Source: Pontimonas sp. (lineage in GTDB: Bacteria > Actinomycetota > Actinomycetes > Actinomycetales > Microbacteriaceae). Taken from it: DNA of 36,421 nucleotides. The notes under the pieces were generated by a model that did not search any database, was not told where the DNA came from, and worked only from the letters and a program-made list of their open reading frames with translations. Position numbers and translations under genes: made by a program. How positions within the stretch are numbered: the stretch's first letter is position 1; every line of letters starts with the position of its first letter. The DNA lies in NCBI GenBank assembly GCA_017857245.1, contig JAFMDO010000010.1, positions 1 to 36,421 of the forward strand. The letters are read 5' to 3'. Positions 1 to 36,421 of the stretch are shown here, piece after piece.

Positions 1-1162
1 CATCCTCCAGGATGGAAACCATGGCAATCTCTGGCGAAGTGATGTGCATAAGATAGCGGGCCATAAGGTGCCAGTGCGCGACCCCACACTTTTCGACGTA
101 TTCTTCGTGATAAGACTCCTGGCGCGCGTCTACCTCTGAGCAGAAACCACCAGCCTCCATCATCTTCACGTAGCTCAGAAATTCATCTTCAAACCACCCG
201 CAACACGAACCGGCAATCGCACTCTTTAACTTAAATTTTGGCGACGGCCACACATCATCGCTCGCGACAATCTCGTCATAACTCAGGCCATTATCTTTGG
301 TCACCTCAAACTCGTCGAAATAATCACGCAGAATCCAGCCTGGGGTAAGTTGCGCAGTCCCCTCGATCCACCAGGTGGGACCGAACCCGTCGGGGGGAAC
401 CGGAGCCCCTGGACCATTCCCACCGGCGCCCTCCTTGCCGAGAAGGTGGGCCCTTTGAACATGATGATGGTATTCGTGAATTAGCCCGGTAAGCATAAGG
501 TACTTTGTTCCCACCAAACCATAAAATTCCAGATTGTCGGAATTGGATATTGCCAGGCGGTCATTGCAGAATGAATAAGCGTCACGAACAGGGTTCGGCC
601 CACCGCTAAAGCCCCCGAGACAACCAGCCCGTTCATTTACAAGAGCAAAAGCTGGAGTAGCGCCATAATCAAAGTTATGTTCGAAATAGCCTAATTCGTC
701 TAGGCCGTTCACAAGTGCCTGATTAGTGGCATTTCCGTCATCTTCATAAGCTGCGTGAACCCAACGGTCGTAGCCGCCGAGATTATCGATCAGAATCTCC
801 GTCATGCTCATGACATCGCCTCGCCACTCAGAAGTGATGCTGTCTCCAAAAAAAACGTGAAACTCGGGTTTCCTCTGGGGTATGTTCCTTTCCGCTTTCG
901 CCAGCCACAGACCGTTTTCGAGAAAGTCTTGTGGCAAATCGCCGGCTTCAACCGGACAATGTCGATATCTGTAGTTCGCTTCTGGAATCAAGGATTCGAC
1001 CGGCTGCGCTTCGCATGGCGGGAGCGATTCCAGCGGTTTTTCAGAAGGTGTGGTCGGCGCGTCAGAGGACTCCGTGCCAATCGCGGGCGAGGAAGAATCA
1101 CTAGAACAGCTAGCTAGCACGAGGTTTAAGGCGATAGCAACAGCCCCAATTCTTGACCCCAC
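1..1162 (-). CDS. Putative secreted zinc metallopeptidase-like lipoprotein (partial, C-terminus outside window)
   Basis: An uninterrupted minus-strand frame of 387 codons runs off the left edge. It starts at a GTG (1162-1160); an in-frame stop lies four codons upstream. The N-terminus is a short lipoprotein signal: a hydrophobic stretch ending in the lipobox L16-A17-S18-C19, followed by a Ser/Pro/Thr/Glu-rich linker, so the protein should be anchored outside the membrane. A zinc-protease motif HEYHH is at residues 229-233, and 34 residues later comes W-W-I-E267-G-T-A-Q. This HExxH...E(G) arrangement is typical of gluzincin metallopeptidases, where the two His and the later Glu bind zinc and the first Glu is catalytic. 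Several Cys residues (for example a CC pair after the motif) suggest disulfides. I do not recognise the exact family; the peptidase role is inferred from motifs. Composition appears more AT-rich than the neighbouring core genes. No good Shine-Dalgarno is visible, so the exact start is uncertain. Confidence 0.72.
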   Translation of the reverse strand, partial: MGSRIGAVAIALNLVLASCSSDSSSPAIGTESSDAPTTPSEKPLESLPPCEAQPVESLIPEANYRYRHCPVEAGDLPQDFLENGLWLAKAERNIPQRKPEFHVFFGDSITSEWRGDVMSMTEILIDNLGGYDRWVHAAYEDDGNATNQALVNGLDELGYFEHNFDYGATPAFALVNERAGCLGGFSGGPNPVRDAYSFCNDRLAISNSDNLEFYGLVGTKYLMLTGLIHEYHHHVQRAHLLGKEGAGGNGPGAPVPPDGFGPTWWIEGTAQLTPGWILRDYFDEFEVTKDNGLSYDEIVASDDVWPSPKFKLKSAIAGSCCGWFEDEFLSYVKMMEAGGFCSEVDARQESYHEEYVEKCGVAHWHLMARYLMHITSPEIAMVSILED

Positions 1163-1304
1163 CCAAGAAGCCTATATGTCAATCTGATTTAAGGCCTCAG
1201 GAGGAGTGACAAGCACGATGTCATAGGCTTCCGGTGCCTTTAGGGCGACGGGTTTGAGGCATATGTGACCGAACTTGCGACCTTTTTTGCGACTAAGTGG
1301 CTTT

Positions 1305-1338
1305 AGAAAGAAGAAAAACCCCCATATTTACGAGGGTT
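1305..1338 (-). terminator. Rho-independent terminator after tRNA-Ala
   Basis: Read on the minus strand, a 7-bp stem (AACCCTC with GGGGGTT, one T-G pair) with an 8-base loop is followed at once by a T-rich tail. It lies about 10 bases past the tRNA-Ala 3' end and would end the tRNA transcript. The rest of the interval between the lipoprotein gene and tRNA-Ala (1163-1347) shows nothing else I can name. Confidence 0.75.
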
Positions 1339-1347
1339 CTCTCTATG

Positions 1348-1423
1348 TGGTGGAGCCTAGGAGAATCGAACTCCTGACCTCCTGCTTGCAAAGCAGGCGC
1401 TCTACCAATTGAGCTAAGGCCCC
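1348..1423 (-). tRNA. tRNA-Ala (anticodon TGC), CCA encoded
   Basis: The minus strand folds as a complete cloverleaf: acceptor GGGGCCU paired with AGGCUCC including the G3-U70 pair that identifies tRNA-Ala, a D arm with AGCUCAAUUGGUAGAGC, an anticodon stem-loop CUGCUUUGCAAGCAG with TGC, and a T arm with GUUCGAUUC. The 3' CCA is encoded at 1348-1350. It follows tRNA-Ile in the same direction, as found downstream of gyrA in other actinobacteria. Confidence 0.97.
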
Positions 1424-1445
1424 TCAGGGATTTTATTTAGTTGTG

Positions 1446-1519
1446 TGGGGCTACCAGGACTTGAACCTGGGACCTCTTCGTTATCAGCGAAGCGCTCTAA
1501 CCACCTGAGCTATAGCCCC
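1446..1519 (-). tRNA. tRNA-Ile (anticodon GAT)
   Basis: The minus strand gives a full cloverleaf: acceptor GGGGCUA paired with UAGCCCC, D arm, anticodon stem-loop UUCGCUGAUAACGAA with GAT, and a T arm with GUUCAAGUC. The discriminator base is A and CCA is not encoded (the next bases are CAC). It lies 46 bases after the DUF3566 gene and probably shares a transcript with tRNA-Ala. Confidence 0.97.
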
Positions 1520-1565
1520 CTAGGCCGACTACGACTTTAGCGCACTCTGGGCACAAGCCACTACT

Positions 1566-1976
1566 CTACTGGTTCGTGAACCCGACCGTTAGACCCCCCG
1601 TTACGCGGGCGATCACGTTATACAAGATTGCGCTCAGTGACCCGAGGACCGTTAGGGCCACCATGTTGATAAGTGCGCCAACAGCTCCCAGTACGGCGAC
1701 CTGCTCAAAGCTCAGTAAGGCAAGAATTGAGCCGCCGCCTTCCCCTAGAACGTCTCCGACAACTCCTTCAACAGCGCCGATTACCCCCACTGAACTCAGC
1801 AATACCCAGCTCAACAGGACGACCAAAAAAACGGAAATCGATATTGAGGCGGCCACGAGTGCAGACACCCTCACCGCGGCCCACAAGTCGATATAGACAA
1901 GGTTGAGTCGGACCTGCTTGGCGACCGGGGCAGAGGACCTCTGGGTTTTCATTCGTGAGGTGGGAGTATCAGTCAT
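1566..1976 (-). CDS. DUF3566 transmembrane protein downstream of gyrA
   Basis: The 136-residue protein has a short polar, Ser/Thr-rich N-terminus (about 1-25) and two long hydrophobic segments (about 38-66 and 92-120) separated by a Gly/Val-rich loop. This is the actinobacterial DUF3566 architecture (Rv0007 of M. tuberculosis is the counterpart), and the position directly after gyrA is the conserved one. Its start codon overlaps the gyrA stop in an ATGA tetranucleotide, so it is translationally coupled to gyrA. The function is not established; it is a predicted inner-membrane protein. The assignment rests on topology and synteny rather than a motif. Confidence 0.85.
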
Positions 1977-4510
1977 TCGTTAGTTTCTTTCTCTTCTTCT
2001 CCACTGGATACTTCCACGACACTACTCTCCTCATCGACGGTTTTCAGGTCCCGTTCAGAGTTCCGCGCAATGCCCAAAACCTTGTCTTCCTCGCCCATTC
2101 GCGCGAAGACAACTCCCATCGTGTCCCGGCCCTTTGCGGGGACCTCCTCGACGCTTGATCGCACCACTTTGCCGCTTTCAAGAACGACTAAGACTTCATC
2201 CTCGTCTCCCACAATCAATGCTCCAGCGAGGCCGCCTCGGGTTTCTGACAGCTTCGCTACCTTGATCCCGAGGCCGCCACGCTGTTGAGCGCGGTATTGA
2301 TCCACGGCGGTGCGCTTAGCGTAACCGCCCTCGGTCACCACAAAAACGTAGCCTTCATCAGTCACGACAGAGGCAGACAGCAACTGGTCTTCCCCGCGGA
2401 AGTGCATTCCAATCACGCCTGCGGTAGAACGGCCCATTGGTCGCAAAGACGAGTCTGTCGCGCTAAATCTCAGCGACATCCCCGCCTTCGACACCAACAA
2501 CACATCGTCGCCCTCATTGGCGAGCATTGCAGCAACCAGCTGGTCTTCTTCTTTGAGATTGATGGCGATGATTCCACCGGACCGGTTGGTGTCGTACTGG
2601 GTCAGCTCCGTTTTCTTGACCATGCCGCCCTCGGTGGCAAGCACCAAATACCTGGCAGCTTCATAATCCGCAATATCCAGAATCTGGGCGATTTCTTCGC
2701 CGGGCTGCAACGCCAGAAGGTTTGCTACGTGCTGGCCCTTCGCATCTCGGCCCGCTTCTTGGACTTCATAGGCCTTTGCCCGGAAAACCCGCCCGGTGTT
2801 GGTGAAGAACAGGAGCCAACGATGAGTGGTGGTGACAAAGAAGTGCTCGACCACGTCATCCGCGCGCAACTGAGCGCCCTTAACGCCCTTTCCGCCTCGG
2901 TGCTGGCTGCGGTAATTATCACTCCGGGTGCGCTTGATGTAGCCACCCCGGGTAACCGACACGACCATTTCTTCCTCGGGAATCAGGTCCTCATTGGTCA
3001 TTCCGCCATCAAAACCCATGACGATTTCTGTCCGCCGGTCATCACCAAACCGATCGGTGATGTCAGCAAGCTCCTCGGAGACAATGCTCCGCTGGCGTTC
3101 TTCGCTGGCCAAAATTGACTGGTAATCAGCAATGAGGCGTTCGAGCTCAGCCGCTTGATCCATGATCTTTTGACGTTCGAGTGCCGCCAAGCGACGTAGC
3201 TGGAGATTCAGGATGGCGAGTGCTTGTTCCTCATCAACGTCAAGCAGTTTCTTCAGGCCTTCTTTGGCCTCTTCCACGGTGGGGGACTTGCGAATAAGGG
3301 CAATTACCGCATCGAGGGCGTCAAGCGCTTTGAGATATCCGCGCAGAATGTGGGCGTCAGCCTCCGCCTTATCGAGGCGGAACTGTGTCCGCCGCACAAT
3401 AACCTGGATTTGGTGGGAAACCCAGAGAGTAATAAAGCCATCCAGAGTCAACGTTCGGGGGACCCCGTCGACGATGGCCAGCATATTGGCCCCGAAATTT
3501 TCCTGCAAAGACGTGTGCTTGTAGAGGTTGTTCAGGACCACCTTTGCCACAGCATCACGCTTTAATACGATGACAAGACGTTGTCCAGTCCTCCCAGAAG
3601 TCTCATCACGAATATCGGCAATACCCGTGATTTTTGCCTCTTTAACAAGATCAGCAATTTTGACCGCGAGGTTGTCCGGGTTGACCTGATACGGAAGCTC
3701 GGTAACGACAAGACACGTCCGATTATGAATTTCCTCCACGGTGACAACGGCCCGCATCGTGATGGAGCCGCGACCGGTGCGATAAGCATCGGCAATACCG
3801 TTGTTGCCGAGAATTTGGGCCCCGGTCGGGAAATCTGGCCCCTTTACCATCGTGAGAGCTGCCATCAGCAACTCCTCCGTGGATGCCGTCGGGTTCGCTA
3901 AATGCCACTGGGCAGCCTGCGCCACCTCGCGCAGATTGTGCGGAGGAATGTTGGTCGCCATTCCCACAGCGATCCCCACTGAGCCGTTCACCAGCAAATT
4001 GGGGAAACGGCTCGGAAGAATGCTCGGTTCTCGGGTTCTTCCGTCGTAATTGTCTTGGAAGTCGACCGTGTCTTCTTCGATGTCCCGAACCATCTCCATG
4101 GCAAGGTTGGCCATCTTGGTCTCGGTATATCGAGGAGCGGCGGCACCATCATTACCGGGGCTTCCAAAGTTTCCCTGGCCGGCGGCCAGAGGGTAGCGCA
4201 AGCTCCATGGCTGGACGAGACGCACAAGGGCGTCATAAATTGCGGAGTCGCCGTGAGGGTGGAACTTACCCATTACGTCGCCAACCACGCGAGAACATTT
4301 CGAGAACGCCTTATCCGGGCGATATCCGCCGTCATACATCGAGTAAATGACCCGGCGATGGACGGGTTTCAGGCCGTCTCTGACATCAGGTAAGGCGCGG
4401 CCCACAATGACGCTCATTGCGTAGTCGAGGTAGGAGCGCTGCATTTCTACCTGGATATCAACCTGGTTGATACGGTCCACGATGGGGCCGCTGGTATCTT
4501 CGTTAGCCAC
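1973..4510 (-). CDS. gyrA: DNA gyrase subunit A
   Basis: GyrA is the DNA breakage-reunion subunit of gyrase, which introduces negative supercoils with GyrB. The 845-residue protein is full length. The quinolone-resistance region reads [10 protein letters not shown] (residues 84-93) with Ser89 and Asp93 at the drug-contact positions, the wild-type pattern. The catalytic tyrosine is Tyr128 in APRYTE. The C-terminal beta-pinwheel carries a GyrA-box variant QHRGGKG, plus a later QQRGGLG repeat. It ends in an acidic Glu-rich tail. The start is a GTG preceded by AGGACGGA, 9 bases after the gyrB stop, so gyrB-gyrA form one operon with DUF3566 behind them. Confidence 0.98.
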
Positions 4511-4519
4511 GATTCCGTC

Positions 4520-7103
<2,584 letters not shown>

Positions 7104-7107
<4 letters not shown>

Positions 7108-8219
7108 CGAGGCGTCACCGCCCCCGCGAGAACATCAAACACTCGCCCGGACAATTCTTGGGGGATGTCCTCTTCCACCGCGCTGGTGACAATGATTTGC
7201 TCGTAATGGCCCATCGCGCTCACCAACTGGGCCCTGCGGCGGGAGTCTAGTTCCGCAAAAACGTCGTCCAACATGATGATCGGGTCACCGCTGGGTTTAT
7301 CAGCCTTCAACCAGGAGGCCGTTCCAAGCCGCAAAGAAAGAGCAAGGGACCACATTTCCCCTTGACTCGCATGAGTCCGCGCGGGCTGACCCTCGATCAG
7401 TAGTTCCATATCGTCTCGCTGGGGGCCCACTAAGGACATTCCCCGTTCCCGCTCCGCTGGAGCGGCCTGATCCAGTGCGACCGAGATCACAGACGCCAAG
7501 TCCTCCCGGGATGCCCCCTCATCCGCGACAAAACCTTTTGGCAGATAACGCGCCGTGATGTGCTGCCCTGTGGCGAGGTTTTCATAGGCTGCCGTAACAT
7601 CGGGCAGAATTGCTGCCCATTGCTGAAGTCGATGGGAAACAATATCGGCAGCCAAAGAAACAAAGGAGGCGTTCCAAACCTCGAGAGTGGAGAGGTCCGC
7701 ACCCCGCGGTTGCGAACGCAATGACTTCAACAGGCTGTTTCGTTGTTTGAGAACCTTGTCGAAATCTGCATAGGTCGCAGCCATCGCGGGCGATGCACCG
7801 ACGACCAGATCGTCAAGGAATTGCCGTCGAAAACCTGGTTCACCCCGAATAATTGCTGAGTCTTCCGGGGCGAACATGACAGCAGAAACCCACCGCGGTA
7901 TTTCTGAAATCTTGACCGAATTACCGGACACCGTGGCGTCGCTCGTGCCGGTGCGTTTAAGAGTGACACCAACCGAAACATCACGGTCCCCGTGACGGAG
8001 ATTGCCAAATATGGTGGCTCGATCGTGGCCGTCCCCGATCAACGCAGAGGAACCACCTACGCGATGAGATCCAAGCGTTGAGAGATATCGAACAGCCTCC
8101 ACCACATTGGTTTTGCCTTGTCCATTGGGCCCAACCAAAATGTTGGTGCCCTGCGTGAAAGTGAGCGAGCTTTGGTCGTGATTACGCCATCCCACGAGGT
8201 CTAGCTGGCTAATCCACAC
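7104..8219 (-). CDS. recF: DNA replication and repair protein RecF
   Basis: RecF is an SMC/ABC-type ATPase that helps RecO and RecR load RecA at gaps in replicating DNA. The 371-residue protein is full length: Walker A GPNGQGKTN near residue 33-41, the ABC signature-like SQGEMWSLALSLRLG at about 285-300, and Walker B PIIMLDDVFAELD with the following D-loop. It begins with MWISQLDLVGWRNH, the typical RecF N-terminus. It lies 9 bases after dnaN and overlaps dciA by 4 bases. In several other actinobacteria gnd sits between dnaN and recF; it is absent here. Confidence 0.97.
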
Positions 8220-8228
8220 GAGGCGGAC

Positions 8229-9374
8229 TTAGCGCATCAGGAGATTTGGCTGCAACAAGTATCGGTATCCCTCAGAAGCGTCCCCATCTTGAGACTTTTG
8301 TGCCGTCAACAAAACCGGTCCTGGTTTGTTCGGGTTATCCGTGTGGGTGAAGGAGATTCGAACAAATTCACTGTGCGTAGCGGCCAAGCCATCAATGAGG
8401 AACTGTGGCTTGAGTGATACCACGCACTCTTTTCCTACGAGATGCCCGTTGATTTCTTCTGACGCCTGTGCTTGGTCCGACCCAAGAGCCTCGAGAGCCA
8501 CTCCATCAGCACTGAACGAATAGCGCAGAGGCGCCTCCCTCTCCAGCACCAACGCCACTCGACGGGTAGCTTCTATCAAGTCTTGCGTGCTCACAACCGC
8601 ATAGTCAGGAGTGGTCTCGGGGAACAGCTTCTGGACAGGAGGAAAGGAGCCCTTAATGAGCAACGTCGTTACCGTGCGTTGGTCAGAACTAAATGCGACC
8701 AGCTCACGTTCACCACCCACACTTAGCGTGATCGTTAAGTTAGGTGTGTGCGCAAAGGTTTTGCCAATTTCTGCCAGTGTTCGAGAGGGAATGAGCGCTT
8801 GAAGCCCATCGGCGGCGACCGAACCGCCCGACCATGAAAGTTCCTTTGCCGCAACCCGATAACGGTCGGTGGCCATCATTACTAGGGCAGAGGAAGAAAC
8901 ATCCAACAGCACGCCAGTTATTACCGGGGTCACGTCATCACGAGAGGCAGCGGGCGCTACTTGCCCCACAGCTTGAGAAAATTCCTCGCCTGATACTGAA
9001 CCAGATACGCCTTCAACCTCGGGAAGATTTGGATACTCTTCGACCGGCATCGTAGCCAAAGAGAATTTTGCTGAACCCGACACCACCGAGACAGAGGTCC
9101 CACTCAAAGAGAGACTCACACTGTCTTCCGGTAGTCGCTGAGCAATTTCAGACAGCAAGCGCCCGGAAACAAGGACTTGACCGGGGGAGTCTACTGAAGC
9201 GCCAACTTTGGTTTTGGCTGATACTTCGTAATCAAAAGAGGAGATCGTCGCTGCGTCATCCTCGACAGTGATCAAAACACCGCTCAGAATCGGCAACGTG
9301 GTCCGCTGAGGTAATAACTTCACAGCGAAAGAGACTGCTTCACTGAAGACATCTTTATTCACTTCGAACTTCAC
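8229..9374 (-). CDS. dnaN: DNA polymerase III beta subunit (sliding clamp)
   Basis: DnaN forms the ring-shaped dimer that tethers DNA polymerase III to DNA. I place the start at the GTG at 9374 (VKFEVNKDVF..., 381 residues), because AGGTG is 6 bases upstream and known DnaN proteins begin with M-K-F; a TTG five codons upstream has no ribosome site. The sequence shows the three-fold clamp repeats with the conserved LPILSGVLI, ATDRYRVA and TPVITGVLLD elements, and ends in a YLLQPNLLMR variant of the usual Y.IMP.R C-terminus. Confidence 0.96.
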   Translation of the reverse strand: MKFEVNKDVFSEAVSFAVKLLPQRTTLPILSGVLITVEDDAATISSFDYEVSAKTKVGASVDSPGQVLVSGRLLSEIAQRLPEDSVSLSLSGTSVSVVSGSAKFSLATMPVEEYPNLPEVEGVSGSVSGEEFSQAVGQVAPAASRDDVTPVITGVLLDVSSSALVMMATDRYRVAAKELSWSGGSVAADGLQALIPSRTLAEIGKTFAHTPNLTITLSVGGERELVAFSSDQRTVTTLLIKGSFPPVQKLFPETTPDYAVVSTQDLIEATRRVALVLEREAPLRYSFSADGVALEALGSDQAQASEEINGHLVGKECVVSLKPQFLIDGLAATHSEFVRISFTHTDNPNKPGPVLLTAQKSQDGDASEGYRYLLQPNLLMR

Positions 9375-9582
9375 AGGACACCTACTCAATTGCTAGACGG
9401 AACGGGGTACTTGATTCTGTCACAAAGCCTTTGGCGCTGTAGTCGAGGGTTATTGGGAGCAAGAAATTGATTAGTTAAGTAAATACTCATAACGGCTGTG
9501 GAAAAGAGGATAACTGTCGCGATCCGTTGAAGAAGGTCGTGAACTACATCTGTGTCAGATGTGGAAATCCTCCGGAGAGGCC

Positions 9583-9591
9583 TGTGGATAA
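9583..9591 (-). promoter_or_regulatory. DnaA box (perfect)
   Basis: TGTGGATAA is the reverse complement of the consensus box TTATCCACA. It lies in the middle of the proposed oriC. Confidence 0.85.
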
Positions 9592-9672
9592 TTCCTGTGA
9601 AATTACAGAAATTTTTTACAGCTGCACCCGCATGTGAACAGGTTCAGCGTGTCCTCCCCAGTAGGTGACATG

Positions 9673-9702
9673 TTTTCCACAACTTATCCACAGTGTGGGA
9701 AA
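9673..9702. promoter_or_regulatory. DnaA box triplet: TTTTCCACA, TTATCCACA, inverted TGTGGGAAA
   Basis: A one-mismatch box (9673-9681) and a perfect box (9684-9692) face the same way with starts 11 bp apart, about one helical turn, and an inverted weaker box follows at 9694-9702. Close packing of this kind favours cooperative DnaA binding. It abuts the 3' end of dnaA. Confidence 0.82.
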
Positions 9703-9721
9703 CCTTCAACTAGAAGTTGGG

Positions 9722-11128
9722 TTAATTTGTATAATTTGAATTTTGTTTGATACGGCTCGTGAGTTCAGTCACTTGGTTATAAATCGAGCGACGCTCTTTC
9801 ATGAGCTCGCCGATTTTATTGTTCGCATACATCACCGTCGTATGGTCACGGTTACCAAAGAGCTGGCCGATTTTAGGGAGCGACAGGTTTGTCATTTCTC
9901 TCGAGAGATACATCGCAACCTGTCGGGCCAAGGCGATGGTTTGTGAACGCGAGGGCCCATAGAGGTCATCAATGGTGAGTTGGTAAAAAGTTGCGGTGAT
10001 GTTGATGATGTCCACTGGTGACACAACATTGGTGTCTTCAGTGAGGACCAGATCCTTCAATACAGTGCGGGCCAGTTCCATGGAGATAGGTGCTTTATTA
10101 AGGTTTGAGAATGCGGTGACTCTGATAAGTGCACCCTCCAGTTCGCGAACGTTGGAAGACACCTTTGAAGCCATAAGCTCCACAACGTCATCGTTTATAT
10201 CGATTCGCTCACTCGCTGCCTTCTTCCGGAGAATGGCGATGCGGGTTTCAAGATCAGGGGCTTGAACATCGGTAATAAGGCCCCATTCGAAGCGGGAGCG
10301 CATACGGTCCTCAAACCCAGTCAGTTGCTTCGGGGGCAAATCGCTGGTGACGACAACTTGCTTGTTGTGGTCGTGAAGCGTGTTGAAGGTATGAAAAAAA
10401 GCTTCCTGGGTGGAGTCTTTACCTTGAAGAAACTGGATGTCATCAATGAGCAGAATGTCGACCTCGCGGTATCGAGCCTGGAATTCTGGAGCTCGGTTAT
10501 TCGCAATTGCGTTGATGAAATCGTTGGTGAACTCTTCGGAGCTGACATATCTCACGCGGCAGCCTTTAAAGAGGCTGATGGCGTAGTGGCCGATGGCGTG
10601 GAGAAGGTGTGTTTTGCCTAGGCCAGAGCCCCCATAGATGAACAGAGGGTTATACGCCTTAGCGGGGGCTTCCGCTACAGCGACAGCTGCGGCGTGAGAA
10701 AACCGGTTAGAGGATCCAATCACGAAATTGTCAAAGCTATATTTCGTGTTGAGGCGAGACTGATTGTCTCCCATGGCGACTGGACCAGGGTCGAAGGACT
10801 CGCTCAGTATCTCCGCGGCGACAGCTTCCCCCAGTGGGATTTGAAGGACATCGCTTTCGATATCCGGGTTAACAACAATGGCAAAACTACTAACACCAGA
10901 TTCTTCGGTGCTCTCCAAGGCTTCTAAAAGCGGCAGACGCACTCTCTGTTCGAGCATTCCGCGGGTGAGCTCGTTAGGAACTTCGAGATAAAGAACTCCT
11001 GCCATGACGCCGCGAGGTTCGACGAGGTCGAGGAAGCCCCAGAGCTGAGGAGTGATGCGGGCGTCGGCGGTGAGATGAGACTTAACCCCTTGCCACAAGT
11101 CAGTAACCTGAGTCTCTGGCTCGCTCAC
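9722..11128 (-). CDS. dnaA: Chromosomal replication initiator protein DnaA
   Basis: DnaA binds the boxes on either side of its gene and opens the origin. I place the start at the GTG at 11128 (VSEPETQVTDLW..., 468 residues), preceded by AAGGGG; a TTG 11 codons upstream overlaps a DnaA box and lacks a ribosome site. Domain I (about 1-85) begins with the LW..V...L pattern. Domain III has Walker A GGSGLGKTHLLHAIG and Walker B ILLIDDIQFL. Domain IV has the DNA-binding signature GNRDHTTVMYANNKI. Domain II is unusually short for an actinobacterium, in keeping with a compact genome. Confidence 0.97.
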   Translation of the reverse strand: MSEPETQVTDLWQGVKSHLTADARITPQLWGFLDLVEPRGVMAGVLYLEVPNELTRGMLEQRVRLPLLEALESTEESGVSSFAIVVNPDIESDVLQIPLGEAVAAEILSESFDPGPVAMGDNQSRLNTKYSFDNFVIGSSNRFSHAAAVAVAEAPAKAYNPLFIYGGSGLGKTHLLHAIGHYAISLFKGCRVRYVSSEEFTNDFINAIANNRAPEFQARYREVDILLIDDIQFLQGKDSTQEAFFHTFNTLHDHNKQVVVTSDLPPKQLTGFEDRMRSRFEWGLITDVQAPDLETRIAILRKKAASERIDINDDVVELMASKVSSNVRELEGALIRVTAFSNLNKAPISMELARTVLKDLVLTEDTNVVSPVDIINITATFYQLTIDDLYGPSRSQTIALARQVAMYLSREMTNLSLPKIGQLFGNRDHTTVMYANNKIGELMKERRSIYNQVTELTSRIKQNSNYTN

Positions 11129-11149
11129 ACCTTCACCCCTTTGCGATGT

Positions 11150-11158
11150 TGTGGATAA
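11150..11158 (-). promoter_or_regulatory. DnaA box (perfect) upstream of dnaA
   Basis: TGTGGATAA, a perfect inverted DnaA box, lies 22 bp upstream of the chosen dnaA start. With the second copy at 11215-11223 it probably serves autoregulation of dnaA, a common arrangement. Confidence 0.8.
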
Positions 11159-11214
11159 CAAGAAGCTCCACCCTACGACAGGCGGAAATACTGACCATAA
11201 CAGTACAAGCTCCC

Positions 11215-11223
11215 TGTGGATAA
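11215..11223 (-). promoter_or_regulatory. DnaA box (perfect) between dnaA and rpmH
   Basis: A second perfect inverted box, 65 bp from the first and 19 bp upstream of the rpmH -35 element, so DnaA bound here could affect both divergent genes. Confidence 0.78.
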
Positions 11224-11241
11224 CTACAGCCCCGGGATGGC

Positions 11242-11270
11242 TTGACCGCCGCCGCTTAGGGGCTTATCCT
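11242..11270 (+). promoter_or_regulatory. rpmH operon promoter
   Basis: TTGACC (11242-11247), a 17-bp spacer and TATCCT (11265-11270) form a good sigma-70-type promoter. Transcription would begin near 11277, about 60 bases before rpmH. Confidence 0.72.
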
Positions 11271-11335
11271 GTAGTGTTGCCCATTCGGGCTAAGTTTTGA
11301 TCAGGAGAACACCTGATCGGTATCGAGGAGTTTCC

Positions 11336-11473
11336 ATGAGTAAGCGCACGTTCCAACCCAACAACCGTCGCCGCGCCAAGGTTCACGGTTTCCGCTTGCG
11401 CATGCGTACCCGTGCCGGCCGTGCCATCCTCGCTGCGCGTCGCCGCAAGGGCCGCACGTCGCTTTCGGCCTAG
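11336..11473 (+). CDS. rpmH: 50S ribosomal protein L34
   Basis: A 45-residue, Arg/Lys-rich protein beginning [19 protein letters not shown] and ending GRTSLSA, the L34 pattern. The start ATG has GAGGAG 5 bases upstream. It heads the conserved rpmH-rnpA-yidD-yidC-jag-rsmG-parAB array and is divergent from dnaA. Confidence 0.97.
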
Positions 11474-11485
11474 GTAAGAAATCCC

Positions 11486-11821
11486 GTGCTACCACGGGTT
11501 CACCGGATTGTGTCGGGTGAGGATCTTCGCTCGACCCAACGCCGCGGCCGCCGCTCAGCTCACCGCCTCTTCGTAATGGTTTATCGCAAGACCGACAGAG
11601 AGTCTCCTTCGAGGTGGGGCTTTGTGGTGTCAAAAAAAGTTGGTAACGCTGTGGCCCGTAATCTCATCAAACGCAGGATGCGGGCACTCGCTTCGCATAC
11701 CTTGCTCGCGAACCCTATGGGTTTCGACACCGTGGTGAGAGCCTTACCCGGGTCGGCAGCAGCGAGCTTTGATGAGTTGTCGGAAAGCTGGGCCCTTGCG
11801 ATACGGGAGTGGCAGGAATGA
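11486..11821 (+). CDS. rnpA: Ribonuclease P protein component
   Basis: RnpA is the protein subunit of RNase P, which trims 5' leaders from pre-tRNAs. The 111-residue protein has the family signature around VVSKKVGNAVARNLIKRRMRAL (about residues 50-71), in which the R-N...K-R-R core contacts the RNA. It starts at a GTG 12 bases after rpmH with a weak ribosome site (AGGTAAG). Its stop overlaps the yidD start in ATGA. Confidence 0.95.
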   Translation: MLPRVHRIVSGEDLRSTQRRGRRSAHRLFVMVYRKTDRESPSRWGFVVSKKVGNAVARNLIKRRMRALASHTLLANPMGFDTVVRALPGSAAASFDELSESWALAIREWQE

Positions 11822-12120
11822 CACAGGCGGGGGGGTTTCTGATCCTCGCTCCTCGGAATCTCGCTTTGGCACTACTAATGGCCTACCGAAAAATTATTTC
11901 CCCTCTCTATGGACAGGTTTGTCGCTACTACCCCAGTTGCTCGCTTTACACGTTAAGGGCAATCCAACAAACCGGCGCCCTTGGGGGAATAGGCTTAGGG
12001 GCAATTCGCATTGTCCGATGCAACCCTTGGGCCCGCGGTGGTATCGATGATCCCCCGGAGCGATTAAGAGATTTGTACGAAATAACCCCGCGCGGCTTTG
12101 TGCGGGTTAAAGGAAGGTAA
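11818..12120 (+). CDS. yidD: Membrane protein insertion efficiency factor YidD
   Basis: A 100-residue protein with the YidD signature: YRKIISPLYGQVCRYYPSCS (with paired Cys), then the RCNPWARGGIDDPPE segment. YidD is a small membrane-associated protein that aids insertion by YidC. I chose the ATG at 11818, which overlaps the rnpA stop; a GTG three codons upstream is also possible. It lies 4 bases before the yidC start. Confidence 0.93.
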   Translation: MTQAGGFLILAPRNLALALLMAYRKIISPLYGQVCRYYPSCSLYTLRAIQQTGALGGIGLGAIRIVRCNPWARGGIDDPPERLRDLYEITPRGFVRVKGR

Positions 12121-12124
12121 GCGG

Positions 12125-13108
12125 TTGGGAATTTTCGACACGATCCTGTGGCCTATTCGGTGGGTTATCGAGGCGGTACTTGCGGGAGCCCACTCCTCGC
12201 TGGAATTCCTTGGCATGGACCCCTCTTCGGGTGCGGCCTGGTTCTTATCAATCGCAACCCTGGTGTTGATTGTTCGCGCCGCTCTGATTCCGGTGTTCGT
12301 TCGCCAGATTAAGAGTCAGCGACGGATGATGGAAATCGCCCCGGAGCTTAAGAAGATCCAGGATAAGTACAAGGGCAAAAAGGACCAGTTCTCTCGCGAG
12401 GCGATGTCCCGCGAGACCATGGCTCTGTATAGCAAAGCGGGGACGAACCCGTTCTCGTCGTGTTTGCCACTTCTCTTGCAGATGCCCATCTTCTTTGGCC
12501 TCTTCCGGGTATTGAGCACCGCCGCCGAAGGACGTCCCGGCGTATCTTTCATGACCCAGCAGTTGGCCGACCAGTTCGGCGAAGCAAGGCTTTTTGGTCT
12601 CGCCCCATTGCAGTCGACGATGTCCTACGCCTTCAGTGAAGCTTCGACGTTGTCTTCTTCCGCAACGGTCGCCGTCATTGCGACCGCCGCGGTGATGGTT
12701 GTGGCCATGTCAGCTTCTCAGTTCGTTACCCAGCTGCAGATCATGTCAAAGAACCAGTCGCCTGCGATGAAAGAAAGCCCGATGTACCGCCAGCAGCGCA
12801 TCCTGTTGTACATGCTGCCTCTGGTCTTCCTGTTTTCCGGGTTTTACTTCTCACTGGGAGTCATGACCTACTGGCTTGTTTCTAACTTCTGGACCATGGG
12901 TCAGCAATTTGTGGTAATTCGTAACATGCCAACACCGGGCAGTGATGCAGCGATAGCGCGTGACGCTCGGATGGCAAAAAAGCGTGAACGGAAAGGGATT
13001 GTCCTCATCGAGGACGAGGGAGACGAGAAAGCTCCTGAGGAGCCCAAACAACGTCAGCAGCCTGTCAGCAAAGACCGGGCGAAGAAGAAGAAAAAGAAGA
13101 GGAAGTAA
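12125..13108 (+). CDS. yidC: Membrane protein insertase YidC/Oxa1
   Basis: The 327-residue protein inserts proteins into the cytoplasmic membrane alone or with Sec. I chose the TTG at 12125 (M-G-I-F-D-T-I) because GGAAGG lies 7 bases upstream; the frame continues nine codons further up over the end of yidD. It has the Gram-positive layout: an N-terminal hydrophobic segment, no large external domain, then the core with the Arg in TLVLIVRAALIPVFVRQ, a charged cytoplasmic hairpin (EIAPELKKIQDKYK), FSSCLPLLLQMPIFFGLFRVL, and two to three further membrane segments. The tail is strongly basic (KKKKKKRK), as in YidC proteins that bind ribosomes. Confidence 0.95.
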   Translation: MGIFDTILWPIRWVIEAVLAGAHSSLEFLGMDPSSGAAWFLSIATLVLIVRAALIPVFVRQIKSQRRMMEIAPELKKIQDKYKGKKDQFSREAMSRETMALYSKAGTNPFSSCLPLLLQMPIFFGLFRVLSTAAEGRPGVSFMTQQLADQFGEARLFGLAPLQSTMSYAFSEASTLSSSATVAVIATAAVMVVAMSASQFVTQLQIMSKNQSPAMKESPMYRQQRILLYMLPLVFLFSGFYFSLGVMTYWLVSNFWTMGQQFVVIRNMPTPGSDAAIARDARMAKKRERKGIVLIEDEGDEKAPEEPKQRQQPVSKDRAKKKKKKRK

Positions 13109-13587
13109 TGGCCACCACAGAAGACAAGATTGTCGTACCCGACGAGGGCGAACTCGCAGCGGATTACCTGGAAACCTTGCTTGATATTGCGGACCTTGAC
13201 GGTGATATTGAGATTGAGGTGAAGACCGGAAGAACCTATGTCACGGTTGGCGCCCCCGATAACGACGACCTGCGAGTGCTTTCCAGCGCCGAGGTCGTTG
13301 GTGCGTTACAAGATCTCACCCGTCTAGCCGTCCAGCAAAAAACAGGCGAGTTCGCTCGGCTGGTTTTGGATGTTGCTGGGTCTCGGGATAATCGAGCGAA
13401 AGAGCTAGAGAAGCTTGTCGAGCACGCCGTTGAGAAGATCGAAGGCGGCGCGAAAACTGCAGCTCTCCCCCCCATGAGTAGCTATGAGCGAAAGCTCGTC
13501 CACGACATGGTCGGCGAAAAAGGCTACCAGTCAGGTTCGCAGGGCGAGGGTTCAGACCGCCACACGGTCATTTCGTCCGCCTCATAG
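13108..13587 (+). CDS. khpB: Jag/KhpB-type RNA-binding protein (KH and R3H domains)
   Basis: A 159-residue protein between yidC and rsmG, the usual place of jag (spoIIIJ-associated; Rv3920c-like). The C-terminal R3H domain shows S-S-Y-E-R-K-L-V-H-D with the R...H motif, followed by GSQGEGSDRHTVIS, typical of Jag. The preceding part (about 18-85) fits the degenerate KH fold. It probably binds RNA; in Gram-positives KhpB affects cell-elongation genes post-transcriptionally. The start ATG shares a base with the yidC stop (TAATG), so the two are coupled. Confidence 0.92.
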   Translation: MATTEDKIVVPDEGELAADYLETLLDIADLDGDIEIEVKTGRTYVTVGAPDNDDLRVLSSAEVVGALQDLTRLAVQQKTGEFARLVLDVAGSRDNRAKELEKLVEHAVEKIEGGAKTAALPPMSSYERKLVHDMVGEKGYQSGSQGEGSDRHTVISSAS

Positions 13588-13590
13588 GGA

Positions 13591-14232
13591 ATGTTTCACG
13601 TGAAACATTCTGAGTGTGAGCCTGAGCCAGCATCCTCTGAGCGGGTATGTGGAGAGTCCCTAGACACTCTGCGGCAGCTGTCTGCCCACATGGTTCAGTG
13701 GGGCGAAGAGCTGGGACTTGTCGGTCCTAGGGAACTGGATCGTTTGTGGACACGACATATATTGAATTCCGCCCTGCTTGCCCGGAAGGTTCTCCAGGGA
13801 ACGCTAGCCGACGTAGGGTCCGGTGCTGGGTTCCCGGGACTTATTGTGGCTGCGATGCGACCTGATGTTCACTGCACACTCATTGAGCCCCTCGGGCGTC
13901 GGGCTACATGGTTAGAGGACGAAGCAGATCGCTTGGGCCTGACGAACGTCACCGTGTTCAATAAGCGGGCGGAAGAATTATGGGACACCGTTAAGGTGGA
14001 CGCCGTCACAGCACGCGCGGTGAGTGCGCTGAAGACCCTGATTCCGCTCTGTGTCCCATTGCTCAAGCCCGGGGGCGAACTACTGCTCATGAAGGGGCAG
14101 AAGGTCGAGGATGAAATTCGGACGGCGGCTGGCGTGATGGTGGGTGTCGGACTTTTGCAGCCCCGGGTGGAAACGACGGGCCCCGAGTATGGAACGGAAG
14201 AGACCCGAATTTTTCGGGCTACAGTGGCATAG
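13591..14232 (+). CDS. rsmG: 16S rRNA (guanine-527-N7)-methyltransferase RsmG
   Basis: RsmG (GidB) methylates G527 of 16S rRNA; loss gives low-level streptomycin resistance. The 213-residue protein has the SAM site LADVGSGAGFPGL (about 70-82), then TLIEPLGRRATWLE, and VTARAVSAL. It starts with M-F-H-V-K-H, whose codons form a parS palindrome. No separate ribosome site fits well (AGGGA touches the ATG), so it may depend on coupling to jag, 3 bases upstream. Confidence 0.95.
   Translation: MFHVKHSECEPEPASSERVCGESLDTLRQLSAHMVQWGEELGLVGPRELDRLWTRHILNSALLARKVLQGTLADVGSGAGFPGLIVAAMRPDVHCTLIEPLGRRATWLEDEADRLGLTNVTVFNKRAEELWDTVKVDAVTARAVSALKTLIPLCVPLLKPGGELLLMKGQKVEDEIRTAAGVMVGVGLLQPRVETTGPEYGTEETRIFRATVA
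13592..13607. other. parS site 2 (perfect) at the rsmG start
   Basis: TGTTTCACGTGAAACA, an exact parS, overlaps the rsmG start codon and encodes F-H-V-K-H. It lies about 3.9 kb right of oriC. Confidence 0.95.
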
Positions 14233-14241
14233 CGTGGCGAA

Positions 14242-14257
14242 TGTTTCACGTGAAACG
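14242..14257. other. parS site 3 (one mismatch) upstream of parA
   Basis: TGTTTCACGTGAAACG differs from consensus in the last base only. It sits in the rsmG-parA gap, 17 bases before the parA start, where ParB binding could also modulate parAB expression. Confidence 0.9.
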
Positions 14258-14274
14258 TCGAAGGGAGCTTTTCT

Positions 14275-15168
14275 GTGAATCAGAGCTCTTTCGATGCCAC
14301 CACACCACTCGCGGCCGAATTGGAAGACCTTACCCGGCGGAGAAAAGCCTTGCAGGACAGCAAGGCTCCTCTCCCTGCGACTGCTCGCGTCATCGCGGTT
14401 GCTAACCAAAAAGGGGGCGTGGGCAAGACGACTACCGCCGTGAATATCGCTTCGGCGTTGGCCCACCTTGGGGCAACGGTATTGGTCATTGACCTGGATC
14501 CACAAGGAAACGCTTCCACCGCGCTGGGAATCGACCACCATGGGGAGATTTCCAGCATTTATGACGTTGTGGTGGGCACCACAGACCTCGCGGACACTGT
14601 TGTGCCGAGCCCGGAGCACCCCAACCTTCTGTGTTCGCCATCTACCCTCGACCTTGCCGGGTCTGAGATCGAACTGGTGACAATGCCCGCGAGGGAGCAT
14701 CGCCTGTCCCGGGCCCTGGAGCGCTATTTGGGATCAGAAGAGGGAGCACGGGTCAATTACGTCATCATTGACTGCCCGCCGTCTCTTGGGCTGCTGACGG
14801 TCAACGCCTTTGTCGCCGCAAAGGAGGTCATGATTCCGATCCAGTGTGAGTATTACGCGCTCGAAGGCGTCAGCCAACTCGTGCGGAACATTCAGCTGGT
14901 GACAGGCCACCTCAATCCAGATTTACGGCTATCGACCATTGTTTTGACGATGTTTGATGGCAGGACAAACCTCGCTCACCAGGTGGTGGCTGATGTGAGG
15001 GAGCACTTTCCCTCCGAAACACTCACGGCGGTGATTCCGCGGTCCGTTCGGGTGTCCGAGGCACCCAGTTATGGACAAACGGTGATTTCCTACGATAAGT
15101 CGTCACCAGGCGCAGTCGCCTACCAAGAAGCAGCGGTGGAAATCGCTCACAGAGGAGCAACGAAATAA
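14275..15168 (+). CDS. parA: Chromosome partitioning ATPase ParA (Soj)
   Basis: ParA is the deviant-Walker ATPase that moves origin regions via ParB-parS. The 297-residue protein has the deviant Walker A NQKGGVGKTTT (about 44-54), Walker A' VIDLDPQGNAST, and Walker B YVIIDCPPSLGLLTVNA. A 40-residue N-terminal extension precedes the ATPase domain, as in chromosomal ParA of actinobacteria. The GTG start has AGGGAG 8 bases upstream. The stop overlaps the parB start by one base (TAATG). Confidence 0.96.
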   Translation: MNQSSFDATTPLAAELEDLTRRRKALQDSKAPLPATARVIAVANQKGGVGKTTTAVNIASALAHLGATVLVIDLDPQGNASTALGIDHHGEISSIYDVVVGTTDLADTVVPSPEHPNLLCSPSTLDLAGSEIELVTMPAREHRLSRALERYLGSEEGARVNYVIIDCPPSLGLLTVNAFVAAKEVMIPIQCEYYALEGVSQLVRNIQLVTGHLNPDLRLSTIVLTMFDGRTNLAHQVVADVREHFPSETLTAVIPRSVRVSEAPSYGQTVISYDKSSPGAVAYQEAAVEIAHRGATK

Positions 15169-16118
15169 TGGCACAGAAAAGAACGGGTCTTGGGCGCGGA
15201 ATTGGAGCGTTGATCCCCTCAGCACCCGAATCAGGTGACCGCCCGGTGGACGTCTTTTTTCCCGCTCCTGCGCCAGCTGAGAGCGGATTGGTCGCCGTTC
15301 CCGGTGCCACTCTCGCCCAGATCTCCCCCCAGGCCATCCGCCCCAACCCGCAACAGCCGCGTCGCGAATTTCGACAAGACGAGCTGGACGAGTTGATCCA
15401 CTCCGTCACCGAGTTTGGGGTGTTGCAGCCGATTGTGGTGCGACCCCTAAATCCACCCGATGGCGATACGTCCTTCGAGCTCATCATGGGCGAGCGCCGG
15501 TTGCGCGCCTCCGTCGCGGCTGGCTTGGCGACCATTCCAGCTGTCGTGAGGGACACTGCGGATGAGTCAATGCTGCGGGACGCTCTCTTGGAAAATCTTC
15601 ACCGAGCAAGCCTTAACCCCCTCGAAGAAGCCTCGGCGTATCAACAACTCCTCTCGGACTTTGGAATCACCCAGGATGAACTGGCCACTAAGCTGGGGCG
15701 CTCTCGCCCCCAGGTCACCAACACCTTGCGCCTCCTGCGTCTCTCGGAGTCCCTCCAGGTTAAGGTTGCAGCGGGCGTTTTGAGCGCCGGTCACGCCAGG
15801 GCACTCTTGTCAGTCAAGGACTCTGCTGCCCAAACAGCTCTGGCAAAGAAGATCATCGACCAGGCTCTCACGGTTCGTCAAGCAGAAGAGGCGGCGGGTG
15901 CCGCAAAGCCCGCAACGGGCCAGAAGAAGGTTCGTGCCGGCGGGCGCAGCGATCATCTCGGTGAAATAGCAGACCGCATGGGCGACCGACTCAACACGCG
16001 AGTGAACATTAATTTATCGAAGACCAAAGGGACATTGGCGATTGATTTCGCGACAGTGGCGGACCTCAACAGAATCTTGGCCGAACTGGGTGAACCCGGG
16101 TTTGGCGAATCTAGCTAG
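15168..16118 (+). CDS. parB: Chromosome partitioning protein ParB (Spo0J)
   Basis: ParB is a CTP-dependent clamp that loads at parS. The 316-residue protein begins with the conserved GLGRGIGALIP, then an IRPNPQQPRREF motif, the CTP-binding GERRLRASVAAGL with ENLHRASLNPLEEA, the helix-turn-helix DFGITQDELATKLGRSRPQVTNTLRLL, and a C-terminal dimerisation domain ending in FGESS. Its 3' end overlaps the convergent ddl-like gene by 8 bp. Confidence 0.96.
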   Translation: MAQKRTGLGRGIGALIPSAPESGDRPVDVFFPAPAPAESGLVAVPGATLAQISPQAIRPNPQQPRREFRQDELDELIHSVTEFGVLQPIVVRPLNPPDGDTSFELIMGERRLRASVAAGLATIPAVVRDTADESMLRDALLENLHRASLNPLEEASAYQQLLSDFGITQDELATKLGRSRPQVTNTLRLLRLSESLQVKVAAGVLSAGHARALLSVKDSAAQTALAKKIIDQALTVRQAEEAAGAAKPATGQKKVRAGGRSDHLGEIADRMGDRLNTRVNINLSKTKGTLAIDFATVADLNRILAELGEPGFGESS

Positions 16119-17055
16119 CTGCTGACTCGACGAGAGCGGCGTAAACACTGCCGATGTCATACCCAGCTGAATCAAGCGCCAAAACGGTGCTGGAAGTCTC
16201 GGTAAGGCCCGGCATGGTGCTCGCCTCCAGGAACCATGGCTTGCCGTCACCATCGACCATAAAGTCAACACGGGCGAGGTGGCGCAGGCCAAGTGCAGCG
16301 AATGCCTTCGTAGCCTGGGCATGAAGCGCCTCGAGAACGTGCTCGTCAAGGCGGGGCGGAGTGAAAAATCTCGTCGCGCCGGCGGTGTATCGCGCCTCGA
16401 AGTCATAGTGTCCCGACAGGGGTTCAATCTCTACCGGGGTGATCGCCCGTGGCCCATCACCGGTATCGATAATGGTGACGCACACTTCCACCCCCACGAC
16501 CCGTCGTTCCACAAGGGCACTATCGGCATAGGTGAAAGCGTGAACCATCGCCTTGCGAAGATCCTCGGTCGAGTCCACCCAACTCACGCCCTGGGCGGAG
16601 CCACCGAAAGCAGGCTTTACAACGAGGGGTAGACCGAGGTGTTCTGCCACGGTGGAGAGCACACTCTCAGCACCGAGTTCTCGAAAGGCGTCGCGAGACA
16701 GCGTGATGGAGGGAGGCGTTGCGACCCCCGCGCGTTCGACCAGGGTCTTTGCCACCGGCTTGTTCCAGGCAAGCCGCGTGGCTTCACCGTCCGAGCCGAC
16801 ATATGCAAGACCCAGCATGTCAAGCAGGCCTCGGAGGGCCCCATCCTCCCCTGATGCGCCGTGGAGAACCGGCCAGACGACGTCGGGTTGCGTTTCCACT
16901 AAAGCGCTAAGCAAGGTTGCGTCGGGGTCGCGCAGGGTCACTTCTACACCGTGGGCCAAAAGCCCATCCGCCACCCGGCGACCGGATTTGAGAGAGATAT
17001 CTCGCTCGTGGGAGATACCGCCGGAAAGAACGAGAACCTTGGTCGGTGACGTCAC
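16111..17055 (-). CDS. D-alanine-D-alanine ligase-like ATP-grasp protein
   Basis: A 314-residue ATP-grasp enzyme of the Ddl family, which makes D-Ala-D-Ala for peptidoglycan. Visible are the N-terminal GGISHERDISLKSG, the HGASGEDGALRGLLDMLG substrate loop (near residue 84), VKPAFGGSAQGV for ATP phosphate contact, HYDFEARYTAGATRF, RVDFMVDGDGKPWFLEASTMPGLTE. Against canonical Ddl, the omega-loop Lys-Tyr is Arg-Tyr and the metal-binding Asn of the E-x-N-T-x-P-G motif is Ser (E-A-S-T). It may be a working divergent Ddl or a relative with a different substrate. The start is GTG behind CGGAGG, directly after the aminotransferase stop. Confidence 0.85.
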   Translation of the reverse strand: MTSPTKVLVLSGGISHERDISLKSGRRVADGLLAHGVEVTLRDPDATLLSALVETQPDVVWPVLHGASGEDGALRGLLDMLGLAYVGSDGEATRLAWNKPVAKTLVERAGVATPPSITLSRDAFRELGAESVLSTVAEHLGLPLVVKPAFGGSAQGVSWVDSTEDLRKAMVHAFTYADSALVERRVVGVEVCVTIIDTGDGPRAITPVEIEPLSGHYDFEARYTAGATRFFTPPRLDEHVLEALHAQATKAFAALGLRHLARVDFMVDGDGKPWFLEASTMPGLTETSSTVLALDSAGYDIGSVYAALVESAAS

Positions 17056-18360
17056 TTAGTAAACCTCCGGTGGGGGGGCATCGAGTGTCACGCCGAGAGG
17101 GATATCTGTCGCTGTGGGGCCGAACGTTTCGAGAAGCTCGAGCTCTTCGGTGATGACGCGAGAGAGACGCTTGATCCCTTCTTCAATGAAATCGGGTTCC
17201 GGGTAACAGAAAGCCAACCGCAGATTGCCCCGCCCCCCACCATCGGCATAAAAAGCGGTGCCGGGCGTATAAGCCACCAGCTCTTTGATGGCCCGGGGAA
17301 GCATTTCTTTGGAGTCCAAACCCTCGGGCAGCGTGAGCCAAAGGTAAAACCCCCCGGTGGGCGCAGTATGCGAAACGTTGGGCAAGTGGGCCGCGAGCGC
17401 CGACACCATTGTGTCTCTTCGCTCTTGGTACAGGCCACGAAAGATAGTTATTTGACCCTTCCAATCATTGGTCTCGAAGTAGTCGGCAAGAATCATCTGC
17501 GAGAACGAGCTTGGCGAAAGAATCGCGGCCTCCGACGCTAATACGAGTTTTTCCCGTATCCCGTGGGGGGCAACCACCCAGCCCACACGAAGCCCGGGGG
17601 CGAAAGTTTTGGAGAAAGAACCCAAATAGATGACGCCCGCCTCGTCGGCGGATCGAATGGCGTGGGGAGGGGGCTGATCAAACCACAGAAGCCCGTAGGG
17701 GTTGTCCTCCAACACCAGAATTCCCTCAGCCTGGGCGATATCGAGAATTTCAAGACGCCTGCTGGCCGAGAGCGTCACCCCCGCAGGGTTGTGGAAGTTG
17801 GGAATGAGATACAGGAACTTGATGGGAACATTCTGCCTCCGCAAGTGCGCGATGCGTTCGCTCAGAGCCTGCGGAATCATGCCCTCATCGTCCATCGCCA
17901 CGTGTTCGACCCTGGCCTGATACGAGCGGAACACACCCATGGCCCCCACATAGCTGGGAGATTCAGCTAAAACGGCATCACCGGGATTGATAAACAGCTT
18001 CGTGACGAGATCGAGCCCCTGTTGCGACCCGGTGGTAACGACGATGTCGTCGACACCGGCACGAATCCCTTCGAGGGCCATGATGGCCATGATGTGCTCA
18101 CGAAGGGCTGGTAGGCCTTGACCCGAGCCGTATTGCAGAGCGGCAGCGCCGGAATTTTCGAGCACCCGCTGAATGGTGCGGGAGACGTTATCGAAAGGTA
18201 AGGCAGCGACAAACGGCATCCCGCCGGCGAGGGACACCACTTCGGGCCTGTTCGCCACTGCAAAAAGCGCTCGCACTTCGCTTGCCGCGAGACCGGAGGC
18301 CCGGTCGGCATAGTTCTCGAACCATGGGTCGAGCGAAATCCCCGAAGAGAGAGTCATCAT
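17056..18360 (-). CDS. PLP-dependent aminotransferase, class I/II (MocR/LysN-like)
   Basis: A 434-residue fold-type I aminotransferase. The PLP lysine is Lys251 in GSFSKTFAPGLRVGW; Asn191 in PNFHNPAG, Asp219 in LVLEDNPYG and the C-terminal NLRLAF Arg complete the usual active site. It resembles the 2-aminoadipate/branched-chain and aromatic aminotransferases related to the MocR catalytic domain, but has no DNA-binding domain. The substrate cannot be read from sequence. It abuts the Ddl-like gene, so the two are probably cotranscribed. Two adjacent ATGs (18360 and 18357) follow AAGGGG; either may be used. A possible role in supplying D- or L-amino acids for the wall is only context inference. 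Confidence 0.88.
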   Translation of the reverse strand: MMTLSSGISLDPWFENYADRASGLAASEVRALFAVANRPEVVSLAGGMPFVAALPFDNVSRTIQRVLENSGAAALQYGSGQGLPALREHIMAIMALEGIRAGVDDIVVTTGSQQGLDLVTKLFINPGDAVLAESPSYVGAMGVFRSYQARVEHVAMDDEGMIPQALSERIAHLRRQNVPIKFLYLIPNFHNPAGVTLSASRRLEILDIAQAEGILVLEDNPYGLLWFDQPPPHAIRSADEAGVIYLGSFSKTFAPGLRVGWVVAPHGIREKLVLASEAAILSPSSFSQMILADYFETNDWKGQITIFRGLYQERRDTMVSALAAHLPNVSHTAPTGGFYLWLTLPEGLDSKEMLPRAIKELVAYTPGTAFYADGGGRGNLRLAFCYPEPDFIEEGIKRLSRVITEELELLETFGPTATDIPLGVTLDAPPPEVY

Positions 18361-18425
18361 GGCACCCCTTGGTTAGGCGGGAATTGTCTCCAGGCTACGC
18401 CCTAGAGGCTACTAGCAACAGAGCT

Positions 18426-18752
18426 TTAGGCGAGAAACTCTTGCAAATCTGCTTCCAGAGCAGGCTTGGGCTTCGCGCCGATAACGGTCTTCACCACTTC
18501 GCCTCCCTTGAACACCTTCATGGTGGGAATCGAGGTGATCTGGTACTTCATGGGAATCTCAGAGTTCTCATCCACGTTCATTTTGACGACATCGATCTTG
18601 TCCGAGTATTCGCTGGCAATCTGGTCCAGAATGGGCGACACGGCGCGACACGGCCCACACCACTCGGCCCAAAAATCAACCATGACCGGCTTTTCGCTGG
18701 CGAGAACATCCGCAGCAAACGAGGCATCAGTAACGGCACGGGCTTCACTCAT
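18426..18752 (-). CDS. trxA: Thioredoxin
   Basis: A 108-residue cytosolic thioredoxin with the active site WAEWCGPC (residues around 29-36), followed by the cis-Pro motif TSIPTMKVFKGGE. It lies 21 bases after trxB in the same direction and is the electron acceptor of TrxB. GGAGAT lies just upstream of the ATG. A 65-bp gap separates it from the aminotransferase. Confidence 0.97.
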   Translation of the reverse strand: MSEARAVTDASFAADVLASEKPVMVDFWAEWCGPCRAVSPILDQIASEYSDKIDVVKMNVDENSEIPMKYQITSIPTMKVFKGGEVVKTVIGAKPKPALEADLQEFLA

Positions 18753-18773
18753 ATTTATCTCCTTCGGGGGTAA

Positions 18774-19700
18774 CTACTGGGCTAGTGCTTCGAGGTAGTG
18801 CTGCGCGTCTAAAGCGGCGACGCAGCCTGACCCTGCTGCGGTGATGGCTTGGCGATACGAGGAATCAACGACGTCTCCGGCGGCAAAAACTCCGTCAAGG
18901 TTGGTGTGGGAGGTTCGCCCCTCGACAGCGATAGTGCCCTCAGAGGTGAGGTCCAACTGACCGTGAACGACATGGGTGCGGGGATCAGAACCAATGGCGA
19001 TGAAGAGGCCGCTCAGATCGACCGTAGTTTCTGCGCCGCTCTGTGTGTCAACAATCCCAATGCCGCTGACCAGGTCATCGCCATAGATGTGTTCCACGGT
19101 CGCATTCAGAACGAACTCGATTTTTAGGTCGTTCCTTGCGCGTTCCAACATTGCTGCGGAGGCTCGCAGGTTTTCTGACCGGTGAATCACATACACCTTG
19201 TCGGCAAATCTGGTGAGGAAAGTAGCCTCCTCCATGGCGGAGTCGCCACCACCAACAACCGCAACCGTCTTTTCACGGTAAAAAGCCCCATCACAGGTCG
19301 CGCACCAGGACACTCCGTAGCCACTGAGCCGATCCTCGTCGGGGATGCCGAGTTTCCGATAAGCAGAACCAGAGGCAACAATGACGGTTTTGGCTTCGAC
19401 AACCTCTTTATTGCCCAGGGTAATTTTCTTGACAGGCCCCGCCAACTCCACGGACACGACATCGTCATACATAATTTCTGCACCAAAGCGCTCGGCCTGT
19501 TTTTGCATAGACATCATCAATTCCGGACCCATGATTCCCTCCGCGAATCCAGGGAAGTTATCCACGTCGGTGGTGTTCATCAAATCCCCACCAAACTCCA
19601 CGGAGGAAGCCACCACCAGGGGATTTAGGTTCGCGCGTGCCGCATAAATGGCTGCGGTGTATCCGGCGGGGCCAGAGCCAATGATGACAAGTTCACGCAT
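18774..19700 (-). CDS. trxB: Thioredoxin reductase (NADPH)
   Basis: TrxB passes electrons from NADPH through FAD to thioredoxin. I chose the ATG at 19700 (MRELVIIGSGPAGYTAAIYAA, 308 residues), where the FAD-binding GxGxxG follows as normal. An ATG nine codons upstream would fall 3 bases after a likely -10 box and is improbable. The redox pair is CATC in VSWCATCDGAFYR; the NADPH site is VVGGGDSAMEEA; the C-terminal FAD motif is GVFAAGDVVDSSYRQAITAAGSG (cited by its ends). It is followed by trxA. Confidence 0.96.
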   Translation of the reverse strand: MRELVIIGSGPAGYTAAIYAARANLNPLVVASSVEFGGDLMNTTDVDNFPGFAEGIMGPELMMSMQKQAERFGAEIMYDDVVSVELAGPVKKITLGNKEVVEAKTVIVASGSAYRKLGIPDEDRLSGYGVSWCATCDGAFYREKTVAVVGGGDSAMEEATFLTRFADKVYVIHRSENLRASAAMLERARNDLKIEFVLNATVEHIYGDDLVSGIGIVDTQSGAETTVDLSGLFIAIGSDPRTHVVHGQLDLTSEGTIAVEGRTSHTNLDGVFAAGDVVDSSYRQAITAAGSGCVAALDAQHYLEALAQ

Positions 19701-19730
19701 GACGGTCCACTTTCGGATTGATGTCATCCC

Positions 19731-19736
19731 AGTCTA
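19731..19736 (-). promoter_or_regulatory. Likely -10 element for trxB
   Basis: TAGACT on the minus strand lies 30 bases before the chosen trxB start, in the murJ-trxB gap. The -35 region is weak. The same hexamer occurs before pcnA and rpsF. Confidence 0.45.
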
Positions 19737-19754
19737 TGACGCAAGGCTATTTGC

Positions 19755-21401
19755 TTACTGAGACGCGCGCCTCGCGCGCAGGGTGGCGACAAAATTTCTG
19801 ACCTCTCCCTCACGCAGGAGCATCAAGGTAAGGAAATACACCACCACCATGGCCACCGTAATCAGCGCACCCACGCCCACTGCTGCGGGCGCACTGGAGG
19901 TGACAGTGGCATCGATAGTGGCACCACCAAAGGCGATCAGGACCGAAACCCCGGCGAGTGCAGCGGGAAGTGCCGCCAGAGCGAATGTCAGGTAGGAGCG
20001 CAGCAGGGAGCGAAAAGAAAACCCACCAAGCTTTCGAGCCATCACGACCAGGGCGAGCACGGTCTGCACAAGGCCCGCGATGCTGGCTGAGAGAGCCAAG
20101 CCAAAGGCAATCGTTCCGGTGGAAAAGGTTGCAACAACAAGGGCTAGTGCCACAAAAACCAGGGATTGGGACACTTGCAGAAGAAAAGGGGTTCGAGTGT
20201 CCTCCAGGGCATAAAAGACGCGCTGGATCACAAAAAGCACACTAAAGGGCACCAATCCCACGGCGTAGAGCATGATGACGAGCGCCATATCGGTCACTGC
20301 GTTGTGGTTGGTTCCAAACTGGCGGGCAAAGGGCACGGCAACAGTAATCACACCCACGCAGGCCAACACCATAAACACCCCAATACGGGTGAGGGACGCT
20401 TCGATGTCTGAAGCCAGGGCTTCTCGGTTTCCGTCCCTCGCGTGGGCGGACATCCGGGTGAAATAGGCGGTCGCGAGCGATACCGCCACGACGGAATGGG
20501 GGAGCATAAATACCAGCCAGGAAAAACGCAGGATAGCAAGGCTGGGGGAATCCGATCCGGCGGCTAAGGAGGCAACATTGGCCTGAACAATACCCGCGAG
20601 TTGGGCAACCACGATCATCCCAAACATCCAGGTGGCCGCTTTGCCCGTGCGGGCTAGTCCAACCCCGCGCCACCGAAAATCAGGGCGAAAGGACAAACCA
20701 GCCTTCCGCCAGAACGCGAATAAAACAAAAGCCTGAGCGGCAACACCCAGGGTGGCCGAGCCTGCCAAAACCATAACCATGGTGGGTGTCCACTCCAGGG
20801 CATTGGACGTGTCTTGGGAGGGAAACACCCGGCTGAAAACAATCAATCCCGACATCGCCACCAGGTTGTTGAGTGCTGGGGCCCAGGTGAATGGACCAAA
20901 AATCTTTCTGGCATTGAGCACCTCTCCCAGAAGGCTGTAGAGGGCATAGAAGAGAACCTGGGGTAAGCACCAGTAGGCGAAAGCAGTTGCGAGCGCCAGT
21001 TCTTCTTCGGACAGACCGCGCGCTCCGTCGCCACCCTGCTGGGCATAGAGCGCGACCAGGGCGGGGGCAAGCAGTGTGGCAATGATGGCCACCATCAAGA
21101 AAAGGACAAATCCCAAGGTGACAATTTTGTTGATAAACCCTTGGCCACCATCTTTGTCGAGGCCCGCTTTCACGATGTGGGGGACAAGGATTGCGCTGAG
21201 GACCCCGCCGGCGACCAGGGCATAGACGTTATTGGGTAGTTGGTTCGCTAACGCGAAGGTGTCGGCGCCGGCCCCGACAATTCCCAAGGTTCTCGCCAGA
21301 ATGATGGCGCTGATGAAGCCCAAAATTCGAGATACGACGGTGCCCGATGCCAGCTTCATGCTGGCTCTCCCAATCCCGGAGCTTTCCGTTGTGGCGCTCA
21401 C
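19755..21401 (-). CDS. murJ: Lipid II flippase MurJ (MviN)
   Basis: MurJ flips lipid-linked peptidoglycan precursor across the cytoplasmic membrane. The 548-residue polytopic protein begins with ASMKLASGTVVSRILGFI, the MurJ N-terminal motif with Ser-Arg, and has about 14 hydrophobic segments; MLPHSVVAVSLATAYFTRMS and FYALEDTRTPFLLQ are typical. There is no C-terminal kinase-like extension such as found in mycobacterial MviN. The GTG start overlaps the stop of the DUF6049 gene (GTGA), so they are coupled. The position between DUF6049 and trxB is conserved, but sigM, which often lies here, is missing. Confidence 0.95.
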   Translation of the reverse strand: MSATTESSGIGRASMKLASGTVVSRILGFISAIILARTLGIVGAGADTFALANQLPNNVYALVAGGVLSAILVPHIVKAGLDKDGGQGFINKIVTLGFVLFLMVAIIATLLAPALVALYAQQGGDGARGLSEEELALATAFAYWCLPQVLFYALYSLLGEVLNARKIFGPFTWAPALNNLVAMSGLIVFSRVFPSQDTSNALEWTPTMVMVLAGSATLGVAAQAFVLFAFWRKAGLSFRPDFRWRGVGLARTGKAATWMFGMIVVAQLAGIVQANVASLAAGSDSPSLAILRFSWLVFMLPHSVVAVSLATAYFTRMSAHARDGNREALASDIEASLTRIGVFMVLACVGVITVAVPFARQFGTNHNAVTDMALVIMLYAVGLVPFSVLFVIQRVFYALEDTRTPFLLQVSQSLVFVALALVVATFSTGTIAFGLALSASIAGLVQTVLALVVMARKLGGFSFRSLLRSYLTFALAALPAALAGVSVLIAFGGATIDATVTSSAPAAVGVGALITVAMVVVYFLTLMLLREGEVRNFVATLRARRASQ

Positions 21402-23386
21402 GAGAGAGCCTCAGGGGCTTGGCGCCGGCGCTGGATAGCCCGAATTACACCAAAGGTGAAAGTCCCCCCGACCAGGATGGCCAAGGTCAAAGAGATAAAC
21501 CCTTCCCAGCCTGCGCGAATAGTGATCGGGATAGTGACAACTTCTCCGAGTGGTTCCTCACCTAGGGACAGCAAAGTGAACTCCACCGGTGTTGTTCCAT
21601 TGGCGAGGGATTGAACAGGAACCAGCGTTCTCACCGCACTCGAGGCGGGAACCAATAAATCGATTCGAGGTGTCTCCACGGCGAGAATCCCGGTGGTGGG
21701 CCGAACCTGGAGGGTCACCCTGACTTCCGAGGGCAAATCATTGATCACGGTGACGGGCAAGGAAGTTTGGTCCGCGAGAACCGTGATTGAGCTGCCCTGC
21801 TCTACCCGAACAGAATTATGGAAAGCGGTCGAGCCGGCTTGTGCCTGTTCCCATTCACTCGCCAGACCATTCGGGTTTTCGCTCCACGTCGAAGACAGCA
21901 AGGCCTGATATCTCGTCCACCGTCCATACACAGCGCCCTCGGGGTCGGCAGCTATGGTCACAAACGCGACGTCAGATTCCCAGAGGGCTTTAATAGCTGC
22001 GACAAAATCGTTGCGGTCGCGACTTCGAGGGACGGTCACGATGCTAGAGAGTCTCTCGGTGGCTGGTTCGGCGAGCGGAACCGCAACGATCTCAGCAACG
22101 CTGAGCGCCTGAAAGCCTTGCAGGACGGACGCTATTCGGGGAGCAATCGCGGTGGCGGGGAGACGCCCCGTGCTGAAGACAAGAATGTCAGGGTTCCCCA
22201 CAATGGCGCGGAAAGCAATGATCCCCGCCGCGCGCTGGAGGTCTGCTTGAGCCTCCAAGACGGTGGGTGCCTGTAATGCAGCGCGGGCAATGGCGGAGAG
22301 CTGTGCGTCAACCCGAATGATGCGGGCATCCCCCACCGACACCACAGCTCGGTCGCTCGGCAAGCTATTGCTCGAGAGCAGCACTGCAGAGGCTGATCGG
22401 GTAGCGAGAGTCCCCAGTTGTTCATCACTGATACTTTCCCCGTGAACCCAGGGGTACTCGCCTAGCCGGGCATACACGAGAGTGTCAATATCAAGGGAGG
22501 CGAGCGGATCAGCATCTGCCCAGGGCAGGCCGAACTGGGCGAGGCCCACAGAGCCCAATCCCTCGGCCCAGCGCACCGATTCGGCGGGAGCCTGCTCACC
22601 AAGTGCGGTAATCGAACTGGTGATTCGGGAATCTATGGCCAGCGTTGCGGGGTGGACCCCCACAGCATCGGTGACGACATTGAGTGCGCCACCGGAAATT
22701 GTGAGCGCCTGCAGTTCTTCGGGTCGGAGGGCGATTCCACCGGTTGCCTCGGTCGTGAGGGTCACAATTGGCGCAATCGGCGCGGTACCCAGAACAGTGT
22801 CAGCAGGTTTGATGACTAGCAACTGGCGGTTGGAAAGTCGGCGCAAACCGGGAGGGGGGTTCGCCGGTTGAGAGTAGGTGACTTCCAGCCCGTACACTCC
22901 AGCAATCAAGGCTGGTTCGGGGGTTATCCCTGGTAAAACTTCTAATTCCTCCCCCTCGACTGCAGCGAGTGCTAGTTCCGGTAGGTCTTCGGGCCGGAGT
23001 GCAACGGTGAGCTCCCGAGACTCTAGTTGAGGAACTTCGGGGCTTGTGAGCGCGGCAAATTCGGTTGCCACAGGGTCACTGGCGCCATCAATAAAGCGTC
23101 TGATTTGTTCCTCGCTACTAAAGGCCGTGTCGGTCAAGGAGATCACAACGTCTCCTTCGGCGAGGGTTCCCGTTTCATCCGATCGCACGACCACACTGAG
23201 ATTTGTTCCCACGAGCGGGTCAACAATTCCGCCGCCCTCCACACTGACGTCGATTCGCGCGGCAGAGCGATCGCCCACCGCTGTGGCGGGGGTCGAAATG
23301 GCTGCTACCAGACCGAAGGCAAGGCACAGGGAGACCGCGGCGCGCGCAAAGTGTCCACGCGTGGCCGAGGCAGAAGATTTATCCAC
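21398..23386 (-). CDS. DUF6049-family secreted, membrane-anchored protein (Rv3909-like)
   Basis: A 662-residue protein with a cleavable-looking signal peptide (about 1-36, ending ATA), a large extracellular region, and a single C-terminal membrane helix (about 630-650) followed by basic RAIQRRRQ. The pre-membrane part (about 520-625) has the beta-rich look of an Ig-like domain. This layout, and its place immediately before murJ, match actinobacterial DUF6049 proteins (Rv3909 counterpart). Its function is unknown; the steady pairing with murJ suggests a role in envelope assembly, which is inference. It starts at a GTG, divergent from pcnA with a 57-bp gap. The NUDIX gene often found between pcnA and this gene is absent. 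Confidence 0.85.
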   Translation of the reverse strand: MDKSSASATRGHFARAAVSLCLAFGLVAAISTPATAVGDRSAARIDVSVEGGGIVDPLVGTNLSVVVRSDETGTLAEGDVVISLTDTAFSSEEQIRRFIDGASDPVATEFAALTSPEVPQLESRELTVALRPEDLPELALAAVEGEELEVLPGITPEPALIAGVYGLEVTYSQPANPPPGLRRLSNRQLLVIKPADTVLGTAPIAPIVTLTTEATGGIALRPEELQALTISGGALNVVTDAVGVHPATLAIDSRITSSITALGEQAPAESVRWAEGLGSVGLAQFGLPWADADPLASLDIDTLVYARLGEYPWVHGESISDEQLGTLATRSASAVLLSSNSLPSDRAVVSVGDARIIRVDAQLSAIARAALQAPTVLEAQADLQRAAGIIAFRAIVGNPDILVFSTGRLPATAIAPRIASVLQGFQALSVAEIVAVPLAEPATERLSSIVTVPRSRDRNDFVAAIKALWESDVAFVTIAADPEGAVYGRWTRYQALLSSTWSENPNGLASEWEQAQAGSTAFHNSVRVEQGSSITVLADQTSLPVTVINDLPSEVRVTLQVRPTTGILAVETPRIDLLVPASSAVRTLVPVQSLANGTTPVEFTLLSLGEEPLGEVVTIPITIRAGWEGFISLTLAILVGGTFTFGVIRAIQRRRQAPEALS

Positions 23387-23428
23387 GCCTGGAAGTCACC
23401 GTCCCCAGAGCTGGCATGCAATCGAGTC

Positions 23429-23434
23429 TAGACT
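23429..23434 (+). promoter_or_regulatory. -10 element for pcnA, near-leaderless
   Basis: TAGACT lies 9 bases before the pcnA ATG, and no ribosome-binding site is present, so the transcript probably starts at or next to the start codon. Confidence 0.5.
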
Positions 23435-23443
23435 CTGAACACT

Positions 23444-24865
23444 ATGCCAAGCGTTGCCGAAGCGGTAGAAAAACTGCGCCAACTGGTGGCAACCGAACCT
23501 ATTAAAAGCCTCGCGCGCGCTTTTGACAGCGCTGGTTTCGAATTGGCCCTGGTGGGCGGCCCCGTTCGAGACGCGTTTCTCGGTCGCGAGGTTCATGATT
23601 TGGACTTCGCCACCTCTGCTACGCCAGACCAGATCGAGAAGCTGGTGTCGCCCCTCGCTCAAGCGGTATGGGATGTGGGGCGGGAATTTGGGACCATTGC
23701 CTGTCAGATTGGCGAGGACACCTTTGAAATCACCACCTATCGGTCCGATCTCTATGACGGGGCCAGTAGGAAACCTTTGGTGGCTTTTGGGTCGTCCCTT
23801 GAGGCGGATTTAGAACGCCGCGACTTCACCATGAATGCGATGGCATTGACACTCCCCGGGTTGCAACTCGTTGACCCCTTCGGCGGACTAGAAGACCTCT
23901 TGGCACACACACTCCGCACCCCTATTTCACCGGAAGTGTCCTTTGGTGACGATCCTTTACGAATGATGCGCGCGGCGCGGTTTTCGAGCCAATTGGGCGC
24001 GCAAATTGACCAGGTCACGGCGACAGCAATGGCAGATATGGCACCCCGAATTGGGGATATTTCTGCCGAGCGGGTCAGGGATGAACTGGTCAAAATTCTT
24101 TCATCCGACTCTCCTAGAGCAGGTTTGGAATTGTTGGTTGAGAGTGGAATTGCGGAGTTTGTGTTGCCAGAATTCCCAGCACTTCGCCTGGAGGCCGACG
24201 AACACGCGCACCACAAAGATGTCTACCAACACACCCTCACCGTTGTGGAACAGGCCATCGATGAGGAGCGTCGGAGATATCCGGGTGCAACACCCGACGT
24301 GATGTTGAGAATGGCGAGCTTGCTTCATGACATCGGCAAGCCGGCCACCCGAAGGTTCGAATCCGGGGCTGTCACGTTCTATCATCACGATGTTGTGGGG
24401 GCGAAACTGGCCAAGAAGCGCCTCAAAGCTCTGCGGTTCGACAACGAAACGATCAGCGCTGTCGCGAATTTGGTTGAGCTCCATTTGAGATTCTTTGGCT
24501 ACGCCGATCAAGCGTGGTCCGATTCGGCGGTGCGGCGATACGTCCGCGATGCGGGTGACCAGTTGGCACGACTGCACATCCTGGTGCGAGCTGATGTGAC
24601 AACCAGAAATCAGAGGAAGGCAGATCGGTTGTCGTTTGCCTATGACGACTTAGAGGCTCGCATCGCGCAGCTGTCTGAGCAAGAAGAGCTTGATCAGATG
24701 CGTCCCGACCTCGATGGTGAAGAAATCATGGCAATTTTGGGAATTCCCCCCGGGCGCGAGGTGGGCCAGGCTTATCGGTTCCTGTTGGAACTGCGTCTGG
24801 ACGAGGGGGAGCTAGGAACCGAGGAAGCCACCAAGCGTCTCCGGGCCTGGTGGAAGGATCGATAA
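23444..24865 (+). CDS. pcnA: CCA tRNA nucleotidyltransferase / poly(A) polymerase family protein with HD domain
   Basis: The 473-residue class II nucleotidyltransferase shows LVGGPVRD (38-43), the catalytic carboxylates in HDLDFAT (52, 54), the RRDFTMNAMA motif (125-133) and FGDDPLRMMRAARF (168-180). A C-terminal HD phosphohydrolase domain has His263, HD at 295-296 and YHHDVVG. Actinobacterial copies annotated pcnA are usually the CCA-adding enzyme that repairs tRNA 3' ends; tRNA-Ile here lacks an encoded CCA, so such activity is needed. CCA addition versus poly(A) addition cannot be told apart reliably from these motifs. Confidence 0.93.
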   Translation: MPSVAEAVEKLRQLVATEPIKSLARAFDSAGFELALVGGPVRDAFLGREVHDLDFATSATPDQIEKLVSPLAQAVWDVGREFGTIACQIGEDTFEITTYRSDLYDGASRKPLVAFGSSLEADLERRDFTMNAMALTLPGLQLVDPFGGLEDLLAHTLRTPISPEVSFGDDPLRMMRAARFSSQLGAQIDQVTATAMADMAPRIGDISAERVRDELVKILSSDSPRAGLELLVESGIAEFVLPEFPALRLEADEHAHHKDVYQHTLTVVEQAIDEERRRYPGATPDVMLRMASLLHDIGKPATRRFESGAVTFYHHDVVGAKLAKKRLKALRFDNETISAVANLVELHLRFFGYADQAWSDSAVRRYVRDAGDQLARLHILVRADVTTRNQRKADRLSFAYDDLEARIAQLSEQEELDQMRPDLDGEEIMAILGIPPGREVGQAYRFLLELRLDEGELGTEEATKRLRAWWKDR

Positions 24866-24870
24866 GGCCC

Positions 24871-24900
24871 TTGCTTGAGGGACGCGCTTGCACCTAGACT
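24871..24900 (+). promoter_or_regulatory. rpsF operon promoter
   Basis: TTGCTT (24871-24876), an 18-bp spacer and TAGACT (24895-24900) lie just past pcnA. Transcription would start near 24907, leaving an 80-base leader before rpsF. Confidence 0.6.
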
Positions 24901-24906
24901 GTGGCA

Positions 24907-24986
24907 GTTGTCTGCTCGCAGACACAGCACAATCCCTCCTGTTGCAGAAATCCTGTAACCGCTAGTCCGAAGGAGGTGGGGTAACT
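24907..24986 (+). promoter_or_regulatory. Candidate S6:S18-binding autoregulatory leader of rpsF
   Basis: The leader starts with a perfect hairpin TGTCTG-CTCG-CAGACA (24909-24924). Next, CCTCCT (24935-24940) can pair with the Shine-Dalgarno AGGAGG (24971-24976). Nested inside is a 7-bp hairpin GTTGCAG/CTGTAAC (24941-24947 and 24953-24959, one G-T pair). On the 3' side of the internal loop, just before the Shine-Dalgarno strand, is CCG (24967-24969). A stem sequestering the ribosome site with a CCG in the loop fits the known rpsF leader bound by the S6:S18 complex. The assignment is from hand folding. Confidence 0.55.
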
Positions 24987-25361
24987 GTGCACGATTACGA
25001 ACTGATGGTCATTCTTGACCCAGACATCGATGAGCGAACTGTTGCTCCCAGTCTCGAAGGTTTCCTCGAGGTCATCCGGCAATCCGGTGGCACCGTCGAG
25101 AACCTTGATATCTGGGGCAAGCGTCGCCTGTCGTATGAAATCAACAAGAAGAGCGAAGGCATTTATGCCGTAGCAAACTTCACTTCGTCACCCGAGGCAA
25201 CGACTGAGCTTGATCGCCAGTTGCGCCTGAGTGAAGCAGTGATGCGCACCAAGGTGATGCGTCAGGACGAGGCCGTTGTTCGCCTCGGTGCACCTGAAGA
25301 GTCTCCTTTGGCCCAGAAAGTTTCCCTCTCTGGCGGCCAGAAGCGCCGCAAGTCGGAGTAG
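24987..25361 (+). CDS. rpsF: 30S ribosomal protein S6
   Basis: The 124-residue protein begins [18 protein letters not shown] and contains [22 protein letters not shown], both diagnostic of S6, which pairs with S18 on the 30S platform. The GTG start follows AAGGAGGTGGGG. It has a short Lys/Arg-rich tail. It is the first gene of the rpsF-ssb-rpsR-rplI operon. Confidence 0.97.
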
Positions 25362-25364
25362 CTC

Positions 25365-25856
25365 ATGGCTGGCGATACGATCATCACCGTTGTGGGTAAC
25401 CTCACCGCTGATCCCGAATTGCGGTACACGCAAAATGGCATCGCGGTTGCTAACTTCACTATTGCCTCGACCCCTCGTTCCTTTGACCGGGCAACGGGTG
25501 AATGGAAAGACGGCGAAGCACTGTTCATGCGGGCCAGTGTGTGGCGTGAATTTGCGGAGCACGTAGCTTCTTCCTTGACTAAGGGCTCTCGCGTTGTGGC
25601 CTCCGGCCGCCTTCGCCAGCGCTCCTATGAGACCAAAGAGGGCGAGAAGCGCACCTCCATTGAACTCGAGGTCGACGAAGTTGGCCCCAGCCTTCGTTAT
25701 GCCACCGCCCAGGTTCAGCGTCAGTCCTCAGGCTCCAAGCCGCAGGGTGCCGTTGACTCTTCCTGGAGCGCCCCCGAAGCCGGTGGCGCAACCCAGGACC
25801 CTTGGGCAAATGCTGCGACCACGGACGCACCTCCCGTTGAGGACGCACCCTTCTAA
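25365..25856 (+). CDS. ssb: Single-stranded DNA-binding protein
   Basis: The 163-residue protein has an N-terminal OB fold (about 1-110; [19 protein letters not shown], then [18 protein letters not shown] and [16 protein letters not shown]), a low-complexity Ser/Gly/Ala/Pro linker, and the acidic C-terminal tip ending D-A-P-F that recruits repair and replication partners. It starts 3 bases after rpsF, in the standard operon. Confidence 0.97.
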
Positions 25857-25900
25857 AACCTTCGAGGCGATTTAGCCTTCACAACAAGAAAGAAAACACC

Positions 25901-26161
25901 ATGGCAGGAAAATCGAGCGGCGACCGCCGCAAGCCCCGTATCGGTAAAGGCGGGAAGCCGCAGGCTCCCGTCAAGCCCATCACCGTGGGAGTCATTGACT
26001 ACAAAGATGTCGCGACTCTTCGCCGCTTCATTTCCGAGCGCGGAAAGATCCGCGCTCGTCGTATTACCGGAGTCTCGGTGCAGGAGCAACGTCTTCTCGC
26101 TAAGGCAATCAAGAATGCACGCGAGATGGCTCTTTTGCCATACGCCGGTGCTGGACGCTAG
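25901..26161 (+). CDS. rpsR: 30S ribosomal protein S18
   Basis: An 86-residue basic protein with [26 protein letters not shown], the S18 signature, ending LLPYAGAGR. It lacks zinc-binding Cys. The partner of S6 in the ribosome and in the proposed leader control. Confidence 0.97.
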
Positions 26162-26169
26162 GGGACATC

Positions 26170-26622
26170 ATGGCAAAACTAATTTTGACCAATGAGGTCC
26201 AGGGTTTGGGAGCCGCAGGCGACGTCGTGGATGTCAAGAACGGGTACGCCCGGAACTTCTTGGTACCCCAGGGCTTTGCTGTCCCATGGAGCAACGGTGG
26301 ACAAAAGCAGGTCGAGCAAATCAAGAATGCTCGGTTGGCAAAGGTTCAGGCCAGTGCTGAAGATGCCCTCGCCTTGAAGGCCTCTTTGGAGAAAAGCCCC
26401 ATCACAATTTCCGTCAAGGCCGGTAAGACCGGCCGCCTCTTTGGTTCCGTTACCCGCACCAGCATCGTCGGTGCGATTGTGGCAGCAGGCATCACAGGGG
26501 TCGACAAGCGTGCCATCGAGATCCCTCAGGCCGTCAAGACCGTGGGTGAATCCGAAGCGCTCATCACCATTCACGAGGGCGTCATCGCTACGGTGAAGCT
26601 TGCGGTGGTCGCTGAAAAGTAA
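26170..26622 (+). CDS. rplI: 50S ribosomal protein L9
   Basis: The 150-residue protein begins MAKLILTNEVQGLGAAGDVVDVKNGYARNFL (N-terminal domain, about 1-50), a helical connector, then a C-terminal domain with GRLFGSVT. It starts 8 bases after rpsR and ends the operon before a strong terminator. Confidence 0.97.
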   Translation: MAKLILTNEVQGLGAAGDVVDVKNGYARNFLVPQGFAVPWSNGGQKQVEQIKNARLAKVQASAEDALALKASLEKSPITISVKAGKTGRLFGSVTRTSIVGAIVAAGITGVDKRAIEIPQAVKTVGESEALITIHEGVIATVKLAVVAEK

Positions 26623-26635
26623 GACATTTCTGCAC

Positions 26636-26674
26636 AATCAGGGGCCTTCCACTCAGGAGGGCCCCTGATTTTTT
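26636..26674 (+). terminator. Strong rho-independent terminator after rplI
   Basis: AATCAGGGGCC pairs with GGCCCCTGATT over 11 bp; four more pairs (one G-T) can extend the stem inward, leaving loop ACTCA. A run of six T ends the structure. It separates the ribosomal operon from dnaB. Confidence 0.93.
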
Positions 26675-26683
26675 GTCACAGAG

Positions 26684-26880
26684 TTCTCCACATCACGTCT
26701 CAAAAGAGCAAAACCCTAAACCCCCGCTTCACACACATTCACCGTGACGTATTTGTTTATTTCCAAGCCCGATAAATCGTTGTTTTTATCTAATAATTTG
26801 GCTTCGAGGGCCTCGGTTATCCCCAGGCTATCCACATCGGCACACGATTTTCCGGCGAGTTGCGCACAGGGTTATCCACA
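26684..26880 (+). promoter_or_regulatory. DnaA-box-like cluster upstream of dnaB
   Basis: In the 426-bp rplI-dnaB gap, four same-strand DnaA-box-like 9-mers occur: TTCTCCACA (26684-26692), TTATCCCCA (26817-26825), CTATCCACA (26828-26836), each one mismatch off, and the perfect TTATCCACA (26872-26880). The last three begin at 11- and 44-bp steps. An AT-rich stretch (about 26749-26803) lies inside the cluster. The remaining sequence up to dnaB (about 26917-27036) is leader without an obvious gene. Confidence 0.7.
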
Positions 26881-26887
26881 GGCGATG

Positions 26888-26916
26888 TTGTCACGAGTGC
26901 CCCCGGTATCTAGTGT
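26888..26916 (+). promoter_or_regulatory. Putative dnaB promoter
   Basis: TTGTCA (26888-26893), 17 bp, TAGTGT (26911-26916). The perfect DnaA box ends 7 bp upstream of the -35, so DnaA could act on it. It implies a leader of roughly 125 bases. Confidence 0.45.
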
Positions 26917-27048
26917 GGTGGAAGGCTTGAAAGTGTGGCCTTGGGAACGGGAAAAAGACCTTCCATTGTGTGTCAGTCGATGGTGATAGACCTGGTGGTA
27001 GGACAGAGAACAGTGCGCTAATTGTGGCGCGTCGGAGGAGGAGCCAGA

Positions 27049-28422
27049 ATGTCGATCGCACAGCTAGGCATTGTTCCAGACTCCCCGAACACCCCCAGCT
27101 ATGGCGGCGAACGCACCCCTCCCCATGACACCCTTGCTGAGCAGGGAACTCTCGGAGGAATGCTGCTGAGTAAAGATGCGGTCGCGGACGTCATTGAGGT
27201 CATCAAGGGTCGCGATTTTTACCTTCCCAAGCACGAAATTCTTTTCGATGCTCTTCTCAACCTCTATTCCCACGGTGAGCCCACCGATGTTATCTCTGTC
27301 ACCGATGAGCTGACGAAAACCGGTTTGCTGTCCAGGGCTGGGGGTGTCGACTACCTTCACACGGTCGTCGGTCTGGTTCCCACGGCTGCCAGCGCCGGGC
27401 ACTATGCCACGATCGTCGCTGACAAGGCAGTGCTTCGCCGCTTGGTGGATGCAGGAACGCGAATTGCCAATATGGGTTACGCCAGCGAAGGAGAAGTTTC
27501 CGAGCTGGTCAATGATGCCCAGACAGAGATCTATCAGGTTGCTGGCGGTGTGGAATCTGAGGATTATGTCCCACTAACCGATGCGGTGACCGCTGCGGTT
27601 GATGAAATCGAGGCGGCGAGAGGCCGAGATGGACAGATGGTGGGAGTGGCAACCGGGTTTGCCGAACTTGATTCGCTCACCAACGGTCTTCACCCCGGAC
27701 AGCTCATCCTGATTGCCGCAAGGCCGGCTCTGGGTAAGTCGACTTTGGCTCTGGATCTGGCTCGATCTGCTGCCATTAAGCACAAAGAGCCCACGATTTT
27801 GTTCTCCCTCGAAATGGGCAAGTCTGAAATTGCGATGCGGCTGCTGGCCGCGGAGACATCCATCCCTTTGCAAAAAATGCGTAAGGGAATGATCGAGGCC
27901 AACGATTGGAAAACCATCGCCGCAACGCGTGGTCGAATCGAAGCCGCGCCGCTCTATATCGATGACAGCCCCAATATGACACTTGTTGAGATCCGGGCCA
28001 AGGCTCGTCGCTTGAAACAGCGGGTGGGTCTGAAAATGATCGTAATCGACTACTTGCAGTTAATGTCTTCGGGAAAGCGAGTCGAATCGCGACAGCAAGA
28101 AGTGAGTGAATTTTCGCGGGCTCTCAAGCTACTGGCCAAAGAGCTACAAGTTCCGGTTATCGCCCTTTCCCAGCTAAATCGTGGTCCTGAGCAGCGCGCA
28201 GACCGAAAGCCGCAGCTCAGTGACCTTCGGGAATCAGGTTCGCTGGAGCAGGACGCCGATATGGTGATTTTGCTGCACAGGGAAAGTGCTTATGAAAAAG
28301 ACAACCCCCGCGCAGGAGAGGCCGACCTGATCGTGGCGAAACACCGAAACGGCCCGACAGACACCGTCGTTGTCGGTTTCCAAGGGCACTATTCGCGCTT
28401 CGCGGATATGCCCAGGGTGTAG
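27049..28422 (+). CDS. dnaB: Replicative DNA helicase DnaB
   Basis: DnaB is the hexameric helicase that unwinds DNA at the fork. I chose the ATG at 27049 (457 residues) because GGAGGAGGAG precedes it; a TTG nine codons upstream keeps the frame open. The N-terminal primase-interacting domain (about 24-125) shows EQGTLGGMLLSKDAVADV. The RecA-like domain has FAELDSLTNGLHPGQLILIAARPALGKSTLALD (Walker A near 224-232), IVIDYLQLM (Walker B), and QLNRGPEQR...SDLRESGSLEQDADMV. No intein is present. DciA, its likely loader, is also in this window. Confidence 0.97.
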   Translation: MSIAQLGIVPDSPNTPSYGGERTPPHDTLAEQGTLGGMLLSKDAVADVIEVIKGRDFYLPKHEILFDALLNLYSHGEPTDVISVTDELTKTGLLSRAGGVDYLHTVVGLVPTAASAGHYATIVADKAVLRRLVDAGTRIANMGYASEGEVSELVNDAQTEIYQVAGGVESEDYVPLTDAVTAAVDEIEAARGRDGQMVGVATGFAELDSLTNGLHPGQLILIAARPALGKSTLALDLARSAAIKHKEPTILFSLEMGKSEIAMRLLAAETSIPLQKMRKGMIEANDWKTIAATRGRIEAAPLYIDDSPNMTLVEIRAKARRLKQRVGLKMIVIDYLQLMSSGKRVESRQQEVSEFSRALKLLAKELQVPVIALSQLNRGPEQRADRKPQLSDLRESGSLEQDADMVILLHRESAYEKDNPRAGEADLIVAKHRNGPTDTVVVGFQGHYSRFADMPRV

Positions 28423-28463
28423 CCAGCATCTCTCAGGCGCTCTCGGCATAAGCTATTTAGGCG

Positions 28464-29027
28464 ATGATGGAGAATTCACGGAACCACACGCCTTATTGGG
28501 TTCTCGCGGTGACGCGCGCAGGAGTACTTGTGATTCCGGGGCTCCTCATCACCTTCACCCCCGGACACACCGGAGCATTCGGATTGGTTGCCCTAGGGAT
28601 TACCGCCCTCGTGCTTGCCGCACTCGTGGGATGGCTTTCCTTCGGTTTGCCTCGAGGTGATCCAGGCCGTGGTTTCCACCTCTTTCAGGCGGCGGTGTCG
28701 CTTGGTATTGGCGTTGTTGCAGTTGCGCTCAATGGTGTTGGAATCGGCTTGTTGCTCTGGTGCGTGGTGGTGTGGGCGCTCCTCATGGGTGGGGCAGAAA
28801 TGTTTGCTGGCTTCCGCGCGCCTCGTCGGAACATTCTTCGCCGCGACTGGATCACCCAGGGACTCTTGACCGTGGGATTGGGATTGGTGGTGCTGACCCA
28901 GAGTGCAGACAGTGTCGCTGTGGTTGGTTTCCTAGGCGCCTGGGCTATCGTCATGGGTGTTTACCTCGCCATCGCTGCTATTACCCACAGAAGTATGGAT
29001 AACGCCATGAAAGGTGCATCTACATGA
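28464..29027 (+). CDS. DUF308/HdeD-like six-TM membrane protein
   Basis: A 187-residue, very hydrophobic protein with about six membrane segments arranged as three pairs, and short charged loops (LPRGDPGRGF, RAPRRNILRRD). The spacing and the G-rich helices resemble the HdeD/DUF308 family. Function is unknown. It follows dnaB by 41 bp with no clear Shine-Dalgarno, so it may be leaderless. Its stop overlaps the next start (ATGA). Either of two adjacent ATGs may be used. Confidence 0.7.
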   Translation: MMENSRNHTPYWVLAVTRAGVLVIPGLLITFTPGHTGAFGLVALGITALVLAALVGWLSFGLPRGDPGRGFHLFQAAVSLGIGVVAVALNGVGIGLLLWCVVVWALLMGGAEMFAGFRAPRRNILRRDWITQGLLTVGLGLVVLTQSADSVAVVGFLGAWAIVMGVYLAIAAITHRSMDNAMKGAST

Positions 29028-29266
29028 GCCAGTCACGATCTTTCAACGCGCTGCGGCCGATGGAATATGTCGCGCTCTCGGGGGTAGTCGCCCTCTTTGC
29101 GGGCGCGATTTTCCTCATGGTCACCAGGGACCCGCTGATCGCCTCGGTTGTTGTGGGCGGCGTTTTCGTCATCGTCATCATTGGCTTGGCCATGATGGTT
29201 CTCGCGATGAGCCCGAATAAGAAGCCCGAGGGCGAGTGGGATAAGCCAGATACCGGAAACGACTAG
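29024..29266 (+). CDS. Small two-TM membrane protein
   Basis: An 80-residue protein with two hydrophobic helices (about 15-34 and 40-63) and a polar C-terminal tail ending in GEWDKPDTGND. It overlaps the preceding membrane-protein gene by 4 bases and is surely cotranscribed with it. I do not recognise a family. It ends 2 bp from the convergent purB. Confidence 0.75.
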   Translation: MSQSRSFNALRPMEYVALSGVVALFAGAIFLMVTRDPLIASVVVGGVFVIVIIGLAMMVLAMSPNKKPEGEWDKPDTGND

Positions 29267-29268
29267 GA

Positions 29269-30651
29269 CTAGTCCAGATAATCCACGAGCTTCGACGCTA
29301 GACCCGTATATTTTTCCGTGGTCAGCGAAGCCAGGTGACTTTTCGCCTGATCAGAGATGTCCAATCCTTCGATAAATTCTCTGAGCATCTCTTGATTCAC
29401 TTTTCGCCCTCGAGTGAGCTCTTTCACCACGGCATAGGGGTCGCTAATGCTCGAATTTCCGCGAGCGATTTCTGCTCGAATCACCGTTTGGATAGCTTCG
29501 GCGAGTACTTCCTGGTTTGCTGCCAGATCTGCCCCGAGTGCCTCGGGATTCAGGTCTATCTCGTTGAGACCCTTCGCCAGGTTTGCGAGAGCCACAAGAG
29601 AGTGACCCAGCGCAACACCAATATTGCGCTGGGTGGTGGAGTCGGTGAGGTCCCTTTGTAGTCGAGACGTCACCAGGGTGGCAGAAAGCGAATCGAGCAA
29701 GGCACTGGATATCTCGAGGTTCGCTTCCGCATTTTCAAAACGGATCGGGTTGATTTTGTGAGGCATCGTGGAGGATCCGGTGGCCCCGGGTTCAGGGATC
29801 TGGGTGAGATAGCCGAGCGAAATATAGGTCCACACATCGGTGCAGAGGTTGTGGAGCACACGGTTCACGTGTGACACCGACTGAAACAGGCTCGACATCC
29901 CATCGTGGGATTCAATTTGGGTGGTCAGCGGGTTCCATTCCAAGCCCAAGCCTTCAACGAAGGATCTGCTGATGCTCTCCCAGTCCGCACCGGGCTCAGC
30001 GGAAAGGTGGGCGGAGAAGGTGCCCGTTGCGCCAGAGAACTTCGCTGGCAACATCACCGCATCAATCGGGCGTGACACCCGGTCAAGCCGATGGACGAAA
30101 ACAGCCAGCTCCTTGCCAAACGTTGTCGGCGTTGCCGGTTGCCCGTGGGTCCTGGAAAGGAGGGGTTCTTCCCGCCACAGAACCGCTAATTCCTTCAGAC
30201 GGTTTCTGACGATGGCTAGAGCCGGCGACCAGACATCTTTCAAGCCCGCCTGGGTCACCAGTGCGTAGGAAACGTTATTGATGTCCTCGCTGGTGCAGCC
30301 AAAATGAACGAGCTCAGCCAACGAATCGAGCCCGTTGGCGCGGAGGACATCCCGGACGAAGTATTCAACGGCTTTCACGTCGTGCTTGGTGGTCGCTTCG
30401 TAGGTGGCGATCGCGTCGATTTCAGCGGGGCCAAACTTTGTGGCCACTAAGCGCAGGTCGGCAATTTTTTCCGCAGCCAGAGGGCTGGTATTCGCAACTC
30501 CGGCGGCACAGAGGGTGATCAGCCATTCGATTTCCACCCGCACGCGAGCTCGGTTGAGCGCTGCTTCAGAGAAGTACTCGGCGAGGTCCTTGGTGGCGTC
30601 GCGATAGCGACCATCAAGGGGACTGAGGGGTTGGTGGCCCAAAGCTGACAT
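29269..30651 (-). CDS. purB: Adenylosuccinate lyase
   Basis: PurB cleaves SAICAR and adenylosuccinate in purine synthesis. The protein (460 residues from the ATG at 30651; a GTG two codons earlier is also possible, both behind AAGGAAAGG) starts SALGHQPLSPLDGRYRD, the PurB N-terminus. It carries the fumarase/aspartase signature around GATGSSTMPHKINPIRFENAE with the catalytic Ser loop, and TSEDINNVSYAL. Its length and layout match the E. coli-type long PurB. Confidence 0.96.
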   Translation of the reverse strand: MSALGHQPLSPLDGRYRDATKDLAEYFSEAALNRARVRVEIEWLITLCAAGVANTSPLAAEKIADLRLVATKFGPAEIDAIATYEATTKHDVKAVEYFVRDVLRANGLDSLAELVHFGCTSEDINNVSYALVTQAGLKDVWSPALAIVRNRLKELAVLWREEPLLSRTHGQPATPTTFGKELAVFVHRLDRVSRPIDAVMLPAKFSGATGTFSAHLSAEPGADWESISRSFVEGLGLEWNPLTTQIESHDGMSSLFQSVSHVNRVLHNLCTDVWTYISLGYLTQIPEPGATGSSTMPHKINPIRFENAEANLEISSALLDSLSATLVTSRLQRDLTDSTTQRNIGVALGHSLVALANLAKGLNEIDLNPEALGADLAANQEVLAEAIQTVIRAEIARGNSSISDPYAVVKELTRGRKVNQEMLREFIEGLDISDQAKSHLASLTTEKYTGLASKLVDYLD

Positions 30652-30804
30652 GGTCACCTTTCCTTCCGGGATGTTTCCCTTTCTCTATTCTCCCCTATCT
30701 CTGCTTGTCCACCAAGCATCGCTCCACACTCTTGCTTCCATCGCCGAGACCCATCGCTTCGAAACCCTCTCCCATAGGTCAAGATGCCCTCCGGAAGGGT
30801 GGCG

Positions 30805-31032
30805 ATGAGTGCAGTGGGAATCGAGCAAGCTCTCGTCGAGGCCCGGGCGCTTCGGGGGCTAGCCGCAGGCATAAACCTTCACTCCACCGGGTCCGCCTGG
30901 CGCTCTCCCGCCCGAGATCGGTGTGATGCGAGGCTGGACGACCTGGAACGCCAGGCTCAGGTCATCGCGCGAAAGCTCGAGCTCTGGGCCGAGAATGAGG
31001 GCGCGGCATCGCTTCGGGCCGAACACTTGTGA
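30805..31032 (+). CDS. Small helical protein, WXG100-like
   Basis: A 75-residue protein (ATG at 30805 with GGAAGGG upstream; an in-frame ATG seven codons earlier has no ribosome site). Two predicted helices flank a W-R-S turn (GSAWRSPARDRCDARLDDL), recalling the helix-WxG-helix hairpin of WXG100/ESX-type proteins, but the Gly is Ser and no Y-x-x-x-D/E secretion tail is present. It overlaps the hydrolase start by 4 bases (GTGA). The similarity is weak and no type VII secretion gene is in the window. Confidence 0.6.
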   Translation: MSAVGIEQALVEARALRGLAAGINLHSTGSAWRSPARDRCDARLDDLERQAQVIARKLELWAENEGAASLRAEHL

Positions 31033-32156
31033 GCAATGAACTCTGGGTGAGTCCACCAGGAGCTGTCTGGGTGTCCGAAGACCATGTGCTCGCCTTGGCT
31101 GCCTATCTCGGAGAGTGCGGACAGAGACTGGCCGCCACTCGAGAGTCTTTGGCGGGCATTCAGGTCGCCTCGCGAGACCCTTTCACAGAGGCCCTCAGCC
31201 ATCTCCCCGCCCAGTCTTTGGCGCCGCTGGTGTTGGGGGTGGAGAAGCTGGCGAATGAGGCACGCAGCCTGGGGGACTCGCTGAGCCACTATGCCCACAA
31301 CAGCGCCGAACAGGAAAGGGCGCGGGTAAGAGCGTGGGAGGTGCCACGCGATCGGGTGCTGGCTCTCCTTGCGGTGACACTCGCGAGGGTGGACCCTGTT
31401 GCACCTTTCGACCAGTGGGGCGTGAGTGAAGCCGCTCAGGCGGTGGTGGGGACTCCTGGCCCCCATCTCGTTGAGGTGACCGCCGCGGCAGACGGTGAGG
31501 GCGGTCCGCTCCCGAGGGCGACAGACATCGCTGGACGGGTCGGTCGAATACCTGCCGGAGAAACCCCGATTCGAATCGAGCGCTATGTCACTGCTTCGGG
31601 AGAGACGGAGATTGATGTCTACCTCGCGCGGACCCAAGAATGGGGCGTGGGGACCACGGTCGAACCCTTCGACATGGAAAGTAATCTCGCGCTGGTGGCG
31701 GGTGTATCCGCAGCCTCGATGGTGGCGGCAGAGGCAGCTATGAGGAAGGCCGGGGTGAAGCCCGGCGACCGAGTGAGCTTTGTTGGACACTCCCAGGGAG
31801 GATTGCTCGCTGCTCGACTGGCTGAATCCGGGCGCTATGCCACCTCGAGCTTGCTGACTGTGGGGGCTCCCTTGGGGACGTTCGCGCCGAGCGGGAACTA
31901 CCCGGCGCTTGCCATCTCACACCGTGATGATCTTGTCCCGGAATTGGGCGGCGCCTCGAAACCCACGGGGATAACCCACGTGGAAACCCACAGTGATGCG
32001 AATGCTTTTGATCTTGCAGGTGCGCATGCGAGAGAGGCGTATTTCGATACGGCAGCGCGACTAGATGCCTCGCCCGCTAGAGAAAATTTTCCCCGCTGGG
32101 AGAGCGCCGGCGAAGGGAACTCTCAGGTTTTTTCAGCGAAACGGGTGATGAATTAG
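31029..32156 (+). CDS. Alpha/beta-hydrolase with helical N-terminal domain
   Basis: A 375-residue protein. Residues about 15-120 look all-helical and rich in Ala/Leu/Arg. The C-terminal half is an alpha/beta-hydrolase: nucleophile elbow FVGHSQGG (Ser255), probable acid in SHRDDLVP (Asp300 or 301), and catalytic His in GAHAREAYFDTA (His333). It resembles lipase/esterase-like actinobacterial proteins in which such a domain follows a WXG-like helical region. No signal peptide is visible, so export, if any, would need another route. GTG start, coupled to the preceding small gene. The 3' end overlaps the convergent holin-like gene by 4 bp. Substrate unknown. Confidence 0.8.
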   Translation: MSNELWVSPPGAVWVSEDHVLALAAYLGECGQRLAATRESLAGIQVASRDPFTEALSHLPAQSLAPLVLGVEKLANEARSLGDSLSHYAHNSAEQERARVRAWEVPRDRVLALLAVTLARVDPVAPFDQWGVSEAAQAVVGTPGPHLVEVTAAADGEGGPLPRATDIAGRVGRIPAGETPIRIERYVTASGETEIDVYLARTQEWGVGTTVEPFDMESNLALVAGVSAASMVAAEAAMRKAGVKPGDRVSFVGHSQGGLLAARLAESGRYATSSLLTVGAPLGTFAPSGNYPALAISHRDDLVPELGGASKPTGITHVETHSDANAFDLAGAHAREAYFDTAARLDASPARENFPRWESAGEGNSQVFSAKRVMN

Positions 32157-32572
32157 CGCCGTTTTTTGACCAGAGGCCGCAGCACCATGCCGATAATCCA
32201 GCTCGAGAGGCTGAGGACCAAAGCACCAATTATTCCCCAATAGAAATCTTCCACGAGGAGACCGAAGCCCAGGGCTTCGGAGACCAAGTTGACCAAGAGA
32301 AGAAGGACCCCGTTGACGATGAGAGAAACCAAACCGAGGGTGAGGATATATATCGGGAATGCCACAATTCGAATGGCATTGCCCACAATTCCATTGATGA
32401 GACCGAAGATGAAGGCGAAGAGCACATAGCTCAAAACCAAGGGGAGACTGGGCCCACCGGCAAAGAGCTCGGCTCCTTCCCCATACGCCTTCATGGTCAG
32501 ACCCGGAACCACCCAGACGGCGACGGCCAAAGCCGCAGAGTTGACAAACAAGCGCATAAAGAAGCGAAACAT
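32153..32572 (-). CDS. Holin-like 4-TM membrane protein (PF04020 family)
   Basis: A 139-residue protein with four membrane segments, beginning RLFVNSAALAVAVWVVPG and containing FAFIFGLINGIVGNAIRI and LTLGLVSLIVNGVLLLLVNLV, the pattern of the mycobacterial 4-TMS phage-holin superfamily IV (YvlD-like). Despite the name most members are chromosomal with unknown envelope roles; no phage genes are nearby. The tail is basic (KKRR). Confidence 0.88.
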   Translation of the reverse strand: MFRFFMRLFVNSAALAVAVWVVPGLTMKAYGEGAELFAGGPSLPLVLSYVLFAFIFGLINGIVGNAIRIVAFPIYILTLGLVSLIVNGVLLLLVNLVSEALGFGLLVEDFYWGIIGALVLSLSSWIIGMVLRPLVKKRR

Positions 32573-32685
32573 TCTCTAACTATGCCCCGCCGCGGAACTT
32601 TTTACCACCGGCTTGTTCGCCGGCCACGATGCACGCCGGTTGTACTTGTCCGGTTTGGTTGGTGTGGGCGGGAAAGCGCCGCCGC

Positions 32686-32691
32686 TAGATT
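32686..32691 (+). promoter_or_regulatory. -10 element of the 2-oxoacid dehydrogenase operon (leaderless)
   Basis: TAGATT ends 6 bases before the E1-alpha ATG at 32698, and no ribosome-binding site is present, so the start codon is probably the transcript 5' end. The -35 region is weak. Confidence 0.5.
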
Positions 32692-32697
32692 AGATGC

Positions 32698-33813
32698 ATG
32701 CCATACACGGATGCGACTCTGCGGCTGTTGGGTCAAGACGGTGTCCTGGTCCAGGACGATCGCGTAGAAAAGTACCACCACGCTATTGCGCACCTGGATG
32801 AAGCGGATTTTCGTGAGTTCTATCGCGTGATGAACGTGGTGCGCCGCTTTGACATCGAAGCCGGTAACCTCCAGCGCCAGGGACACATGGCTCTGTGGGT
32901 GCCCAGTATCGGGCAAGAGGCCGCTCAAGTCGGCTCTGGTTTTGCCAGCAGAGCGCAAGACCACATTTTCCCGGCGTATCGAGAACACTCCGTGGCCTAC
33001 ATCAAAGGCTTAGATCTCGTTGACATTATTCGAATGCTGCGCGGTGTCACCAACGGCGGGTGGGATCCCAAGAAGACCAATAATTTCCACTTGTACACCC
33101 TCGTCTTAGCAACTCAAACGTTGCATGCGACGGGATACGCCATGGGCATTGGATATGACGGTGCATGCTCGACCGGCGACCTGGAGAAGGACGAAGCTGT
33201 TCTGGTCTACTTCGGCGACGGTTCAACAAGCGAGGGCGACACGAACGAGGCGCTCATTTTTGCGCAGAGTTATCAAACCCCCCAAGTCTTTTTCTTGCAG
33301 AACAACCACTGGGCAATTTCCGTCCCGGTGCGAGTTCAGTCCAGGACGCCCCTGTTTGAAAGAGCGGCAGGCTTTGGGCTGCCCAGTATTCAGATTGACG
33401 GCAACGACGTACTGATGAGTTACGCCTCGACCAGGCTTGCTTTGGATGCTGCCCGGTCGGGTCAGGGCCCACACTTCATCGAAGCCTTGACATACCGAAT
33501 TGGTGCTCACACCACCAGTGACGACCCCACCAAGTATCGCGATGAAGACGAGTTGAAGTTCTGGCAAGCACACGACCCCATCGATCGCTTCACGACGTTC
33601 CTGGAGGGACGCGGCGTGGAGAGTTCCTTCTTCGCCGCGGTGACCGAAGAAGCCGAGGACTACGCAGCGGATGTCCGGAAGCGGACTCTCGCGATTGAAG
33701 ACCCACCCGTGGAAGAAATCTTCCAGCACGTCTATAGCGAAAACCATCCGGTGATGGCTGAAGAGCTCGCGTGGCTCAAGACCTACAACGCGTCGTTTGA
33801 GGCGGGTGCGTGA
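32698..33813 (+). CDS. bkdA: 2-oxoacid dehydrogenase E1 component, alpha subunit (branched-chain or pyruvate type)
   Basis: The E1-alpha subunit of a thiamine-diphosphate dehydrogenase complex, 371 residues. The ThDP/Mg motif is GDGSTSEGDTNEALIFAQ (from 173) ending in NN at 202-203. FPAYREHSVAYIKG and the phosphorylation-loop-like RIGAHTTSDDPTKYR match the branched-chain type (BkdA/PdhA, Rv2497c-like). In actinobacteria with AceE-type pyruvate dehydrogenase this three-gene operon usually handles branched-chain 2-oxo acids; here that is inference, as aceE is outside view. The next gene overlaps by 4 bases. Confidence 0.9.
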   Translation: MPYTDATLRLLGQDGVLVQDDRVEKYHHAIAHLDEADFREFYRVMNVVRRFDIEAGNLQRQGHMALWVPSIGQEAAQVGSGFASRAQDHIFPAYREHSVAYIKGLDLVDIIRMLRGVTNGGWDPKKTNNFHLYTLVLATQTLHATGYAMGIGYDGACSTGDLEKDEAVLVYFGDGSTSEGDTNEALIFAQSYQTPQVFFLQNNHWAISVPVRVQSRTPLFERAAGFGLPSIQIDGNDVLMSYASTRLALDAARSGQGPHFIEALTYRIGAHTTSDDPTKYRDEDELKFWQAHDPIDRFTTFLEGRGVESSFFAAVTEEAEDYAADVRKRTLAIEDPPVEEIFQHVYSENHPVMAEELAWLKTYNASFEAGA

Positions 33814-34787
33814 TGGACGAGCTTCCGATGGCAAAAGCCATTAACGAGGGTTTGCGGGCCGCCATGGTCGAAAACAACAAAGTAATGATCATGGGCGAGG
33901 ACATCGCCCAGCTGGGCGGGGTCTTCCGGGTGACCGAGGGGCTTCAGGAGCAATTTGGACCCAATCGCGTGGTCGATACCCCCTTGGCCGAGTCAGGAAT
34001 TGTCGGCACCGCTATCGGGCTTGCCATGCGGGGATATCGCCCCATCTGTGAGATTCAGTTTGATGGCTTTATTTATCCGGCACTCGATCAGATCATCAGC
34101 CAATTGGCGAAACTGACGGCCAGGCACGCCGGAACCCAATCTTTTCCCGTGGTGATCCGGATTCCCTACGGCGGTCACATTGGTGCAATTGAGCACCACC
34201 AGGAAAGCCCCGAGGCGTACTTTGCCCACACCCCGGGACTCCGGGTCATTTCGCCGGCAACTCCCCATGATGCCTATTGGATGATTCGAGAAGCCATTGC
34301 GTGTGACGACCCAGTTATCTATCTCGAACCCAAGAGCCGGTATTGGTACAAAGGCCCCGTCGATGATGCATCACCCGGGGCCGACACTTACCATGCCCGG
34401 GTTGCCCGGGAAGGGTCAGATGTGACACTGGTCGGTCACGGTGCGATGGTCAGCATGTTGCACCAGGCCGCCGAAGTCGCCCAGGGTGAAGGCGTCAGCG
34501 CAGAAGTCATCGACCTTCGGTCGCTTTCCCCCATCGACTACGCCACGATCGAGACATCGGTGGCAAAAACTAAGCATTTGGTCGTCGCCCAGGAAGCACC
34601 CGGCAATGTCAGCGTCGGTAGTGAAATAGCAGCGACCATGACAGAAAAAGCTTTTTATGTAATGGAGGCCCCGGTGTTGCGGGTGAGCGCCTTTAACACC
34701 CCGTTCCCCCCCGCCCGCTTGGAGAGCCAGTATTTACCCGACGTGGACCGAATCTTGGACGCAGTAGATAGAAGCCTGGCCTACTAA
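33810..34787 (+). CDS. bkdB: 2-oxoacid dehydrogenase E1 component, beta subunit
   Basis: A 325-residue transketolase-like beta subunit that forms the E1 heterotetramer with the preceding alpha chain. Visible are MGEDIAQLGGVFRVTEGLQ, DTPLAESGIVGTAIGLAMRG with the ThDP-activating Glu, and the HSPEAYFAHTPGL-type loop (here HHQESPEAYFAHTPGLRVI). The GTG at 33810 overlaps the alpha stop; an ATG one codon later is equally possible. Ends with FNTPFPPARLE, conserved in the family. Confidence 0.93.
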   Translation: MMDELPMAKAINEGLRAAMVENNKVMIMGEDIAQLGGVFRVTEGLQEQFGPNRVVDTPLAESGIVGTAIGLAMRGYRPICEIQFDGFIYPALDQIISQLAKLTARHAGTQSFPVVIRIPYGGHIGAIEHHQESPEAYFAHTPGLRVISPATPHDAYWMIREAIACDDPVIYLEPKSRYWYKGPVDDASPGADTYHARVAREGSDVTLVGHGAMVSMLHQAAEVAQGEGVSAEVIDLRSLSPIDYATIETSVAKTKHLVVAQEAPGNVSVGSEIAATMTEKAFYVMEAPVLRVSAFNTPFPPARLESQYLPDVDRILDAVDRSLAY

Positions 34788-34810
34788 TGGCGAAGGCATA
34801 AGGAGCTAAA

Positions 34811-36124
34811 GTGGCGCAATTTACGTTCCCCCTGCCCGATGTGGGCGAAGGTTTAACCGAGGCAGAAATTGTTCAGTGGCGGGTGAAGCCAGGCGACCAT
34901 GTTGCAGTGAACCAGATTGTTTGCGAAATCGAGACGGCAAAGTCTCTTGTCGAACTACCTTCTCCCTTTGTTGGTGTCGTTCATGAACTGCTTGCCCAAG
35001 AAGGCGACACGGTTCAGGTGGGCTCGCCGATCATTTCGGTGACCGGCGAGGGTGATGAGCCGGAACCCGACACGGGAGCAACTCAAGCGGTGGCGGATGT
35101 CGCGGGCAGTGTGAGCCAAGAAGAAACACCTCCGGTAAAAAACCTCGTCGGGTATGGAGCGGGAGCGACGGATGTTGCTTCACGCCGCCGCCGAACGCAG
35201 GCATCGACGGCACCGCAGACCGTGGCCGAGGGGAGCCTGGTTACTCCTGGTGCAGGCGATGGAGGGTCAGTCCTCGCGAAGCCGCCCATCCGGAAGCTCG
35301 CTAAGGATCTCGGGGTCGAGCTCGCTGGAGTAACGCCTACGGGCCCCTCCGGCGAGGTCCTGAGAGAAGATGTTATTCGGGAAGCGGGACAGGCCACAGT
35401 CTTTAAGAATCTGGAAACACCCGCCTGGCCGGAAAATCGTGAGGACCGAATTCCCGTCAAGGGCGTTCGCAAAGCAATCGCTCAAGCCATGGTGAAGTCC
35501 ATGTTCACCGCGCCCCACGTGTCTGTTTTTGTGGATGTCGACGCCACCAGAACAATGGATTTCGTGAAACGCCTCAAATCCTCACCTGACTTCGCGGGCG
35601 TCAAAGTCTCGCCACTCCTTGTGATGGTGAAGGCCATGATTTGGGCTGTTCAAAGAAACCCAACCGTGAATTCGACCTGGACCGATGAGGAAATCATCGT
35701 GCACCACTATGTAAACCTTGGGGTCGCCGCTGCGACACCACGGGGTTTGATTGTGCCAAACGTCAAGGACGCTCAGAACCTGAGCCTTAAAAATCTAGCT
35801 TTGGCCCTGGAGCAACTGACAAACACAGCGCGCGAAGGCAGGACAACCCCGGAAGACATGAGTAACGGGACGATCACCATCACCAACCTGGGTTCGTTTG
35901 GTGTCGACACGGGGACTCCGATTTTGAACCCGGGCGAGGTCAGCATTGTGGCGCTGGGAACAATCAAGCCCAAGCCATGGATCGTCGAGGGCGAGGTTCG
36001 CTCTCGTATGGTGACAACCGTGGCAGCAAGTTTTGACCACCGAGTGGTGGATGGAGATGTAGCCAGTCGTTTTGTGGCCGATCTGGCCAGTGTCATGGAG
36101 GAGCCAGCACTTCTGCTTGATTGA
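34811..36124 (+). CDS. bkdC: Dihydrolipoamide acyltransferase (E2) of the 2-oxoacid dehydrogenase complex
   Basis: A 437-residue E2 core protein: one lipoyl domain (about 1-78) with the lipoylated Lys44 in ETAKSLVE, an Ala/Pro/Thr-rich linker, a peripheral subunit-binding domain (about 155-195; [20 protein letters not shown]), a second linker, and the catalytic acyltransferase domain ending in [15 protein letters not shown] with the active-site His and Asp. GTG start behind AAGGAG, 23 bases after E1-beta. No E3 (lpd) gene follows; E3 must be encoded elsewhere. Confidence 0.94.
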
Positions 36125-36126
36125 TG

Positions 36127-36155
36127 TTGACAATCATTATCATTAAGGCTAGCCT
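36127..36155 (+). promoter_or_regulatory. Promoter of the metal-transporter gene, leaderless
   Basis: TTGACA (36127-36132), 17-bp spacer, TAGCCT (36150-36155). Transcription would begin at or very near the A of the ATG at 36162. There is no ribosome-binding site. Confidence 0.7.
36128..36142. promoter_or_regulatory. Zur/Fur-type operator
   Basis: TGACAAT-C-ATTATCA is a 7-1-7 inverted repeat with one mismatch, matching the Zur/Fur-family box (TGATAAT-N-ATTATCA). It overlaps the -35 element, so metal-bound repressor would block RNA polymerase. Zinc (Zur) is favoured by the adjacent gene family; manganese or iron control is not excluded. Confidence 0.78.
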
Positions 36156-36161
36156 TGCGAA

Positions 36162-36421
36162 ATGCAAAAACTAGCCGCTGTCTCCGCCCTTTCTCTCGCC
36201 ACAGCTCTCGTCCTATCGGGATGCGTTGATTTGAGCGGCGAGACTGATCTAGCCGCTCCACCTGCGGAGTCGCCGTCACCCGCTTTATCCATTGTGGTGA
36301 GCACAACGGTTCTGGGCGGTGTTGTCAGCGACATCGCTCGGTGCGCGGAGGGCGACGATCAAGCTGTCACCGTCGTGATGCCAGCAGGGGTCGACCCTCA
36401 CGATTTCCAACCTTCTTCCGC
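36162..36421 (+). CDS. znuA: Zinc/manganese ABC transporter substrate-binding lipoprotein (partial, N-terminus)
   Basis: The first 86 codons of a cluster A-I metal-binding protein. A lipoprotein signal ends in L18-S19-G20-C21; a Ser/Pro/Glu linker follows, then IVVSTTVLGGVVSDIA and VVMPAGVDPHDFQPSS, where His80 is the first metal ligand of the family motif. Membrane-anchored, it would deliver Zn or Mn to an ABC importer encoded just beyond the window. The Zur-type operator in front suggests zinc. The gene is cut by the right window edge. Confidence 0.9.
   Translation, partial: MQKLAAVSALSLATALVLSGCVDLSGETDLAAPPAESPSPALSIVVSTTVLGGVVSDIARCAEGDDQAVTVVMPAGVDPHDFQPSS

Follow-up and report, generated by a model that had tools for sequence, protein, structure and literature searches.

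What kind of protein is the putative lipoprotein with a peptidase-like zinc site that is encoded beside gyrA, and what might it do at the cell surface? The window, i.e., the whole stretch of 36,421 nucleotides analysed here, is contig C62 of a 77-contig, 1.28-Mb draft genome, and the putative surface lipoprotein metallopeptidase gene occupies its first bases (2..1162, minus strand) as a 387-codon reading frame that begins with GTG and is still open at the contig end.

The complete gene and its position after tRNA-Ala

The leftward extension that the initial annotation had asked for was possible because C62 begins with 55 bases that also form, without a mismatch, the end of another contig of this genome, C50, and base 1 of the window proved not to be the end of the gene. 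The frame runs past it into C50, where 64 more residues and a stop codon follow, so that 387 of the 451 codons of the joined gene lie in the window. We infer this join from the assembly overlap, and it appears strongly backed because an ortholog (L005 5995-7350, in a contig titled Aquiluna sp. BS301-5m-G2) is exactly 451 amino acids long and its C-terminus matches the C50 part, with 84% identity over the final 82 residues. The ortholog is likewise located directly after gyrB, gyrA, a small membrane gene, tRNA-Ile and tRNA-Ala, and shares with the joined protein the lipobox, HEYHH, WWxEG and nine cysteines in the same order. The window protein and the ortholog are 68% identical, and the gene is intact, real and under purifying selection, because dN is about 0.20 versus a dS of about 0.79 (dN/dS about 0.25).

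The tRNA-Ala(TGC) gene (1348..1423, minus strand) closes the conserved stretch, and the lipoprotein gene occupies the variable position that follows. The order of gyrA, small membrane gene, tRNA-Ile and tRNA-Ala recurs in the 11 other contigs of this genus that were examined, at least two of which stop at the tRNAs or no more than a few hundred bases away. In some genomes tRNA-Ala is followed by an EamA-like transporter gene or by other genes, and in genome G011 by a different member of the HExxH group (L088 986-2086). The position after tRNA-Ile/tRNA-Ala (window 1348-1519) is variable between genomes. The early remark that such a protease does not belong to the conserved layout of the origin was supported, as gyrA to tRNA-Ala is conserved and a different gene usually follows. 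In the neighbouring 10 kb of C50, no repeat of 14 to 30 bases from the 3' end of tRNA-Ala was found that would point to integration, and none of the genes neighbouring the lipoprotein gene indicates a substrate.

A predicted zinc site conserved in a divergent lipoprotein family

Sequence inspection placed the motifs where they had first been claimed. The signal peptide and lipobox comprise residues 1-19 (1106..1162, minus strand) and end in LVLASC with a predicted lipidated Cys19, which agrees with the bacterial lipoprotein pattern [LVI][ASTVI][GAS]C and is kept in the ortholog, as judged by inspection. HEYHH at residues 229-233 (464..478, minus strand) would provide the zinc ligands H229 and H233 and the catalytic base E230; it aligns with HEYTH of collagenase ColH. 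WWIEGTA at residues 264-270 (353..373, minus strand; WWIEGTAQ in the first reading) holds the predicted third zinc ligand E267, and A270 corresponds in position to the "hydrophobic basement" alanine. When the protein was shuffled at constant composition, HExxH arose in 3.3% of the shuffles and HExxH followed by EGxA in only about 0.1%, so the pair is unlikely to be present by chance. For this putative site, retention of the motifs in the 68% identical ortholog and in all 23 aligned relatives is more decisive than the shuffle odds.

The statement that the protein resembles no named family was also supported, as neither the window protein nor the ortholog reached the cut-off of any Pfam or NCBIfam model. 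Single-sequence searches of Pfam, NCBIfam and PDB with the window protein gave nothing significant, and no solved or curated peptidase was matched. Whole-genome searches first found two weak relatives, and profiles then added many more, including a paralog in the same genome (contig C12). These relatives form a many-membered, divergent set that spans two small-genome genera belonging to the same bacterial family; they are exported, most with a visible lipobox. Pairwise identities are often 15-30%; significant BLAST matches tie the set together, and many of these matches cover the greater part of the domain. In both genera there are genomes that showed no relative. In the sampled wider family, order and phylum there were scattered weak matches only, and the HExxH lipoprotein group is therefore concentrated in the small-genome relatives as far as sampled. 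Early profile matches in other Actinomycetota were dropped, being mostly to the signal-peptide end of the profile, which was afterwards trimmed to the domain. A mobile-element origin was unsupported, with no relative among the viral contigs, phages and plasmids searched.

In the alignment of 23 members, the only invariant columns are the H, E and H of HExxH and the P, W, E and G of PxWxxEG; the next-best columns include a Gln after HExxH and the Ala after EG, the latter in more than 90% of the relatives. The predicted catalytic residues are the conserved core of the family. In genome G267 (L095 6520-15661, G267:C3), a cluster of about 9 kb encodes five adjacent HExxH proteins of several subfamilies, lipoproteins or otherwise exported, with a response-regulator/histidine-kinase pair on either side. 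A common N-terminal exported domain (SVYQKTLATFS...ICTGIRYY...RAKAACEYAK) is joined to different HExxH domains in L095 13039-14331, L063 and L052, which suggests domain shuffling among these relatives. Apparently broken family copies, with a lost C-terminus or a frame break, were also observed (L008 979-1803; G003:C2 18126-19278, L076 and L080).

An AlphaFold model built from 4 sequences had a pLDDT of 34 and was not usable. The model of the ortholog's domain built from 23 sequences reached a moderate pLDDT of 66 and a pTM of 0.74; in it, alternating strands and helices precede the HExxH helix (142-167), and the glutamate of EG lies in the next helix (185-202). Strands and helices, then the HExxH helix and then the glutamate helix are the usual order of gluzincins. 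Foldseek comparison of the 23-sequence model with PDB and viral structures gave no significant match.

Relation to known gluzincin peptidases

The 23-member profile matched, among solved structures, the peptidase domains of ColH, ColT and ColG, with E values from 7e-6 (ColH) to 3e-4, as well as the M61-like aminopeptidase 4fgm (E 6e-4) and the M1 aminopeptidase 4wz9 (E 8e-3). Fifteen of the 23 members matched NCBIfam flagellinolysin NF033876 (best E 5e-7), and flagellinolysin is an M9-like zinc protease of proven activity, which is abolished when the glutamate of HExxH is changed (PMC5595980). The contribution of the motif itself was examined with a profile rebuilt without the window protein and its ortholog, with Z set to 100,000. 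The joined window protein matched this relatives-only profile with E 8e-16, and with the whole HExxH-to-EG stretch masked the match still reached E 4e-8 via the C-terminal part, whereas ortholog controls whose flanks had been shuffled around an intact motif reached only E 2e-4 to 5e-3. Judged by these profile comparisons, the lipoprotein family is homologous to known gluzincin peptidases. Members of clan MA of the gluzincin type (MA(E)) are recognised, among other features, by HExxH with a downstream Glu as third zinc ligand, conserved across homologs and invariant here in the 23 relatives, and by homology to proven gluzincins, given here by the family profile match to ColH and the motif-masked link. 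The initial proposal of a lipoprotein with a gluzincin-type site is thus supported by strict conservation and by profile matches to solved gluzincins.

The nearest solved structures by profile, the clostridial collagenases ColH, ColG and ColT (MEROPS M9B), share with the window protein HEYxH, a downstream W..EG.A and the gluzincin ligand pattern. Unlike them, the window protein is predicted to be a single small lipid-anchored domain; Pfam found no activator and no collagen-binding or PKD accessory domains in the 451 residues, and the gap from H to E (233 to 267) is longer than in the M9B collagenases. Against the Peptidase_M9 Pfam cut-off of 26 bits, the window protein and the ortholog gave no match and the relatives reached at most 18.8 bits. 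Flagellinolysin (NF033876; PMC5595980) likewise displays a collagenase-like HExxH...EG.A domain on the cell exterior, but the window protein is not inserted in a flagellin, has no flagellin parts and carries a predicted lipobox anchor, and its match to this model (E 0.096, 12.1 bits) is far below the cut-off of 205. The M61 glycyl aminopeptidases and Peptidase_MA_2 (PF05299, PF13485) are alike in the gluzincin HExxH and glutamate helix, and some relatives match these models weakly, while the window protein and the ortholog are unmatched. The uncharacterised HExxH proteins of DUF5700 and DUF6782, putative zinc peptidases in Pfam, are matched by relatives weakly and below cut-off. By sequence criteria, then, the window protein is of a known kind, the clan MA gluzincins with M9-like enzymes as the nearest, but falls outside every named family tried.

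Proposed function and its meaning

We consider it probable that the gene encodes an exported, lipid-anchored gluzincin (MA(E)) zinc metallopeptidase that cuts polypeptides outside the cell. The lipobox would anchor the protein at the outer face of the membrane, and a single catalytic domain of about residues 95-430 would hold zinc via H229, H233 and E267, with E230 activating water. Such an enzyme would cleave extracellular polypeptides, most likely supplying peptides to a small-genome heterotroph. Zinc binding, protease activity and surface location are what we infer for this lipoprotein, and nutrient scavenging is our guess at its role.

Other readings of the same observations have to be weighed. 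That the zinc site is a chance motif in an unrelated lipoprotein is barely credible: the window sequence alone matches nothing and Foldseek was negative, but the low odds of the motif pair speak against it, and the survival of the homology after motif masking largely refutes it. It is also improbable, though less so, that the gluzincin fold was kept as a non-catalytic binding lipoprotein. The downstream region that might supply a transition-state residue does align poorly between the window protein and its relatives; the complete HExxH and E in every aligned relative (n = 23) and the purifying selection argue for an enzyme instead.

A more serious, still doubtful alternative retains both fold and zinc site for a non-nutritional task, in which a specialised processing or interaction enzyme would act on the cell's own surface proteins or on proteins of a grazer, phage or competitor. 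Subfamily divergence and clustering would then reflect an arms race or substrate sorting, and many subfamilies at such low identity within two genera, several members adjacent to one another in a single genome and enclosed by two regulator/kinase pairs, a gene that comes and goes at the gyrA site and the existence of broken copies are consistent with it. However, degradative enzymes fit the same pattern, no immunity, toxin or secretion partner was seen, and the copies in the window's own genome adjoin ordinary housekeeping genes. We retain the surface peptidase for external polypeptides as the preferred reading.

The usual description of aquatic actinobacteria with small genomes is that they use small, dissolved substrates. 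As a tentative wider view, which is possible rather than likely, these surface gluzincin lipoproteins may be a lineage-expanded, fast-diverging group in aquatic Microbacteriaceae with small genomes. Members would be exchanged at sites such as that after tRNA-Ala at gyrA, and each would be adapted to its own external protein, which would give the strains of a genus different proteolytic or interaction repertoires. The window protein deserves attention as a member of a diverse, uncatalogued and strain-variable group, and the family marks a gap in the Pfam and NCBIfam coverage of collagenase-related gluzincins. If the wider view is true, varied, strain-variable and uncatalogued surface peptidases would be an overlooked route to protein for these bacteria, and their variability among strains may be a possible basis of niche differences.
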